Shown here: piece after piece, positions 1 to 64,000 of the stretch
Layout: each line of letters begins with the position of its first letter
Position numbering within the stretch: position 1 is the first letter of the stretch
Source: Deminuibacter soli
GTDB lineage: Bacteria > Bacteroidota > Bacteroidia > Chitinophagales > Chitinophagaceae
Length of the DNA: 64,000 nt
NCBI RefSeq assembly: GCF_003412455.1
Contig: NZ_QTJU01000001.1
Span: forward strand, 186,001 to 250,000
Direction of reading: 5' to 3'
The notes under the pieces: generated by a model
Seen by the model: only the letters and a program-made list of their open reading frames with translations
Database searches by the model: none
Told to the model about the DNA's origin: nothing
Position numbers and translations under genes: made by a program

Positions 1-104
1 TTACCGCGCTCAACCGCGCTATCGACAAAGCAGAAACTGTTGCTGAAAATGAAATGAAAAATGCTGCCGGCGGTATGCTGGGCGGCCTTGGCCTCGGCTT
101 ATAA
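1..104 (+). CDS. C-terminal end of a YbaB/EbfC-like nucleoid-associated protein (partial)
   Basis: Only the last 33 codons are inside the window, read from base 3 to the TAA at 102-104. The visible peptide has an acidic, amphipathic helix-like stretch (AIDKAETVAENEMKN) followed by a glycine/leucine-rich tail (GGMLGGLGLGL). Bacteroidota YbaB/EbfC proteins, small dimeric DNA-binding nucleoid proteins, end in a similar Met/Gly-rich tail, so I make this call from the tail alone. The start and DNA-binding core lie outside the window, so another small helical protein cannot be excluded. Confidence 0.5.
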   Translation, partial: TALNRAIDKAETVAENEMKNAAGGMLGGLGLGL

Positions 105-110
105 ACAGTT

Positions 111-153
111 TACATAAAAGAGGCCGTCCCGGTTTAGCAGGGACGGCCTCTCC
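111..153. terminator. Bidirectional intrinsic terminator
   Basis: An 11-bp perfect inverted repeat (arms 120-130 and 140-150, GC-rich, 9-nt loop) lies between two converging genes. Read on the minus strand it runs into a T-rich stretch (complement of 112-119), so it best serves the ABC permease gene. It can also end the plus-strand gene that stops at 104. Confidence 0.75.
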
Positions 154-174
154 TGTTATATACATACAGGTGTT

Positions 175-945
175 TTATTTAGTGCTCCATTTAAACTTGC
201 GTATGCCAATGGCCGACAGCAACACAGCATAACCAAATGTAAGCAGCAGGGCATTGGTGCAATCCATGTTCCAGGTTCCGGGTTCCATGGATGCCAGCAG
301 AATGCGTTTAACACAACCATAGGGCGACCATTTAACGATGTTGTTCACCAGTTTTACAGTACCCGACGCCTGCTCGTCCAGCGCGCTGAAATCGCTGAAC
401 ATGCCTACCATTATAAATAAAAAGTATACCAGCCTGGTAGTAGAGTTTACTGTTTCCGGGTTCTTGATAAGCCCCACAATTACCTGCCCCAATCCAAGAT
501 ACACAGCGCCGCCTGCTATGGCAGCCAAGAAGGCCAGTGCATAACCGGCCGGCGTAATACTTACATGATCAACATAAAAACCGGCGATAAACACAAGTAT
601 AGTCAGCAGCAATATCATGGCCAGCTGCACAGAGAGCCTGCTCACCATGATGGTCCATGAAGGCACGGGCGATACGCGCAGGCGCTGAAACACGCCTTTC
701 TCCCGGTCACGCGCAATGCTGTTGGAGTAACCCATCAGGCCAATAGCCATCAAACCGATAGTAATACAGGTAGAAAAAGCAAAGGCTGCGCCTATTTTGT
801 TGATGATGCCCTGCCAGGAAACAAGAATCACAACCGGCACCAGCAATATCAGCATAAACGATTTGCGGTTACGCCATTGCGTGGTAAAATCTGCCCGCAT
901 CAGTGCAGACAGCGCTTCAGACGTTTTAGGTATATTGGTTTGCAT
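175..945 (-). CDS. ABC-2 type transporter permease
   Basis: This 256-residue integral membrane protein is the permease half of an ABC exporter. About six hydrophobic segments can be seen, the first near residues 30-47 and the last near 233-248. The cytoplasmic loop with RDREKGVFQRLRVSP (about residues 79-93) is the pattern typical of the ABC-2 membrane family used for drug, antibiotic or polysaccharide export. The gene lies 12 bp downstream of the ATPase gene on the same strand, so the two form an operon and presumably one transporter of two permeases plus two ATPases. The substrate cannot be read from sequence. The hairpin at 120-150 follows the stop codon. Confidence 0.85.
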   Translation of the reverse strand: MQTNIPKTSEALSALMRADFTTQWRNRKSFMLILLVPVVILVSWQGIINKIGAAFAFSTCITIGLMAIGLMGYSNSIARDREKGVFQRLRVSPVPSWTIMVSRLSVQLAMILLLTILVFIAGFYVDHVSITPAGYALAFLAAIAGGAVYLGLGQVIVGLIKNPETVNSTTRLVYFLFIMVGMFSDFSALDEQASGTVKLVNNIVKWSPYGCVKRILLASMEPGTWNMDCTNALLLTFGYAVLLSAIGIRKFKWSTK

Positions 946-957
946 GTTTGTGTTGTT

Positions 958-1716
958 TTAGGCGCGTACAGCACGGCCGGTGAGTGCAATAAATACATCT
1001 TCCAGGGTAACCTTGCCCCTGCGCGATACGCTGATCACTTCAGGATCGTTGCGGTATTGTTCAATCAATGCCTGTGGTGTATCGATGATAATTACGCGGC
1101 CATGGTCAATAATACCAATGCGGTCGCACACAGCTTCTGCTTCTTCCATTGAATGGGTGGTGAGCAATACGCCATGTCCTTTTTCACGCAATGCTTCAAT
1201 GCGCTCCCATAACTGGCGGCGCGATTGCGGATCGAGGCCGGTTGTAGGCTCATCGAGCAATACCAGGGGTGGCTGATGAATGGTGGCTATATACAGCGAT
1301 ACACGCTGCTGCTGACCGCCTGAAAGCTCACCGTATTTTTTGTTGCCGGAATCAACCAGGTTGATTGCTGCCAGCACATCCTGCAGTGACTGTTTGGTTA
1401 CCGGCACACCATGTACACCTGCGTACAAACGGATGATCTCTGTTACCGAAAGCTCGGCCTGGAAACTGGTCGACTGCAGTTGCACCCCCACATTGGCGCG
1501 CGCTTTCAGCGGTTCGTTTTTAATGTTGTAACCGGCAACCGTAATGGTGCCCGACTGAAAATTGAGCAAACCTTCTACTGCGCTCAGCGTACTGGTTTTT
1601 CCTGCGCCGTTCGGCCCCAGCAGTCCGAATATTTCACCGGGCCTTACATCAAAAGCCACGTCGCGCACTGCATGAAAGCTGCCGTAAAAAACATTCAGGC
1701 CTTCTACCTGCAGCAT
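958..1716 (-). CDS. ABC transporter ATP-binding protein
   Basis: This is the ATPase partner of the downstream permease. Numbered from the Met at 1716, Walker A (GPNGAGKT) is near residue 34, the LSGGQ signature near 131, and Walker B with its catalytic Glu (LVLLDEP) near 151, followed by a D-loop and switch His (LTTHSMEEAE). A longer reading from an ATG at 1737 is possible, but the Met at 1716 starts the conserved fold directly and has a GAGGG purine block about 9 bases before it, so I prefer it. Domain order and the short C-terminal tail fit DrrA/CcmA-like exporter ATPases. Substrate unknown. Confidence 0.88.
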   Translation of the reverse strand: MLQVEGLNVFYGSFHAVRDVAFDVRPGEIFGLLGPNGAGKTSTLSAVEGLLNFQSGTITVAGYNIKNEPLKARANVGVQLQSTSFQAELSVTEIIRLYAGVHGVPVTKQSLQDVLAAINLVDSGNKKYGELSGGQQQRVSLYIATIHQPPLVLLDEPTTGLDPQSRRQLWERIEALREKGHGVLLTTHSMEEAEAVCDRIGIIDHGRVIIIDTPQALIEQYRNDPEVISVSRRGKVTLEDVFIALTGRAVRA

Positions 1717-1922
1717 ATGTGTGTTACCCTCGTGCATTAGTTAAAAGTATTAAAGTTGAAAGGAAGTCGTTAAAAATACTGGATTTTAGTGACCGGCGAA
1801 CGTTTCGCCGCTGTTTTTGAACCTGTTCCATTATATTACAGCCTGTAACGACATTAAAAATACTTTGCTGCATTCATAGCGCTTGCCATAACCCTAACAT
1901 CAAACAGGTATAATCTGATAAC

Positions 1923-3359
1923 ATGAAAAAATCACTATGCAGCTTTGCAGGCATGCTGTTGTTTACTATCACAGCCAAAAGCCAGCAACTCCCTTCCAAA
2001 CCAGTGTGGGACACGGTTATCACCGGTCATTTCAGCAAAGCCGATTACAAACAGATTACCTACCTCCCGGTTAACGTGCCGGCAGGCATCACCAGCTTTA
2101 ACATGCAGGCCAGCATATCAGATTCAGTGAACAATGTACTGGACATTGGCCTGTTCGATGAAAAAGGTATTGACCTTGGTACCCCCAACGGCTTCCGTGG
2201 ATGGGCAGGTGGCAAAAGCAGCAAGTCTGTTACCATCAGCACCGCCGATGCAACACCCAGCTACATACCGGGTACAGTTAACAGGGGGTTGTGGCATATT
2301 ATGATTGTACCTACCACCATTAAACAGGATGGATTTGATTATACCATAAAAGTAGCACTGGGCAGCTATCCCGTTATTGCACCCGACTTTAAAGCCACAC
2401 CTGCACGGGAAAGCATCAACAACCAGCCGGGCTGGTACCGCGGCGATCTGCACATGCACGATGTAAACTCTGATGGCGTATACAATCCTGCATTGCTGGT
2501 GGAGTATGCGGCTAAAGCCGGCTTGCGCTTCATGATATCGACCAATCATAATACCAATGCAGCTGCATTGAAATGGGGCAAATACGAACATAAAAATTTA
2601 CTGATCATGAACGGTGAAGAAATTACACCGCATGAAGAAAACCACTGGAACGCGATTGGCGTAACACCTTACACCTGGATAGACTGGCGCTACAATGCAG
2701 CATCCGGACTGGTTGCACGCTTTCAGCAACAGGTACGTGATAGCGGCGGCCTTTGTATCATCAATCATCCTTTTTACGACAGTGATCCGGCAGTAGACAC
2801 GCGTTTCCCTGCCACCGGGTTCGATGGCATTGAAGTATGGAACGGCCCCTGGGAAATAAACGATGAGTATGCTGTAGACTGGTGGGATAAAATGCTGCGG
2901 CGCAAACAAAAAATAACCGCCATCGGTGCCAGTGATACACACAACCCGGTAAGCCGCAATACCGCAGGCCACCCGCAAACCGTGGTACATGCAACAGGAT
3001 TAAACCGCAAAGCTATTATCGGCGGCCTTAAAAAAGGCAGTTGTTATATTGCGGCAGACAGCAGTTATATTGCCGATTTTCAGCTGGGTTGTGAGAAACA
3101 GAAAGCAGGCATAGGTGAAACACTGCACACCGGGAAGAAGAAAAAAATCACCATACACTACAGCTTTAAACACCTTGATGGCGCTACCCTGTATTTCTAC
3201 AGCAACAAGGGCCTGTTGTATGCCATTCCTAAAATCACCTCGTCCAAACCACAGCAATATATTGTTACCAATGCGCAGGAACATACTTACATACGCGCCG
3301 AAGTACGCGATCCCAACAACAAAATGCTTTTGCTAACCAACCCTGTATGGATTGATTAA
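1923..3359 (+). CDS. Secreted PHP/CehA-McbA-type metallohydrolase
   Basis: This 478-residue exported protein has a signal peptide (residues 1-21, ending near AKSQQ). The N-terminal half, about 25-155, looks like a beta-rich domain. Residues 170-345 carry a PHP-like metal-binding site: DLHMHD (His177, His179), TNHN (His209), GEE (Glu233), His241, INHPF (His282) and SDTH (Asp338, His340). Such sites in the CehA/McbA group bind two or three divalent metals and hydrolyse phosphoester or carbamate bonds. Substrate unknown; a periplasmic phosphoesterase is my inference. The C-terminal approximately 110 residues look like another beta domain. It is monocistronic, with a strong terminator just downstream. 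Confidence 0.8.
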   Translation: MKKSLCSFAGMLLFTITAKSQQLPSKPVWDTVITGHFSKADYKQITYLPVNVPAGITSFNMQASISDSVNNVLDIGLFDEKGIDLGTPNGFRGWAGGKSSKSVTISTADATPSYIPGTVNRGLWHIMIVPTTIKQDGFDYTIKVALGSYPVIAPDFKATPARESINNQPGWYRGDLHMHDVNSDGVYNPALLVEYAAKAGLRFMISTNHNTNAAALKWGKYEHKNLLIMNGEEITPHEENHWNAIGVTPYTWIDWRYNAASGLVARFQQQVRDSGGLCIINHPFYDSDPAVDTRFPATGFDGIEVWNGPWEINDEYAVDWWDKMLRRKQKITAIGASDTHNPVSRNTAGHPQTVVHATGLNRKAIIGGLKKGSCYIAADSSYIADFQLGCEKQKAGIGETLHTGKKKKITIHYSFKHLDGATLYFYSNKGLLYAIPKITSSKPQQYIVTNAQEHTYIRAEVRDPNNKMLLLTNPVWID

Positions 3360-3370
3360 GCAAAAAGTAC

Positions 3371-3416
3371 TAAACAAAAAAGGCTATTCCGGTTACCCGG
3401 ATAGCCTTTTTATTTT
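3371..3416 (+). terminator. Intrinsic terminator of the metallohydrolase gene
   Basis: AGGCTATTCCGG pairs with CCGGATAGCCT across a TTAC loop with one bulged base. It begins in an A-run and ends in TTTTTATTTT. It lies 20 bases after the stop codon at 3359. Confidence 0.85.
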
Positions 3417-3440
3417 GCAAAAACCAGATGTCTTCAACAA

Positions 3441-3483
3441 TAAAACCACCGCACCATACAGGCTTTCGTGTGCAGGTGCGGTG
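3441..3483 (-). terminator. Intrinsic terminator of the LprI-like gene
   Basis: Nine-bp perfect arms at 3447-3455 and 3475-3483 lie immediately after the stop of the minus-strand gene ending at 3487. On the minus strand the stem is followed by TTTTATT. Confidence 0.7.
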
Positions 3484-3486
3484 TTA

Positions 3487-4035
3487 TTATTCAGCCTGGA
3501 TGGCCCGTTGATAGTGATTAAAAATGGCAATGGTTCTGCCTTCTACAATACTGGTATATTCAGATGCATTAATCAGGCGTTGTATGGTGCCGCCGCCGGA
3601 ATATTCATCTTTGGCTACGGTTGACAGCAACTGCAGCTCACTGTCGCGGTATTGCAGCCAGTTGCGCTGCGCCTGCTGCAGTATTTTCCGGTCGTCGCCT
3701 TTCAGCACATCATTGAGCTTGTGGTAATACTTATTCAGCAGGCTATCGTATAAACCTGCGCGTTCTGCCTCTACCTGGCGCATGCTGGCATCACTTTCAT
3801 CAAGTTCTAGACAGGCAGCTGCCCAGCGTTCAATACGGAAGGTGTCTAACTTAAACTCAACGGAAGAAGGGTTTTCGTTGGCTTTGATAAGCTGCTGTTT
3901 AAATCCGGCAGTGAGTTTCTCTATTTTCTGGGAGATTGCTTTTTGTTGCTGGGGTGTTAAACCATCTACGGCTTGGGCATGGAGTGAAGCGCACAGGCAC
4001 AGGAGTACCGCAATGAGTGTTACACATTTTTTCAT
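3487..4035 (-). CDS. LprI/DUF1311-like periplasmic protein
   Basis: Starting from the Met at 4035, the protein has about 182 residues and a clear signal peptide (MKK, hydrophobic core, cut after LHAQ). An in-frame ATG at 4074 would add 13 residues before this signal and is less likely. The mature part is helical and charged. Near the C-terminus it has the pattern QRNWLQYRDSE, the hallmark of the DUF1311/LprI family of secreted lysozyme-inhibitor-like proteins. The function is inferred from that motif only; the usual LprI cysteine arrangement is not obvious. It appears to be a single-gene transcript with a terminator right after the stop. Confidence 0.65.
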   Translation of the reverse strand: MKKCVTLIAVLLCLCASLHAQAVDGLTPQQQKAISQKIEKLTAGFKQQLIKANENPSSVEFKLDTFRIERWAAACLELDESDASMRQVEAERAGLYDSLLNKYYHKLNDVLKGDDRKILQQAQRNWLQYRDSELQLLSTVAKDEYSGGGTIQRLINASEYTSIVEGRTIAIFNHYQRAIQAE

Positions 4036-4236
4036 AAAATATTGGTTTAGGATTGCGCAATCAAAAATGCACATCGCAATATAACTACTTCAATGCAGCA
4101 ACACTATATTTTTCGGTGAATTTAACCGCTCTCTCCCCCACTTTTTGCGGTTCACCTTTTTGTGTTCCTCCATGGTAAAAAACCGCTTCAATCATTCACT
4201 ATTGACTATTCACTATTCACCGGCTCTTGTCACCCA

Positions 4237-5826
4237 CTATAAATTCACTGTAAAAAAGAACGTACTTCCCTTACCCGGTTCTGACGTGGCCCATATTTTA
4301 CCTGCATGCAATGCAGCAATTTTCATACAATGCGCCAGCCCAATGCCATTGCCTTCGTACTCATCGCGCATGTGCAGGCGCTGGAACATGATAAAGATCC
4401 GTTCAATATCTTCCTGTTCTATACCAATACCATTGTCTTTCACCATAAACTGCCAGCCGCTGCCGGTTTGGTCGGCCTCGATAATCACATACGCATTATT
4501 GCCTGGTTGCTGAAACTTGATGGCATTGGTAACCAGGTTCTGGAACATAATACGCAGCTCAACCGGGTGAGCGCGCAGTGTGGGCAGGCTGCCGCTTTGT
4601 ATAAACGCTTTTTTGTCTTTGATCAATGTTTTCAAATCATCCAGCACACTCATCAGCAGCTGGTAACTGTCTACCATTTGCGATTCCTGGTGTTTGCCGA
4701 TGCGGCCGTGATCGAGCAGTGCCTTAATCAAATCCTGCATGCGCAGTGTGGCGGCCTGCATATAACGCAGGTAGGTATCTGCCCGGCTGTCAATTTTATC
4801 TTTGGCATGTTCGCGCAGCAGGTTGGTAAACCCGTTCAGGGTACGCAATGGCTCCTGCAAATCGTGCGATGCCACATAGGCAAACTGCTCCAGCTCCTTG
4901 TTTTTCATTTCCAGTTCCAATGCATAGGTGTTGAGCTCCCGCTGCGCACCTTCCAGTTCGTTGATCTTGGTTTCGAGCTGGCTGCTCATTTCATTGAATG
5001 ATTGCGCTACCGTACCTATTTCATCACCGGAAATAACACGTGCCCTCCTGTACAGGTTGCCGCGTGCAAAATCCTTTGCCGCTTCAATAATTTCCGTCAG
5101 GCCTTTTTGAATATCGCGGTTCACCAGTATGGCCAGTGCCAGCCCTGATACTTCTACGGTAAGGGCAATAAAAAACAGGATGCGCATCACCAGGTTTTCG
5201 AGCCAGCGTGCACCCTCGGCCAATGAAAACGAAAAATCATTCTCCTGTATAGTAATCTGCTGGTTAATGGGGGTTATTTTCTCGAGTATCGCATTGATCT
5301 CGTTTTGCGGTTTACCTGCACGAACAGCTGCATGCAGTGAATCGCTGATATCTACCAGCAGGTGCAGGTATTTTTCTGCATTGCCCCATGCCGTAATGGC
5401 GCGGGCCAGGTGGCGCTCCTTGTTAAAGCGCAGGAAAAGATGCGCCATGCCATCTACATCGTCCGGGTCGTTTTTTCCCTGTATCAACCCCTCCCGTACC
5501 ACGGCAAGGTCAGGATGCGGTTTCTCCATTTCAATACGCGCCTTGCCGTCGCCCATGGGAACAGACAGGTACGACTGAAACTGGCGGTAGTCGTTTTCAT
5601 CATGTCCTATGCCGTATTTCAGCAATTGATACACGGCGTCTTTCTGGCCTTTTGACCAGAGCCCTTCGCCTTCTACATAAGCCCTTACCGATGACAGTGT
5701 GTGAATAGAAAAAAAGAGGGTAAAAAGTTCAATGCCTATCAGCAAGGCCATAATACCAACTGTGAAATAAAGTTTACGTGCAATGGATACGTCCCTGAAC
5801 TTTTTGATCAAAGATTTTCGAGCCAT
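4237..5826 (-). CDS. Membrane sensor histidine kinase with HAMP domain
   Basis: I choose the Met at 5826 (MARKSLIKK), giving 529 residues; a longer reading from 5877 adds an unlikely 17-residue leader. Transmembrane helices at about 22-41 and 215-235 enclose a helical periplasmic sensor domain of about 170 residues. A HAMP linker (236-288) and coiled coil follow. The dimerisation domain holds the phosphoacceptor His321 (ASHDLQEPLR). The ATPase domain shows an N box near 430, G1 DNGIGI near 464 and G2 GNGIGLA near 492. The short HDLQEP type resembles bacteriophytochrome-like kinases. No response regulator gene is adjacent, so it is an orphan kinase; the signal is unknown. Confidence 0.9.
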   Translation of the reverse strand: MARKSLIKKFRDVSIARKLYFTVGIMALLIGIELFTLFFSIHTLSSVRAYVEGEGLWSKGQKDAVYQLLKYGIGHDENDYRQFQSYLSVPMGDGKARIEMEKPHPDLAVVREGLIQGKNDPDDVDGMAHLFLRFNKERHLARAITAWGNAEKYLHLLVDISDSLHAAVRAGKPQNEINAILEKITPINQQITIQENDFSFSLAEGARWLENLVMRILFFIALTVEVSGLALAILVNRDIQKGLTEIIEAAKDFARGNLYRRARVISGDEIGTVAQSFNEMSSQLETKINELEGAQRELNTYALELEMKNKELEQFAYVASHDLQEPLRTLNGFTNLLREHAKDKIDSRADTYLRYMQAATLRMQDLIKALLDHGRIGKHQESQMVDSYQLLMSVLDDLKTLIKDKKAFIQSGSLPTLRAHPVELRIMFQNLVTNAIKFQQPGNNAYVIIEADQTGSGWQFMVKDNGIGIEQEDIERIFIMFQRLHMRDEYEGNGIGLAHCMKIAALHAGKIWATSEPGKGSTFFFTVNL

Positions 5827-6021
5827 GTCAGCAGTTTTAGTAATGGTCACTCCTACACTTCCCGAAATATAACACAAGTGGTATAAATATACTGGTATTT
5901 TTCACGAACTGTATAGGTTAGCAGTACCGTATTTTAACGGATAATGAAGCATTCCGGGCGCAGGTTTTACGAAATGCTTGCAGTGATGGTGTTGTAAAGA
6001 TTATTGTTTAAGCATTGATTA

Positions 6022-6666
6022 TTAATCAGCCAGCGGTTTTACATAAATATCCTTGAAATAAACAATGCTTTTGGGGTCATGGCCCTGCAGCGCAAAGGTG
6101 CCATTGGATATTATACGTCCCTTCATATCATCGGGCCGGCTTACATTCTCAGGCTCAGTGTAATCTACCACGGTTTTATCGTTGATTTTAATTACTACGT
6201 GTTTATCACGCACCAGTATGCTTTCGGTAAACCAAACGCTGTCTTTTACGTATACTTCCTTTACATCCTGCACGGCATATAAACTGCCGGTGCGGCGCCA
6301 GTCGGTATGCGAGTTGTTCACCTGCACTTCGTAACCTTTGGCAGGCCAGCCGTTTTCCTGGTAAGCGGTATGAAAATAGATGCCTGAGTTGGAGCCGGGC
6401 ATGGTCATCACCCTTGCTTTAAATTCAAAGTTTTTGAAGTTGTGGTTTTCTACCGGGCCATCATAAAACAGGTGCGCGGTATTGCCATGTGCAACAATGG
6501 CTCCGTTTTGTACAGAAAAGGTAGCGGCATTATCACCAACTTTCCAGTTATTGAGCGATTTACCGTCGAACAGGGGAATCCAGTCGTGCGAAGGCAGTTG
6601 TTTAAAACCGGTACAGGCAAACAGCAATACGGCGGCAGTGATGCCGGTGAGACGGAAGTTTTTCAT
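6022..6666 (-). CDS. DUF1080 (3-keto-glycoside hydrolase-type) lipoprotein
   Basis: From the Met at 6666 the protein has 214 residues. It starts with a lipoprotein signal (LLFAC, Cys about 18) and continues as a concanavalin-like beta-sandwich of the DUF1080 family: PLFDGKSLNNWK near the start, then FEFKARV, NSGIYFH and the C-terminal IYFKDIYV-like strand. DUF1080 proteins have been linked to hydrolysis of 3-keto-glucosides made by sugar 3-dehydrogenases; that role here is inferred. A longer ATG at 6744 would place 26 residues in front of the signal peptide and is rejected. It stands alone, unlike the second DUF1080 gene at 18115. Confidence 0.8.
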   Translation of the reverse strand: MKNFRLTGITAAVLLFACTGFKQLPSHDWIPLFDGKSLNNWKVGDNAATFSVQNGAIVAHGNTAHLFYDGPVENHNFKNFEFKARVMTMPGSNSGIYFHTAYQENGWPAKGYEVQVNNSHTDWRRTGSLYAVQDVKEVYVKDSVWFTESILVRDKHVVIKINDKTVVDYTEPENVSRPDDMKGRIISNGTFALQGHDPKSIVYFKDIYVKPLAD

Positions 6667-7034
6667 GTTGGAGCTTTGCGATGAAGATACACTTTTTTTA
6701 CCAACGGCACAGGCCAGGGAAGCAGTACGAATGTGCTGATGCAAAGCGCTGTGTCACAACTGCGTTAACCGTATTCCCGGTACCGTTTTATTACCGCAAG
6801 CCGTGTTGATTTACCTGGTTTGCCACTGTTAAAAACGGCAATCTTATGCAGTAACCGGGGAAAACGTTGTCTATTTACACCCGGGCACTGTACTGACATA
6901 AACATTTCACCGGTTTCCCTGTTATTTTGTATTCACCGGCGGTAGCCGTGAACAAATCCTGCCGCCTTCCGGCACTACGCTGCCTGCGCACTCGCCAACA
7001 AAACAACCATTTTACTAGAATCAAATAAAAGGAC
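6667..7034. other. Intergenic region between divergent DUF1080 and aconitase genes
   Basis: This 368-base stretch has no convincing ORF; the minus-strand ORF covering 6875-7138 overlaps acnA and has no protein-like features. Promoters for both divergent genes must lie here, but I see no clear consensus boxes or long repeats. Confidence 0.5.
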
Positions 7035-9761
7035 ATGCAGCAACGCATCGCTTCACTTAAAAAACTGGAACAGGAAGGAAAAAATATTGCTGTTCTGCCA
7101 TTCTCCATCAGGATACTGCTGGAAAACGTATTACGCAATCACGACAATTTTGCCGTTACCGATGAACATGTGAACACACTGGCCAACTGGGAACCCGCAG
7201 GCACGGATAAAGACATCCCTTTTAAACCGGCCAGGGTGCTGATGCAGGATTTTACAGGCGTACCTGCCGTGGTGGATATTGCCTCTATCCGCGCGGAAGT
7301 GATCAGGCGCGGGAAAGACGGCAGCAAAATAAACCCGCTGATACCGGTAGACCTGGTGGTGGACCACTCGGTACAGGTAGACTTCTTTGGCACCGACTAC
7401 TCTTACACCAAAAACGTGGCGTATGAGTACGAACGCAACAAGGAACGTTACCAGCTGCTGAAATGGGGCCAGCAGGCATTTGATAATTTTACTGTGGTGC
7501 CGCCCGGCATGGGCATTTGCCACCAGGTAAACCTGGAGTACCTGGCCAAAGGCGTGGTTGAACGCGACGGCTGGGCTTTTCCCGATTCGCTCGTTGGCAC
7601 CGATTCCCACACACCCATGGTAAACGGCATTGGTGTGCTGGCCTGGGGCGTGGGCGGCATTGAAGCAGAAGCCGCACTGCTTGGTCAGCCCGTATATTTT
7701 ACCTGCCCTGAAGTAATCGGTTTAAAACTCACCGGCAAACTGCAGGAAGGCATCACTGCCACAGACATGGTGCTTACCATTACCGAACTGCTGCGCAAAT
7801 TTGGCGTGGTAGGCAAGTTTGTGGAAGTATTTGGCGACGGGCTCGATCACCTCACCGTGCCAGACCGCGCCACCATCTCGAACATGTCACCCGAATTCGG
7901 TTGTACCGTTACCTATTTCCCGGTTGATGCGCAAACATTGCAATACATGCGCCGCAGCAACCGCCCCGAAGCGCTGGTAAAACTGGTGGAAGAATACTAT
8001 AAGGAAAACCTGTTGTGGCGCACCGGTAATGAAAACATTACCTACTCGCATGTGCTGGAACTGGATCTGTCGCAGATACAACCCGCCCTTGCAGGCCCTA
8101 AACGCCCGCAGGACCGCATTCTGGTTAAAAATGTACATCGCCAGTTTGAAGACCTGCTCGACAAGGAATTTAAACGCGTGTACACGCCTGAAAGCAAACG
8201 CCGTGATCATGCCTGGCTGTCAGAAGGCGGTTCAGGCACCACTTTCACTTACGAAGTGCAGAAACACAACGATGCGGTGGAAGTGGAGGTAGACAGCCTG
8301 CAATCTGTACGCATCAAACTCAAAAACCAGGAATATGTACTCAGTGATGGCAGCATTGTAATCGCCGCCATTACCAGCTGTACCAATACCTCTAACCCCA
8401 GTGTAATGCTGGGTGCAGGACTGCTCGCACGCAAAGCCATCAGCCGCGGCCTGGATGTAAAACCATGGGTTAAAACCAGCCTGGCACCGGGTTCAAGGGT
8501 AGTAACCGAATACCTGCAGCGCTCCGGTTTGCTGAACGACCTGGAGGCACTGCGTTTTCACATTGTTGGATACGGTTGTACTTCGTGCATCGGCAACAGC
8601 GGGCCATTGCCGCCGCATATTGCAGAAGCAGTAGACAAGGGCAAACTCATTGTGGCCTCTGTACTCTCGGGCAACCGCAATTTTGAAGCACGCGTGCACC
8701 CGCAGGTAAAAATGAACTTCCTTGCATCACCGCCCCTGGTGGTGGCTTATGCCATTGCAGGCCGCATAGATATTGACCTGTTCAGCGACCCGCTGGGTTA
8801 CGACCCCAATGGTGAACCGGTTTACCTGCGCGATGTATGGCCTACCCAGGAAGAAGTAAACGATGCGGTATTCAATTCCGTTAAACAGGAAGATTTTGAA
8901 CAAACGTATAAAGTGATCTTTGATGGTGATGAGCAATGGCAGGGCCTGCATGCCCCGGAAGGAAAAGATTACCGCTGGAGCAGCGATTCTTCTTACATTA
9001 AAGAAGCCTCATTCTTTAAAAACCTGCCCGATAAACCTGCACCACTCGAAGACATTCTGCAGGCACGCGTTCTGCTGAAGCTCGGCGATTCCATCACCAC
9101 CGACCATATTTCACCCGCAGGCTCGTTTAAACCCGATACACCTGCCGGCAAATACCTGCTCGACCGCGGTATCGACCCTAAAATGTTTAACTCCTACGGC
9201 TCACGCAGGGGCAATGAGGATGTGATGATACGCGGCACTTTTGCCAATGTGCGTATTAAAAACCAGCTGTCACCCAAAGAGGGTGGGTTTACCACGATGA
9301 TACCTACCGGCACTGTGTTACCTATTTATGATGCAGCCATACAGTATGCACAGGCTAAAACACCGCTCGTTATTCTTGCAGGTAAAGAATACGGCAGTGG
9401 CTCATCGCGCGACTGGGCTGCGAAAGGTACCAACCTGCTGGGCGTAAAAGCGGTTATTGCAGAAAGCTACGAACGCATTCACCGCAGTAACCTGGTGGGC
9501 ATGGGTGTGCTTCCGCTGGAATACATCAATGGAGAAAATGCCGCGTCACTGGGCTTAACCGGTCATGAAGCATTTACCATCACGGGTATTAAGGAAGGGC
9601 TTGCCACCGGCAAAATACTCAAAGTAGTAGCCCAGCCCGAAACAGGTGACGCCATTACTTTCGACGTTAAAACCCGCATCGATGCAGCCATCGAAATCAA
9701 GTACTACGAAAACGGCGGCATCCTGCAATACGTGCTGCGCGATTTCCTGGCGAAAGCGTAG
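7035..9761 (+). CDS. acnA: Aconitate hydratase A
   Basis: This TCA-cycle enzyme interconverts citrate and isocitrate in the cytoplasm using a [4Fe-4S] cluster. All three cluster cysteines are present: Cys449 (SCTNTSNP) and Cys515/Cys518 (GYGCTSCIGNSG). The substrate-site signatures VGTDSHTPMVNG, DSITTDHISPAG and YGSGSSRDWAAKG are intact. At 908 residues it is full length for the AcnA/IRP family, but the N-terminus begins directly at the LKKLEQEGKNIAVLPFSIR segment. About 20 residues usually seen before it are missing, and an in-frame stop at 7026-7028 rules out a longer start. Single gene; a moonlighting regulatory role is known for the family but not shown here. Confidence 0.96.
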   Translation: MQQRIASLKKLEQEGKNIAVLPFSIRILLENVLRNHDNFAVTDEHVNTLANWEPAGTDKDIPFKPARVLMQDFTGVPAVVDIASIRAEVIRRGKDGSKINPLIPVDLVVDHSVQVDFFGTDYSYTKNVAYEYERNKERYQLLKWGQQAFDNFTVVPPGMGICHQVNLEYLAKGVVERDGWAFPDSLVGTDSHTPMVNGIGVLAWGVGGIEAEAALLGQPVYFTCPEVIGLKLTGKLQEGITATDMVLTITELLRKFGVVGKFVEVFGDGLDHLTVPDRATISNMSPEFGCTVTYFPVDAQTLQYMRRSNRPEALVKLVEEYYKENLLWRTGNENITYSHVLELDLSQIQPALAGPKRPQDRILVKNVHRQFEDLLDKEFKRVYTPESKRRDHAWLSEGGSGTTFTYEVQKHNDAVEVEVDSLQSVRIKLKNQEYVLSDGSIVIAAITSCTNTSNPSVMLGAGLLARKAISRGLDVKPWVKTSLAPGSRVVTEYLQRSGLLNDLEALRFHIVGYGCTSCIGNSGPLPPHIAEAVDKGKLIVASVLSGNRNFEARVHPQVKMNFLASPPLVVAYAIAGRIDIDLFSDPLGYDPNGEPVYLRDVWPTQEEVNDAVFNSVKQEDFEQTYKVIFDGDEQWQGLHAPEGKDYRWSSDSSYIKEASFFKNLPDKPAPLEDILQARVLLKLGDSITTDHISPAGSFKPDTPAGKYLLDRGIDPKMFNSYGSRRGNEDVMIRGTFANVRIKNQLSPKEGGFTTMIPTGTVLPIYDAAIQYAQAKTPLVILAGKEYGSGSSRDWAAKGTNLLGVKAVIAESYERIHRSNLVGMGVLPLEYINGENAASLGLTGHEAFTITGIKEGLATGKILKVVAQPETGDAITFDVKTRIDAAIEIKYYENGGILQYVLRDFLAKA

Positions 9762-9768
9762 AGCGCCG

Positions 9769-9995
9769 ATGGTTGAATGGTTATATTGTTGGATGGTTAT
9801 TACAGCCCTAGCGCAATCCAGCCATTCAACCATTGCTTTTGAACTACCTGGTCTTGTTTAGTCAAACGCTTCGTTTATGCCTTTGCGGCCTTGCCCCCTT
9901 GCGATCTTTGCGTGAAATAAAGACATTGTTTACCTGATGGTCAGATTATTAAATGCTCATTGCAACCATAAAACAATTAAACCATTCAACCATTG
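9769..9995. repeat. Intergenic repeat cluster with inverted ATGGTTGAATGG arms
   Basis: ATGGTTGAATGG at 9769-9780 is perfectly inverted at 9822-9833. The 14-base string CCATTCAACCATTG at 9822-9835 recurs exactly at 9982-9995. Between them, about 9877-9915, lies a CTTTGCGG/CTTTGCG phrase that is also found at about 12489-12519. The stop codon of the LysR gene (TGA, 9986-9988) is inside the last arm. These look like dispersed extragenic repeats rather than genes. Confidence 0.6.
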
Positions 9996-10879
9996 TAATG
10001 AGATGCGAATTTCATAAACAGCTCCGGCAGGGCTTCTGACTGCCCCTGCATGCGGGCGAAGTAAAAATTGCGTTCTATTTGTAGTCCCTTTACAGGCACA
10101 ATGCGACATTCCTTGTTTTGTAATTCCTTCAGCACTGCGTGCACAGATAAAAACGCCATACACGGTGCACTCAGCAGGTAAGCTTTAATAATCTCGGTAC
10201 TGTTCAGCTGCATTTCCGTTTGCAGTTGCGACACCTTAATACCAATCTGTTTCAGTGCATGTTCCAGCACCTCCTGTGTGCCCGAGCCTGGCTCGCGCAG
10301 CAGCAGGGGAACCTGTTTCAGTTCTTCAGGCTTCAGGTAATCTTTTTTGGCCCAGGGATGCTGTATGTTACTGACCAGTACAATTTCATCTTTCAGAAAC
10401 TCGGTGTAGCGGATATTCTGATTACGCGAGCGACCTTCCACCACAGCGAGATCAATGGATTTTTGTTCCAGCGCCTGCTCCATGTGCTGGGTATTGCCAC
10501 TGGTAAGATTCACTTTTATGGCAGGATATTTACGGTGAAACGCAGCAAGAATGGGCGGCAATATGTAAGGCGCAATGGTCATACTTGCGCCGAGCTGCAA
10601 TTTGCCATTGTGTTGTTTTACCAGGTCGCCCATATCAAACTCGATGTTGCGGTACACGGCAAACAACTGCTCGGTATGCTGCAGCAGCACTTCTCCGGCA
10701 GAAGTAAGCCGGATGCGCGTGCCATTACGGTCGAACAACTTCACTTTGAAATGGCTTTCCAGTTCATGAATATGTTTGGTTACCGCAGGCTGCGTAATAA
10801 ACAGCTCCTCGGCCGCCTTGGTAAAATTCAGCCGCAGCGCCACCGTACGAAAAACCTGTAATCTGAAATCAAATAACAT
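9986..10879 (-). CDS. LysR family transcriptional regulator
   Basis: This 297-residue protein has an N-terminal winged helix-turn-helix (about 1-60; LNFTKAAEELFITQPAVTKHIHELE) and a C-terminal periplasmic-binding-like effector domain (about 90-290). It is typical length for a LysR activator/repressor. The DNA-binding segment looks like the CysB/CysL/CbbR branch. LysR proteins usually control a divergent neighbour, but the divergent gene here (DUF2961) is 314 bases away, so the target is uncertain. The stop codon falls within a repeated intergenic sequence, so the final residues (HYNG) are encoded by the repeat. Confidence 0.9.
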   Translation of the reverse strand: MLFDFRLQVFRTVALRLNFTKAAEELFITQPAVTKHIHELESHFKVKLFDRNGTRIRLTSAGEVLLQHTEQLFAVYRNIEFDMGDLVKQHNGKLQLGASMTIAPYILPPILAAFHRKYPAIKVNLTSGNTQHMEQALEQKSIDLAVVEGRSRNQNIRYTEFLKDEIVLVSNIQHPWAKKDYLKPEELKQVPLLLREPGSGTQEVLEHALKQIGIKVSQLQTEMQLNSTEIIKAYLLSAPCMAFLSVHAVLKELQNKECRIVPVKGLQIERNFYFARMQGQSEALPELFMKFASHYNG

Positions 10880-11193
10880 CTCCTAAAGTAACAAAAAAGC
10901 AGTGAACCCGGAATAGCTTATAGTTGCAAGCTTGTTTGGCATTAAGCCAGCGGCAGTATTTCCTACTCAATCATCTTTACTGCTGCCCCTGCATACCGTT
11001 GGCTAAGCCCCTCAGCGTGTGCCGTTGGCTGTGTCCCCACAGCCAACCAACCTTCGCTTCATTCATCGGGCCGCTTAATCCGACTGTCGATGTCCCGATT
11101 CTCGAAAATTGGTACTCGCTAAGTTCACTCACAATTGACGGCTGCCGATTTCTTCCTACATTTATCCTGCTTCCCTCATGTAAACAAAAACCT
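10880..11193. other. Intergenic region upstream of the GH172-like gene
   Basis: The frame of the downstream gene stays open here, but its translation (Cys/Pro/Leu rich) does not look like protein and precedes a signal peptide, so I treat it as non-coding. A GACTGTCGAT/CGATTCTCGA phrase at 11082-11105 resembles one at 12413-12437. Confidence 0.5.
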
Positions 11194-12357
11194 ATGCAAC
11201 CAAAACTGCTTGCCACCCTTTGCTGCACACTGCTGCTCTCCACCACCTTTGCACAACAGCACTTCAATGGAATCGACGTAAACATGGGCAACCTGTACCG
11301 ATTGTCCAACGCACAAAGCCGCTCCATCAGCCCCGAGAATTTCAACGGTGAAAAAGGTAAAGGCGGTATGGCCACTACCGGCACAGGCGCCAATGCCGCC
11401 CGCGACCTGGGACAGGGCTGGAAAATCAGTCCGAGTGTGGTAATTAAGTCCAGGCAAACCTATACCATCGCTGATATCAGCGGCCCCGGCTCAGTGCAGC
11501 ATATCTGGATGACGCCTACAGGTAACTGGCGCAATACCATTCTGCGTTTTTACTGGGACGATGAAACCACGCCTTCAGTAGAAGCACCCGTGGGTGATTT
11601 CTTCTGTATGGGTTGGTTAAAGTATGCACCATTGCAGTCACTGGCAGTAGCGGTAAATCCCGGCAGTGCATTTAATTGCTACTGGCCTATGCCCTTCCGT
11701 AAAAAATGCCGTATTACCATGGAGAACATGGACGACAAAGACATGGTATTGTATTACCAGGTAGATTATGTGCTTACCGAAGTACCGGATGATGCCGCTT
11801 ATTTTCATGCACAGTTCAGGCGGCAGAACCCGCTGCCATATAAAGCCAATTACACACTGGTAGACAGCATCACCGGCCGCGGCCATTATGTAGGCACGTA
11901 CCTGGCCTATGGCGTGCACAGCAATGGCTGGTGGGGAGAAGGCGAGATAAAGTTTTTCATGGATGGCGATCAGCAGTTCCCTACCATTGCAGGCACAGGA
12001 ACAGAAGATTATTTCTGCGGATCGTATGATTTTGATACGCGCCAGAAAAACGCTGCAGGCATTGAAACAACAGCGTATACACCCTTCTGTAGTCCTTACA
12101 GCGGCATGCACCAGGTAATAAAAGGCGACGGGCATTACGACGTAATGCAACGCTTCGGACTATACCGCTGGCACATCACCGATCCCATCCGTTTCAGCAG
12201 CAATTTAAAAGTAACCATACAAGCCCTGGGCTGGCGTCATGATGGCCGTTATCTTCCTTTGCAGGATGATATTGCTTCTGTTGCCTACTGGTACCAGACC
12301 GAACCGCATCACTCCTTCCCTGCCCTACCTTCAAACGACGCAAGGGAAGTCAATTAG
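11194..12357 (+). CDS. Secreted DUF2961 / GH172-like glycoside hydrolase
   Basis: From the Met at 11194 the protein has 387 residues. It has a clean signal peptide (MQPKLLATL, hydrophobic core, TFAQQ), which decides the start over an upstream ATG at 10924. Features of the DUF2961 double jelly-roll fold include GPGSVQHIWMT, FYWDDE, VGDFFCMG and GTGTEDYFCGSYDF. DUF2961 corresponds to glycoside hydrolase family 172, whose characterised members act on fructofuranose and D-arabinofuranose linkages, usually as oligomers. The TEDYF segment contains acidic residues likely to be catalytic (inference). No other arabinan or fructan enzymes sit nearby, so the substrate is open. Confidence 0.8.
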   Translation: MQPKLLATLCCTLLLSTTFAQQHFNGIDVNMGNLYRLSNAQSRSISPENFNGEKGKGGMATTGTGANAARDLGQGWKISPSVVIKSRQTYTIADISGPGSVQHIWMTPTGNWRNTILRFYWDDETTPSVEAPVGDFFCMGWLKYAPLQSLAVAVNPGSAFNCYWPMPFRKKCRITMENMDDKDMVLYYQVDYVLTEVPDDAAYFHAQFRRQNPLPYKANYTLVDSITGRGHYVGTYLAYGVHSNGWWGEGEIKFFMDGDQQFPTIAGTGTEDYFCGSYDFDTRQKNAAGIETTAYTPFCSPYSGMHQVIKGDGHYDVMQRFGLYRWHITDPIRFSSNLKVTIQALGWRHDGRYLPLQDDIASVAYWYQTEPHHSFPALPSNDAREVN

Positions 12358-12684
12358 GATGGCTAAAGGGTTGAATGGTCGATCCTTGCCATCCAATTCG
12401 CTAAGATAGTCTCGACTGTCGATTCTCGATTGTCGATGTATTCAGACTGTTGATTCAATGTCGTTTAGTTAACGGTTTCTTTGTGAACTTTGCGGCTTTT
12501 CCCTTTGCGCTCTTTGCGGTTAAAAATATCAAATATGCTTAACTAAACGATATTGACTGCCGATTCACACAACCTCTCCGTTTTTTAACGGGCCACAATC
12601 AAATTAATGTAAAACCATTTATATTGCGGCCCGCTACGCTTCAAAAGCAGGCACAACCCTTAATTTTCAACCAAACCCTTCTAT
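12358..12684. other. Repeat-rich intergenic region
   Basis: There is no ORF of interest. It contains tandem CTCGACTGTCGATT-like phrases at 12412-12437, then a 100-base inverted-repeat element at 12456-12555, and finally the presumed promoter of the M48 gene. Confidence 0.6.
12456..12555. mobile_element. MITE-like 100-bp element with 17-bp inverted ends
   Basis: The left arm CAATGTCGTTTAGTTAA (12456-12472) is the reverse complement of TTAACTAAACGATATTG (12539-12555) with one mismatch. The interior carries CTTTGCGG/CTTTGCG phrases also seen near 9877-9915. A third copy of the arm, TTAACTAAACGGCATTG, is at 34262-34278. No transposase is in the window. Size and inverted ends fit a miniature non-autonomous element or REP-like repeat; clear target duplications were not found. 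Confidence 0.5.
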
Positions 12685-14139
12685 ATGCACAGGCACAGAA
12701 CCTGGCTGCTGTTTATTGTATGCTGTATAGGCAGCATGGCTAAAGCCCAGAACAATTCGCTGTATACCTACCAGCAACTATCCAAACAATTTTATGCTAA
12801 ACAAACTGATTCCCTGAAGAAGGCAATGGAATGCCCGCCTGTGTTCAGCATCAGGGAAACACAGCGCAAATTCAGGGAAATCTGGGATGAACAAACGACC
12901 TTCTTCATCAATGCCGTCAACGAAAACAACTATGTACACGACAATGAGGTGTTTGCCTATGTGCAACAAATCGTTGACCAGCTGGTTGCCGGTAACAAAG
13001 AACGTTTTACTGCCAAACCCATGTTGTTTGTTGATCGCAGCCCATCGGTAAATGCCTATGCCATTGGTCATAACATAATTGCCGTAAACCTCGGCATTAT
13101 TGCATTTGCAAAGTCGCGCGAAGAACTGGCCCTGGCAGTGGCGCACGAACTGTCGCACAACCTGCTGAACCATGCAGACAATGCAATTAAGCAGCGTGCC
13201 GAATGGATTACCTCCGACGAGTACAAGAAATCGATGAACGAGGTACTCGATTCAAAATACGAGCGCCTTACCCGTTTGCGGAAAGTACTGGAAAACTATT
13301 CATTCAGCAGGAGCAAACACCAGCGTTACCACGAAAGTGATGCAGATTCACTCGCCGTGCTGCTGCTGCAGAAAAGCAACATCGCTTTTAACGCCAACTT
13401 CTTCCTGCACCTCGACAGTGCCGACAGCAAGTACAAGCAAGCTTTACGTACACCCGTAAAAACGTATTTTGATGCCTACCAGCTCGGTTTTGAAGAAGCA
13501 TGGACACAAAAACGCGGCCGCGGCCTCTCTGCCAGGAACTACAGTTTTAAAGACACGTCTTCGCTTGACGATTCGCTGAAAACACACCCGGATTGTGTAA
13601 AACGCTATCAACAAACGCTGGCACTTACACAAACCAACGCTGTACTAACACCCATACCAGCCGCCATTCATGCCAAGGCAAACAAAATGCTGCTGTGGAC
13701 TATTTACGACAATGGCGCCTTAACCGCCTGCCTCTACCGCATACTACTGGAAAAAGACAACGGCACTGCCGATACCTGGTACGACTTTATGCTGAACAAT
13801 GTATTTGCCGGCCTGTACTATGCCGATAGGGAACTGCACCGTTTTAATGCCATTGGCATAACCCCGAAAGAGTACATATCAAAAGACTATTATGCGTTAC
13901 AAACAGCATTGGAACAAATGCCACGCGAAAGCCTTGAGCAATACTGCAAAACACTGAACAGCGCGGGCTTCTGGCAGCAGGCTGCTCCAGACGAGAAGGC
14001 GTTTAAAAACTTCCTGTCTACGCTGGCCCTCGATCCTGACGACAGTGGCAAACACAAAGCGGAAGCTGCGAAAACCTTTAAAGATAGCTACCAGGGAAGC
14101 ATGTATTACGAGCTGGCCAGCGGTTTTGAGCAACACTAA
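12685..14139 (+). CDS. M48 family zinc metallopeptidase, exported
   Basis: This 484-residue protein has a signal peptide (residues 1-22, ending KAQ). The zinc site HELSH is at 154-158 and the downstream third ligand is probably Glu217 in YHESDAD. This arrangement matches the BepA/Oma1-like branch of M48, periplasmic chaperone-proteases for outer-membrane protein assembly. Unlike E. coli BepA, no clear TPR repeats can be read in the C-terminal 260 residues, although that part is helical. It is followed 26 bases later by a secreted protein of unknown function, and the two are probably co-transcribed. Confidence 0.85.
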   Translation: MHRHRTWLLFIVCCIGSMAKAQNNSLYTYQQLSKQFYAKQTDSLKKAMECPPVFSIRETQRKFREIWDEQTTFFINAVNENNYVHDNEVFAYVQQIVDQLVAGNKERFTAKPMLFVDRSPSVNAYAIGHNIIAVNLGIIAFAKSREELALAVAHELSHNLLNHADNAIKQRAEWITSDEYKKSMNEVLDSKYERLTRLRKVLENYSFSRSKHQRYHESDADSLAVLLLQKSNIAFNANFFLHLDSADSKYKQALRTPVKTYFDAYQLGFEEAWTQKRGRGLSARNYSFKDTSSLDDSLKTHPDCVKRYQQTLALTQTNAVLTPIPAAIHAKANKMLLWTIYDNGALTACLYRILLEKDNGTADTWYDFMLNNVFAGLYYADRELHRFNAIGITPKEYISKDYYALQTALEQMPRESLEQYCKTLNSAGFWQQAAPDEKAFKNFLSTLALDPDDSGKHKAEAAKTFKDSYQGSMYYELASGFEQH

Positions 14140-14165
14140 TCAACCAACAACCCAACTAATAAAAA

Positions 14166-15737
14166 ATGAAGAAAATTGTATTGGCAGCAGCATTATTGTT
14201 AAGCCTACCATTATTTACACCTGCGCAGAAAAAAGTATTCAAAGAAGTAAGTGACGGCATGTCCTCTACCACCATGCCCATTATGCAGGGCAAATCACTG
14301 GTAGGTTATCTTGCTTTCACTAAACTTGAAAAGATAAATGCAGATTCATTCCATTATAAAATCAATATAATGGATGAAAACCTGAATGATATTGGCACCG
14401 TGCTTTTTAGTGAAAAGAAATTGTTCCTGCAAAGCGTAGCGATTGAACAGGATGTACTTTGCCTCGGTTATCTGCAGAGTAACCTCATCGAATCAGATTA
14501 TTCCCGCAGGGAGTACCGCAAGAAAAAGGATACGGAAGACGAAAATGTACTTACACAATTTGTTGATTTAAGCGGGAAGATTATTGCAACTAACCGCATC
14601 AAGGTTGAAATAGAACATACGCCTCCAATGATAGACGCGCAACACCGCGGACCCGTTAAATTGAAACGCGAGATTGAGCTTCATAACATCTCACAAAAAG
14701 GCTTTGCGCTTTTCTACAGCGATGAACGCAACGCCAGCCTGGTAACCTATAACACCAGGGGCGAACAAACCTGGCACACCTCCTTTTTGCCTGAAATTTA
14801 CAGCCATATGCTTGTTTGCGGTTACGCAGTGTACTTTCTTAAATGGAACACTGATAACCAAACGCCTTATGAAGGTGGCTATGAATTATTCGGCTACAAC
14901 ACGCTCAATAACACCAAGCTGCCCGGGATGAAGCTGAATGACGACCAGGGTAACGCATTAAAAGTATTGGCCTTTGATGTTGACCCCGGCACAGGCCGCC
15001 CATACATTGCAGGCAATATTATTAATAAGCGCTACTCCCAATTCTGGTTTACCGGCAAGGGCATTATCAAAGGCATGTACTCAGGTGTATTCACTATTTA
15101 CATCGACGGGCCTTCAAAAAGTGACATTCACGAACAATACACCTACTGGAACGGCATGGAGCATCCGTTGATACCCGGCATATCGAGGAAAGGCTATTTT
15201 GAAGACGCAGAAACCTATGCCAGGATGAGCAGTGCTTTTCGCGATTACGATGGCAATACCTATTTTGCTGCATCTGGCATGGTAAAAAGCCCGCGGTGGG
15301 GTTGTATTGCTTCGTCTATCATTACTGCACCGCTTATCCTTCCGCCGCTGATCATTCTTAACACAGGAACAGAAAAAACAAAATTTACAGACGGTCTGCT
15401 GCTGAAACTTGATAAAGAAGGAAAATTATCAATTGTCACCACCTTTCCGGGCTATCATACAGGCTATCGACCCGCACGTATGTTTTATTCAGAATATTCT
15501 TATATCCGGAAATTTAATACCGTAGCTGATGCCGATACCAAAACAACTTACCTAATTGACTATGATAAAAAGAAGATTCTTATTTACAACGTGGCGCAAA
15601 ACAAGGTAGTACGTACCATTCAGAGAAAAGACGGTGACATAACCACTACCGTTTACCCTGCAAAAGAGGGCCATATTATGGTGTCGGAATACAATGAAAA
15701 AGAAAAATCGACCACTGTTTCCATTGAATCGCTGTAA
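14166..15737 (+). CDS. Secreted protein of unknown function
   Basis: This 523-residue protein has a typical signal peptide (MKKIVLAAALLLSLPLF, cut near TPAQ). The mature sequence is beta-rich with many short aromatic strands and regularly spaced loops, which could form a propeller-like fold (inference). It contains one internal hydrophobic stretch (about 376-395, IITAPLILPPLIIL) that could be a buried strand or a membrane anchor. I do not recognise a characterised family, though similar proteins occur in Bacteroidota. It lies 26 bases behind the M48 peptidase and ahead of a strong terminator, so it is the last gene of a two-gene unit and may work with that protease at the cell envelope. Confidence 0.75.
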   Translation: MKKIVLAAALLLSLPLFTPAQKKVFKEVSDGMSSTTMPIMQGKSLVGYLAFTKLEKINADSFHYKINIMDENLNDIGTVLFSEKKLFLQSVAIEQDVLCLGYLQSNLIESDYSRREYRKKKDTEDENVLTQFVDLSGKIIATNRIKVEIEHTPPMIDAQHRGPVKLKREIELHNISQKGFALFYSDERNASLVTYNTRGEQTWHTSFLPEIYSHMLVCGYAVYFLKWNTDNQTPYEGGYELFGYNTLNNTKLPGMKLNDDQGNALKVLAFDVDPGTGRPYIAGNIINKRYSQFWFTGKGIIKGMYSGVFTIYIDGPSKSDIHEQYTYWNGMEHPLIPGISRKGYFEDAETYARMSSAFRDYDGNTYFAASGMVKSPRWGCIASSIITAPLILPPLIILNTGTEKTKFTDGLLLKLDKEGKLSIVTTFPGYHTGYRPARMFYSEYSYIRKFNTVADADTKTTYLIDYDKKKILIYNVAQNKVVRTIQRKDGDITTTVYPAKEGHIMVSEYNEKEKSTTVSIESL

Positions 15738-15756
15738 CAAAACCGCCTGTATTAGC

Positions 15757-15790
15757 AAAAAGGTCTTCCCGCATGGGAAGACCTTTTCTT
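15757..15790. terminator. Bidirectional intrinsic terminator
   Basis: A 13-bp perfect stem AAAAGGTCTTCCC/GGGAAGACCTTTT with a GCAT loop lies between the unknown secreted protein gene (ending 15737) and the convergent GH76 gene (ending 15814). Both strands give a T-run after the stem. Confidence 0.9.
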
Positions 15791-15813
15791 TTATCCTTGA
15801 ATGATAACGGCAA

Positions 15814-16923
15814 TTACTTAGCCAACTGCGGTTCCAGCCGCGCCATACGCAGCGCTATTTCCAGCAAACCGCCCTGATCCAGCAGCAGCTTTTCTTTTTT
15901 GGTTCCGGCCAGTTTGTGCTCGTCAGTTTGTTTGGCCCAGGCGTTTTGCAGGTACTGCTGAAACGATTGCAGGTAAAGCGGGTTATGGTCTGCTTTAAAC
16001 AGCTCTTCGTAGCCCCGCAGCAATACTGCATTAAACCAGTAATTGGATGGATACAGCCCCTCTTTATAAAACTGGTGATAGGCTGCAGCCGCCATTTGCT
16101 GTGCCTGCTGCAGGTATTTTTTGTCGGCAGTTATTTCGTACAGCAGCACGGCACTTTGCAGCATGGTGCCGCTGTTGTAGGTGTAAAACTGTTTGGCAAT
16201 GGTTTTGGCAGGCAGCCTGATATTGTCGTAAAACAAGCCTTCCGGGCTCATCAATGTAGCCACAGCCCAGTTGTACAGGGAAAGTCCTGTGTGCAGGTAA
16301 GCCGTATCCTTCGTGCTCCTGTACAGCTGCAGCGCGAGCACTGCACCCGGACCATTAGAACAGGTGTTCTTAGTGGTTTTGTCTCCTTCTTTCCAGTACA
16401 AGCCACCGCCCGAAACAGTATCATAGCCTGTCATCATAAAGCGGTAGATGACCTGCGCTGCAGACAGCCATTGCTTGTTGTGTGTACGCTGGTAAGCATC
16501 AATAAAAGAGATGCCTAGCCACTGGTTATCATCATAAAAACGGTCGTCGCCGCCTTCCTTAATTACATACGCCTCGTAACCCGGCACAGGCGGTTTGTTA
16601 CCGTAATACTGTTTTACAGCCAGCATGATCTTTTGCATGGCAGCATCTTTCGGGTATAGCGCTTCCCACTCATTGGCAGCCTGCAGCAGTGCGCAAAGCG
16701 GCCATAGGTAACTGTGCGGTTTATCGCCCTGGTAATGCTGTTCCTTTTCAGTGAACAGCTGGTTGGCGCTGTCGTAATAATAGTGAAACACATTACTGTT
16801 CATCTGCCGGGCAATATCTTTTGCTGTAACAGATTGGGTTTTCGCAGCAGTGCTTAACAACAGTAAAATAAAAACACTCGCAGCCTTTTGGCGCAGATTA
16901 ATAAAGTAAATACGCATGAGCAT
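15814..16923 (-). CDS. Glycoside hydrolase family 76 (alpha-1,6-mannanase-like)
   Basis: This 369-residue protein has a signal peptide (to about residue 29, AAKTQ) and an (alpha/alpha)6-barrel pattern. The diagnostic paired aspartates of GH76 are at 131-132 (YDDNQWLGI), followed by GGGLYWKEG and CSNGPG. GH76 enzymes cut alpha-1,6-mannan backbones of fungal or bacterial cell-wall origin. An alternative start at Met3 (16917) is equally good. It is the third gene of an operon with DUF1080 (18115) and a Gfo/Idh oxidoreductase (16938), only 14 bases after the latter. This suggests breakdown of a mannose-containing exported substrate. Confidence 0.85.
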   Translation of the reverse strand: MLMRIYFINLRQKAASVFILLLLSTAAKTQSVTAKDIARQMNSNVFHYYYDSANQLFTEKEQHYQGDKPHSYLWPLCALLQAANEWEALYPKDAAMQKIMLAVKQYYGNKPPVPGYEAYVIKEGGDDRFYDDNQWLGISFIDAYQRTHNKQWLSAAQVIYRFMMTGYDTVSGGGLYWKEGDKTTKNTCSNGPGAVLALQLYRSTKDTAYLHTGLSLYNWAVATLMSPEGLFYDNIRLPAKTIAKQFYTYNSGTMLQSAVLLYEITADKKYLQQAQQMAAAAYHQFYKEGLYPSNYWFNAVLLRGYEELFKADHNPLYLQSFQQYLQNAWAKQTDEHKLAGTKKEKLLLDQGGLLEIALRMARLEPQLAK

Positions 16924-16937
16924 ACAATAAATAAAGT

Positions 16938-18056
16938 TTATACCAGGTTTACAGGCACTTTTTTGCCTGTTTGTGTTGCAAGATAAATGGCATCGATGAT
17001 TTTAAGGTCTTTCACAGCTTCTTCGCCGTTCACGGGTACAACCGGCTGTTTTCCTTCGAGAATAATACCGGCCATCTCTTCCATTTGCACGGTTTGGTGG
17101 GTAACCACCGGCTGGTTGATCTCGCCTTTGTGTGTGCGCCCCTGTATGGGACCGTAATTGGTTGCAGGAAACAGTTCTGCATAACCCCGCGTGCCGTTCA
17201 GGAAAAAACGGTCCAGGTTATTCATGCTGTATGTACTAAGGCAGGAGGCCACTGCACCACTGGGAAAGCCGAGCTGAAACTGGATGGTTTCATCTACCCC
17301 TTCTTTGAACTTCTGTGGGTCTGTTTTGGTTTCTTCTGCAGTAACCCACACAGGGTCTTCACCCGTCATATAGCGCGAACCATTGATGGAATAAATGCCG
17401 ATATCCATTAAAGACCCACCACCAGCCAGCTGTTTGTTTAAACGCCATTGCGTGGGGTCGCCGATGGCAAAACCAGACAGTCCCTGGAAAAACAGGATTT
17501 GCCCAAACTCACCGGCCTTGCGCATGCGGATAATCTCCAGCGTGTGCGGTTCAAAATGCATGCGGTACCCCACCAGCAAATGCACATTCGCTTTTTTACA
17601 GGCAGCCACCATTTCTTCTCCTTCTTTGGCATTCAGCGCCATGGGCTTTTCGCAAATCACGTGTTTACCGGCCTGCGCTACACGTATTACCTGGTCGTGA
17701 TGCAGGGCATTGGGCGTAATCACATACACAGCATCAATATCAGGATTGTCTTTTATCTTATCGAAGTTGTCGTAGTTGTAACAGTTTTTTTCAGGGATAT
17801 TGTATTTGGCGCGCCATGCAGTTACTTTGGAAGGCGTGCCGCTGATAACACCTACCAGCTTTGCTTTTTTGCAGGCCTGCATGGCTTCAGCCACACGGGT
17901 GCCGTAACCGCCCAATCCCATAATAGCCACGCGCAGCAAAGGGCCGTCATAGGCTTGTTCAGCCGCACCGGCGCAGGATGGTGCAACTGCTGTTAATAGG
18001 GAAAAGGCCATGGTAGAACCAGCCAGCTTTTGTAAAAAATCACGACGTGTGTTCAT
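16938..18056 (-). CDS. Tat-exported Gfo/Idh/MocA family oxidoreductase
   Basis: This 372-residue protein begins with a twin-arginine signal (TRRDFLQK, then a hydrophobic core to about residue 30), so it is exported folded with its NAD(P) cofactor. The Rossmann loop GLGGYG is at 47-52 and the conserved EKP at 136-138. The C-terminal half has the alpha/beta substrate domain with GGSLMDIGIY. Secreted Bacteroidota members oxidise sugar hydroxyls, often at C3. With the DUF1080 protein encoded 58 bases upstream and GH76 downstream, a pathway that makes and cleaves 3-keto sugars in the periplasm is likely (inference). Confidence 0.9.
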   Translation of the reverse strand: MNTRRDFLQKLAGSTMAFSLLTAVAPSCAGAAEQAYDGPLLRVAIMGLGGYGTRVAEAMQACKKAKLVGVISGTPSKVTAWRAKYNIPEKNCYNYDNFDKIKDNPDIDAVYVITPNALHHDQVIRVAQAGKHVICEKPMALNAKEGEEMVAACKKANVHLLVGYRMHFEPHTLEIIRMRKAGEFGQILFFQGLSGFAIGDPTQWRLNKQLAGGGSLMDIGIYSINGSRYMTGEDPVWVTAEETKTDPQKFKEGVDETIQFQLGFPSGAVASCLSTYSMNNLDRFFLNGTRGYAELFPATNYGPIQGRTHKGEINQPVVTHQTVQMEEMAGIILEGKQPVVPVNGEEAVKDLKIIDAIYLATQTGKKVPVNLV

Positions 18057-18114
18057 ATCAAACCATTTTATGTTAAGTGTTTAATGTGCGGATTATGTAA
18101 GTGCTTACACATTA

Positions 18115-18729
18115 TTACAGCGGTGTAACCATAATGTTGCGCCAGCGCACTTTAATGCCGCCGCCTGCATGTATTTGTAAAGCCAGCTGGCCATCTGCAG
18201 CGCCAATTTTAGCATCGTTCAATTGAATCATTTCATGACCATTGAGCCAGGTGGTAACCGAATCGCCCTGCACACGCACTTTCATGGTGTTCCATTCGCC
18301 CATTTTCAGGTATTGCTCTTTTTCAGGTGCAGGTTGTATCAGCCAGCCACGGCCATACGATTCATAGATGCCGCCGGTATGCAAACCCGGAGGCGCTACC
18401 TCTGCCTGCCAGCCCGTAATTTTGGTGCCTTCTATCGAAGAATGAAAAAACACACCGCTGTTGCCATTGGCTTCCTGCTTAAACTCGAGTGTTAATTCAA
18501 AATTTTTGAACGACTGGTTGGTACCGAGGTACCCGTATTCCTTATCCGGCCCGCTTTCACACACCAGCTCACCCTGATCGGCATACCATTTTTCGGTGCC
18601 GTAAATCTTCCAGCCATCAAGATTTTTACCATTAAACAGTGATTGGGACTGAGCAAAACCGGCAGTGGCAGCCAGTACAAAACAACCGGCCAGTAGCAGC
18701 CGTTGAAGCAGTTGCGGGATCAATTTCAT
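18115..18729 (-). CDS. Secreted DUF1080 (3-keto-glycoside hydrolase-type) protein
   Basis: This 204-residue protein has a signal peptide (residues 1-26, FAQSQ). The whole mature part is one DUF1080 beta-sandwich: SLFNGKNLDGWK, FELTLEFK, GNSGVFFHS, WQAEV, GGIYES and WLNGHEM. Family members hydrolyse 3-keto-disaccharides or glycosides; that assignment is by family. It is the first gene of a three-gene operon with the Tat-exported oxidoreductase and GH76. It differs from the DUF1080 lipoprotein at 6022 in lacking a lipobox. Confidence 0.88.
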   Translation of the reverse strand: MKLIPQLLQRLLLAGCFVLAATAGFAQSQSLFNGKNLDGWKIYGTEKWYADQGELVCESGPDKEYGYLGTNQSFKNFELTLEFKQEANGNSGVFFHSSIEGTKITGWQAEVAPPGLHTGGIYESYGRGWLIQPAPEKEQYLKMGEWNTMKVRVQGDSVTTWLNGHEMIQLNDAKIGAADGQLALQIHAGGGIKVRWRNIMVTPL

Positions 18730-18929
18730 AGATGCATCTTTTACGTGTAGCCGTAAGTTAACCGCAAAAATGCAACTACAGGCTGCTAAAATTTATTCAG
18801 CAACGAAAAAACGGCGGCAAAAGCAGCTGCAAGTCCGGATGAATCAAACGTTAAAATTGCCGGTAAACCAGCTGTACCGGGGTAAACGGTTGTTTATTCC
18901 TGTATCTTTTCGCACCAATTTCAACGTAC

Positions 18930-19232
18930 ATGTCTGTTAAAAGCAAATCGCCGCATATACTCAATACCTCTACCAATCTGCTCGGGTTTTGTTTAATTGT
19001 ACTCACATCTATTAAAGTAGCGCATTTTAACCATGCAACCATTATCGATGACAGCACCGGTATTGCCTCCATGCTGCTCATGGCCAGTTGCCTGTTGTCT
19101 TTTTTATCCATGCGCTCAAATAATGAGCAGCGCAGTGAGCGGATGGAGAAAATAGCAGATTATGTATTTCTGCTGGGACTGATTTGCGTGAGTGTAACCA
19201 TCACTTTTGTATCCTTTAACCTGATCGCTTAA
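18930..19232 (+). CDS. Small integral membrane protein, unknown function
   Basis: This 100-residue protein has about three predicted membrane helices (residues 16-31, 42-60 and 78-97) separated by short charged loops; a KSKS N-terminus and RSNNEQRSERMEK loop suggest cytoplasmic segments. It matches no family I can name. It is monocistronic, with a good terminator 120 bases downstream. The opposite-strand ORF over the same region lacks protein-like features. Confidence 0.65.
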   Translation: MSVKSKSPHILNTSTNLLGFCLIVLTSIKVAHFNHATIIDDSTGIASMLLMASCLLSFLSMRSNNEQRSERMEKIADYVFLLGLICVSVTITFVSFNLIA

Positions 19233-19353
19233 AAGAGATAGCATCCCGGATACTGTTGCGGTAGTATTTTAATAAAATATTAAGTTTAGAGGATAATCAC
19301 TTTAAATAATCTCAGCTTATTTTTGAGGTGTACATAATAATGAAATAATTACA

Positions 19354-19385
19354 AAGGGGCTGTATCTACAGCCCCTTTTTTCTTA
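19354..19385. terminator. Intrinsic terminator
   Basis: AAGGGGCTGTA/TACAGCCCCTT stem with a two-base loop and a TTTTTT tail on the plus strand; it has an A-rich left flank so may also serve the convergent porV gene. Confidence 0.85.
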
Positions 19386-19415
19386 CATCCAACACTATTT
19401 TTCAACAACGGTTCC

Positions 19416-20522
19416 CTATTTACCGTACAATTGAAACAGAACCCCAAAACGGATGGTATTGGCCAGCGGATTGCGGTTTACCTTATCTCCCGTGGGAATA
19501 AAATAAGAGAAATTGATGGTCGCAATATCGTAGCGTAAACCCAAACCGGTTGTTACGTACTGCCAGTTGCCTGCAGCATAGGTTTGCGTGCTGTACCCAC
19601 CACGTACAAACAGGCGCTGATCATACGCATACTCCATACCCAGGCCCATTGACCAGGCATTGTTGTTAAACGAATTAAACACGCCATCTATCACGCCTTT
19701 GTTGTAATACGCATTCATGCTTTCCGTTGCATCGGGCACCTTTGGCACCAGCGATTTATTTACATCCAGTGCAATGGTGAAGCGGTTCTGATCATCCCAT
19801 ACATCTGTATAAGCAGTGCCGATACCGAGATTGGCGGGAAGGAAGTCTTTCCTGGTATTATCGTTCGTGTAACCGATTTTGGAACCGAGATTGCTGAGTG
19901 AGAAGCCAGCTGTCCAGCCTCCGCCATTTTCTTTCACCCCATTGTAAAACACAGAGAGATCCGCAGCCACTGCAGTGCCTGCTTTATAACTGCTGCCGTT
20001 TAAAGAACCGGTGGCCAGTTTTGAATGAATATAACGCAGTGCAACGCCTGCACTGAATACACGGCTTATTTTACGCGCATAACCCAGGTCAAACGCATAC
20101 TCACGCGGATGGGCAGTTGACAGCAGATCGCCATTGTAGTTGATCACATTACAGTTGCCGAGGTTAAAATACCGTACCGATCCTGTGAGCGCCTGCTCTT
20201 CATCCAGCTGTTTGTAGCCAGCCAGTGTGGCCATGTACATATCATCGGCTATATCTTTCATCCACGGTGTATACGTGGCGGCGATGCCTGCTTTTGATGC
20301 AGCAAATACTGTTTTAGCGCCATTGTAAAAAACACTGTTTGCATCGGCGCTCAAACCAATACCCGCATCGCCCATACCCCCGCTGCGTGCATCGGGCGAT
20401 ATTTTAAGAAAGGGCACAGCCGTAGTGGTTGCGTTGATGGCTGATTTTTGTGCATGTGCAGAGGACAATACAAAACCAGCCAGTATAAAGAGTGTGCAAC
20501 GATTCATTTTTATCCGTTTCAT
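19416..20522 (-). CDS. porV: PorV-type outer-membrane protein of the type IX secretion system
   Basis: This 368-residue beta-barrel protein has a signal peptide ending SSAHAQ. The N-terminal block TAVPFLKISPDARSGGMGDA is the PorV signature, and the rest is alternating beta strands of a FadL-like barrel. PorV (LptO) is the shuttle protein that collects T9SS cargo after translocation and hands it to the surface attachment complex. Here it sits at the end of an operon whose second gene is a giant T9SS cargo, suggesting a dedicated copy. Whether the genome carries another main PorV cannot be seen. An alternative start is Met6 (20507). Confidence 0.88.
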   Translation of the reverse strand: MKRIKMNRCTLFILAGFVLSSAHAQKSAINATTTAVPFLKISPDARSGGMGDAGIGLSADANSVFYNGAKTVFAASKAGIAATYTPWMKDIADDMYMATLAGYKQLDEEQALTGSVRYFNLGNCNVINYNGDLLSTAHPREYAFDLGYARKISRVFSAGVALRYIHSKLATGSLNGSSYKAGTAVAADLSVFYNGVKENGGGWTAGFSLSNLGSKIGYTNDNTRKDFLPANLGIGTAYTDVWDDQNRFTIALDVNKSLVPKVPDATESMNAYYNKGVIDGVFNSFNNNAWSMGLGMEYAYDQRLFVRGGYSTQTYAAGNWQYVTTGLGLRYDIATINFSYFIPTGDKVNRNPLANTIRFGVLFQLYGK

Positions 20523-20544
20523 TACTGCAGTTTTCAGTTGTAAG

Positions 20545-20576
20545 GCAGCCCCGCCTAATGTGTGCGGCAGGGCTGC
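20545..20576 (-). promoter_or_regulatory. Hairpin between MBG-protein and porV genes
   Basis: Seven-bp arms GCAGCCC/GGGCTGC (20545-20551, 20570-20576) with a further CGC/GCG inner pairing lie in the 63-base spacer. No T-run follows on the minus strand, so it is more likely an mRNA stability or attenuation structure than a full terminator. Confidence 0.4.
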
Positions 20577-20585
20577 AGATACTAT

Positions 20586-23500
20586 TTAGTGAACAATAAA
20601 CACTTTTGATTTAAGCGTATTTCCGTTTGCCGTAATTACCCGCACCATATACATACCGGCTGCATAACGCTGCACCGGGATATTGTAGGTATTGGCGCCT
20701 GCTATGCCGGCTATCTCCAGGTCGTTCAGGCGTTTGCCGCTGATATCGAACAGCTGCAGGTGCAGTTTACCGGCCTGTTGCAGGTTTACGTTTACACGCA
20801 GGTTACCGGCGCTGTTACACCATGCAGAGAGATAATCTTCTTTTAAACCTGCAGGCGGTAATACGGTTAATACACCATTGCCATAACGGATCGCGTAATT
20901 TTCCGTTGCCGCAGGCCCGTTAACCACAATGGTATAGGTGCCTGCCTGTGATTCTTTCACCGCTGTTGTAGTTGCTGCAGGCAGCACAGGCAGTATACTT
21001 GAATCTTCGCCTGGCGCAAAACCCTGGTAACGGATTACCAGCGTAGGGTTGTTATCGCCCTGTTGCTTGTATATGCTGTCGGCAGTGATGGTTAATATTC
21101 CTTTTACAATTACCAGTGGCTTCACCACATCCTGGGCAGGGAGATAAACATTGTCGCCCGACTGGCTGGCTGTAATGCTGACTGTACCTAATTTTTTGAT
21201 ATGTACACGATTGTTGTCAATCACTGCAACACTGGTATCGCTGCTGGTAAACACCAAAGGCAGCCCTGAACTTGCACCCGCTATCAACGTATAGTCCGGG
21301 GTGCCGTAGGTAAGCACCGGCAAACCGGGGAAGTCAATGATATTGTCTTTCAGCGGCGGCAATACTGTAAGCGTACCGGGTACATACGTAAACGAATAAC
21401 TGGGAGAAACAGCACCGCTTACAGTTATAGGATAGTAACCTGCAGGCGAATTGGTACCGGCAGCAGTACTTACCGTTGGCTGGGTGGTGAATGCCGTGTT
21501 ATCGTCGTTGTTTACAAAGCCTTTATAGGTTAATGCAAACGCCGGGTTAAGCTGTCCCTGCTTTTTGGTGTAGTTGGGCACTGTTATGGTAAGCGGTTTG
21601 CGTAAAACCGTTAAACGCTGTGATACCATCGTTACCGGGTATGCCCCCGTTGCCGCAAAAACAGCAGTGATGCTGGCTGTACCTGCACCGGTAATGCGTA
21701 CTTTCCCGTTTTCGATTATGGCGACAGCCGGGTTATCTGTTGTATATACAGGAGAACCGCCTGCATCAGATACAGCAGCAGGATCGAAAGGTGCATCACC
21801 ATAAGTCATGGCAGAGAAAGGATTCCAGGTAATAATCTGTGCATTGTTTACCGTGAGTGTGCCATTTACAAATGCAATATTGTAGTTGTCAGACGCAGCT
21901 GTGGAAGGTATTATATCGTAGGTACCTGCAGGAGAATCTTTTTGGGCAGTAGTAGCAACAGCTACTGGCACTGCCAGTTTAGAGGCATCATCACCATTTA
22001 CAAAACCGCTGTAGTTTACTGTAAACCGGGGGTTGTCTTCTCCCCTGTTACGTGTTTGGTTATTGGCAGCAATGGTGAGTGCTGCCTTACCGATGGTTAA
22101 GGTACCAGGCACATAACTGATATTGTAGTTGGCTGTAGCCGCAACACCGGTTACGTCAATGTTGTAGGCGCCGGCGCCGGTGGTTACAGGTACGGTATGG
22201 CTGGCCTGTACAAAAAAGCTAACCGAAGCAGGGCCATCGTTGAGCACCCAGCCGGTAATGCTGTACGTGGGCACAGGCAGCAAAGCCGGGCCATAGGTTT
22301 TGCTTTTGTTATCTGCCGTAACTATAAGCGCGGCCCTTGTTACCGTAAGTGTACCATTGGTATAGCTGAAGCTGTAGTTGGCTGCTGCAGCGCCAGACAG
22401 GCTGATGGCGTACACACCTGATGGAGAAGCAATATTGGCATTAACAGCCGCCACCGCCGGCGCAGTGAATACTGTTTCTGTTTCACCGTTTACCAGGCCG
22501 CTGTAATGCATGGTATAAGCAGCAGGGTTGGCTGTACCATACACACGGCTGGCATTGTCAACAGTAACATCTACCTGTTTTTTATTCACGGTAAGCACTT
22601 GCGAAGCCGTAGCTGCAGGGTTGCCGTTGCCGGGATCAAAGCTTGCAGTAATGGTAGCCGAGCCCGCGCCTTTTATGGCCACATTGCCATTGCCGTCAAT
22701 CACGGCAACTGCAGGATTGTTGCTGCTGTATACAGGTGCTAAACCGCTTGCGGCGGTTGCGCCGGGGTTAAACGGCGCATCGCCATACACGCGGGGATTG
22801 ATAGGGTTGAACGCAATATCTGATACACTTAAATTGCCGTTTTTATAAGAGATAGTATAGTTGGCCAGCGTGAGATTTTGCTGAATGGTAATTGCATAAT
22901 TACCTGCAGGTGAATTTTTATCTGCACTGCAGTTAAGTTGTACCAGCCCGTTCAGCAAGACTTCATTGTCGTTGTACACCCATCCGTTTGCATGCCAGGT
23001 AAACGCAGGTAAATCAGCACCGGGCAGCTTGCTTTTATCATCAGCGATTACCTGCAGCGGTGCTTTGCTTACCGTAAGCGTGTAACTTACCGGTGTTGCA
23101 GCTTCGTAATTAGCTGTGGCATTGGCGCTGGCAGTAATAACAGCAGTACCCGCGCCTGTGATGGAAAGCTCCCACTGGTTCAGCGCATTTTTACTTACGC
23201 TGGCCACACTGGTATTACTGCTGCTAACCGTTACAAGGTCTGCCGCTGTAGCAGTTACATCTAATGCTTCAGAAGCGTTGCCATATGTTTTTGTTGTCCC
23301 GAAATTGGCAAAGGTAATGTTGTTGGCAGCCTTGTTAACTACAAGTGTTTTGGTAATAGTTGCTGCTTTATAGGTAGCGTCACCGGGTTCGGTAACAGTG
23401 ATATCTGTTGTGCCTGCTGAAAAAATGTGTACGTTGCCCTGTGCATCTACCGAAGCTACAGCAGGGTTGCTGCTGTTGTAGGCAAAATTGGTTAAGCCCG

Positions 23501-25055
23501 CATCACTCGATGCACTTACCGGGAAATCAGCATCACCGGTTATTTTAGGCGATGTAAAGTTAACAGCCAGTGCCTGCACCAGTTTACCCGGCGTCACCAC
23601 AATTGTTACGGTTACCGGCGTTGCAGGGTTGTACACGGATGTACCATTTTGCGCTGCAGTAACAGATACTGTTCCGTTACCTGTTAAATGCAGGTATTGT
23701 TTGCCATTGCTGGTTACAATTGTGGCTATTGCTGTATTGCTGCTGGTATAGGTTACAGGCACTCCGGTTGCGGTGCTGGTAGCATTCAGCAATATATCCG
23801 CATCGTCCTGGTTTACCGGTGATGCAAGGGAAAAAGACAATGTTTGCGGCGTGCCGTCAACTGCCAGCGTTTGTGTTTGTGCAGGTGCTGCATTAAATTT
23901 TGCATCTCCCGGCTGGCTGGCTGTAATAGTCGTGGTGCCGCGGCCGGTGATATGCACCACCAGGTTGCTGCCGGCATCGGTGGTAATCTCCGCTACATTG
24001 GCATCGCTGCTCGTAAAGCCTACCGGCAAACCGGAAGAAGCCTGCGCACTTAATGAGAAATCAGCATCACCGATTTTTTTACCGGTGGGCAACGGATCGA
24101 AACTGATCGTTTGATCCTGTTTCTTAACACCGCCGCCAGACCCGTCGATCACCAGTTCGGTAACATCAGCGCCGCTGGCATTGGCGGTATTGGCTATGCC
24201 ACCATCAGTACCAGGCCAGCTGCCATCAGCAGAAGCCTTGCTGCTTACTTCTGTGCCGCCGGAAAAACTGTATTCTGCAATTTTAACAATACCGGTCGAA
24301 AGATTATTGGGTATGAATGTGCCCCATGTGCCATTTTTCCCGATCACATACTGCTGATAAAAGGCAGGGTAATCATTTACAATATTGCTTTCTGTTGCGG
24401 GAATGCCGGCATCTTCAATATAACTTCCTGCAATGGGCCTGTCACCTGCGCCGGGCGTTGCCTTATCCCATAACAATACAAAATTTTTCGGTGTTGCGCC
24501 CGTAACAGCTGTACTACGCACGCCGGTGCAATGTGCCACATCATCTCCTGCAAAGAGGGAGGTTACTGCACTGGTTGTGGTAAGACGGGTTTTAATCGTT
24601 GTACCGCCGTTCCCGTCGTTAAGCAGAACACGTATCCTGAACTGTGCGCCATCAGCAAACTGGCTGTTATAACGACCGCCGATATCCAGCACAAACCAGC
24701 CGGTATACTCGCCATTGACATCAGTAGTCAGTGTTGCATAACTTCCCGGGGTATTGAAATTGGGCGTGTTGCTAAAATATTGAAAACCTGGTGCGTTGAC
24801 ATTGATAGTAGAACCAATGCCGTTGTTGGTTGCTACTGCAGTGAGGGTAACGCCGCTGTTGAAATAAAAATAGGTGGTACCGGGCTGCAGACCAGACAGC
24901 TTTAGCCTGAAAACAAAAGGCGTATTTACCGCTACCAGGGAACTGTTTGAAGTTACCGCATACTGTGGCAGGTATATTTCGGTTAAGCTTTGTGCTGCCA
25001 GCATTACCGGCAGCATAAAAATCACAGCCAGTAGTAAGAAAAGATTTTTTTTCAC
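20586..25055 (-). CDS. Giant MBG-repeat surface protein with T9SS type A sorting domain
   Basis: This 1489-residue protein has a signal peptide (1-21, MLAAQ) and a unique N-terminal domain to about 330. A long array follows, alternating Ig-like units (QTISF...GDADF, SSGLPV, NPAVAVID) with MBG units (LTVTxAxLxVTADNKSKTYG, xYSGxVNGD, SPAGTY). The last about 85 residues are a T9SS type A sorting signal: GKLHLQLFDISGK, AGMYMVRV and LKSKVFIVH. Such proteins are exported across the outer membrane by T9SS and fixed to the surface as adhesins or stalks. It starts 29 bases after the upstream lipoprotein gene and is followed by porV, forming one operon. Adhesive function is inferred. Confidence 0.9.
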   Translation of the reverse strand: MKKNLFLLLAVIFMLPVMLAAQSLTEIYLPQYAVTSNSSLVAVNTPFVFRLKLSGLQPGTTYFYFNSGVTLTAVATNNGIGSTINVNAPGFQYFSNTPNFNTPGSYATLTTDVNGEYTGWFVLDIGGRYNSQFADGAQFRIRVLLNDGNGGTTIKTRLTTTSAVTSLFAGDDVAHCTGVRSTAVTGATPKNFVLLWDKATPGAGDRPIAGSYIEDAGIPATESNIVNDYPAFYQQYVIGKNGTWGTFIPNNLSTGIVKIAEYSFSGGTEVSSKASADGSWPGTDGGIANTANASGADVTELVIDGSGGGVKKQDQTISFDPLPTGKKIGDADFSLSAQASSGLPVGFTSSDANVAEITTDAGSNLVVHITGRGTTTITASQPGDAKFNAAPAQTQTLAVDGTPQTLSFSLASPVNQDDADILLNATSTATGVPVTYTSSNTAIATIVTSNGKQYLHLTGNGTVSVTAAQNGTSVYNPATPVTVTIVVTPGKLVQALAVNFTSPKITGDADFPVSASSDAGLTNFAYNSSNPAVASVDAQGNVHIFSAGTTDITVTEPGDATYKAATITKTLVVNKAANNITFANFGTTKTYGNASEALDVTATAADLVTVSSSNTSVASVSKNALNQWELSITGAGTAVITASANATANYEAATPVSYTLTVSKAPLQVIADDKSKLPGADLPAFTWHANGWVYNDNEVLLNGLVQLNCSADKNSPAGNYAITIQQNLTLANYTISYKNGNLSVSDIAFNPINPRVYGDAPFNPGATAASGLAPVYSSNNPAVAVIDGNGNVAIKGAGSATITASFDPGNGNPAATASQVLTVNKKQVDVTVDNASRVYGTANPAAYTMHYSGLVNGETETVFTAPAVAAVNANIASPSGVYAISLSGAAAANYSFSYTNGTLTVTRAALIVTADNKSKTYGPALLPVPTYSITGWVLNDGPASVSFFVQASHTVPVTTGAGAYNIDVTGVAATANYNISYVPGTLTIGKAALTIAANNQTRNRGEDNPRFTVNYSGFVNGDDASKLAVPVAVATTAQKDSPAGTYDIIPSTAASDNYNIAFVNGTLTVNNAQIITWNPFSAMTYGDAPFDPAAVSDAGGSPVYTTDNPAVAIIENGKVRITGAGTASITAVFAATGAYPVTMVSQRLTVLRKPLTITVPNYTKKQGQLNPAFALTYKGFVNNDDNTAFTTQPTVSTAAGTNSPAGYYPITVSGAVSPSYSFTYVPGTLTVLPPLKDNIIDFPGLPVLTYGTPDYTLIAGASSGLPLVFTSSDTSVAVIDNNRVHIKKLGTVSITASQSGDNVYLPAQDVVKPLVIVKGILTITADSIYKQQGDNNPTLVIRYQGFAPGEDSSILPVLPAATTTAVKESQAGTYTIVVNGPAATENYAIRYGNGVLTVLPPAGLKEDYLSAWCNSAGNLRVNVNLQQAGKLHLQLFDISGKRLNDLEIAGIAGANTYNIPVQRYAAGMYMVRVITANGNTLKSKVFIVH

Positions 25056-25084
25056 AAACGTGTTTTAATAGTGAAACGGTTGAA

Positions 25085-25783
25085 TTAATATAGATTCTGA
25101 AGAATGGTGTTCAGGTTAAGCAAAACGATATTCAGGCTATACCTGTCAATATCTGCATCATAAACAGGGATCCTGGTTAACTCAGCATTGCTTTTACCAG
25201 ATCCGTCTACTACGAATAGTGACAGCGCAAATCCTTTCGTTGTGCTGAAAGTTTTCCAGGGGGAATATTCATACCTGTGCAGCAACACACTATCCGGTGA
25301 TCCATAAATGGCATCGAATTTAACCCACACAGAATCCGGCAGCTGCGTGGTATTATATACAAAACGCATTTTCACTGTGCCCAAAACCGGCAGCGTATCA
25401 TTTTTACCGGGTTTTACATAAAATGGTTCTGCACCTGCAACCGGTTGGTACACCGAAAAATAATTCACTGCATTGGTTTTGGCGGTGTATAACGTATCAA
25501 CCACCACCTTGCCTGTTATACTGTTTTCCATGCGTATATGCATCTGCGGATCTGTAAAGAAGATGGTGGTATCTACCCTTCCATCCGGCCCATACAATTT
25601 GTCTGTAATCATTGCATCATTCAACCATACGCGATACGTAACAGGGTCAATTGTTGCGGCCCTGAAAGCAAACTTTGCATAGGATTGCGCTGTTACCGGT
25701 TCTCCTTTCGAGCAGGAGGCAAGCAGCACTATAACTGCAATAAGTAGCCATAATTCATGTGTTATCTTACGGCAATGTTCCAT
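25085..25783 (-). CDS. Lipoprotein, DUF4397-like, unknown function
   Basis: From the Met at 25783 (MEHCRKI), 232 residues; the reading from 25792 adds three. There is a lipoprotein signal with lipobox LLASC. The mature part begins AKFAFRAATIDPVTYRVWLND, reminiscent of the DUF4397 beta-sandwich found in Bacteroidota surface lipoproteins, but the match is by eye. It is the first gene of the operon with the giant MBG protein and porV, so it may be an accessory surface-attachment factor. Confidence 0.65.
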   Translation of the reverse strand: MEHCRKITHELWLLIAVIVLLASCSKGEPVTAQSYAKFAFRAATIDPVTYRVWLNDAMITDKLYGPDGRVDTTIFFTDPQMHIRMENSITGKVVVDTLYTAKTNAVNYFSVYQPVAGAEPFYVKPGKNDTLPVLGTVKMRFVYNTTQLPDSVWVKFDAIYGSPDSVLLHRYEYSPWKTFSTTKGFALSLFVVDGSGKSNAELTRIPVYDADIDRYSLNIVLLNLNTILQNLY

Positions 25784-25792
25784 TGTTCTCAT

Positions 25793-26110
25793 TTTTTAGC
25801 GATGCTGTTTGCCTTTCTATAGCAACCAGCCAGATATGTAGTGATGTTGTTTTCATTTTATGTGGCTTCGCAGGCAGCTTATTATGTTATGCCTGCTATA
25901 GAATAGCCATAGAAATACCTTCGCGAGCTTGTTTCAATCACACAAGGCCTCTTTCGCCGGTTTTAAAAGAAGCCCCGGCAGGCTTGGTCAGCATCAGCTT
26001 TTGATGCTGCTTAATTCAAGGCAGGCCAGGCAACCCGGCCCGCAGTGTATTGTTTTATACCAGCCCGAAAGTCTCCTTTGCAAGGGTTACTGGTTACAAC
26101 CCTGTTTTTT
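25793..26110. other. Intergenic region upstream of the MBG operon
   Basis: No convincing ORF. It should hold the promoter of the lipoprotein-MBG-porV operon. No clear TAnnTTTG box was found. Confidence 0.45.
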
Positions 26111-26140
26111 AAAAGGAAGCATTCCTGCTGGAATGCTTCC
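26111..26140 (-). terminator. Intrinsic terminator of the beta-helix lipoprotein gene
   Basis: An 11-bp perfect stem GGAAGCATTCC/GGAATGCTTCC (26115-26125, 26130-26140) with a 4-base loop; on the minus strand it is followed by TTTT. It lies 43 bases after the stop at 26183. Confidence 0.8.
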
Positions 26141-26182
26141 CGGTTAAATATTACCTGTTGCTGATAAACATGGAAGAAAGAA

Positions 26183-27481
26183 TTAGTTCCAGGTAGGCCA
26201 TGTAGTCCAGCCTGAAGTCCAGGGTGTAACACCAGCCTGGAAGGCACCTTTGTAAGTAGTGCCTGTGCCCAGCGGAGAACCTGTATTAGGCCTGAAATCA
26301 GGTGCAGTCAGGTTAAACGGAGCAACCATTTTAATTGAAGCATTGGCAGAAGCATCAGTAAATGTTGTAGCACCAGTCCATACAAAGTTGTTGAACAATG
26401 TGCTGAAAGCATGAACGATGTTACCAGACTGGGAAGAAACGGTAGAACCGTTGTCACCAGTGCTGTTATCGATACCTGTAGGGAAGCCCATGAAAACAGA
26501 GTTGGTTACTGCATAAGAACCTCTTCTGCGGAAGATGCCACCATTCAGCAAGCCTTTGGCGTTAGCCTGGGTCAGGGTTTCCATACCAATGATAGTCATG
26601 TGGTCATAAGTAGGATGAGACTGAGGCGCATCCAGTGAACCTGTACCATCATTGTCATTTTCTGTACCGTTAGGGTTGGCAGAATAAGCAGTTTTGCTTG
26701 GGTTCAGCAAAGACACGCAAAAGCTCAGCTGACCACTGAAACCGAAATCGGTATCAAATGCATCATCATCCGGAGCATAAGCTACCAGGTGATCAGCATT
26801 TACAGTACCGCCGAAAAATTCAAAAGCATCATCAGCGCCATAGATCACTTCGATAAATGACAGTGTAGTGCTTGCACCTACACCACCCAGTGTAAGGCCG
26901 TTCAGTTCATTATCAGCAGCGATAGAAGCACCTGCATATTCAATGCGTGCATATTTGATGGTACCAGAGTAATCATCAGGATCACCCAGGCCACGTCCGC
27001 CACCACCGTATTTAACGTCTACAGCAGTAGAGCCAGGTACAATACCTTCAATGGTAGTATCAGGTTTGTTGATAGGAGCAGCACCCAACAGCACTACACC
27101 ACCCCAGTCGCCAGAATGCGCTGTAGCTTCATGTGAAGTAAACACGATAGGGTTTGCAGATGTACCAACAGCGTTGATGCTTGCACCCCTGGTGATAACC
27201 AGTGCAGAAGCATCAGCAGCAACAGATTTCTTAACACCTTCAATACGTGAACCGGCATTTATTTTCAGCTCGGCACCGTTTGTTACAAACACTTTGCCAT
27301 TCAGCAGATACAGGGTATCAGCAGTTAATGTTCTGTTGGCAGAGATAATGTTAGGCAATGTAACAGTTGCAACGAAAGGACCAGCATGAGAAGCGCGGTC
27401 ATCAAACTGCTTGTCCATGTTTTTCTTGCAGGAAGTGGCAGCAATAGCAGTCACAGCTAATGCTAATACCATTTTTTTCAT
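26183..27481 (-). CDS. Beta-helix surface lipoprotein partnered with a TonB receptor
   Basis: I choose the Met at 27481 (MKKMVLALAV), giving 432 residues with lipobox ATSC (Cys18); an ORF ATG at 27505 precedes the signal peptide. The mature protein shows the recurring pattern of a right-handed parallel beta-helix: GAELKINAGSRIEG, GDWGGVVLLG, YARIEYAGA, NGLTLGGVG and YGADDAFEFFGG. Proteins like this are widespread in Bacteroidota beside TonB receptors and are often misnamed as transporters in databases. It lies 56 bases after the receptor gene and probably acts as the surface ligand-binding partner (inference). Ligand unknown. Confidence 0.75.
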   Translation of the reverse strand: MKKMVLALAVTAIAATSCKKNMDKQFDDRASHAGPFVATVTLPNIISANRTLTADTLYLLNGKVFVTNGAELKINAGSRIEGVKKSVAADASALVITRGASINAVGTSANPIVFTSHEATAHSGDWGGVVLLGAAPINKPDTTIEGIVPGSTAVDVKYGGGGRGLGDPDDYSGTIKYARIEYAGASIAADNELNGLTLGGVGASTTLSFIEVIYGADDAFEFFGGTVNADHLVAYAPDDDAFDTDFGFSGQLSFCVSLLNPSKTAYSANPNGTENDNDGTGSLDAPQSHPTYDHMTIIGMETLTQANAKGLLNGGIFRRRGSYAVTNSVFMGFPTGIDNSTGDNGSTVSSQSGNIVHAFSTLFNNFVWTGATTFTDASANASIKMVAPFNLTAPDFRPNTGSPLGTGTTYKGAFQAGVTPWTSGWTTWPTWN

Positions 27482-27537
27482 AGATAGATGTTTAAAATTG
27501 TACATAATAATGAAATGCTTATCAGAACAGGTAATAG

Positions 27538-30500
27538 TTATAATTTATAGGTTAGCGTAAAACTGTAATTGGCTCCGCGTTGCACTTTGTAATTCACAAA
27601 ATCAAGATCTGCGTTGTAGCCTGCTCCTTTGGGATCGTGGTTGTCGCCCTGGAACCCGCCTGTAACGCCATTATAGGAACGCAGTGTATTACTGTATACC
27701 ACAAATGGCTGCGCCAGTATATCGGCAGCGTTCACCCGCAGTTCCAGTTTTTGCTTAATTAACTGGAAGTTCAGCTGCAGGTCTACCACATCCCTGGGAC
27801 TTTCATACTGTATTAATTCACTGTAAGTGCCCCCGTATACAATGCGGCGACCAAAGCGGTTGTAGCTGATATTAAACCCGAACAATTTCCCGGCATAGGT
27901 TAAACCGCCATTAATTACATAGGGGGTTAATCCCTGTACAGGGCGGTTGTCTTCAACCTTTACTTTTTTTATTGCTCCTGTACTGTCGGTACGGTTGTCA
28001 TAGGTTTCTATCTTACCCTTCAGGTAGCTGAAATTTCCGGAGAAAAAGAAATTGCGCAGTATGGCTGAACCAGGGTTAATGAAGGAAAGCGATTTGCGCA
28101 AATCCAGTTCAATACCTTTTACTTTGGCCTTGTCAAGGTTTTTATAGGTTACGCTGCTATTGGGATTGCCCAGCAGAAAAAAACGTTCAACAGGATCTGT
28201 AAAATCTTTATAAAAGGCAGAGAAAGACAGCACCTCTCCTGCCCCCGGGTAGTATTCTATACGCGCATCGTAGTTTTGAATATGCGTAGTTCTTACAGCT
28301 GAATCGCCATATACATATAACTGTTCAGGGTAATCGTAATACATAAACGAAGAGCGCTCTACAAAATCCGGCCTTGCGAGTGTTTTGCTGTAAGCAGCGC
28401 GCAGGTTTACTTGTTTGGTTATCTGCCAGGTTATGTTTGCAGAAGGCAGCCAGCTTTTTTCCAGCGGAAACTGTCCTCCCTTTGTGTTTATGGTATCTGA
28501 ACTTCCCGACTGGTATACCGTACGTACACTCATTTTATTTCCTTCGTAACGTACCCCGCCCGCTACACGCAACTGTTGCAGCAAACGGAAATCACCCATC
28601 AGGTATACAGACTGCAATGTTTGCTTACCGTTGTATCCATCACCCGTGCTGTTTACAAACACATAAGATGGCCGGTAATACAGGTGGTAATCCTTAAAGT
28701 TCTGTGGTGTTGCAATAGCATAATAGGGTTTGCCTGCCTGCTCATCCACCCAGTTATTGTATACACCACCGCCACCGTCTTTATAAGGATTGATAGCGCG
28801 CAGGCCGCTGGCTGTATAATCGGCCGTTCTCTCTGTATAACCATACCCCGTTTTTATCAGCTGCTTGTTATTGGCGATAGTAAAGGGCAGTTGCAAATTC
28901 ACGCCCGCATTTTTTCTTTCCTCTACCAGTTGCGATGCAAACAACCCTCCCCATACCAGCGGTGTTTCTTTAAAATTATATACAGGTAACCCTGCATTGT
29001 AGCTGGTTCTGCCATACCTGCTGTCTGGCTGATCGCGTTTCAGGTGATTGTAATCCACATACCAGTCAGCCTTCAGCAAATCCCGGCCAATGGTATGCTC
29101 GCCTTCCAATCGTGTTTGCCATAAAGTATTCACCAGCAGGTTAGATGAGGTTCTTGCCTCAGCACTGCCGGTTCCCGCATTAAGAAAGCTTAAACCATTA
29201 TCATTATCATACTGGTTACTTAAGCGCCTGTTGTATAAATTTTTCCAGGCAATGCGATGATGCGCCGTTTTCCAGGCACCATTCAGCAACGCGCCGATGG
29301 CAGTATTAAAGCGGTAGCGTTCGGTAGCATAATCAAAAATCTGTATGCTGCGTTTTTCACCCGCTTCCATTAATTGTTCGTTGCGGTACGTAAGCGCAGC
29401 AGTAAATCCAACCGAACGGCCATTACCAAGCGGTTGCAGCATACCGCCCGCCACCTGGTAATTCTGCACCGGTGTATAATGATAACGGTACGTGCGCCAA
29501 TTGTCTGGAATGCGGCTGCCGATATGACGCATGTATGCTGTATCATTGGCAATTATCGCAGCTGCATACTTCCTGGGATCATAAACTGATCCAAACCATT
29601 TACGGTTATCACCTGCTGCTCCGAAATACTCCGACGGGCTTCTTTTGGTGCTCAAAAAATCGTTTCCCACGCTGGCAGTATTAAAACCCGAACCAATTGT
29701 GATATGCAGGAAATTTTTAGCGGGTACATCACGGGTATTGATCTGCACAAAACCACCGGTAAACTCACTGGGCATATCGGGTGTAGCGGTTTTATTGATC
29801 ACAATGTTATCAATCAGTGCACTGGGTACAATATCAAAGCTAAAGTTGCGACGATTAGGCTCTGTACTGGGGAGCAGCGCACCGTTGATAAGCACGTTAT
29901 TGTAGCGATCACTTACACCACGGATGGTGATAAACTTATCCTGCTGCACTACCACTCCACTCACTCTCTTCAGTACCTGTGCAGCATTATTATCCGGTGT
30001 GGCCTTTATCTGTTCTGCACTAATGCCATCAGAAATAGCCAGATTGTTTTTCTGGCGCGTATATAAAGCGGCCACCGTTTCCCGTTTCAGACTGGTAGTG
30101 ATTAATACACCTGCCAGTGTTCCCGGTGCAGGCGTAAGCGCTGCATTGATGCTGGTTACCGAATCCTGCATCACATTTACATCGGTAATGCGCTTACCCT
30201 TGTAACCAACATAGGTAATATCTGCCGTGTAATTACCTGCCGGCAATACTATACTGAAACGGCCTTCCACATCGGTGGTAACACCCTGTTTGTTCATTAC
30301 CACAGTTGCACCTATTACCGGAGATCCGTTTTTTTCATCCAGCACCTGGCCATCCACCCGCCCGTTTACACCAGCACGTGCAGCTACTTTTAATACACCT
30401 ATATTTTTATTAGCCGCAGTAACGGAAAACTGCAAACCACAATTATCACGCAACCATTTGAGTACTTCACCCAGTGTTGTTTTCTGCATCACCAGCCCGT

Positions 30501-30735
30501 GTACCGGAACTCTTCTAAGCACTGTATTATCAAAAGTAAAAGTATAAGTCGTTTGTTGCTGTAACGATTGCAGTACTGATGCTGCACTTGCATCATCGAA
30601 TTGAACACTCACTTTGTCTTTCAGAGATGACAAAGCAGTTTGTGCAAAGGAAATTGTTGAAAAAATAGACATCAAAAGCACGCAGATGCACACAGCTATC
30701 CGCAAAGCTTTTTTTCTGCTCAGCTTAAGTAACAT
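27538..30735 (-). CDS. TonB-dependent outer-membrane receptor with STN signalling domain
   Basis: Starting at the Met at 30735 (MLLKLSRKKA), 1065 residues; 49 upstream codons from 30882 overlap the FecR gene and are not used. Order: signal peptide (to about 32), STN secretin/TonB short domain (about 40-115), carboxypeptidase-like beta-sandwich (about 128-215), plug (IRGVSDRYNNVLINGALLPS) and a 22-strand beta-barrel ending in YSFTLTYKL. The STN domain and the adjacent FecR and ECF sigma genes indicate a transducing receptor that reports ligand binding to the anti-sigma factor. The plug resembles FecA/CirA-like rather than SusC receptors. Ligand not evident. Confidence 0.92.
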   Translation of the reverse strand: MLLKLSRKKALRIAVCICVLLMSIFSTISFAQTALSSLKDKVSVQFDDASAASVLQSLQQQTTYTFTFDNTVLRRVPVHGLVMQKTTLGEVLKWLRDNCGLQFSVTAANKNIGVLKVAARAGVNGRVDGQVLDEKNGSPVIGATVVMNKQGVTTDVEGRFSIVLPAGNYTADITYVGYKGKRITDVNVMQDSVTSINAALTPAPGTLAGVLITTSLKRETVAALYTRQKNNLAISDGISAEQIKATPDNNAAQVLKRVSGVVVQQDKFITIRGVSDRYNNVLINGALLPSTEPNRRNFSFDIVPSALIDNIVINKTATPDMPSEFTGGFVQINTRDVPAKNFLHITIGSGFNTASVGNDFLSTKRSPSEYFGAAGDNRKWFGSVYDPRKYAAAIIANDTAYMRHIGSRIPDNWRTYRYHYTPVQNYQVAGGMLQPLGNGRSVGFTAALTYRNEQLMEAGEKRSIQIFDYATERYRFNTAIGALLNGAWKTAHHRIAWKNLYNRRLSNQYDNDNGLSFLNAGTGSAEARTSSNLLVNTLWQTRLEGEHTIGRDLLKADWYVDYNHLKRDQPDSRYGRTSYNAGLPVYNFKETPLVWGGLFASQLVEERKNAGVNLQLPFTIANNKQLIKTGYGYTERTADYTASGLRAINPYKDGGGGVYNNWVDEQAGKPYYAIATPQNFKDYHLYYRPSYVFVNSTGDGYNGKQTLQSVYLMGDFRLLQQLRVAGGVRYEGNKMSVRTVYQSGSSDTINTKGGQFPLEKSWLPSANITWQITKQVNLRAAYSKTLARPDFVERSSFMYYDYPEQLYVYGDSAVRTTHIQNYDARIEYYPGAGEVLSFSAFYKDFTDPVERFFLLGNPNSSVTYKNLDKAKVKGIELDLRKSLSFINPGSAILRNFFFSGNFSYLKGKIETYDNRTDSTGAIKKVKVEDNRPVQGLTPYVINGGLTYAGKLFGFNISYNRFGRRIVYGGTYSELIQYESPRDVVDLQLNFQLIKQKLELRVNAADILAQPFVVYSNTLRSYNGVTGGFQGDNHDPKGAGYNADLDFVNYKVQRGANYSFTLTYKL

Positions 30736-30769
30736 AAATTTTATTCGTTGTACGGTTGTTTGGTATCTT

Positions 30770-31813
30770 TTACCGGGTAATGCGCACGGTGTCGCCTTGT
30801 ATTTTAAAATGTAATCCGTGTATAAACAATATATTCTGCAATATTTCAGCTGCCGTTCCGCTTTTAAACACAGCGGTAACACGCCTGTCTGCTATATCCG
30901 CAGTGCTCACCTGTATATGTGTATGGTATTTTCTTTCTATCCTGTGCAATGCATCAGAGAGTGGTATATCATTTAAAACAAAATACCCTTTCCTGTAATC
31001 ATCCTCATTATTGGTGAGCATGCGCCGCATGTTCATTGCGCCTGTTGCCTTCCTGTAAGAGAGCATCTGACCCGGGTTCAGCATTTGTCTTGCACTGGTA
31101 TTACCGTTAGCATCAAGCGATTGAACAGCCACCTTTCCTTGCATTAACGCCACACGGATGGAGCGCTCCTCTTCATATGCTTCCATATTGAATGTTGTAC
31201 CAAGCACCTGCGTTACCAGGTTACCATGTTTCACAGAGAAAGGTTGCTGCTGGTTCTGTGCCACTTCAAAAAACGCTTCACCTTCCAGGTATACTTCCCG
31301 TTGCTGTGTAGCATATTGTACAGGATGGTAGCTAACGGAGCTATAAGCCATCAGCCAGATATGCGTGCCATCAGGCATCACAGCCAGGCGCGTTTCGCTG
31401 CTGCTGTTAATGAGCCGTTTGGCCTTGTCTGCTGCTATTGCTGCCGCTGCATTGCTTTTGTTTTTGGCAGCAGGTGATTGTACAGCCATGCGGTAACCTG
31501 CTATCATCAGCGGAATAAGTACGGCTGCTGCACCTGCCAGGTACCAGCGTTTATACACCGCGCGCATGCTAACCAGTTTACCATCAGGTCTTGTTTCCGC
31601 AACAGCCTTCTTCAATGCCTTTGCCAGGTTGCGGGCCATCGCATGCGGCATTACCTCCGGTTCAATATGTACAGCCTCACTGCTGAACAGCGCATGTAAC
31701 ATGGCATAATCAGGGTGCGGGGCAGTGAGGTAATCCAGCACCGCCTGTTCTTCCTCCGCCGTACACTGGCGGCTGAAATATTTTTTTAAGAGAACTTCAT
31801 CTATTCTGATCAT
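30770..31813 (-). CDS. FecR family anti-sigma factor
   Basis: This 347-residue inner-membrane protein has a cytoplasmic N-terminal domain with the Bacteroidota CTAEEEQAVLDYL pattern, a single membrane helix at about 90-110, a periplasmic FecR domain (about 140-240; LPDGT-like VMPDGTHIWL, REVYLEGEAFFEV, VLGTTFNMEAY) and a C-terminal DUF4974/STN-like domain. It transmits the receptor signal to the ECF sigma factor. It precedes the receptor gene by 34 bases. In most such loci the sigma gene is directly upstream; here an S41 protease gene lies between them and the sigma gene is divergent. Confidence 0.92.
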   Translation of the reverse strand: MIRIDEVLLKKYFSRQCTAEEEQAVLDYLTAPHPDYAMLHALFSSEAVHIEPEVMPHAMARNLAKALKKAVAETRPDGKLVSMRAVYKRWYLAGAAAVLIPLMIAGYRMAVQSPAAKNKSNAAAAIAADKAKRLINSSSETRLAVMPDGTHIWLMAYSSVSYHPVQYATQQREVYLEGEAFFEVAQNQQQPFSVKHGNLVTQVLGTTFNMEAYEEERSIRVALMQGKVAVQSLDANGNTSARQMLNPGQMLSYRKATGAMNMRRMLTNNEDDYRKGYFVLNDIPLSDALHRIERKYHTHIQVSTADIADRRVTAVFKSGTAAEILQNILFIHGLHFKIQGDTVRITR

Positions 31814-31895
31814 GACATCTACTTCACGTTGCCGGTAAAAAAAAGTGAACCACTGAAAGCGGGCTTAATATTAAGTTAACATAGCATGGGGTACA

Positions 31896-33293
31896 CTATC
31901 TCGGAATTGTGACCGCAGGCGCCAGCATGGCATCGGCGGCCGCACTGTTTTTATACGCCTGCACCGGCGCATACGTGTGGCGCAGGTTAGTTTCGGTTAC
32001 TGCAACCCTGCCGTAAATGGTTTGCAGGGCCTGTTGTACCAGGGGATCTGCCACGCTGCCTTCTGGCTGAAGCGGGAATACCGACAATTCATTGATATAT
32101 AGGAAGGGGGCAATGCCTTTATTATAATTGCCGGTGCCATTGGCGTTAAACAGTTTGTAAATGGTAGGCTGCAATACCCAGTTTATTTGCCTGGGTGTGC
32201 GCATGTCGCTGATCTGGAAACTGGCTTCATCTTTACCCAGCGTGGTATCGCCCAGTTGTATTACCTGTGCATAGGGCTTTACCGATTGCACCAGCAGCTC
32301 TGCCGCAGATACAGTGCTGCGGGTAGTGAGTATAAAAACACGTTTTAATGAAAGACTGCGTGCGGCCAGGTCGCTGAATGTTTTGCCCGAGGGATTAATG
32401 GCTGTGCGCAGTATGCCGTCAAAAGTATAGGTACGTTTGCCGCCATTGCCGTTCCCCTGGAAAACTGCAAAGGTGGAGGTTGCCTGTACATTCACCAGCA
32501 TGGCTGCAAGCTTGGCCGCTGTGCTGGTACTGCCGCCGGGGTTGTAACGCAGGTCAACAATGCATTCGCTGGCGCCTGCCTGTTTTATTTTTTCCATTGC
32601 CGTTAGCAGGGACACATCATACTGTTCATCAAAAGCATTGTAAAAGAGGTAACCGGTTGTTACACCATTGTATTGAAACAACCGTGTTGCTACCACGGGG
32701 TTCTCTGCAATATAGGCTGCTGCAAGCTGCAGGGTGCCACGGTTTTGCACCTGGCTATTGCTGAATACAACTGTATCCATGGTAAAAGTATGGCCTGAAT
32801 GCAATACCTCATCTATTGTTGCAACATTGGATATGGTTACTGCGGTATTGTTCACTGCAACAAAACAACTGCCCCTGCGCAAGCCTTTATTCCATGCCGT
32901 ACTCATTGCGGCAACATGCAGCACCACACCCGTTAAGGCATTGGGGTTGGCAGGGTGCTGTACCCATGCGTATTGAAAGCCATATTGCGCAAAGGTTGGT
33001 TTTACTGCAGTGCTGGTAATGCCGTTGCTGACAGAAGAGAAACGGTCTTCTTTGGCGAGCAGGCTTTTAAAAAAGTCAGCAACAGGCAAACTGATATCAG
33101 GATGGGCAGGCATGGACTGGTTCCAGTAATAATAATAACGCATGCTATCGTACACCCAGGCATTTATTTTGCCAAGCGAATCTGTTGGTGCCGGAAACGG
33201 TGTGTCAACATCTTTTTTATGACAGGCAGTACATTGCCAGAGAAAGGCAATGGCAGTCAGCAAGTGTAGCAAGGTGCAGGGTGTATTTTTCAT
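31896..33293 (-). CDS. S41 family peptidase, lipoprotein
   Basis: From the Met at 33293, 465 residues with a lipoprotein signal (QCTACHKK; Cys24 the probable lipid site). A PDZ-like segment lies near 115-165. The S41 catalytic domain shows VDLRYNPGG and the nucleophile region TRSTVSAAELL, with a likely general-base Lys in TLGKDEASF. S41 proteases (CtpA/Prc type) process periplasmic proteins. Its position between the FecR gene (82 bases downstream) and the divergent sigma gene suggests it may cleave a component of the signalling path; Prc is known to process FecR-type anti-sigma factors in Pseudomonas. That link is inference. Confidence 0.85.
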   Translation of the reverse strand: MKNTPCTLLHLLTAIAFLWQCTACHKKDVDTPFPAPTDSLGKINAWVYDSMRYYYYWNQSMPAHPDISLPVADFFKSLLAKEDRFSSVSNGITSTAVKPTFAQYGFQYAWVQHPANPNALTGVVLHVAAMSTAWNKGLRRGSCFVAVNNTAVTISNVATIDEVLHSGHTFTMDTVVFSNSQVQNRGTLQLAAAYIAENPVVATRLFQYNGVTTGYLFYNAFDEQYDVSLLTAMEKIKQAGASECIVDLRYNPGGSTSTAAKLAAMLVNVQATSTFAVFQGNGNGGKRTYTFDGILRTAINPSGKTFSDLAARSLSLKRVFILTTRSTVSAAELLVQSVKPYAQVIQLGDTTLGKDEASFQISDMRTPRQINWVLQPTIYKLFNANGTGNYNKGIAPFLYINELSVFPLQPEGSVADPLVQQALQTIYGRVAVTETNLRHTYAPVQAYKNSAAADAMLAPAVTIPR

Positions 33294-33351
33294 GACCACT
33301 AAAATGACCATTCCCGCTTATCCATAAAAAAGCGACTGATGAAGGAATTGT

Positions 33352-33359
33352 TATCTTTA
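33352..33359 (+). promoter_or_regulatory. Possible -7 promoter box of the sigma gene
   Basis: TATCTTTA differs by one base from the Bacteroidota -7 consensus TAnnTTTG and lies 70 bases before the sigma start codon, in the 135-base divergent spacer. No convincing -33 TTG was found. Confidence 0.3.
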
Positions 33360-33428
33360 AAAAACAAGCTGTACAGCTCCGGAGCTTTCTGGATATTTAT
33401 GTCCCAACAAGTGCATAGCTGATCAACT

Positions 33429-33983
33429 ATGAAAGCCCGCGAAAAAACATTTGAACGCATTTATCAGCAAACCAGTACATCGCTGTATGCCTACGTTAAA
33501 AAGTTCATTTCGGATACAAGCGAAATACAGGATATACTGCAACAGTGTTATATAAAGCTCTGGCTGCGGATGGATGATGTGGTTGACGGGGAAAATCTTT
33601 TACCCCTGCTGATCACTTACTCTAAAAACCTGATGATTGATTCACTGCGTAAAACAGCAGGTGAAAAGAAAAAACATCAGGCCTATCATGCAGCCAAAGA
33701 TGAAATGGTAGATATGGAAAAGCAATTGCTGAATCGTGAAACCATACAGGAAATAAGTGAGGCCATTGCAAAAATGCCCCACAAACGCCGCGAGATTTTC
33801 CTGCTGCGGAAAGAACAGGGATTAAGCGCTGCAGAAATTGCAGCACAGCTCAACATTAGCAAACGCGCGGTGCACAAGCATTTGACAGAAGCCGTACGCT
33901 ATCTCAAAACAAATGTAGTGGCTGTAGATATTATTGCTATCTTGTTTTTGTACAGCATGCCTGTACTGGATGTGCTGCCATAA
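33429..33983 (+). CDS. ECF-type RNA polymerase sigma factor
   Basis: This 184-residue protein has sigma region 2 (about 10-75; DILQQCYIKLWLRMDD) and region 4 with a helix-turn-helix (about 112-162; MPHKRREIFLLRKEQGLSAAEIAAQLNISKRAVHKHL). A hydrophobic C-terminal tail (VVAVDIIAILFLYSMPVL) is common in Bacteroidota ECF factors. It should direct transcription of the FecR/TonB receptor operon when released by FecR. It is transcribed divergently from the S41 peptidase and ends at a strong terminator. Confidence 0.92.
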   Translation: MKAREKTFERIYQQTSTSLYAYVKKFISDTSEIQDILQQCYIKLWLRMDDVVDGENLLPLLITYSKNLMIDSLRKTAGEKKKHQAYHAAKDEMVDMEKQLLNRETIQEISEAIAKMPHKRREIFLLRKEQGLSAAEIAAQLNISKRAVHKHLTEAVRYLKTNVVAVDIIAILFLYSMPVLDVLP

Positions 33984-34009
33984 CGACCGTCAACGCTACT
34001 TGCTTATAC

Positions 34010-34045
34010 AAAAAGAGGTATTCCATGGAATGCCTCTTTGTTTTA
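34010..34045 (+). terminator. Intrinsic terminator of the sigma factor gene
   Basis: AAAGAGGTATTCCA pairs with TGGAATGCCTCTTT (one G-U pair), followed by GTTTT. It begins 26 bases after the stop codon. Confidence 0.85.
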
Positions 34046-34278
34046 CCGGAACAAACCCTTCATGCACAAAAACAACTGTAGCACCAATGGACTAATGGAT
34101 CATCATCCATCGGTCCCTAGACGAGCGGTACACGAGCGGTAGAAGAATGGACCAGTAAACGAAAAAATTGAACATTGAAACAATTGAACTATTTGAACCG
34201 CCTTCCCTCCAATCAACTTTAAACTTCAAACGTTAAACCTTAAACCATCGCACCAATGAGCTTAACTAAACGGCATTG
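34046..34278. repeat. Degenerate intergenic repeats between sigma and AraC genes
   Basis: No ORF. The stretch is made of loosely repeated phrases: GAGCGGTA twice near 34124-34141, TTGAA/AATTGAA phrases at 34167-34198, and TTTAAACTTCAAACGTTAAACC-like short repeats near 34218-34245. It ends with TTAACTAAACGGCATTG at 34262-34278, a third copy of the arm of the element at 12456, which also encodes the last residues and stop of the AraC gene. Confidence 0.5.
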
Positions 34279-35192
34279 GTATACGATTGGTAAACCCCGG
34301 GGGTTATGCCTTCTGTTTTACGGAATACGCGGATAAAGTAATTCACATCAGTAAAACCGCAGAGCTGGCTTACCTGCGGTAATGAGTACCGCGGCTGCGC
34401 CAGCAATTGTTTGGCCAGCTTTACCCTTTCCCTGTTAATGTATTCCAGCGGTGTAATGCCAAACTGTTCCCTGAACCATTTGAAGAAAATATTGCGGCTT
34501 AAATACGCTTTACGGCTCAGTGTATCTACCAGTATTTTTTCGGTAAGGTGTTCATGAATGTAGTGCAGCACATAATGCAGGCGGCTTTGGTTACAGCTGG
34601 TATCAGTTTCTGCTTTTACCTGTTGCAGGTGCTGGTGCTGCAGCAGGCGTATCAGCAGTTCTTTCATATTCAGATCTGCATAAATGTTTTTAGAAGTATC
34701 GCCGCTGCTGCATACGCGGATCAGTTTATTAATCAGGTGAGTGACTTCATCATCGTTTTCAAAATGATACCGGTTAAACTGCAGCTCCCACTGGTGCTGC
34801 TCGTTCTGCTGGTTGTAATAGGCGTTCAGGTAATCTACCGTATTGCGCAGGTAACTGCCATCAATGGCCAGCGCAATACACTGCGTGGGATTTTCAGCAG
34901 AGGCTTCGGGAAAGTCGATCACCATGGCTTCGCGTGCAGGCACAATCACCGATTCGCCGGGCAGGTAATCAAAAGCAGGTTCTTCAAACAGGTGCATTAT
35001 TTTTTTGCCCCGCACCATGCTTGTGATCACCACATCATCAAAAGCGAGGGGTACATGATAGGCCTGCTGATAACTTTCGAACACATTTAACTCACAGTTG
35101 TTCAAATTAAATACCCGCCTGTTCTCTACCAGCGTTTGTAACAGCCTGGGATGCGTGAGAGGAACCGGCTCCGGCAAATGCTTTATCGCCAT
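34266..35192 (-). CDS. AraC family transcriptional regulator
   Basis: This 308-residue protein has an N-terminal AraC_N-type sensing domain (about 20-185; VITSMVRGKKIMHLF, LPGESVIVPA) and a C-terminal double helix-turn-helix (about 205-305; KAYLSRNIFFKWFREQFGITPLEYINRERV, LCGFTDVNYFIRVFRKTEG). It is divergent from the AldB-like dehydrogenase and is the obvious candidate to activate it in response to an aldehyde or its alcohol (inference). The 158-base divergent spacer holds a pair of direct repeats 21 bases apart and a 12-bp palindrome. Confidence 0.92.
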   Translation of the reverse strand: MAIKHLPEPVPLTHPRLLQTLVENRRVFNLNNCELNVFESYQQAYHVPLAFDDVVITSMVRGKKIMHLFEEPAFDYLPGESVIVPAREAMVIDFPEASAENPTQCIALAIDGSYLRNTVDYLNAYYNQQNEQHQWELQFNRYHFENDDEVTHLINKLIRVCSSGDTSKNIYADLNMKELLIRLLQHQHLQQVKAETDTSCNQSRLHYVLHYIHEHLTEKILVDTLSRKAYLSRNIFFKWFREQFGITPLEYINRERVKLAKQLLAQPRYSLPQVSQLCGFTDVNYFIRVFRKTEGITPGVYQSYTNAV

Positions 35193-35247
35193 AGCAACAA
35201 CCTTTGGTTACCCTTAAGTTAACGCAAATTGCTGCTATGCCATTATT

Positions 35248-35299
35248 AAAAGTACAATTGTGCTATAGAAAAGTACAAAAATGTGCGGGTTTGCAAACC
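35248..35299. promoter_or_regulatory. Candidate AraC operator region
   Basis: AAAAGTACAA occurs at 35248-35257 and again at 35269-35278, exactly 21 bases apart (two helical turns on the same face), the spacing expected for an AraC-type dimer. The palindrome GGTTTGCAAACC lies at 35288-35299. All are between the divergent araC-type and aldB-like genes. Confidence 0.5.
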
Positions 35300-35350
35300 A
35301 GTTCATGAAACTTAGCAGTATTGTTTGTTAATCAATAAAATGCCTGTCAT

Positions 35351-36883
35351 ATGAGTACCTCAGCACAAGCTGCGCCCAAAGCCCCTGCGGCTGCGCGCCC
35401 GGCTTTCAAAGAAAAATATGATCATTATATCGATGGTCAGTTTACGCCACCTGCATCCGGTGAATATTTTGATAATATATCCCCGATTGATGGCAAGGTG
35501 TTTACACAAGCTGCGCGGGGTAACGCGCAGGATATCGAAAAAGCGATTGCCGCAGCCCGCAAGGCGTTTGCCACCTGGGGTAAAAGCGGAGCCGCTTACA
35601 GAAGCAACCTGCTGCTGAAAATTGCGCAGGTTGTGGAAGACAATATACCCTATCTCGCTACCGTAGAAACCATTGACAACGGTAAACCTATCCGGGAAAC
35701 CATCAATGCCGATCTGCCGCTTGTAGTAGATCATTTCCGCTACTTTGCCGGCGTTATCCGCAGCGAAGAAGGTACGGTTAGCGAGCATGACGAAAATACC
35801 GTAAGCATTAACCTGCACGAACCCATTGGCGTGGTTGGCCAGATTATTCCCTGGAACTTCCCGCTGCTGATGGCTGCCTGGAAAATAGCACCGGCGCTGG
35901 CTGCAGGCTGCTGTGTTGTGGTAAAGCCGGCCGAGCAAACACCCACCGGCATTATGTGCCTGATGGAGCTGATTGGCGATATACTGCCGCCCGGTGTGCT
36001 GAACGTTGTAACCGGTTTCGGTTTTGAAGCCGGCAAACCCCTTGCTTCTTCACCCAATGTGCAGAAAGTGGCCTTTACCGGCGAAACCACTACAGGCAGG
36101 CTGATTATGCAATATGCTTCGGAAAACCTGATTCCCGTAACCATGGAACTGGGCGGAAAAAGTCCGAACATATTTATGAAAAGCGTGATGGATGAAGATG
36201 ATGATTTTTTAGACAAGGCTGTAGAAGGCGCCGTACTGTTTGCTTTTAACCAGGGCGAAGTGTGTACCTGTCCCAGCCGCATTTTGGTGCACGAAGACAT
36301 TTGCGACCGTTTTATGGAAAAAGTAATACAGCGCACCAATGCCATACGCATGGGCAACCCGCTGGATGAAACGGTGATGATGGGTGCGCAGGCCAGTGAA
36401 GACCAGTACAACAAAATTCTGAGCTATCTCGACATTGGCAAACAGGAAGGCGCACAGGTTTTAACCGGTGGCGAAGCTTATCATCAGAACAGCGGGCTGG
36501 AGCATGGCTACTATATTAAACCCACTATTTTCAAGGGCAACAATAAAATGCGCATTTTCCAGGAAGAGATATTCGGCCCTGTTGTATGCGTAACCACTTT
36601 TAAAACAAATGAAGAAGCAATTGCCATTGCCAACGATACATTGTATGGCCTGGGCGCAGGTGTGTGGACAAGGGATGCGCATGAGCTGTACCAGCTGCCA
36701 AAAGCCATTCAGGCGGGCCGTGTTTGGGTAAACTGTTACCATGCCTACCCTGCACACGCGCCGTTTGGTGGTTATAAAAAGTCCGGTTTTGGAAGGGAAA
36801 CACACAAAATGATGCTCAACCATTACCGTCAAACCAAAAACATGTTGATCTCATACAGTAAACAAAAACTCGGTTTTTTCTGA
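35351..36883 (+). CDS. aldB: NAD(P)-dependent aldehyde dehydrogenase, AldB/ExaC type
   Basis: This 510-residue cytosolic enzyme oxidises aldehydes (acetaldehyde is typical for the group) to acids. The catalytic nucleophile is Cys305 ([12 protein letters not shown]) and the general base Glu266 (MELGGKSPN); [11 protein letters not shown] and FTGETTTGR form the cofactor site. Length, N-terminus and the C-terminal [21 protein letters not shown] segment match E. coli AldB closely from memory. It is followed 60 bases later by a DUF779 gene, a partnership common for this enzyme class. Confidence 0.93.
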
Positions 36884-36943
36884 TTGTTGGTAAGGGGCGC
36901 CGTTCTCTAATGGCGCCTACATTTTTCCCCTTCAATTTATTGT

Positions 36944-37315
36944 ATGACTGAAAGAGTAAAAGCCACACCGGCAGCCCTTGAACTGATATACAAGCTGCAG
37001 CAGCAACACGGCCCCCTGATGTTTCACCAGAGCGGCGGCTGTTGCGACGGATCGCAACCTATGTGTTTCCCGCTGGGTGAATTTAAAACCGGCGGCAGTG
37101 ATGTATTGCTGGGAGAAATTGCCGGCACCCCGTTTTACATGGGCGCTGATCAATGGGCCTACTGGAAACACACCGAGCTAACCCTTGATGTAACCCCTGG
37201 CCGCGGCAGCAGCTTTTCGCTGGAAATACCACTGGGCGTACGTTTCATTATACGATCCCGCGTATTTACCGATGAAGAATTGGCTACCCTTGAAGCAGCA
37301 GGGAAAGATTTGTGA
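36944..37315 (+). CDS. DUF779 family protein
   Basis: This 123-residue cytosolic protein has the family signature MFHQSGGCCDGSQPMCFPLGEF near residues 26-47, with three cysteines that could bind a metal, and the later block GTPFYMGADQWAYWKHTEL. DUF779 genes are typically adjacent to AldB/ExaC-type aldehyde dehydrogenases. The biochemical role is not established; a chaperone or metal-delivery role is a guess. It forms an operon with the dehydrogenase. Confidence 0.88.
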   Translation: MTERVKATPAALELIYKLQQQHGPLMFHQSGGCCDGSQPMCFPLGEFKTGGSDVLLGEIAGTPFYMGADQWAYWKHTELTLDVTPGRGSSFSLEIPLGVRFIIRSRVFTDEELATLEAAGKDL

Positions 37316-37328
37316 CGATAGTATACCC

Positions 37329-38882
37329 TCAGGTTTTACCGGCTGCCTGTTTGCCGGTAATAACTGCATTTTTAATAAACAGTAAAGCCATCAGCGCACC
37401 CAGCCATGCCAGTGCTGCCGAAATACGCAGTATAGCAGCATAGGCCGCGATGAACGACTGGTGATAGTATTCCTTTACCGCAGCTTTATCCTGCACCGCA
37501 TCCGGCACATGCGCATCGCCCAGGCTGCCTGCCTGCGCCATTATCTGTTGTTGTATGTTCCCGTTAATTGAAGTATGCTGCAATTGTTTTTGCAGCGCAC
37601 CCGAGAAAAACAATACTGCCAGCGCCCCGAAAATGGCATTGGCAAATACGTTTGAAATACGTGTCATTGCATTGTTTACACCAGATGCAGTTCCCGAAAA
37701 CTGGTCGCTTACCGCCCCCATTACAGCAGCAGTAAGCGGCGCCACTGTAAACGACATGCCCAGGCCAAACACTACAATGCCCGGGAAAAATGTATGCCAG
37801 TAAGCTGCATGTCCGCTGGTTTGCCGTACAAATGATAACAGCAGTAAGCCAACACCTGCTGTTGCAGGCCCTGCAACCAGTAACCACTTGGGGCCGTGTT
37901 TATCTGCTAGGCTTCCTGCAAAACGTGCAAGCACTACCATGAGTATGGTAAAAGGTAAAAACGTAAGCCCGGACTGCAATTGTGTATAACCCTGCACCTG
38001 TACCAGGTTCAGCGAAAGAAACAGCATGCCTGCACCCAACCCTGCATACAGGAAAAAAGTAAGCAGGTTAGCCCCGCTGAAGGTGGCATTTCTAAACAAG
38101 TGCAGGGGCATCATGGGATGCCGGCTCTTTTGTTCAATGCGGATAAAGGCAGGAATAAGCAGCACACCTGCGGTTATGGAAACATATACCTGCCAATGCC
38201 CCCAGCCCAATGCAGGTACACGTAAAAATCCGAATGTAAGCAATGCCAGTCCGGATGCAATGGCAATAGCACCGGCATAATCCAGCTGATGACTGCTGCC
38301 CTCATCCTTTATTTCCTTCACATACTTCCAGAGTATAAACAACGCCACCAGACCGATGGGAATATTGATAAAAAAGATATAACGCCACAAACCCGCATCT
38401 CCCAAAGCACCGCCCAGTATAGGCCCGCCAATGGTAACCACTGTGGTAATAGACGACCAGGTGCCGATGGCCTTGCCCCGCTCCTTTTCATTGATGGAAG
38501 AAGAAACAAGCGAAAGGCTGCCCGGTATCATAAAGGCGCCGCCAATACCCTGTATAATTCTGCAGATGATTAAGAAATTTACGCCGTGAGACAAGCCGCA
38601 GGCTGCAGACCCGATGATAAAAATGCAGATACCTGTCATAAATACTTTCTTCCTGCCCAGCTGATCGCCCATGGAGCCGCCAATCAGGATCAGCGCAGCC
38701 AACATCAGCAGGTAAGCATTCAATATCCAGAACAAATCGGCAGCGCTTGCCTGCAAACTTTGCTGCAGTGAAGGCAGCACCACGTTTAATGCAGTACCAT
38801 CAATAAACGCCATGGCAGAAGCAAGAATAGCCGATACCATAATCCATCTGCCCGCAGCACTGTTGAGTGCTACTGTCTCCAT
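37329..38882 (-). CDS. MFS drug exporter, DHA2 (EmrB/QacA) type, 14 TM
   Basis: From the Met at 38882 (METVALNS), 517 residues with about 14 hydrophobic helices; the ORF ATG at 38978 adds a polar leader and is not favoured. The DHA2 motifs are visible: motif A GSMGDQLGRKKVF, motif B IICRIIQGIGGAFMIPGSL and the first-helix motif D1 AFIDGTALNVVLPSL. These proton-driven exporters expel drugs or toxic amphiphiles. It converges on the DUF779 gene with only 13 bases between stops. Confidence 0.9.
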   Translation of the reverse strand: METVALNSAAGRWIMVSAILASAMAFIDGTALNVVLPSLQQSLQASAADLFWILNAYLLMLAALILIGGSMGDQLGRKKVFMTGICIFIIGSAACGLSHGVNFLIICRIIQGIGGAFMIPGSLSLVSSSINEKERGKAIGTWSSITTVVTIGGPILGGALGDAGLWRYIFFINIPIGLVALFILWKYVKEIKDEGSSHQLDYAGAIAIASGLALLTFGFLRVPALGWGHWQVYVSITAGVLLIPAFIRIEQKSRHPMMPLHLFRNATFSGANLLTFFLYAGLGAGMLFLSLNLVQVQGYTQLQSGLTFLPFTILMVVLARFAGSLADKHGPKWLLVAGPATAGVGLLLLSFVRQTSGHAAYWHTFFPGIVVFGLGMSFTVAPLTAAVMGAVSDQFSGTASGVNNAMTRISNVFANAIFGALAVLFFSGALQKQLQHTSINGNIQQQIMAQAGSLGDAHVPDAVQDKAAVKEYYHQSFIAAYAAILRISAALAWLGALMALLFIKNAVITGKQAAGKT

Positions 38883-39044
38883 ATAGCTGAATTTAAAGAT
38901 GATGAATGATGTTTTCCACATCGTGAAAACAATCCTTGCTGTTACAATTGTAGTGAAAGATGGTTCGCTGCCCGGCATTTTCGCAAGAACCGGGTTTTCG
39001 CTGCTGTTAACTGCAGGTAGCTTTACGGTATTAAATCATTCCAC

Positions 39045-39734
39045 ATGCATTATGTAAGTCATCCGGAAATCCTGTATTTCGGCACGCCCGTAGTGTTAAT
39101 CAGCACCTGCAACAAAGATAATACGTACAATCTTGCACCCATTTCTTCCATTTTCTGGCTGGGGTGGCGATGCATTATCGGTATATCCGCTTTTTCGCAA
39201 ACCACGCACAATATCAAACGTACCGGTGAATGTGTGTTAAACCTGCCCTCCGTAAACGAGGCTGCAGCTGTTAACCGGCTGGCCAAAACCACCGGCACAC
39301 CCATTATACCAGCCGGTAAACTGCAAAAAGGTTATCGTTATGAAGCAGATAAATTTGGCCTTGCACAACTCACACCTGTTGCCTCACATACGGTTGCACC
39401 ACCCAGGGCCATGCAATGCCCGGTGCAAATGGAAGCCTGTGTGGAGGCTATGCACGGGCTTGCAGCAGATGATGCACAGCTCGCCGGTAAAATACTCACT
39501 TTTGAACTGCGCATCCGGCGCGTACACCTTGCCGAAGAAATAATGATGAACGGGAATCCCAATCGTGTTGACCCGGGTAAATGGCGCCCGCTGATCATGA
39601 GCTTTCAGCAATTGTACGGTTTGGGCGAACAGGTGCATTACTCCACACTCAGCGAAATACCCGAAGCTTTATACCATAGTCCAGATATGGATAAGGACAT
39701 GCACACCATACAAAAAGTGAACACAACGGCATAA
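39045..39734 (+). CDS. Flavin reductase family protein (FMN split-barrel)
   Basis: This 229-residue protein shows the flavin-reductase-like FMN-binding split barrel: LISTCNKDNTYNLAPISSIFWLG at residues 18-40 and FSQTTHNIKRTGECVLNLPS at 50-69. These proteins use NAD(P)H to reduce flavin for a monooxygenase or act as bound-FMN oxidoreductases. A TAGCTTTA sequence at 39018-39025, one base off the -7 consensus, could be its promoter. Partner unknown. Confidence 0.85.
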   Translation: MHYVSHPEILYFGTPVVLISTCNKDNTYNLAPISSIFWLGWRCIIGISAFSQTTHNIKRTGECVLNLPSVNEAAAVNRLAKTTGTPIIPAGKLQKGYRYEADKFGLAQLTPVASHTVAPPRAMQCPVQMEACVEAMHGLAADDAQLAGKILTFELRIRRVHLAEEIMMNGNPNRVDPGKWRPLIMSFQQLYGLGEQVHYSTLSEIPEALYHSPDMDKDMHTIQKVNTTA

Positions 39735-39824
39735 GCTACCGTTTATACAAGGCTTACCCTAGAATAACCAACATAAAATAGCTGTTATAGCAAAACAAAC
39801 CACTGCTGCAGCACTAAACATAAC

Positions 39825-39832
39825 TACCTTTG
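39825..39832 (+). promoter_or_regulatory. Bacteroidota -7 promoter box
   Basis: TACCTTTG is an exact match to TAnnTTTG and lies 68 bases before the start codon of the small gene at 39901. The -33 element is not obvious. Confidence 0.45.
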
Positions 39833-39900
39833 CCTCCTCACCTTCCATCGCAAACAAACCAGGACTACTACCTGCATTCGTTTGCACAAATTATTATCCA

Positions 39901-40179
39901 ATGCACACAAAAATCACCACAAGGGAAGAACTGGCCACACTACAGGCAGGAGGCATTATATTCAGGTATCCTTCAAACGGCGACCCTGCTGCAAGTTTCG
40001 ATGAAAGCAACAAACAAAACATCGATACTTTCAAAATAGAATTTATTCACCCATTCAACAACATGGTAGGACTGGTAATGACAGGTGATTCTAAAGCGCT
40101 GCTGGCGCGGGCCGGCGACGTAGGGCATTTATTTATTACAACACCACAGCTGATTACAGAACAGGTATGGTGGGTATAA
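39901..40179 (+). CDS. Small protein of unknown function
   Basis: This 92-residue protein has no signal peptide or membrane segment. Visible sequence: TTREELATLQAGGIIFRYP near the start and FKIEFIHPFNNMVGLVMTGD in the middle, looking like a compact alpha/beta domain. I do not recognise the family. A consensus -7 promoter box lies upstream and the stop codon is only two bases from that of the convergent desaturase gene, so the 3' ends nearly touch. Confidence 0.6.
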   Translation: MHTKITTREELATLQAGGIIFRYPSNGDPAASFDESNKQNIDTFKIEFIHPFNNMVGLVMTGDSKALLARAGDVGHLFITTPQLITEQVWWV

Positions 40180-40181
40180 AT

Positions 40182-40949
40182 TTACTGAACAGGTAAACGC
40201 TGCACTTGCATCCGTTTAACAAGACGCACTATCCGCAACCACGCCAGCACGCGTATAGCAAGGTAAACAGGATCTATTTCGTGCCAGCGCCTGCCAAAAT
40301 TAATGGCAGCAGGATGTTTGTGGTGATTGTTGTGGAATGATTCACCCAGCATCAGCAGGTCTATAAAAAGTATGTTCATAAAAAGGTTGGTAGAAGTATT
40401 TTTGAGCCTGAAATTGGCGTATCCGTATTTGTGCGCAAACCAGTTGATGATGGCACCATGTACTGCTCCCATGGCAATAACAACAGGCAGCAGCAGGTAT
40501 AGCCAGGCGGTATGGGCAAACCAGATAAAGAAACCGGTATACAACATGGCCCACAAAAACCTGGACAAGGCACTATTAGCCCATCGGTCGAACAGCGGCC
40601 AATCCGGAAGGTTCTTTTTAAAACGTTCTTCCACCACCACCCGTTGATGCACAATATCGCGGTAAATACGCCGTGTACGCCACATCATGGCAAAAACATT
40701 ATTCGAAAAAGCAGGCGAATGCGGATCCTTCTCCGTATCGGTATAAGCATGATGCCAGCGATGCATAACGGCATATGCAGCCGGGCTCATATACGAAGAG
40801 CCTTGCGTAACGTATGCCAGTACAAAAAAGAAACGCTCCCACCCCTTGCGCATGGCAAAAGCGCCATGTGCGGCATAACGGTGCTGGAAAAACGTTTGTG
40901 AAAACAGGGATAAGTACCAGAGAACAATAAAGAAAATCAGGATAACCAT
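40182..40949 (-). CDS. Acyl-CoA/fatty acid desaturase
   Basis: This 255-residue membrane enzyme introduces double bonds into fatty acyl chains using a di-iron centre. The three histidine boxes are present: HRYAAH (23-28), HRWHH (63-67) and HNNHH (206-210). There are about four membrane helices. It is on the short side, as is common in Bacteroidota delta-9-type enzymes. Single gene; possibly linked to membrane fluidity control. Confidence 0.9.
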   Translation of the reverse strand: MVILIFFIVLWYLSLFSQTFFQHRYAAHGAFAMRKGWERFFFVLAYVTQGSSYMSPAAYAVMHRWHHAYTDTEKDPHSPAFSNNVFAMMWRTRRIYRDIVHQRVVVEERFKKNLPDWPLFDRWANSALSRFLWAMLYTGFFIWFAHTAWLYLLLPVVIAMGAVHGAIINWFAHKYGYANFRLKNTSTNLFMNILFIDLLMLGESFHNNHHKHPAAINFGRRWHEIDPVYLAIRVLAWLRIVRLVKRMQVQRLPVQ

Positions 40950-41178
40950 AACGTTGTCTTTTAACAGCGATCAAAAGCGCAGCCGGCGATTCGTGGAAAA
41001 GACTACGGGATGGAACTACCGCAGCGTATCAAAGAAACCTTCGTTGCACGTGAACTATTTAAAGTTACCCTATCTGTTGTTAAGGGTTACACAACTGCAT
41101 AATTATGTAAACCAGGGCCATAGTATTGTAAGTTTCCGGGCAGATCAATATAAAACCTGGTCAGCTGTTTAATTAGTC

Positions 41179-41186
41179 TACCTTTA
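41179..41186 (+). promoter_or_regulatory. Possible -7 promoter box of the GH130-like gene
   Basis: TACCTTTA, one base from TAnnTTTG, lies 34 bases before the start codon at 41220. Confidence 0.3.
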
Positions 41187-41219
41187 ACGCACAGCCTGTT
41201 TACCTGGCGCATCCTTCTT

Positions 41220-42695
41220 ATGTCAATTCATGTTACCATCAAAGAAACCAAGCTTACACCCGATTTTAAAAAGGTGATACCCCGCTTTTTTAATACCGGC
41301 AACGAAAGAGCGAAAATCATCATTGCCCGTGTATTACAAATGCCTGGCGATGCTGCAAAAACACTTATACGGCAAATCATCAGCGAGTTTGCACCCAAAT
41401 ACAGGCATATCGAAAGCATCTTTATCAAACACTACGGCATGGTGCAGCACCTGTTATCTCCGGATGAATCATTGCAAATAACCGGCGACAGAAAAGCCCT
41501 TATCGGCGCTTATTTCACCATGGAATATGCTATTGAAGCAGCGGCGCTGTTTAACCCGAGTATTGTAACAGATCCCGATCAGTCAAACGCATTACCGGGC
41601 GAAAAAAAAGTCATTATCAGTTTTCGGGCAACCGGTGAAAGCCATATTTCTTCCATCGTATTCAGGCATGGTTCACTGTCGGCAGAATGCCACCTCACAC
41701 TCGATCCGCCGGGAAAGTTTATGAATGAAGGGAGGATAACCAGCATAACACAACCTGACCGCGCAATAGTAGGCAATAAACTATCGCAGCTGCGCATACC
41801 GGAAGATATTCACGCACGGATACTGGAGAAGATAGGCGACCCGCTTTCATCGCATGAAATAGATACGTTGCTGAAAGATGCACTGCACGAAAACATGGAA
41901 CTGGATAAACTGAAAATACGGTACGATATACTGAAAATGGTAAACGCCAGTTACGAGATACAGTTCCCTGCTGCATCAGTACTTTCAGAACGTGTCATTT
42001 TCCCCATTACCTATGCAGAAAAAAACGGGATTGAAGACGCAAGATTTGTACGCTTTACAAACGATGATGGCAGCATCATTTACTACGCTACTTATACAGC
42101 GTTCGACGGATCTTTTATTATTCCCAAGCTTATCGAAACAAAAGACTTCCTGTGTTTTAAATTCTCCTCCTTACATGGAAAGTTTTCGGTAAATAAAAAC
42201 CTCGCGCTGTTTCCCAGGAAAATCAACGGGCAGTATGCCATGCTTTCCCGTATTGACGGAGTGAACAATTACCTCATGCTGTCAGACGACCTGTACGTAT
42301 GGGAGAATGCCGAACTGTTACAACAACCTGAATATCCCTGGGAGTTTGTACAGATAGGCAATGGCGGATCGCCTGTTGAAACGGAAAAAGGATGGCTGAT
42401 CATTACCCACGGTGTAGGGCCCATGCGCAAATACTGCCTGGGTGCTACGCTGCTCGATTTACAAAATCCGCTGGTACAGCTGGGCCGGCTGCGGCAACCG
42501 CTGTTAATGCCGAATGAAAATGAGCAGCATGGGTATGTACCCAACGTGGTGTACTCCTGCGGCTCTATTGTTCATGGCGAATATTTGTTTATGCCTTTTG
42601 CAGTATCTGATTATTCTTCCTCATTTGCCAGCATGCCGCTTTCCGCATTACTGGATGAACTGGAAGCCGTGCCTAAGTCTGCCGCCGCTCACTAA
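41220..42695 (+). CDS. GH130-like glycoside phosphorylase/hydrolase
   Basis: This 491-residue cytosolic protein has a helical N-terminal extension of about 190 residues before a five-bladed beta-propeller of the GH130 type. Propeller motifs include GIEDARFVRF, ATYTAFDG, NKNLALFPRKINGQYAMLSR, QIGNGGSPVETEKGWLIITHGVG and GYVPNVVYSCG. GH130 enzymes are mainly beta-mannoside phosphorylases. No signal peptide, so it acts inside the cell. The 3' end overlaps the convergent GT4 gene by 23 bases. The neighbouring glycosyltransferases suggest turnover of an intracellular mannose-containing glycan (inference). Confidence 0.82.
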   Translation: MSIHVTIKETKLTPDFKKVIPRFFNTGNERAKIIIARVLQMPGDAAKTLIRQIISEFAPKYRHIESIFIKHYGMVQHLLSPDESLQITGDRKALIGAYFTMEYAIEAAALFNPSIVTDPDQSNALPGEKKVIISFRATGESHISSIVFRHGSLSAECHLTLDPPGKFMNEGRITSITQPDRAIVGNKLSQLRIPEDIHARILEKIGDPLSSHEIDTLLKDALHENMELDKLKIRYDILKMVNASYEIQFPAASVLSERVIFPITYAEKNGIEDARFVRFTNDDGSIIYYATYTAFDGSFIIPKLIETKDFLCFKFSSLHGKFSVNKNLALFPRKINGQYAMLSRIDGVNNYLMLSDDLYVWENAELLQQPEYPWEFVQIGNGGSPVETEKGWLIITHGVGPMRKYCLGATLLDLQNPLVQLGRLRQPLLMPNENEQHGYVPNVVYSCGSIVHGEYLFMPFAVSDYSSSFASMPLSALLDELEAVPKSAAAH

Positions 42696-43692
42696 GTATT
42701 TGCTGATACAATTTCCGGTAGTGCGTAGCCATGCTATGCCTGCTAAACTGTGCCAATGCAGTCCTGTGACAGTTATACCGGTTAATGTGGCTGAGTTTGC
42801 CAATTGCAGCAATGGCTTCTTTGTTGTTTGTTACCAGAAAACCGGTTTTACCATGTTTAATCAGTTCTTTCATCGATCCCCTGTTAAAAGCGATCACCGG
42901 CGTGCCGCACATCAGCGCTTCGGCAACACTTAACCCAAACGGTTCGTCAAAACTGATAGGGTGCAGCAATGCCATAGCGTGGCCCAACAGGTAATTGCGT
43001 TCTTCAGGGCCAACATTGCCCCTGTACACAATATTATGTTGGTCGAGATGCGGTTTAATACGCATTTCAAAATAGTGCTCGTCCTGCACAAGACCGCATA
43101 TCAGCAGCTTTAGTCCCGTTTGCCTTGCTATTTCAATGGCATCGTGTGCGCCCTTGTGTGGATGTATGCGCCCGAAATACAACAGGTAATTACCCGGTGT
43201 TTCTTCAAAACTAAACTGGCGTTCATCAATGCCATTGTATACAGTGTCCAGGTACTGCAGCGAAGAATGCCGGTCGCTGTTGCTGATGGAAACATAATAA
43301 CCGGCAGCATTGTATTTTTGATATACAGGCAATATGTCAGGCGATGAAAAGCCATGTATGGTTGTTAATAACGGTGTTGAAATAAGTTTGGAATAGGATA
43401 ATGGAAGAAAATCATAATGATTGTGGATGAGATCAAACGATGCTGCCGTTTCCATAAGATTGGAGATATGCAGGCATTCCCACACTTTCGCATCTTTGGG
43501 TTTTTCGGCGAGCGGCGCATCACAAACATAGTTAAGTGCAGCCGCAGTAACCGAATCACCTGTGGCAAACAAGGTCACTTCTTCTCCCTGCTCAACCAGT
43601 GTTTCACACAAAACAGAAGCTACCTGCTCCCAGGGGCCATAACGGCGTGGCGGAGTACGCCAGGTAATGGGTGCGAGTATCGCAATTTTCAT
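42673..43692 (-). CDS. Glycosyltransferase family 4
   Basis: This 339-residue GT-B protein has an N-terminal Rossmann half (ILAPITWRTPPRRYGPWEQ) and the C-terminal donor half with YFGRIHPHKG and the EX7E motif DEPFGLSVAEAL followed by CGTPVIA. Retaining GT4 enzymes transfer sugars from nucleotide donors. It ends inside the convergent GH130-like gene (23-base overlap) and follows the alpha/alpha-barrel gene by 5 bases, so it is the last of a three-gene operon. Confidence 0.9.
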   Translation of the reverse strand: MKIAILAPITWRTPPRRYGPWEQVASVLCETLVEQGEEVTLFATGDSVTAAALNYVCDAPLAEKPKDAKVWECLHISNLMETAASFDLIHNHYDFLPLSYSKLISTPLLTTIHGFSSPDILPVYQKYNAAGYYVSISNSDRHSSLQYLDTVYNGIDERQFSFEETPGNYLLYFGRIHPHKGAHDAIEIARQTGLKLLICGLVQDEHYFEMRIKPHLDQHNIVYRGNVGPEERNYLLGHAMALLHPISFDEPFGLSVAEALMCGTPVIAFNRGSMKELIKHGKTGFLVTNNKEAIAAIGKLSHINRYNCHRTALAQFSRHSMATHYRKLYQQILSERRQT

Positions 43693-43697
43693 AACAT

Positions 43698-44828
43698 TTA
43701 CTCCTGTATATCCTTTAAAGTTTGTACCATTACCAAATGTGAAATCCAGTAGGCAATGGTACTTTCAGCACCCTGGTTACTATTTGCACCATCTGCCTGC
43801 AGGCCATCGCAACAACCGCCTGTAGCAGCATCATATAACGGAACGCCCACGGCATTCAACCCCAGGAACCACTGGTAACATTGCTGCATACGGAAAACAT
43901 ACTTTTTATTGCGTGTAATGCGGAAAGCCTGCTGGTACAGCAACACCATCGCCATGGCATCAATGCCCTGCTGGTCAAACACGGAGCATTGTGCACCTTG
44001 CCTGTACCATTCTGCGTTGCCAACGGGGTTTAATACGGCATCTTTCAATACAACCGATTCCAGGAAATGCATAGATTCCAGCGCCACGTCGAGGTATTGT
44101 TTATTCATGGTTATCTCAAATGCGTTCAGCAATGCAAGCGGTAATATTGCATTGTCGTAAGTGAGTATATTGTCAAACCAGTTCCACCCGTCAAGTTGAT
44201 TTGCCGTGTACCCGTGCAGCAATTTATTGGCCAGCTGTACTACGGCTTCTTCCTTTCTGTCGTCAGGATAAGTGGCCTTAATATACTGGCAGGTACCGAT
44301 AATACTGTTGGCAATTCCCCTCAGCGAAACAAGTTCGTCTACGTGTTTAAAGGCTTTTGCAAATATCTCCCTGCCGGTTTTCACCAGCAGCCGGTTATGC
44401 CCTTCGTTAATCAGGTAACCAAGCGCCAGCATGGTTCGGCCATAAGCATCTTCTGAACCATATACCTCAGCGCAGCTTTTGGTGTAACTCATAAAGTTTT
44501 TGAAATAGCCATCATCGGTTTGCATGTAATGAATAAAGCTGAGGTAAACCGGCATCAAACCATGCGCCACCGGGTCTTTTTCATGCCTGCAGGCGAATAC
44601 AGTTAACAGCAATGCACGGGCATTGTCATCTATGCAATAACCTTCTTTCCGGTTGGGCATATTGTGCAGCGCATGCTGTATAATACCTGTATTGTCAGTA
44701 AGGTTAACGATGTGATCCCAGTTAACAGCAGGCATACCTTCAGCCGCAAAAATATCCGGCTGGCTGAATGCCTGCTTTTGCCTGAGTAGCCTGGGATTGG
44801 CCATAACAGGCGTTGTTCGTTTAGTCAT
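43698..44828 (-). CDS. Putative (alpha/alpha)6-barrel glycan-active protein
   Basis: I take the Met at 44828 (MTKRTTPVM), one base after the upstream stop, giving 376 residues; the ORF ATG at 44870 overlaps that gene. The protein is helical with repeated Trp/Tyr/Asp motifs: EGYCIDDNARALL, GSEDAYGRTMLALGY, WNWFDNILTYDNAILPLAL, QQGIDAMAMVL and NQGAESTIAYW. This looks like an alpha/alpha toroid as in many glycosidases and sugar epimerases. Homologues are often misannotated as glycosyltransferases because they neighbour or fuse to them. Activity unknown. Confidence 0.7.
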   Translation of the reverse strand: MTKRTTPVMANPRLLRQKQAFSQPDIFAAEGMPAVNWDHIVNLTDNTGIIQHALHNMPNRKEGYCIDDNARALLLTVFACRHEKDPVAHGLMPVYLSFIHYMQTDDGYFKNFMSYTKSCAEVYGSEDAYGRTMLALGYLINEGHNRLLVKTGREIFAKAFKHVDELVSLRGIANSIIGTCQYIKATYPDDRKEEAVVQLANKLLHGYTANQLDGWNWFDNILTYDNAILPLALLNAFEITMNKQYLDVALESMHFLESVVLKDAVLNPVGNAEWYRQGAQCSVFDQQGIDAMAMVLLYQQAFRITRNKKYVFRMQQCYQWFLGLNAVGVPLYDAATGGCCDGLQADGANSNQGAESTIAYWISHLVMVQTLKDIQE

Positions 44829-44829
44829 A

Positions 44830-46026
44830 TTAATAGGTAGCATTGTCGGGCAATTGTTTAAAAATGCCAATATCTTCGCGCAGTATGCTAGAGAATAGTT
44901 TCACGTGTTTACGCGCCACTGTTTTCCAGATGGTATTTCTTGTTTTAAGAAAGGCCTGGTTGCCCATCTCTTTACGCACAGCATCGTTGCTGAGCAGGTA
45001 AACGGCATTTTTGACCATTTCACTGGTATTGCCCAGCTCAATAATAATTCCTGTTTCCTTGTTCAGCATTTCACGCGCCAGTACAAATGAATTTGAAATA
45101 ATTGCACAGCCCGCACTCATGGCATATAAAAATGTACCGCTCACAGCCTGGTTGGGGTCTTTGGAAGTAAACAGGTAAATATCTGTCAGCACAAGGTATT
45201 CCATCAGCTCACGCGTAGGCAGGTATTCATTAATCAGCTGCACGTGTTTTGTTAAACCGGCTGCCTGTATGCTGCGCTGCAGCTGTTTACGGTAGGCTTC
45301 TCCCTCACTGGCCAGTAAATTCGGATGCGTGTTTCCAAGCACCAGGTAACGTGCATTGGGAAATTGCCGCACAATCTCCGTCATGGCCTGTATACCTGTT
45401 TCAATGCCTTTGTTGGGACTTAGCAATCCAAATGTGGTAAGTATCAGGTTGGCAGACAGGTGATACTTTTCTTTCAGTTCACTGGCATCAGCAGTGTCAA
45501 TCAAATGTGTACCGTGCGGTATAATGGCAATTTTATGCAGGGCAACCTGGTACACATCATTTAACAGCAATGCCGAATGCTTTGTCATTACTATTACCTT
45601 TTCTGCAAGCAGTGCAATATCCTGCACTATCTTCAGCCGTTTAAGTTCGGGTGCAGGCAATACAGTATGAAAACGGATCACAAAAGGTTTCTCAATCAGC
45701 GCCAGAAAACCCAGCAGGTAGTCGCCCATATCGCCGCCATATAAACCAAATTCATGCTCAAAGCACAATAATCTGATGGAATTGTCGCGGTTAATCAATT
45801 CAGCTGCCTCCATACAGGCCTGCAAACTACTGCTGTCTATCAGTCGTACCACAGGCCACTCATATAACCCGGCATGCGCAGTTTTATCCAGTGCATACAC
45901 CAGCACTTCTGCTTCCTTTGCCAGCTCTGGCTGTAAGGCATTCAGCAAATCGCCCGCAAAACTGGCAATGCCACATTTTCTCGGCGGGAATGTGCTGATC
46001 AGCAGAATTTTAAATTTGTCATCCAT
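44830..46026 (-). CDS. Glycosyltransferase family 4-like protein with altered EX7E motif
   Basis: This 398-residue GT-B protein starts with the nucleotide-sugar fold ILLISTFPPRKCGIASFAGDL and has IPHGTHLID and FGLLSPNKG in the donor half. Where GT4 enzymes normally have EPFGxxxxEA it reads KDPNQAVSGTFLYAMSAGCAII, so the usual acidic pair is missing. It may use a different catalytic arrangement or be a regulatory homologue. It is the first gene of the operon 44830-42673 and the next start codon follows its stop by one base, indicating translational coupling. Confidence 0.85.
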   Translation of the reverse strand: MDDKFKILLISTFPPRKCGIASFAGDLLNALQPELAKEAEVLVYALDKTAHAGLYEWPVVRLIDSSSLQACMEAAELINRDNSIRLLCFEHEFGLYGGDMGDYLLGFLALIEKPFVIRFHTVLPAPELKRLKIVQDIALLAEKVIVMTKHSALLLNDVYQVALHKIAIIPHGTHLIDTADASELKEKYHLSANLILTTFGLLSPNKGIETGIQAMTEIVRQFPNARYLVLGNTHPNLLASEGEAYRKQLQRSIQAAGLTKHVQLINEYLPTRELMEYLVLTDIYLFTSKDPNQAVSGTFLYAMSAGCAIISNSFVLAREMLNKETGIIIELGNTSEMVKNAVYLLSNDAVRKEMGNQAFLKTRNTIWKTVARKHVKLFSSILREDIGIFKQLPDNATY

Positions 46027-46364
46027 AATTGTTCATCCTCACTTTTTTACGCACACGAAAACAATACCCGGAGGTTCAGTTTTTTCAGCAAAACACAACA
46101 GCGCTGCAATGCAACAATTAACCGAAAGCAGTAAGAAGTGCAGTTAACAGAAAAGAAAAGCTTTGAGGGAATATGACAAGTGCAGTGTAAGAATGGATAA
46201 ATAAACCTGACGATTGATCAGCAAATGTGTTATTGATAAACCTTTCAAAGCCTTATAAAGTTAACCAATTTATCTGACCAGCCAAATAAAAGCTGTATTG
46301 CACCTCACAACACTCCGGTTTATTATTTCACCGATGATAAACAGGTATTCGGAGGTGAACAGAA
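46027..46364. other. Intergenic region upstream of the SusC promoter
   Basis: No convincing ORF. It separates the divergent GT operon and the SusC operon and must hold the promoter for the GT operon, which I could not place. Confidence 0.4.
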
Positions 46365-46413
46365 TTATTAGTCCACTAAATTAGAGGACTAATAAGATTA
46401 TTTTATAGATTTG
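46365..46413 (+). promoter_or_regulatory. SusC operon promoter with 10-bp palindromic operator
   Basis: TAGATTTG at 46406-46413 is an exact Bacteroidota -7 box (TAnnTTTG), 66 bases before the susC start. Ten bases upstream of it ends a perfect inverted repeat, TTATTAGTCC (46365-46374) and GGACTAATAA (46386-46395), with an 11-base AT-rich spacer, covering where the -33 box would be. No TTG is seen at -33, which suggests activator-dependent transcription through the palindrome. Confidence 0.6.
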
Positions 46414-46479
46414 CGCGCAATGCATTCGCTGCTGCCGTAGAAAAAATCAACTGAACCAAATACCAAATTACTAAAGGCA

Positions 46480-49400
46480 ATGAAACCAACACTGCTTACC
46501 GGCCTCCTCATGCTTATGCTGCAGGGATGGCTGAGCGCGCAATCAATTACCGTAACCGGCATTATAACCGACACACTGCACAAACCCATCAGCGGGGTAA
46601 CCGTTAAAGCCGGTCGCCACAGCACCCTTTCACAGGAAAACGGCACGTACAGCATCGCAATAGAACCGGGCACAAAAACAATCAGCTTTTCGGCACTGGG
46701 CTATCCGCAAACTATTTTACCTGTAACCGGCCCCACGCTAGATGCAACACTGCACAGCGCAGACAATGTGCTGAATGATGTGGTGGTAGTGGGTTACGGC
46801 ACGCAGAAAAGAAACCAGGTAATCGGCTCCGTGGCCCAATTACAAGGCAGTGAGCTTAGTAAAAGAACCTCACCGCAATTAACGCAATCCATCACAGGGC
46901 AGCTGCCCGGCATCACGGTAATACAACGCTCAGGGCAGCCAGGTGCAGTGGGCGCCAGTATACAGATAAGAGGCGTGGGCTCCTTCGGCGCCGGCACCGA
47001 CCCGTTGATTGTGGTAGATGGTATCCTCGTTACCTCGCTCAACAACATCGACCCGAATGATGTGGAAACCTTTTCTGTTTTGAAAGATGCATCATCTGCT
47101 GCTATTTACGGCGCACGCGCAGCCAGCGGCGTTATTTTAATCACTACCAAAACAGGCAGGTCAGGCAAGTTCCGTATTGCATACAATGGCTACGCAGGTT
47201 TGCAAAAGCCCACCAAACTGCCCAGCTATGCCGGTTCTGCCGAGTATGCCACACTGATTAATGAAGCACAGCCAGGCTCTTACACCGATGCCCAGGTACA
47301 AAAATTCCGCGATGGCACCGATCCCGACAATTACCCCAACACCAACTGGTTTGATGCCACGTTAAAAAGCAGCGCTGTACAAACAGGGCACAATCTCAGT
47401 ATTACCAACGGCAACGAACGTTCACAATACCTGCTCTCGCTCGGTTATTTAAACCAGGGCGGCATTATTGCCAAAAACAACCTGCAGCGTTATAATGCAC
47501 GGTTCAATCTCACCAGTAACCTCTCCCGCAACCTGAAGCTTACCACCCGTTTTGCGGCCATACAGAGTTACGACAATGAGCCTTCCACTCCGGGTGGTAT
47601 GGATTACAGCACTACACAGGATATTATTGGCCAGGTAGTACGGTACAGCCCAAACTATGTAATCAGGAAAAGCGACGGCAGCTATGGCACAGGTATTAAC
47701 AATACCGGTACACCAGCCTCGGCACTGGAAAGCGCCTCATTTTACAAAGACAAAAGCACCAATCTTGAATCAAGTCTGCGACTGGAATGGACCATACTCG
47801 ACGGACTTAAATTCACTGCGCTGGCCAGCTATTCTCAGGTAAATGAAAGAACCACCTTATTCAGGGCAACACAGAAATTAACACCCACCATCACCGATCA
47901 GCCTTCCAGCTTAACCGAAGGTTTTTACAACAACAATTACAAAACCCTGCAAACCTTTGCAGAATATCACAAACAGGTACGCCGGCACGAGTTCACCATA
48001 CTTGCAGGTCATTCGTACGAAAGCGCGTATAACGAAACCAACACCTCGTTCCGCAGCAACCTGCCCGGTAACGATATCACGGTAATTGATGCGGGTGATG
48101 CCAGCACCCAATCCAATACCGGCAATGCTGCCGAATGGGCAATTGATTCTTACTTCGGGCGATTGCAATACAACTTCGCCCACAAATATTTAATTGAAGG
48201 TGTAGCCCGGCGCGATGGTTCATCCCGCTTTCCATCTACACAGAAATATGGCACCTTCCCTTCTGTGGCAGCAGGCTGGCGCATTAGCGAAGAACGTTTT
48301 TTAAAGAACCGGTTTTCCTGGCTCGATGAACTGAAACTGAAAGCATCTTATGGCACACTGGGCAACCAGAATATCGGCAACTATCCATACCAGCGCTTGC
48401 TGGCCACCGGCCACAATTATTCTTTCGGAAACACCATTGCAACCGGTGTTGGTCTCGATACTTTAACCGATAGCCAGCTGCATTGGGAAAGCACCCGCAC
48501 AAAAGACGTTGGCATCGAAGTAAGCCTCTGGAAACAATTCCTGTCGTTCACCGCCACTTACTTCGACAAGTATACGTACGATATCCTGGTAAGCCCGTCT
48601 TCCAGCGTATCCAGTGTAATAGGGCTCGCACCCGGTGTACAAAACTCGGGCAAGCTTAGCAACAAGGGCTGGGAGTTTACGGTGAATCACCGCAACACGC
48701 TCGGTAAATTTTCTTATACTGTTGGCGTTAATTTCTCTATCATCAACAATAAAGTGCTCGACCTCGGTGTGGGTAATGTAAAACAACCCAACGGACTTGT
48801 AGGCAATGGCACCAACCTGTTTATCGGGCACCCGATGAATGTATATTATGGTTATGTGGCAGACAAATTGTATGCGAACGCAGCAGATGTTACCGCTTAT
48901 ACAGCCTCAGCCAATCAAAGCGCAGTAAACCCAAAACCGCAGCCGGGTGACATACGCTACAAAGACATCAGCGGCCCGGGCGGCAAACCCGATGGCGTGG
49001 TGAACGCAGCTTACGACCGGCAGGTACTGGGCAGCACCATTCCGCACTACACCTATGGTATCAATCTCGGTGCACGTTACAGTGATTTTGATTTCTCTGT
49101 GTTATTGCAGGGTGTAAGCGGTGTAAGCGGCTATCTCAATAACTATGCAGGCTGGGCATTTTACAATACTGCAGGCATACAGCGCTGGCAGGCAGATGGC
49201 AGGTGGTCTCCCGCAAACCCCAATCCCAATGCAGCTTATCCGCGCCTGGAGTTAATTACCAACCAGGGTACACCCAATACAGCCACCTCTTCGTTCTGGG
49301 TAGTCAATGGCGCCTACCTGCGCGTGAAAAGTATTCAGCTGGGTTACAGCCTGCCTGCTTCCATCGCCAGATCGCTGGGTATTGAAGGGGCACGGTTTAA

Positions 49401-49527
49401 TCTCGCAGCAGAAAACCTGTTCACCTTTAGTCATTACCGTGAAGGCTGGGATCCCGAAGTTAATTCCAGCGGCGCTTACTATCCCATCCTGGCCAACTAT
49501 ACGCTGGGTGTTAACGTGAATTTTTAA
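46480..49527 (+). CDS. SusC/RagA family TonB-linked outer-membrane transporter
   Basis: This 1015-residue protein has a signal peptide (to about 20, LSAQS), a carboxypeptidase-like beta-sandwich (about 22-95), the TonB-box/plug start DVVVVGYGTQKRNQVIGSV, IRGVGSFGAGTDPLIVVDG in the plug, and a barrel ending TLGVNVNF. It lacks an N-terminal STN domain, so it does not signal through FecR; control must come from another regulator. It is followed 19 bases later by SusD and then two sulfatases, a polysaccharide utilisation unit for a sulfated glycan (inference). Confidence 0.95.
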   Translation: MKPTLLTGLLMLMLQGWLSAQSITVTGIITDTLHKPISGVTVKAGRHSTLSQENGTYSIAIEPGTKTISFSALGYPQTILPVTGPTLDATLHSADNVLNDVVVVGYGTQKRNQVIGSVAQLQGSELSKRTSPQLTQSITGQLPGITVIQRSGQPGAVGASIQIRGVGSFGAGTDPLIVVDGILVTSLNNIDPNDVETFSVLKDASSAAIYGARAASGVILITTKTGRSGKFRIAYNGYAGLQKPTKLPSYAGSAEYATLINEAQPGSYTDAQVQKFRDGTDPDNYPNTNWFDATLKSSAVQTGHNLSITNGNERSQYLLSLGYLNQGGIIAKNNLQRYNARFNLTSNLSRNLKLTTRFAAIQSYDNEPSTPGGMDYSTTQDIIGQVVRYSPNYVIRKSDGSYGTGINNTGTPASALESASFYKDKSTNLESSLRLEWTILDGLKFTALASYSQVNERTTLFRATQKLTPTITDQPSSLTEGFYNNNYKTLQTFAEYHKQVRRHEFTILAGHSYESAYNETNTSFRSNLPGNDITVIDAGDASTQSNTGNAAEWAIDSYFGRLQYNFAHKYLIEGVARRDGSSRFPSTQKYGTFPSVAAGWRISEERFLKNRFSWLDELKLKASYGTLGNQNIGNYPYQRLLATGHNYSFGNTIATGVGLDTLTDSQLHWESTRTKDVGIEVSLWKQFLSFTATYFDKYTYDILVSPSSSVSSVIGLAPGVQNSGKLSNKGWEFTVNHRNTLGKFSYTVGVNFSIINNKVLDLGVGNVKQPNGLVGNGTNLFIGHPMNVYYGYVADKLYANAADVTAYTASANQSAVNPKPQPGDIRYKDISGPGGKPDGVVNAAYDRQVLGSTIPHYTYGINLGARYSDFDFSVLLQGVSGVSGYLNNYAGWAFYNTAGIQRWQADGRWSPANPNPNAAYPRLELITNQGTPNTATSSFWVVNGAYLRVKSIQLGYSLPASIARSLGIEGARFNLAAENLFTFSHYREGWDPEVNSSGAYYPILANYTLGVNVNF

Positions 49528-49546
49528 TCCTCAAACAAAGTAGTTT

Positions 49547-51196
49547 ATGCAAGCACTGTTTTATATACGCCGGGGCATGCTGGCCGCAGCAACAAGCCTG
49601 CTGCTGTTCTCCTGCCGCAAAGACCTCGACAAAACGCCTCTCAGTAATTTCTCGAATGATAATTTCTGGACCAGTCAAAGCAATGCCCTCCTGGCTTTAA
49701 CAGGTGTATACCGCGGCAATATCCAGATGATTAATGCCGGTGAATTTTCTGCAACAGACTGGTGGTCGTACCACGGCCTGCTGTTCCTGGAGTTTGCCAG
49801 TGACAATGCCTATGACCGCAGGGGCGAGAACTCCGGCTTCAACACGCTCACCAATGGCACGCTCACCAATAGCAATACCTATATCAGCAATTACTGGAAC
49901 CTCAGCTACGCACGCATTGCACGCTGCAACTTTTTCCTGGAGAATGTATCCAAAGTACCGGCAGACAGTGCTTTTATAAAACGCATTGCCGCTGAAGCCC
50001 GCTTTATACGTGCCACACAATACTTTTATCTTTCGCAGTATTTTGGAGATGCACCGCTGGTAACAAAAGTGCTTACCGCAGCTGAAGCCAATACCGTAAC
50101 CAAGGCTACCAGGCAACAACTCGCTGCATTTGTAGCAACCGAACTCACTGCCTGCGTAAACGACCTGCCCCGGTTTGGTGCACTTACGGCTGCAGAAAAA
50201 GGACGCGCAAGCAAACAGGCGGCGCTGGCCTTTCTTGGCCGCATGCAATTGTCGCAGGGAGAATATGCCAATGCAGCCGATACCTATCAAACGCTTATCA
50301 ATTACAACGACAATACCATTGATCCCGATTTCAGCAGCCTGTTCGATGGCACCAATGAAAGCAGCAAGGAAATCATCTTTGCTACGCAATATGTGAAAGA
50401 CCTTGCCCCCAATGGCATGCAGCTGCACGATTACCCGGCCACCAGCGGCGGCTATCATATATTCTGTCCGCTGGGCAGCCTCGTAGAATCATTCGAGTTT
50501 AAAGACGGCACCCCTTTTTCTTATACAGATGCACGGTACAATGCCAATGATCTTGCACAAAACAGGGACCCGAGGCTGGCCTATACCGTGCTGTACAACG
50601 GTGAAAGCTTTGCAGGGCTGCCCTACACCACACATCCGGATTCAACGGCATCGGCAGACCAGCTTACCTTAACCAAACAGGCTACCCGTACCGGTTACGG
50701 CATGCGTAAGTTTAATAACCCATCGTATTACGGCAGCGCCTTATCCAACTCGGGCATTGATTTGCCTATTGTGCGTTATGCAGAAATATTGCTTAGCTTG
50801 CTGGAGGCAAAACTGGAAAACGGAGATGCGATTACACAATCATTACTCGATGCAACCATCAACAAAGTGCGTGGCAGAACATCTGTAGGTATGCCGCCGG
50901 TAACAGAAACTGACCCTGCTGCACTACGCGTAATAGTACGCCGCGAACGAAGAAACGAACTGGCATTTGAAGGATTGCGCCTGTGGGATTTGCTGCGCTG
51001 GAAAACAGCGGCGCAGGCGTTGAACGGTGATTTTTACGGAGCGCCTTATCCCGGTGCAAAAAATCTTCGTAAAAAAGGAACTGCCACCGATCCATTCGGC
51101 CGCTGGTATGTTACTACCAAAACATTCAGGGCAGGTACCGATGAAAAATGGCCCGTTCCGTTAACTGAAGTAAGTATCAATCCCAATCTGAAATAA
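49547..51196 (+). CDS. RagB/SusD family nutrient uptake lipoprotein
   Basis: This 549-residue surface lipoprotein has a lipobox LLFSC (Cys23) and the SusD pattern: KTPLSNFSNDNFW, ALTGVYRG, YARIARCNFFLENV and, near the C-terminus, RRERRNELAFEGLRLWDLLRW. It forms the lid of the SusC channel and binds the glycan at the surface. A shorter start at Met11 (49577) also keeps the signal. It lies between susC and the first sulfatase gene, 8 bases ahead of the latter. Confidence 0.95.
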   Translation: MQALFYIRRGMLAAATSLLLFSCRKDLDKTPLSNFSNDNFWTSQSNALLALTGVYRGNIQMINAGEFSATDWWSYHGLLFLEFASDNAYDRRGENSGFNTLTNGTLTNSNTYISNYWNLSYARIARCNFFLENVSKVPADSAFIKRIAAEARFIRATQYFYLSQYFGDAPLVTKVLTAAEANTVTKATRQQLAAFVATELTACVNDLPRFGALTAAEKGRASKQAALAFLGRMQLSQGEYANAADTYQTLINYNDNTIDPDFSSLFDGTNESSKEIIFATQYVKDLAPNGMQLHDYPATSGGYHIFCPLGSLVESFEFKDGTPFSYTDARYNANDLAQNRDPRLAYTVLYNGESFAGLPYTTHPDSTASADQLTLTKQATRTGYGMRKFNNPSYYGSALSNSGIDLPIVRYAEILLSLLEAKLENGDAITQSLLDATINKVRGRTSVGMPPVTETDPAALRVIVRRERRNELAFEGLRLWDLLRWKTAAQALNGDFYGAPYPGAKNLRKKGTATDPFGRWYVTTKTFRAGTDEKWPVPLTEVSINPNLK

Positions 51197-51204
51197 TTCC
51201 TGTA

Positions 51205-52740
51205 ATGAAAAAACACACGCTTGCAATCGGCGCCTTTTTATGCCTGGGTTTTACAGCCTGCAGCCAGCAAAAGCCCAATATTGTTTTTATTTATGCAGAC
51301 GACCTTGGTTATGGCGACCTCGGCTGTTATGGCGCCACACAGGTGCATACGCCCAACATTGACCGCCTCAGCAAAAACGGGCTGCGCTTTACCAATGCAC
51401 ACGCCAGCTCTGCTACCTGCACGCCTTCCCGTTATTCCATTTTAACAGGCCAGTATGCCTGGCGAAAGGCAGGTACCGGCATTGCGCCCGGTGATGCAGC
51501 TGCATTAATAAAACCCAACCGCACTACCTGGCCTTCTGTTTTAAAACAGGCAGGTTATACCACCGCAGCCATTGGCAAATGGCATCTTGGTTTGGGCGAA
51601 GATGGGAAAGGGCCAGACTGGAACAACGAGATAAAACCAGGGCCGCTGGAAATAGGATTTGATTATGCCTATTACATGCCCGCCACTTTAGACAGGGTGC
51701 CCTGCGTGTATGTAGAGAATCACCGCGTGGTTAACCTTGACCCGGCAGATCCCATCACAGTAAGTTATAAAAATCCCATTGGCGACTGGCCTACCGGTAA
51801 AGACCATCCTGAGTTGCTGAAAATGCAATCATCACCCGGCCATGGTCACAACCAGACCATTGTAAACGGCATTGGCCGTATTGGTTATATGACCGGCGGC
51901 AAAGCTGCTTTGTGGAATGATGAAACGATTGCCGACACACTGGTTGCCAAAACGCAAAACTTTATACGCCTGCACAGCAGCCAACCCTTCTTTGTATACC
52001 TGGCAACCGGCGATATTCATGTGCCGCGCGATCCCAATAACCGTTTTAAAAACAAGAGCGGGCTGGGCGCCAGGGGCGATGCTATTCTGCAGCTGGACTG
52101 GACAGTGGGCGAAGTGCTCAAAACGCTGGACAGTTTGCAGTTAACACAGAATACCATTATTATTGTTACCAGCGACAACGGCCCTGTGGTAGACGATGGT
52201 TACCAGGATGGCTCTGTAGAAAACCTCGGCACACACAAACCCGCCGGTGAACTGCGCGGCGGCAAATACAGCGCTTTTGATGCAGGCACACGTGTTCCGT
52301 TTATTGTGCATTGGCCCAGGCAGGTTAAGCCAGGTGTATCCGCTGCATTGATCAGCCAGATAGATTTACCCATCTCTTTTACATCGTTTACACACCAATC
52401 GATACCCGCAGGCGAAATGCCCGATGGCTTTGACATGACGAATGTATTGCTCGGCCGCTCACAAAAGGGCCGCACCAGCGTTATTGAACACGCAGGCACA
52501 CTCGCGATTATTGAAGGCGACTGGAAATACATTAAACCAGGCAAAGGCCCGCGTATCAACAAGCTGGTAAACATTGAGCTGGGCAACGATGAACAGCCGC
52601 AGCTGTATAACCTGAAAACAGATATCCGTGAGCAGCACAATGTAGCGGCACAACATCCTGACATCACAGCAAAACTTGCAGCCAGCCTGCAACGCATAGA
52701 GGAATCAGCCAGTGAAAGAAATATCGCTTCTTCAAAATAA
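51205..52740 (+). CDS. Sulfatase (S1 family), lipoprotein
   Basis: This 511-residue formylglycine-dependent sulfatase has a lipoprotein signal (FTAC, Cys19). Metal-site aspartates are in YADDLGYGD (32-33), and the active-site motif C-x-P-S-R is at 72-76 (TCTPSR, Cys72 to be converted to formylglycine). IGKWHLG and TSDNGP complete the site. It removes sulfate esters from a carbohydrate, presumably the ligand of the adjacent SusC/SusD. Subfamily cannot be fixed by eye. Four bases separate it from the next sulfatase start. Confidence 0.93.
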   Translation: MKKHTLAIGAFLCLGFTACSQQKPNIVFIYADDLGYGDLGCYGATQVHTPNIDRLSKNGLRFTNAHASSATCTPSRYSILTGQYAWRKAGTGIAPGDAAALIKPNRTTWPSVLKQAGYTTAAIGKWHLGLGEDGKGPDWNNEIKPGPLEIGFDYAYYMPATLDRVPCVYVENHRVVNLDPADPITVSYKNPIGDWPTGKDHPELLKMQSSPGHGHNQTIVNGIGRIGYMTGGKAALWNDETIADTLVAKTQNFIRLHSSQPFFVYLATGDIHVPRDPNNRFKNKSGLGARGDAILQLDWTVGEVLKTLDSLQLTQNTIIIVTSDNGPVVDDGYQDGSVENLGTHKPAGELRGGKYSAFDAGTRVPFIVHWPRQVKPGVSAALISQIDLPISFTSFTHQSIPAGEMPDGFDMTNVLLGRSQKGRTSVIEHAGTLAIIEGDWKYIKPGKGPRINKLVNIELGNDEQPQLYNLKTDIREQHNVAAQHPDITAKLAASLQRIEESASERNIASSK

Positions 52741-52744
52741 CTAT

Positions 52745-54280
52745 ATGATCAACACATTGCTTCGCGGTACAACATTCATCATCAGCAGCCTGCTGCTCAC
52801 CGCAGCAGCAGTTGCGCAGCAACGGCCCAATATCATTTTCATTTTATCAGATGATCATGCCTATCAAAGTATAAGTGCGTATGGCAGCAAACTGGCACAA
52901 ACACCCAATATCGATCGCATTGCCAGAGAAGGCGCGGTGTTTACGCACGCCATGATCACCAATGCCATTTGCGGACCAAGCAGGGCTACCCTGTTAACCG
53001 GCAAATACAGTCATGTAAACGGCTACAAGCTCAACGAAAAAGTATTCGATGGCAACCAGCCCACCTTCCCGAAACTGTTGCAGCAAAACGGTTACCAAAC
53101 CGCCTGGATCGGGAAATGGCATTTAGGCAGCTTGCCGCAGGGTTTTGATTTCTTCTCTATTCTTAAAGGACAGGGAGAATACTACAACCCCAACTTTATT
53201 ACCAGTCACGACACTACCGTACATCCCGGTTATGTTACAGACCTCATCACACAGTTCTCTCAAAACTGGCTGACCCGGCGGGACACCAGCAAACCTTTCT
53301 TCCTGGTAGTGGGCGAAAAAGCCACGCACCGCGAGTGGTTGCCCGATATACAGGATCTTGGCGCATACGATTCCATTGACTTTCCGCTGCCCGCCACATT
53401 TAATGACGATTACAATGACCGCCTCGCAGCACGCGACCAGGACATGACGATCGCCAAAACCATGCGTTTGAAAGAAGACCTGAAGGTGCATGCAGACTAT
53501 GAGAAAAGCGGCACCTATAACCGTTTTACACCTGAACAGAAAAAGGCGTTTTATGAGTACTATGAAAACAAAGTGAGCAAAGATTTTGATGCACAACATT
53601 TAAGCGGTGCAGCACTCACCAAATGGAAATACGAGCGCTACCTGAAAGATTACCTGGCCACAGCCCGCTCGCTTGACCGCAATATCGGCCGCCTGCTCGA
53701 CTACCTTGACCAGACCGGTTTATCACGCAATACAATTGTTGTATACGCATCTGACCAGGGTTTCTACATGGGAGAGCATGGCTGGTTCGACAAACGTTTT
53801 ATGTATGAAGAATCACTGAAAACCCCTTTTGTAATGCGGTATCCCGACGTAATAAAACCGGGCACTACAGTTAACCAGTTTACATTGAACATCGACTGGG
53901 CGCCTACCTTCCTGGATGCAGCCGGTGTTAAAGCGCCAGCTGATATGCAGGGCGAATCGTTTTTACCGTTGCTGAAAAAAACAGCCGGTTCCACACCATG
54001 GCGTAAGGATATTTATTACCACTACTACGAGTTTCCTGAGCCGCACCATGTATACCCGCACTTTGGTATACGCACGGAACAATACAAGCTCATCCGTTTT
54101 TATGGCGGAGACGATTCATGGGAACTGTACGATGTAAACAAAGACCCGCTGGAAGTGCATAACCTGTACAAACAAAAAGCAGGTTCGAAGATAGTAACCG
54201 GTTTAAAAGCCAGGCTGCGTGCATTGATTATACAATACAAAGACAACGAAGCACTGCAGCTGCTGGATGCGGCAAAATAG
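52745..54280 (+). CDS. Sulfatase (S1 family), secreted
   Basis: From the Met at 52745, 511 residues; an ATG at 52712 overlaps the previous gene and precedes the signal peptide. Signal peptide ends AAVAQQ. SDDHAY carries metal ligands and the formylglycine motif C-G-P-S-R is at 76-80. IGKWHLG, ASDQGFYMGEHGWFDK and the C-terminal WELYDVNKDP are typical of the group that includes glucosamine/heparan-type sulfatases, but specificity is uncertain. Its different active-site flank suggests that it attacks a different sulfate position than its neighbour. Confidence 0.93.
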   Translation: MINTLLRGTTFIISSLLLTAAAVAQQRPNIIFILSDDHAYQSISAYGSKLAQTPNIDRIAREGAVFTHAMITNAICGPSRATLLTGKYSHVNGYKLNEKVFDGNQPTFPKLLQQNGYQTAWIGKWHLGSLPQGFDFFSILKGQGEYYNPNFITSHDTTVHPGYVTDLITQFSQNWLTRRDTSKPFFLVVGEKATHREWLPDIQDLGAYDSIDFPLPATFNDDYNDRLAARDQDMTIAKTMRLKEDLKVHADYEKSGTYNRFTPEQKKAFYEYYENKVSKDFDAQHLSGAALTKWKYERYLKDYLATARSLDRNIGRLLDYLDQTGLSRNTIVVYASDQGFYMGEHGWFDKRFMYEESLKTPFVMRYPDVIKPGTTVNQFTLNIDWAPTFLDAAGVKAPADMQGESFLPLLKKTAGSTPWRKDIYYHYYEFPEPHHVYPHFGIRTEQYKLIRFYGGDDSWELYDVNKDPLEVHNLYKQKAGSKIVTGLKARLRALIIQYKDNEALQLLDAAK

Positions 54281-54284
54281 AAAC

Positions 54285-54318
54285 CGGGGTGTAGCAGGCA
54301 ATTGCTACACCCCGTTTT
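54285..54318. terminator. Bidirectional intrinsic terminator
   Basis: A 12-bp perfect stem CGGGGTGTAGCA/TGCTACACCCCG with a 6-base loop and TTTT after it on the plus strand, AAACC before. It ends the SusC-SusD-sulfatase operon and abuts the stop of the convergent cyclase gene. Confidence 0.9.
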
Positions 54319-55468
54319 AAAAATCTTCCACACTCCAGATATCCACCTTGGTGATTTTTCCGCGAAGTTGTATCAATCCAAGATCAGTTGTTACCAGTTC
54401 ATGTGCAGGATCAACCTGCTGTAACAGGAAATCAGACACCAGGAATTTCTTTCCGTAGTAATTACATACCCCTTGTATACGTGCGGCTGTATTGAGTGTG
54501 TCGCCATGATAAGCAATATCACGCTTAACATCACCGATTTCAACAGCGGTAACTACACCCATGTGCGCACCGGCCTTGAATTGCGGCAGAAAACCATATT
54601 GCTCGGCATAGTATTGCCCGCGATGGTAAAACTGTTTTTCACAGGCAAAGAAAAAACGGATACAGGCAAAATCTTTTAATCCATCACGTACGTTCCACAT
54701 CACCACTATCTCATCGCCCACATATTGATATACCTGCACATTAAAGGCCGCCAGCACCTGGTTAATATCACTGAAGCTGTCGCGGATAAAAGCGCTGTAC
54801 TGCAAGTGCCCCAGTTTTTCTGCAATGGAAGTCGAGGACTTCAGATCCATAAACAGGAAAATACGTTCTTCTTCACGCGGGTTGCGGTATTTGCCCAGTA
54901 ACAATGGAATAAGAATGCCCGGACCATATTTTTTATTTACCTGGTTGATAAAATTGATGACGAGTGTCATTACAAAATAATAGAGCAGCAACACGTAAAA
55001 GAAATATTCCCACGAGCGCCCGTTCATGGTAAAATCCATCTTATAGGAAGGCGTAGCAATAATGGCATTAAAAAATACAAAACGGATTAAGGCAACAAGC
55101 CCGGTAAGTACTAAAAAAGAAATACTTGTCTTGAGCAGAATGATGCGACCAAGGGGCTGTTTTTTAAATATATTCCGGTCGAGAAAGTTATCGGTTAAAC
55201 CGAGGCAAATGCCATATAAAACACCCAATATAACAGCGAGGAATATAATGGGGCCAAGCCTGCTTAAGCGCTCCAGCTTAAAGGCAGCACCGATTGACAA
55301 CGCCTGTAGATGCATCAAAATACCAAGAAAAATATTCGCCATAATCCAGAAATTGATCTGGATCATTACATAACTCAGCACCGGGAATCTTGCAGAGACC
55401 CTTTGGGCAATAGCAGTATAATCGAAAGTTCTGGACATCATATACAATAAGCCAACATATATCTCCAA
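54317..55468 (-). CDS. Membrane class III adenylate/guanylate cyclase
   Basis: This 383-residue protein has about five membrane helices in the first 190 residues and a C-terminal class III cyclase domain. Visible motifs: FLFMDLKSSTSIAEKLG (first metal aspartate), VYQYVGDEIVVMWN (second metal aspartate) and GDTLNTAARIQG (transition-state Asn/Arg). It should make cAMP or cGMP; the specificity residues cannot be assigned by eye. Class III cyclases with this short membrane module occur in Bacteroidota. It sits between sulfatase operons and is transcribed against them; a regulatory link to them is only a possibility. Confidence 0.88.
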   Translation of the reverse strand: MEIYVGLLYMMSRTFDYTAIAQRVSARFPVLSYVMIQINFWIMANIFLGILMHLQALSIGAAFKLERLSRLGPIIFLAVILGVLYGICLGLTDNFLDRNIFKKQPLGRIILLKTSISFLVLTGLVALIRFVFFNAIIATPSYKMDFTMNGRSWEYFFYVLLLYYFVMTLVINFINQVNKKYGPGILIPLLLGKYRNPREEERIFLFMDLKSSTSIAEKLGHLQYSAFIRDSFSDINQVLAAFNVQVYQYVGDEIVVMWNVRDGLKDFACIRFFFACEKQFYHRGQYYAEQYGFLPQFKAGAHMGVVTAVEIGDVKRDIAYHGDTLNTAARIQGVCNYYGKKFLVSDFLLQQVDPAHELVTTDLGLIQLRGKITKVDIWSVEDF

Positions 55469-55603
55469 AGCTAACAGTAACAGATGGCTTTTGTTTTATA
55501 TAAATCTGTTTTTCTCAACTTCAATCCCCGACTGTACAGCCATATTCCGCTTTCTTCGCATTTTTAGTTGTGCGCAATTTTTCCCTTCGTAAATTGGCAT
55601 ATC

Positions 55604-57106
55604 ATGAAAAACTTCCTCCGCCTCAGCCAACTGCTTATGCTAACCTTCCTGCTTCAAACAGGCATTGCCCAGCGCAAACCCAATATCGTTCTTATTATGG
55701 CCGATGATATGGGCTATTCAGACATTGGCTGTTATGGGAGTGAAATTCCTACACCCAACCTTGATAAGCTGGCCGGCAAAGGCATCCGGTTCAGGCATTT
55801 TTATAACAATGCACGCTGCTGCCCAACCAGGGCAACATTAATGACCGGTTTGTTTCCACACCAGACAGGTATTGGCCACATGACAGAAGAACCAGCTGAT
55901 CCAAACGGTGAAAACTGGGGCACGCCCGGCTACCAGGGTTATCTCAACCGGAACTGCGTAACCTTGGCCGAAGTATTAGGCGCCAATGGGTATCATACTT
56001 ACATGAGTGGCAAATGGCATCTTGGTATGCATGGCGAACAGAAATGGCCACTGCAGCGCGGCTTTGAACGTTATTATGGTATACTCGCCGGAGCCGCCAG
56101 TTACTTCAGGCCACAGGGAGGCCGTGGACTTACTTATAACAATACGCAATTGCCCGCACCGCAAGGTGACTATTATACCACTGATGCATTCACCGATTCT
56201 GCTATTAGCTTTGTAAATGCACAGCATGACAGTCGCCCTTTCTTTTTGTATCTCGCATACAATGCACCACACTGGCCGCTGCAGGCCAAAGCCGGGGATA
56301 TCAAAAAATTTGAAGGCGTGTATGCAAAAGGATGGGATGCAATTCGCCGGGAAAGATATGCCCGCCAGCTTCAATCAGGCATAGTTGACCGCAATACCCC
56401 ACTCTCGCAACGTGATACAGCTGTAAGGCCATGGACAGATCTATCAGCGCAGGAGCAGAAAGACGTGGCTTACAGGATGGCAGTATATGCAGCGCAGGTA
56501 AGTTGTATAGATCAGAATATAGGCAAACTGGTAACAGCACTGGAAAAGAAGGGTGAGCTCGACAATACCATCATCGTATTCCTGAGCGATAATGGTGCCT
56601 GCCCTGAGCCCTATAAAGAACTCGGTGGTGGTACTATGGCTGATATCAACAACCCCGAATTATCTGGTGCCATATCATATGGCATGGGTTGGGCCAATGC
56701 ATCTAATACGCCCTACCGCAAATGGAAAAGAGAAACAGAAGAAGGCGGTATTGCAGCCCCCTTTATTATTTCGTGGCCCAAAGGCATTGCCCGAAACCAG
56801 CAATCAAAAATTATTGATGCGCCCTGTTACCTAATTGATGTAATGCCCACGTTCCTTGAACTGAGTAATACTGCTTATCCCAAAACTTACAAAAACAACA
56901 TTATCTACCAGCTGGAAGGAACAAGCATTGCAGCTGTTTGTACAGGCCGGTCATTTACGGCACATCCCTGCCTGTACTGGGAGCATGAAGGTAACCGGGC
57001 TATCCGCAAGGGCAACTGGAAAGCAGTAAAAGACGGGAAAAGCGCCTGGGCTTTGTATAACCTCAGCAACGACCCGACAGAAGAAAAAAATGTTGCAGCA
57101 AATTAA
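55604..57106 (+). CDS. Arylsulfatase (S1 family) with frameshifted C-terminus
   Basis: From the Met at 55604 (MKNFLRLSQ), 500 residues with a signal peptide ending GIAQ. Metal ligands in MADDMGYSD; formylglycine motif C-C-P-T-R at 72-76 (Cys72). HQTGIGHM, SGKWHLGMHG and FLSDNGACPEP are typical of this arylsulfatase branch. The frame stops early at 57104-57106 right after EEKNVAAN, while the expected C-terminal helix (AEWEVWAKSH) continues in the next frame to 57206. Thus about 33 residues are lost. The catalytic core is complete, so it might still be active. The C-terminal tail is listed separately. Confidence 0.88.
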   Translation: MKNFLRLSQLLMLTFLLQTGIAQRKPNIVLIMADDMGYSDIGCYGSEIPTPNLDKLAGKGIRFRHFYNNARCCPTRATLMTGLFPHQTGIGHMTEEPADPNGENWGTPGYQGYLNRNCVTLAEVLGANGYHTYMSGKWHLGMHGEQKWPLQRGFERYYGILAGAASYFRPQGGRGLTYNNTQLPAPQGDYYTTDAFTDSAISFVNAQHDSRPFFLYLAYNAPHWPLQAKAGDIKKFEGVYAKGWDAIRRERYARQLQSGIVDRNTPLSQRDTAVRPWTDLSAQEQKDVAYRMAVYAAQVSCIDQNIGKLVTALEKKGELDNTIIVFLSDNGACPEPYKELGGGTMADINNPELSGAISYGMGWANASNTPYRKWKRETEEGGIAAPFIISWPKGIARNQQSKIIDAPCYLIDVMPTFLELSNTAYPKTYKNNIIYQLEGTSIAAVCTGRSFTAHPCLYWEHEGNRAIRKGNWKAVKDGKSAWALYNLSNDPTEEKNVAAN

Positions 57107-57206
57107 CCCTGCCCTGTGCAAGGCATTAATTGCGGAGTGGGAAGTCTGGGCCAAAAGTCATTTTGTACTACCGAAGAGAAAAAACGAGGATACAGTTGAA
57201 CAATAA
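57105..57206 (+). pseudogene. Frameshifted C-terminal tail of the arylsulfatase
   Basis: In the +1 frame relative to the gene above, 33 codons read NPALCKALIAEWEVWAKSH then FVLPKRKNEDTVEQ and end at TAA 57204-57206. This is what arylsulfatases of this type carry after the VAAN segment (an Ala/Trp helix followed by a VLP motif). A one-base insertion near 57104, or one gained in the A7 run at 57084-57090, would explain it; a sequencing error is also possible. Confidence 0.7.
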
Positions 57207-57258
57207 TATTTGTCAAAATTACTATCCTGTTCCTTGTGGTTGTGTAAAACGCAACAGC

Positions 57259-58248
57259 TTATTTATCTGAATGTGCCAACGTTATAAAACGGTATAACTT
57301 ATACTTAAACAACAGTAATTTTAGAGTGTGTTTCCTGTTACTGAAGTTGTACTGGTAAAATTTAAACAGTTCCTGAAACACTACTGAATCCCTGAATCGC
57401 TTCAATTCACTTACAGGATGAGGTGATGCTTTTATATTATTGAAGAACAGGTCTGTTACATGGTTGATATAATAGTAGCTCAGGTTTTTCCAGGTTCGCT
57501 GATCAATGGCAGCATTTACCCGTTTCTGAATTTCAATCCGTTTTTCATAGTGTTTGATGAAATTCTCACCCAGGTTCTTTTTATAACGCTGCGTTGTATA
57601 CGATGCAGGGTTCACATGCTGTGTGTAAATCACTTTATTAATCATCCTGTTTTCAGGAAAATAAGAAAACACTTCAAAATTAAACAAGGTGTCTTCCCCC
57701 CAGGTAATGTCTGTTGAAAATTGAATGTTATGCTTTTTCAGAAAGGCCAGCTTGTGCAGTCTGCGTACTACATACCAAAAGAATGGAAGGCAATCTACAT
57801 TGGAAAAATAGGCAGCGATATCGGCATGTGACAGCGTATCTGTTTTGTAATCAGGAAAATTCTCTACCTTATCATCACCAAACTGCCGCCTGAATTTAAA
57901 AGTAAGTACATCTGCAGCATTGTCTGCCAGTGCATCGGCTATTGTATTGAGGCACCCGGGATCAACGGCATCATCACTGTCAACAAACAATACATAATCG
58001 CCTGTAGCCAGCTGCAGACCCATGTTTCTTGCATTGGAAACACCCTGGTTAGGGATACTCCGGTATACGATCCGGTTGTCTGCCGCGGCAAATTCTTCGC
58101 AAATCCCGGGACTTCTATCCGTCGATCCGTCATTGATGAGCACTACTTCCAGGTTACTGTATGGCTGGTCAAGAATACTGCGCAGGCATTGTGCGATGTA
58201 AATTTCAGTATTATACACCGGGATGATAATCGAAATTTTATAGGGCAA
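57259..58248 (-). CDS. Glycosyltransferase family 2 (copy 1)
   Basis: This 329-residue GT-A enzyme has the family 2 start SIIIPVYNTEIYIAQCL, the nucleotide site LINDGSTDRS, the metal-binding DSDD (FVDSDDAVDP) and the acceptor-side WGEDTLFNFE. No membrane helix. It transfers a sugar onto a surface polysaccharide or lipid carrier. It is a tandem paralogue of the gene at 58680, of the same length and with no gaps in alignment. Confidence 0.93.
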   Translation of the reverse strand: MPYKISIIIPVYNTEIYIAQCLRSILDQPYSNLEVVLINDGSTDRSPGICEEFAAADNRIVYRSIPNQGVSNARNMGLQLATGDYVLFVDSDDAVDPGCLNTIADALADNAADVLTFKFRRQFGDDKVENFPDYKTDTLSHADIAAYFSNVDCLPFFWYVVRRLHKLAFLKKHNIQFSTDITWGEDTLFNFEVFSYFPENRMINKVIYTQHVNPASYTTQRYKKNLGENFIKHYEKRIEIQKRVNAAIDQRTWKNLSYYYINHVTDLFFNNIKASPHPVSELKRFRDSVVFQELFKFYQYNFSNRKHTLKLLLFKYKLYRFITLAHSDK

Positions 58249-58531
58249 AGCTTTATATTTAAAAAATTAATAATTAAGGATTGTATTATTTTTTTAATAC
58301 GACAGTAAGATGCTTAACTATTAGGGGCAAGCTAATCCAAAAATTATTGCTTCAATGTTATTATGCGATGAACGACAATCGCATTAGCCATTTACGCAAA
58401 GCCGCATCAATTTAAGGCACAGCAAAATCAATACCGGGAAACGCTGCAATACTTACGCAATACAGGTTTTTGCACATCAACAAAGGCAGTTTGCTTCATT
58501 TGCAAAACAGCCACGCGTACACATCTGTAAT

Positions 58532-58570
58532 AAAAGAAGCTGCCTCAACAATAGTAAGACAGCTTCTTTT
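58532..58570. terminator. Second hairpin after GT2 copy 2
   Basis: AAAAGAAGCTG (58532-58542) and CAGCTTCTTTT (58560-58570) form an 11-bp perfect stem with a 17-base loop; A/T runs flank it on both strands. Confidence 0.6.
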
Positions 58571-58620
58571 ATTAGCATAACGGTTTACCGGCAACTGGTA
58601 ATAATAGCGTGGTACGAAAT

Positions 58621-58653
58621 AAAAATGGCAGAATGAAAAATCATCCTGCCATA
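58621..58653 (-). terminator. Intrinsic terminator of GT2 copy 2
   Basis: Arms at 58625-58636 and 58641-58652 pair over 12 bp with one G-U pair and an AAAA loop; on the minus strand a TTTTT run follows. It begins 27 bases after the stop codon. Confidence 0.8.
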
Positions 58654-58679
58654 AAAATTATTGTGTTTTTTCCGGTGTT

Positions 58680-59669
58680 TTACTTACCAGAATGAGCCAA
58701 CGTAATAAAATGATAGAGTTTATACCTGAACAAAAGCAATTTTAAAGCATGTTTCTTATTGGTAAAGTCATAATTATAAAATTTAAATAACTGCCGGAAT
58801 ACGATAGAATCCCTGAACCGTTTTAACTCGGTAACCGGGTTGGGAGAAGCTTTTATGTTGTTGAAGAATAAATTCATTACATGGTTAATGTAATAATAGC
58901 TCAGGTTTTTCCAGGTTTTATGGTCGATGGCAGCGCTTACTCTTTTTTGAATCTCGATTCTTTTTTCGTAGTGCTTAATGAAATTTTCCGTGAGATTTTT
59001 TTTGTAGCGCTGCGAAGTGTAGGATGTGGGGTTTACATTCTGGGTATAAATTACCTTATTGCTCAACCTGCTTTCCGGGAAATAGGAAAATACTTCAAAG
59101 TTGAACAGGGTGTCTTCTCCCCAGGTGATCTCCGTTGAAAAGGCAAGATGATGTTTTTGCAGAAATGCCAGTCTGTATAATCGCCTGAAAGGATACCAGA
59201 AAAATGGCAGATAATCCACGCTGGAAAAATAGGCAGCGATATCGGCACGGGATAAAACGCCCTTTTTATAGTCGGAGAAAGTCTCCATTTTCTCCGCGGA
59301 AAAATAACGCCGGAACTGGAAGGTAATTACATCTGCAGGATTGGCTGCCAATTCTGCTGTGATACTATTAAAACACTGCGGCTCTAACGCATCATCGCTA
59401 TCCACAAACAGCAAATAGTCGCCGGTGGCTAGCTGCAGACCAATATTCCTGGCATTGGAAACGCCCTGGTTCTCGATGCTCCGGTATACGATCCGGTTGT
59501 CTGACGCTGCAAATTTTTCGCAGATTTGCGCACTGCCGTCGGTTGAGCCATCATTAATCAGCAGTATTTCCAGGTTATCATACTGCTGGTCAAGGATACT
59601 CTGTAAACACTGGCCAATGTAATTTTCCGTGTTATACACCGGGATGATGATAGAAATTTTATACCCCAA
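58680..59669 (-). CDS. Glycosyltransferase family 2 (copy 2)
   Basis: This 329-residue GT2 paralogue is about three quarters identical to copy 1 at the protein level by eye: LINDGSTDGS, FVDSDDALEP and WGEDTLFNFE are conserved. Differences cluster in the middle (KMETFSDYKKGVL against KVENFPDYKTDTL) and in the C-terminal acceptor region. The pair arose by tandem duplication and has diverged, so acceptor or donor specificity may differ. No other polysaccharide genes are in view; copy 2 lies at the edge of the mobile-like region. Confidence 0.93.
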   Translation of the reverse strand: MGYKISIIIPVYNTENYIGQCLQSILDQQYDNLEILLINDGSTDGSAQICEKFAASDNRIVYRSIENQGVSNARNIGLQLATGDYLLFVDSDDALEPQCFNSITAELAANPADVITFQFRRYFSAEKMETFSDYKKGVLSRADIAAYFSSVDYLPFFWYPFRRLYRLAFLQKHHLAFSTEITWGEDTLFNFEVFSYFPESRLSNKVIYTQNVNPTSYTSQRYKKNLTENFIKHYEKRIEIQKRVSAAIDHKTWKNLSYYYINHVMNLFFNNIKASPNPVTELKRFRDSIVFRQLFKFYNYDFTNKKHALKLLLFRYKLYHFITLAHSGK

Positions 59670-60160
59670 AGCTTTATGTTTTAAAGTTTAAAAATTGGGA
59701 CTACAATTTTTCTATATGGCTGGCAATGCAAAAGCTAAAAGTACGCTCATCGCAAAAGTCTTGTGGGAATGCTCGGAAAGGAGGGTTGATCAAATCTCAT
59801 ATCAGTCTAGATATGAAATTACATTTGAATTTAATAAAAAAATTTCAGATGACTTTATTTATCAGGAAATATTATAGAATATATTACATTTTAATTAATG
59901 TAATATATTTATAGGAGGCTTATATTTTTATTCATTTAAGTTAATGTAACTATCTATAGCCTATTCTCCATTTCGTGTTGTCCTATTTGGGGGCAACACA
60001 AAATCAGGCAACAAATAAGAGAAGAACAATTATGCAGAATAATTATTTCCCAATACAAAAAGTAAAGAATGCAATATACAAAGGCGTTTGGAAGATTGGG
60101 CAACAAATGGGCAACATGAAAAATTAAACAAGTGAAAGAAAGAACAAAATGTTTTTGAAA
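59670..60160. other. AT-rich intergenic boundary region
   Basis: No convincing gene; short ORFs here lack protein features. The base composition drops sharply to AT-rich. It contains a GTGTTG/CAACAC hairpin (59975-59999) and several GGGCAAC phrases (59991, 60100 and 60110 areas). I take it as the left edge, or near the edge, of an integrated element. No tRNA or integrase was seen. Confidence 0.45.
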
Positions 60161-60652
60161 TTAAAAAACAGAAACTGTTTGATATAAACCTCGTTGCCCT
60201 GCTTTAGCAAATGTATTTAATTTCTGATACTCAGGCAATGCCTTGCAATAATATTTATCATAAGGCTTTGCATAGCCTTCATTGATCATCGTTTCGTTTA
60301 AGCAACTTCCATCAGGTAATAAAACATAAGCCAAGGTTCGTCCATAAAAATCAAAACTGTGTTGCCTCTCCATCACTAAAGTTATTGAAGTACCTACCGG
60401 AGCAATTGAAGAAAGATATTGTTTTGATGCCTGCCCTAATTCCAAAAGCAATTGCCCAGGTAAATGCGTTTCTCTTTCGTCTTGTTTCAACTTTCTTGAT
60501 CTTCTTACTTCTGGTGCATCTATGCCAAGAAAGCGAATTTCTGTTTCATTCCTGCCGAACATATCAGCCACAAATAAGCCATCGCCATCAACAATTTTCG
60601 TGATTGTGAGGTGTGTTCTAATTATAGCCTGCCCGAGTGCTTTGATTTGCAC
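60161..60652 (-). CDS. Thermonuclease (staphylococcal nuclease-like) protein
   Basis: The SNase fold is clear: ITKIVDGDGLFV, RFLGIDAPEVRR, the Arg-containing FYGRTLAYVLLPDG and LNETMINEGYAKPY. Such Ca-dependent nucleases cut DNA and RNA and are common on Bacteroidota mobile elements. The start is unresolved: the only ATG (60787) would overlap the divergent gene at 60748 by 40 bases, so I use the GTG at 60652, giving 163 residues; a GTG at 60730 is another option. No signal peptide is visible with the GTG start. Confidence 0.78.
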   Translation of the reverse strand: MQIKALGQAIIRTHLTITKIVDGDGLFVADMFGRNETEIRFLGIDAPEVRRSRKLKQDERETHLPGQLLLELGQASKQYLSSIAPVGTSITLVMERQHSFDFYGRTLAYVLLPDGSCLNETMINEGYAKPYDKYYCKALPEYQKLNTFAKAGQRGLYQTVSVF

Positions 60653-60696
60653 TTGTTTACGTTGTTTATGATACTGTAAATCAATGTATTGTAGTG

Positions 60697-60704
60697 TAAA
60701 TTTG
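60697..60704 (+). promoter_or_regulatory. -7 promoter box of the 268-residue protein gene
   Basis: TAAATTTG matches the Bacteroidota -7 consensus exactly and lies 43 bases before the ATG at 60748. It lies in the spacer to the divergent nuclease gene. A weak -33 candidate only. Confidence 0.45.
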
Positions 60705-60747
60705 AGAAGAAAAATTTGATTTACAAACACTTTAAATTCTATAAAAA

Positions 60748-61554
60748 ATGGCAAAGCAAACAGGTTTAGTACGTTACTCTGGAACAATGGGCGGCGTAAG
60801 ACATTTTAAAATTAAGGGCTTGTCCGGTGACTTCGCCGGTATGGTTGGCGGTCCTTCAGGTGATCAGATTTTAACTGCTCCTGAATTTGAAAGAACCCGT
60901 GAAAACATGAACGAGTTTGGCGGCTGCGCATCAGCCGGAAAATCTATTCGTACAGGTTTAAGCCAGGTGATTAAACAAATGAGTGATCCGCAAATGACGG
61001 GAAGACTTACTGGTGTTTTGAAAAAAATCAACCTGGAAGACCAAACAGAAGCAAGGGGTTACCGTGCTATTTTGATTTCCCAGGAAAAACAGTATTTGAT
61101 TGGATTTCCATTTGATAAAAACATCAGTCTTGAAGGTGTGTTCACCGCTCCTTATACATTAAGCAACACTGTTGCCCGTGATGCAGGTACATTAACTGTT
61201 CCAGCTTTCAACCCGGCAAACCTCGTGAATGCTCCAGCTGGTTCAACTCATTTTCGTTTATTGGTTGCGTTAGCTTGTGTTTCTGATTTTGCTTACAACG
61301 ACCAAACCGGAACTTATGAACCAATTGACACAGCAAACAATGAGCTTTCAAATGTTGCTTATTCAGGTTACCTCGATTTGACTGCAGCTATTGCAACGTC
61401 AACTGTAGTAACTGCAACATTGCCTGGTTCTCCTACTATTACTGCTGATGCAAGTGTTTTATTCTGTATTGGTATTGAGTTCTACCAGCAAGTAGGTGCT
61501 AATTATTACCTGTTCAATTCAGGTAATGCATTAAAAGTTGCGGATATTTTCTAA
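60748..61554 (+). CDS. 268-residue Bacteroidota protein of unknown function
   Basis: The N-terminus MAKQTGLVRYSGTMGGVRHFK and the block FERTRENMNEFGGCASAGKSIR (positions 50-71) recall a family of hypothetical proteins I have seen repeatedly in Bacteroidota genomes (AKQ.G...GT.GG, RTREN..EFG). The middle is helical (ILISQEKQYLIGFPFDKN); the C-terminal half is beta-rich with many Thr/Ala/Val (TATLPGSPTITADASVLFC), like a jelly-roll or Ig-type domain. No signal peptide. No function is known to me. It is divergent from the nuclease gene and has a good terminator. Confidence 0.8.
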   Translation: MAKQTGLVRYSGTMGGVRHFKIKGLSGDFAGMVGGPSGDQILTAPEFERTRENMNEFGGCASAGKSIRTGLSQVIKQMSDPQMTGRLTGVLKKINLEDQTEARGYRAILISQEKQYLIGFPFDKNISLEGVFTAPYTLSNTVARDAGTLTVPAFNPANLVNAPAGSTHFRLLVALACVSDFAYNDQTGTYEPIDTANNELSNVAYSGYLDLTAAIATSTVVTATLPGSPTITADASVLFCIGIEFYQQVGANYYLFNSGNALKVADIF

Positions 61555-61578
61555 GCGATAAATATTACGACCAGAAAC

Positions 61579-61606
61579 AGCCTTGCATTCTTGCAGGGCT
61601 TTTTTA
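61579..61606 (+). terminator. Intrinsic terminator after the 268-residue protein gene
   Basis: AGCCTTGCA/TGCAGGGCT stem (one G-U pair), 4-base loop, then TTTTTATT. It begins 24 bases after the stop codon. Confidence 0.85.
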
Positions 61607-62000
61607 TTGCTATCTGTTTGCGCTTTTTTCTAATGTGGTGCTTCATGGTGCTTTTATGCTGGAGTTAAGGTCGGCTTATGGTCGAAACAGAGGCAAGCCT
61701 GGGTAAAGTCAATATGAAAGTGCAAAGCCCCTAAAAGGGCAATGCACTAAGCTGACGACGACCGGATGGCGAACAATGAAGATACCAACCAGTGGAACCA
61801 ACTGCGAAAACCCGAGTGCCACGATAGCGATAATAAACAGAACGCCTGCCCAGATGCTTACCAAAAACCCATGATGGCATAGATGGAACAGGACTAAACT
61901 GCAAGCTGAATGGACAAACTGCCAAACAACGACTGGTAATAATGCGAAGCTGCTTTTGCATAACTATGATTTTTATAAGCATCTCTCAGCGAAGGCAGAT
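61607..62000. other. Non-coding stretch of the island
   Basis: No credible ORF; the minus-strand reading frame covering 61731-61982 lacks protein-like character. It contains a hairpin at 61720-61747: GTGCAAAGCCC, CTAAAA loop, GGGCAATGCAC, in which outer GTGC/GCAC and inner GCCC/GGGC pair. Confidence 0.45.
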
Positions 62001-62115
62001 AAAAAACCAAAAGGAAACGGAATAAAAGATGGCTTTGTGTGGAGGGTCTTGTGTTTATGCCGTAGTCTTTTGGTTTTTTTAGTCGGGTCAGTGCGGTGGC
62101 TGCCGCAGCTAACTT
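62001..62115 (+). ncRNA. Structured repeat element, copy A
   Basis: A 13-bp perfect stem (62001-62013 with 62067-62079) encloses a 53-base core, starting GAAACGGAATAAAAGATGG and ending ATGCCGTAGT, with inner stem ACGG/CCGT (62017-62020, 62060-62063). It is followed by a GCGG/CCGC hairpin (62093-62096, 62103-62106) and CTAACTT (62109-62115). Copy B at 62629 has the same architecture and core length. Type call (RNA) is an inference from covariation between the two copies; a recombination or replication site acting as single strand is the alternative. Confidence 0.5.
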
Positions 62116-62206
62116 TGCTTAATAAAAAACATATCCGCAAAAGCATTGTCGTTGTACAGTTGTTGTAGTTAGGTAAAAAGCAGCCGTTACCGACTGCTTT
62201 CATTAT

Positions 62207-62557
62207 TTAGTACTCCTTCGGCAGCATCAGGCAGCCATCAACTAACCAAATAGTGGCAAGGTCATATGGAAAATCGCTAAAGGATATTTCCTGGCTTGTA
62301 ACCTTGTTGTGGTTTCCATCGGTACAAAGAATTGAAAATTTGTTATCCTGCTCCCGTTTCAGATCCCATACTTGGAAAGGTTCTTTCTTTACTCTGTCAT
62401 TTACCTGATGGCTAATAATTAAATCAATCAACCAGTAAGCTTCGCAATCTTCAGCCATTTGCTTTACTCCATCTGTGTAAACAGTTTTAGCAATGTTGTG
62501 ACGGTAGAAATTTTCTGAACCGTTGCTGCATCCGAAGTAGTGATTTGCATTTTTCAT
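62207..62557 (-). CDS. DUF6876 family protein
   Basis: This 116-residue protein matches a family common on Bacteroidota conjugative elements: SENFYRHNIAKTVYTDGVKQMAEDCEAYWLIDLI near the N-terminus, FQVWDLKRE in the middle and WLVDGCLMLPKEY at the end. Function unknown. Its presence marks the right part of this window as ICE- or plasmid-derived. It is transcribed on the minus strand between the two copies of the structured element. Confidence 0.8.
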   Translation of the reverse strand: MKNANHYFGCSNGSENFYRHNIAKTVYTDGVKQMAEDCEAYWLIDLIISHQVNDRVKKEPFQVWDLKREQDNKFSILCTDGNHNKVTSQEISFSDFPYDLATIWLVDGCLMLPKEY

Positions 62558-62628
62558 TGTAATAAAATTTAATTTTTAAAAGAAAAAAGAGAAAAAAAGA
62601 AAGCATCTACATCAGGCGGCGTGGCTGG

Positions 62629-62745
62629 CTGCAAAGAAGCAACGCAATAAAAGATGGCTTTGTGCGGTGGGCTTTGTGTTTATGGCGGAATTTCTTTGCA
62701 GACAGAAGGCGAGGCTGCGGTAGCCGCCTAACTTGCTGCGCTTTT
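62629..62745 (+). ncRNA. Structured repeat element, copy B
   Basis: Stem CTGCAAAGAA (62629-62638) pairs with TTCTTTGCAG (62692-62701), enclosing a 53-base core that is 44/53 identical to copy A. The inner stem is changed to CGC/GCG (62643-62645, 62685-62687), with one base pair swapped G-C to C-G compared with A. A GCGG/CCGC hairpin (62717-62720, 62724-62727), CTAACTT and a T-run follow. The outer stem shares no sequence with that of copy A, yet both are fully paired. Confidence 0.5.
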
Positions 62746-62814
62746 TTTCAAAAAAATTCCAGCTTTTTGATCTTTTTCGGATTTCTTCAATATTTATAAT
62801 AAAAAGAATATACA

Positions 62815-63030
62815 ATGATTAAAACGTACAAAAAACATCAAATCATGGAACCACTAATAAGTGGCTATCCACACATTTTTGAAGAATTAAAAAATCAAAT
62901 GATTACAGACATCGAACAAGGATACCAGATTAAGATTGTTACGCAATTGGAAGGATTTCCAATCGAAGATGTAGCTATGCTTAATACAGCCGAAGAAGTT
63001 GAAAATTGGTTTGAGCCGCATTTAAGTTGA
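62815..63030 (+). CDS. Small protein of unknown function
   Basis: This 71-residue acidic protein (EELKNQMITDIEQGYQIKIVTQLEGFPIEDVAMLNTAEE and a C-terminal VENWFEPH) could start at Met11 (62845) as well. It has no signal peptide or membrane segment. It looks like a small helical/beta mobile-element protein, but I do not know its family. The long minus-strand ORFs overlapping it are not credible. Confidence 0.55.
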   Translation: MIKTYKKHQIMEPLISGYPHIFEELKNQMITDIEQGYQIKIVTQLEGFPIEDVAMLNTAEEVENWFEPHLS

Positions 63031-64000
63031 AATGTATTCCCTGTGCGTTGGCAAGAAAGGTAAAAGCGCCTGCGGCTAAAAAGAAGCGTAGCTGTGTGGC
63101 ACACTTGTCCACACTGTAGCCAGGGGGCGTGCCGCCATAAGCCAATGGAGAGAGGTACGAACGGAATTGGCTGCGTGCGCCTGCCACAGTGCTGACTAAA
63201 AAGCCGTGCAACGGCGATAGGCAGCAACAGTGAGACGCAAGGGTTTGGCGTGTGTTTTTGTATCCTATTAAGCTTTGTGTGTAAGGACAAAAACCATGAC
63301 AAACCCGTAGCTGTGGCAGGCAGCAAGGCACGCCAAATTATGGGCAGCGGGTGGACTGAATGCGACTGAAGTGAATGGAGGACGTAGTGTAGCGGAATGG
63401 AACCCAGTGAGTATTGTAGCGATGGCTTGCGAAAAGGCATGTGCATCACTTGTGCTTTGCTTTGTGTGTTGATGGTGTGCCATGCCTTGCAGCAAATAGC
63501 CAGGCTGCGAACGTGGTGTAATGTAGCGGAACGAAGGACAAAATGAACGAAGTGGCATGAAGGACACAGTAGCTGCCGTGAGGAATGAGGAGGAACTGCA
63601 AGTAGTGTGACAAACTGCGAAGCGTAGCGAAGCACCTGAAAGGCATTGCCAGCTTTGCCAATACCATAAAAGTATATAAACAGATTTATTGGCAATGCTG
63701 CAATGGTTTGGCACATCTGCCTGCTGACGACGAAATGACGAACACCTATTTACCTTGCAGCGTGGGTCAAGTTGATGTGAGAATTATTGGTGTTGGGATT
63801 TATCCAGAAGCTGAACTGAAGCCGAGCAGAAAGCAAATGCCATAAGGAACGAATGGCTTTTGCTGTGGGAAGCCGAAGGTGGCTAATGGGTTGCCTTGGT
63901 TGTTGACTTAGCTACCGTAGGCGGGGCTAAATCTGCTCAATAGAATTGCTGGAAGTACAAGTGAGTGACACAACAGAAGCTGAATAAAGAGCAGAAGCTG
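63031..64000 (+). other. Purine-rich, hairpin-rich region without credible genes
   Basis: No ORF here has protein-like character. Local hairpins: 63094-63114 (GTGTGG/CCACAC), 63126-63136 (GGCG/CGCC), 63141-63171 (GCCAAT/ATTGGC), 63203-63215 (GCCGT/ACGGC), 63434-63488 (AAGGCATG/CATGCCTT with inner CATCA/TGATG), 63489-63508 (GCAGC/GCTGC), 63643-63698 (GCATTGCCA/TGGCAATGC). A long-range 9-bp pairing joins 63244-63252 with 63329-63337. TGTAGCGGAA is repeated at 63388 and 63522, GAAGGACA at 63533 and 63559. A 36-codon ORF at 63735-63845 could be a small gene but is unsupported. Confidence 0.5.

Follow-up and report, generated by a model that had tools for sequence, protein, structure and literature searches.

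The window, a 64,000-nucleotide stretch of Deminuibacter soli DNA, contains four adjoining genes. The GH130 gene (41220–42695, forward strand, 491 amino acids) was assigned from the list of open reading frames (ORFs) and Pfam PF04041. The other three lie on the reverse strand: the GT4 gene GTb (42673–43692, 339 amino acids; ORF list and Pfam Glycos_transf_1), the alpha/alpha-barrel gene (43698–44828 counted from its ATG, 376 amino acids; ORF list and structural model), and a second GT4 gene, GTa (44830–46026, 398 amino acids; ORF list and Pfam Glycos_transf_1). The mechanical ORF of the barrel gene starts from a TTG at 44870, as against the ATG at 44828. The first-pass annotation described two GT4-like genes, an alpha/alpha-barrel gene and a GH130-like gene in a tight arrangement. 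Pfam bears this out for the GH130 and the two GT4s (Glycos_transf_1 at E 2.7e-26 and 8.3e-16), as does the model for the barrel. The ORF coordinates likewise confirm a gap of 5 bases (43693–43697) between the GTb start and the barrel stop, a gap of 1 base (44829) between the barrel ATG and the GTa stop, and a convergent overlap of 23 bases (42673–42695) between GH130 and GTb. We do not regard this overlap as meaningful: 43 convergent GH130/GTb pairs were compared, and it is unremarkable within their spacing of −53 to +298. Inspection by eye shows no signal peptide at any of the four N-termini, in agreement with the cytosolic location first proposed for all four proteins. By eye in the ORF list, no transporter was recognized inside the cluster and no stress or mannose-activation gene beside it; one ManC-type match occurs in the window's own genome. 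A promoter scan gave 12 sites against 11.3 expected, no usable excess, and terminator-like sites numbered 9 against 5.8 expected (sd 2.3). A role in anti-phage defense was rejected, as the four proteins have no PADLOC match.

The GH130 protein passes the curated PF04041 cut-off (97 bits against 26, E 1.3e-27) and matches Teth514_1788 in a profile search (E 3.9e-43). Its predicted structure (mean pLDDT 83.7) is a five-bladed propeller with helical sequence in two places and scores Z 35.9 against 7fir. In the alignment of 88 long GH130 homologues, from which five fragments of 182–236 residues were left out, N112, R136, E272, D273, K326, R344, H397, Y405, and D464 are all invariant. Glu precedes the catalytic Asp (E272/D273, motif GIEDAR) in all 88, and this Glu-Asp pair is the signature of the GH130_NC type (PMC4264767, PMC4599007). 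Similarly, the equivalent of BT3780 Lys199, a lysine read as a determinant of beta-1,2-mannose (PMC4599007), is K326 in 88 of 88, as placed through a BT3780-like paralogue of the same genome; in short GH130s the same position is Lys in 7 of 18 and Arg in 11 of 18. Additionally, R344 and H397 are present in every long GH130 and the K334 position is basic in 87 of the 88; from the alignment with Teth514_1788, we take these three residues to be the probable phosphate binders. Based on these residues, the window GH130 is a predicted beta-1,2-mannoside phosphorylase/synthase. The GH130 reaction is reversible, and phosphorylases are usually regarded as degradative. The "unique N-terminal domain" first noted for this protein stands in part: extra sequence does lie at or near the N-terminus (residues 1–89 unpaired with short GH130s in the sequence alignment; helices 28–98 in the model), but it is only one portion, with a second insert at about 145–236 (alignment; helices 181–241 in the model). 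Over the first region, the structural alignment starts at residue 1, whereas the sequence alignment does not, so that this stretch may either precede the first propeller blade or form part of it. In some species, GH130 is fused to a receiver domain.

GTa carries a Glycosyl transferases group 1 domain (58.4 bits in the window protein against a cut-off of 26.4), and PF00534 is matched at E ≤ 0.001 by 23 of 23 aligned members. Sub-threshold NCBIfam matches were to exopolysaccharide GT4s among others. In the alignment of 107 GT4-barrel sequences, from which two fragments (506 and 552 residues) were left out, GTa and the barrel form a single protein in 99, usually of about 750 amino acids. Thus, by alignment, the window GTa and barrel are a split form of a normally fused GT4-barrel protein. 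With donor-site columns assigned by two comparisons, one of them weak, the diphosphate Lys of GTa is retained in 107 of 107, while the diphosphate-Arg position holds Leu (73), Phe (28), or Ile (6) and never Arg. The second Glu of the E-x7-E motif is replaced by Tyr in all 107, and the first is Glu in 87, Pro in 15, Lys in 4, and Gln in 1. Judged from these columns, the donor site of GTa is conserved yet non-canonical and departs from the residue set of canonical NDP-sugar GT4 enzymes.

The model of the barrel protein (pLDDT 90.5) finds its best fold match in YPO2471 (PDB 7tem; Z 38.9, rmsd 2.6, 335 residues, 19% identity), which it also matches by profile (E 6e-20). Fold scores are about 30–31 against GH9-like proteins, cellobiose 2-epimerases, and one GH76 enzyme. 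Membership of GH76 (Z about 24–30), whose catalytic residues are an Asp pair, was not adopted, because AGE epimerases and GH9-like chains give similar Z and the barrel may thus catalyze any of several reactions. Assignment to GH88, the C5-epimerases, or GH127 was also rejected; all Pfam matches of the barrel are sub-threshold, under the curated cut-offs. D67, D68, D127, D341, and E355 are invariant among 22 sequences. From its model, we predict that the barrel is the glycosidase half of the GT4-barrel pair. In six opened loci, barrel relatives share the locus with both types of GH130 but with no GTa; by Pfam, an ABC transporter accompanies one of these loci (L228) and a GH2 gene another (L230). 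These loci speak for the barrel as a bond-breaking enzyme.

For GTb, phmmer against 7fg9 gives E 2.3e-70, and its nearest solved relative, the glucosylsucrose synthase TeGSS, uses UDP-glucose and sucrose as substrates (PMC9909042). The canonical donor site is complete, with the diphosphate Arg/Lys (R175, K180) and E-x7-E (E250, E258) residues, as well as Y18, present in 66 of 66 sequences. The equivalents of TeGSS Y18, R179, K184, and E256 are kept. In contrast, the position of the fructose-stacking Trp10 of TeGSS is never Trp in GTb, being Ala in 56, Thr in 8, Ile in 1, and Ser in 1 of the 66. W11 is invariant in the same alignment and could serve as its substitute. GTb was not found within 5 kb at 37 of 103 loci and had no match in 14 opened alphaproteobacterial loci, where mannose genes often adjoin instead.

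A genomic neighborhood survey, the check suggested with the original annotation, found the linkage, whose absence was to count as refutation, to be conserved. When the best 80 of at least 581 barrel relatives from a search of contigs were kept, 73 of the 80 loci had a GH130 within 5 kb, and two of the seven others are cut by contig ends. With the addition of GH130-chosen loci, the count is 95 of 103. A long GH130 occurs in 56 of 395 same-phylum genomes, and each of these 56 also contains a barrel match at E ≤ 1e-10, strong in 47 and distant in 9; none of the 305 barrel-less genomes has a long GH130. A strong barrel without a long GH130 was found in 27 genomes; 20 were opened, with a short GH130 adjoining in 18 and no adjacent GH130 in 2. 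Among the 47 genomes with both strong matches, the genes are unlinked in 18 (on different contigs in 14 and more than 1 Mb apart in 4), and 13 of these 18 come from a single genus (g108). Collectively, the linkage of GT4-barrel and GH130 is far beyond chance and spans four phyla, and the core, a GT4 domain and a barrel, usually fused, beside GH130, is no local accident. No description of this set came up in the freely available journal literature searched; a paper on GH130 genes of an ammonia-oxidizing archaeon (PMC6657660) does not use the word "glycosyltransferase" in its main text.

Plasmids carry the core set as well, in Alphaproteobacteria, in a fusobacterium, and in a Deinococcus; there, the annotation of the set reads only "glycosyltransferase family 4" and "glycoside hydrolase family 130". 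Of 12 plasmid loci with both the fused gene and an annotated GH130, 7 have a mannose-6-phosphate isomerase, mannose-1-phosphate guanylyltransferase, or phosphomannomutase adjoining the fused gene, these seven loci not being independent of one another, and in the other 5 none of the three lies alongside. The Deinococcus locus has no mannose-activation gene beside the core set. On the plasmids of S. amiense and S. yanoikuyae SHJ, the genes stand in the row groES, groEL, guanylyltransferase/isomerase, class I isomerase, fused GT4-barrel, GH130, and phosphomannomutase; the remaining mannose-positive loci have a guanylyltransferase/isomerase at some and an isomerase at others. Chaperone genes lie near 5 of the 7, and some loci of Bacteroidota contain genes for ClpB or Ku. 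A mannose-based substrate is independently supported, because mannose-activation genes adjoin in these plasmid loci and GH130 carries phosphorylase and beta-1,2 signatures. The initial suggestion of an intracellular mannose-type reserve or stress solute thus gains support on its mannose side, but the chaperone and ClpB/Ku neighbors make the stress link suggestive only.

Taken together, we lean slightly towards a cytosolic cycle in which the four genes make and recycle a mannose-containing oligosaccharide, with a link to stress in some lineages. From the observed gene content, linkage, GH130 residues, and GTa site and from the predicted folds, we infer each reaction with its direction, linkage, donor, product, and physiological role. 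The mannosyl units would be drawn from Man-6-P, Man-1-P, and GDP-Man, or else straight from Man-1-P. The GT4 proteins, as retaining enzymes and hence expected makers of alpha bonds, would synthesize a primer or lengthen it; GH130 would attach beta-1,2-linked mannose from alpha-Man-1-P or release it as alpha-Man-1-P; and the barrel hydrolase would undo a bond of the same molecule. Since the barrel is normally fused to GTa, maker and breaker would be physically coupled. The product would probably be a stress solute or a quickly mobilized reserve, because the set travels with chaperone or two-component genes in some lineages. A simple GDP-mannose scheme is disfavored, because GTa lacks the usual nucleotide-sugar residues and the nearest solved relative of GTb uses UDP-glucose. 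Also weighing against the cycle are the reversibility of GH130 and the usual view of phosphorylases as degradative, the plasmid, Deinococcus, and window loci without mannose-activation genes, and the genomes and loci in which barrel and GH130 are unlinked. A more specific version, which we consider distinctly unlikely, is a bacterial counterpart of mannogen: GTa would use alpha-mannose-1-phosphate rather than nucleotide sugars and have its donor pool in common with GH130, the fused barrel would hydrolyze the product, receiver-GH130 proteins would, in some species, bring direct two-component control, and the whole would be a stress-tolerance package spread by plasmids.

Rather unlikely is a pure salvage function, in which GH130, with the barrel, would degrade imported or turned-over beta-1,2-mannosides through Man-1-P to GDP-mannose, and the GT4s would spend GDP-mannose elsewhere, leaving no dedicated store. 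Such a role was proposed for the Thermoanaerobacter cluster of two GH130 beta-1,2-mannoside phosphorylases, a mannose-1-phosphate guanylyltransferase, and a GT4 (PMC4264767), and uptake-type loci with barrel and GH130 do exist, as the transporter in L228 illustrates. However, besides the window cluster with its lack of a recognized transporter, the frequent neighbor clusters that were identified include no sugar importer. Moreover, the prevailing fusion of GT4 to barrel argues against salvage, which also leaves unexplained why plasmid loci of the set combine genes for de novo mannose supply with chaperone genes.

We judge it improbable that the cluster assembles a surface polysaccharide or glycolipid whose precursor GH130 and the barrel would trim or recycle. 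Pathways of this kind often use GT4 enzymes, and the sub-threshold exopolysaccharide matches fit; nevertheless, the recurrent neighbors to which an identity was assigned include no polysaccharide export or priming gene, and none is annotated beside the plasmid operons. A glucose-based solute, with GTb joining UDP-glucose to a sucrose-like acceptor and mannose as one residue or absent, is likewise improbable. The whole-length match of GTb to TeGSS with its retained residues speaks for it, as do 5 of 105 loci in which a GT4 gene accompanies a GH100/GDE_C-like gene, while the substitution at the Trp10 position and the frequent absence of GTb from the set speak against it. If the mannose cycle is correct, a widespread bacterial intracellular mannose-based solute or store has so far gone unnamed. 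The GT4-barrel protein would then unite maker and breaker in one chain, with a donor site that departs from that of canonical GT4s, and in GH130-receiver fusions a sugar phosphorylase would be coupled directly with a domain of two-component systems; the complete plasmid operons would name the substrate pool.

Among known systems, Teth514_1788/1789 of Thermoanaerobacter, likewise of the beta-1,2 type, are the solved proteins most closely homologous to the window GH130. There, GH130 also stands beside a GT4 and a mannose-1-phosphate guanylyltransferase, together with ABC transporter genes and a GH5 (PMC4264767). Extra helices at two places set the window GH130 apart. In the mannogen cycle of Leishmania, a beta-1,2-mannan is turned over by propeller enzymes of GT108, whose fold is related to GH130, and the part of its description drawn on here names no GT4-barrel partner (PMC8950772). 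Leishmania GT108 appears among the lower-ranking structural matches of the window GH130 (Z about 21–22) and is absent from its sequence-profile matches at E ≤ 0.001. GTb is related over its full length to TeGSS/alr1000, with the diphosphate-binding residues in common, and the TeGSS product increases under salt and heat stress (PMC9909042); unlike TeGSS, GTb is without the fructose-stacking Trp, and the neighbors of the set point to mannose. BT3780 and BACOVA_03624 resemble the window GH130 in the GH130 fold and the beta-1,2-determinant lysine but are described as secreted beta-1,2-mannosidases, hydrolases without the basic phosphate residues (PMC4599007). In contrast, the window GH130 keeps those basic residues and, by eye, has no signal peptide. 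Finally, YPO2471 (7tem) is named a "putative exported protein", while the window barrel is, by eye, intracellular and tied to a GT4.

Based on the coding sequences, the layout described in the first-pass annotation was borne out. A GH130-like gene on the plus strand (41220-42695, 491 residues) faces a run of three minus-strand genes, and the convergent ends overlap by 23 bases. The order of this run is GTa, a GT4 gene (44830-46026), the alpha/alpha-barrel gene (43698-44828), and GTb, another GT4 gene (42673-43692), separated by 1 base and 5 bases, respectively. In Pfam, GH130, GTa, and GTb all score far over the cut-off, and the barrel gives weak matches only. A gene that by eye is fatty-acid-desaturase-like neighbors the cluster at 40182-40949; a gene 64% identical to it likewise adjoins the cluster in L038 (11501-12223), and an annotated desaturase lies near the GT4-barrel-GH130 pair of a Sinorhizobium plasmid (L188:9709-10749), where a cold-shock gene follows at some distance. 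The SusC/SusD-like pair that begins beside the cluster, together with the sulfatase-like gene after it (46480-52740, by eye), looks unrelated to it.

The long form of GH130 was present in 19 of 117 same-family genomes, near full length in 18 and cut at a contig end in one. The GTa-barrel-GTb run converges on it in 14 of these 18 loci, the window's own counted; the remaining four comprise two with a fused GT4-barrel gene lacking GTb, one with the fused gene approximately 7 kb off, and one with no clear barrel gene. When genome contigs were scanned with a barrel alignment, GH130 lay within 5 kb in 73 and GTb in 52 of the best 80 of 581 barrel relatives. Pooling with 23 further loci gave GH130 in 95/103 and GTb in 66/103, although these 23 were picked via GH130 and are therefore not counted as independent evidence of linkage. 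Of 395 genomes surveyed in the phylum, 74 had a barrel match at E ≤ 1e-40 (strong), 56 a long GH130 at E ≤ 1e-40, and 47 both; because these genomes share ancestry, Fisher's p cannot be taken at face value. With the barrel limit relaxed to 1e-10 (90 genomes), all 56 long-GH130 genomes carried a barrel match, distant only in nine, and none of the 305 genomes without one at this limit had a long GH130.

Where both strong matches occur, the genes are at most 5 kb apart in 26 of the 47 genomes and within about 11 kb in three; in the other 18 they lie on different contigs (14) or more than 1 Mb apart (4). One genus, g108, accounts for 13 of these 18, and in the four of its genomes opened around the barrel, the neighbor of the fused gene is a short GH130 instead. 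A strong barrel match without a long GH130 characterized 27 genomes, 20 of which were opened around the barrel: a short GH130 is adjacent in 18, and none is adjacent in the other two, both of genus g143. The seven outside the 20 include G021, which has the pair (L051), and three further genomes of g143.

The set extends to plasmids outside Bacteroidota: 27 records match the barrel, and 31 match the long GH130 over at least 80% of the query. Among 16 opened loci, 12 encode a fused GT4-barrel protein and an annotated GH130, two have a long GH130 with no fused gene in view, and one has the barrel alone. In seven of the 12, which are not independent in that three sphingomonad loci resemble one island and two another, the pair is immediately flanked by a gene for mannose-6-phosphate isomerase, mannose-1-phosphate guanylyltransferase or phosphomannomutase; two others carry an AGE-family epimerase gene, and three have neither a mannose-activation gene nor such an epimerase. 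GTb gave no match across the 14 opened alphaproteobacterial loci. In Deinococcus, a plasmid carries the fused gene and a GTb, and after them comes a GH130-like gene recorded merely as "hypothetical protein" (L183:10233-11204), to which a short-GH130 model gives 239 bits.

Stress genes neighbor some of these loci. Chaperone genes fall inside the opened stretch of 5/12 plasmid loci, a raw count. The islands L186 and L194 (Sphingobium plasmids), L185, L187, and L193 combine a mannose operon with GroES/GroEL, or with DnaK/GrpE and Usp genes; L187 and L193 also contain Dps and an upstream TIR-domain gene. In Bacteroidota, mostly Pedobacter, a ClpB cluster lies at most three genes away in 8/103 loci and Ku in 10/103, again as raw counts and with both gene clusters named by Pfam on one member each.

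The best solved relatives of GH130 by profile are Teth514_1788, Teth514_1789, and Lin0857 (E 3.9e-43 to 5.6e-35), all named beta-1,2-mannoside phosphorylases, and the structure model concurs (pLDDT 83.7, Z 35-36). In 88 long GH130 sequences, the catalytic Asp and adjoining Glu, the lysine equivalent to Lys199 of the secreted beta-1,2-mannosidase BT3780, and the Arg and His aligned with the phosphorylases are all unchanged. According to PMC4599007, Lys199 is the likely beta-1,2 determinant and hydrolases are marked by loss of basic residues. A clear BT3780-type paralogue in the window's genome (L066:8721-9911) is without the His and without a basic residue at 334, and has Lys aligned at the Arg column, where the alignment is shifted. 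Elsewhere in this genome (L067:7247-9620), a GH130 gene is directly next to an epimerase-like gene (by eye). Compared with short GH130s, the long form has additional, mainly helical sequence at two sites. In 3/88 there is also a C-terminal receiver-like extension (L040:9258-11120, L045:8656-10518, and L049:8909-10768), assigned by Pfam as a response-regulator receiver domain in L040 only. In L136, L140, L167, and L170, GH130 is immediately preceded on its own strand by genes for a histidine kinase (Pfam on L170) and a response-regulator-like protein (by eye).

Homology between GTb and the glucosylsucrose synthase TeGSS runs the whole length of GTb (E 2.3e-70). The equivalents of Y18, R179, K184, and E256, which bind the diphosphate in TeGSS according to PMC9909042, are unchanged in 66/66 GTb sequences, as is the second Glu of E-x7-E. 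For GTa, columns were matched via two profile alignments, the second weak (probability 81%): the Lys is kept in 107/107, the Arg position is L, F or I in 107/107, Tyr replaces the second Glu in 107/107, and the first Glu is variable (E in 87), with an invariant Gln two residues further. In GT4 enzymes, the second Glu contacts ribose. Such strict conservation argues against decay of the GTa site, and a changed donor may be one explanation of its altered residues.

The barrel model (pLDDT 90.5) has YPO2471 as its closest fold; GH9-like proteins, cellobiose 2-epimerases, and GH76 mannanases come next, about equally close. Barrel relatives of 417-453 residues occur in six opened loci together with a short and a long GH130 and without GTa; the N-termini of those in L223, L224, L228, and L230 look exported by eye, and by Pfam L228 contains an ABC transporter and L230 a GH2 gene. 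These shared loci suggest that the barrel may cleave some bond of the mannoside handled by GH130. At L223:4598-7084, a GH94-superfamily gene, a possible phosphorylase, adjoins the exported-barrel and GH130 genes.

GTa and the barrel form a single reading frame in 99/107 sequences and are separate in eight, the window included. Trees of the GT and barrel halves from the same 107 loci are discordant: in the GT tree, the window's group of eight joins six short-GH130 loci lacking GTb (support 0.993), whereas in the barrel tree it is not with those six, and its nearest neighbors are GTb-containing loci (L179, L101, L153, and L175). From this disagreement, it appears that two lineages exchanged the GT half to give the split form, and that GTa and the barrel stayed paired. 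Another pair, a GT4 gene and a GH100/GDE_C-like gene (each assigned by Pfam on a single member), occurs in the vicinity of the GT4-barrel gene in L144, L162, L164, L165, and L177.

In the cycle proposed as most likely, mannose would be activated to Man-1-P and GDP-Man, and the GDP-mannose supply is plausible in this genome because of one ManC-type match. GT4 is a retaining family, so the GT4 proteins should make alpha bonds. GH130 would make or break beta-1,2-mannosyl bonds with Man-1-P, the barrel would hydrolyze a bond made by its GT4 partner, and the set as a whole could serve to cycle a short mannan or a small soluble mannoside. Searches of an open-licence library gave no description of the GT4-barrel-GH130 set. 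In Thermoanaerobacter, a GH130 beside a GT4 and a guanylyltransferase is described as GDP-Man salvage (PMC4264767), and the nearest known store is Leishmania mannogen (PMC8950772). GH130-based mannoside turnover is already known; the GT4-barrel pairing, the altered donor site, and the plasmid operons are new.
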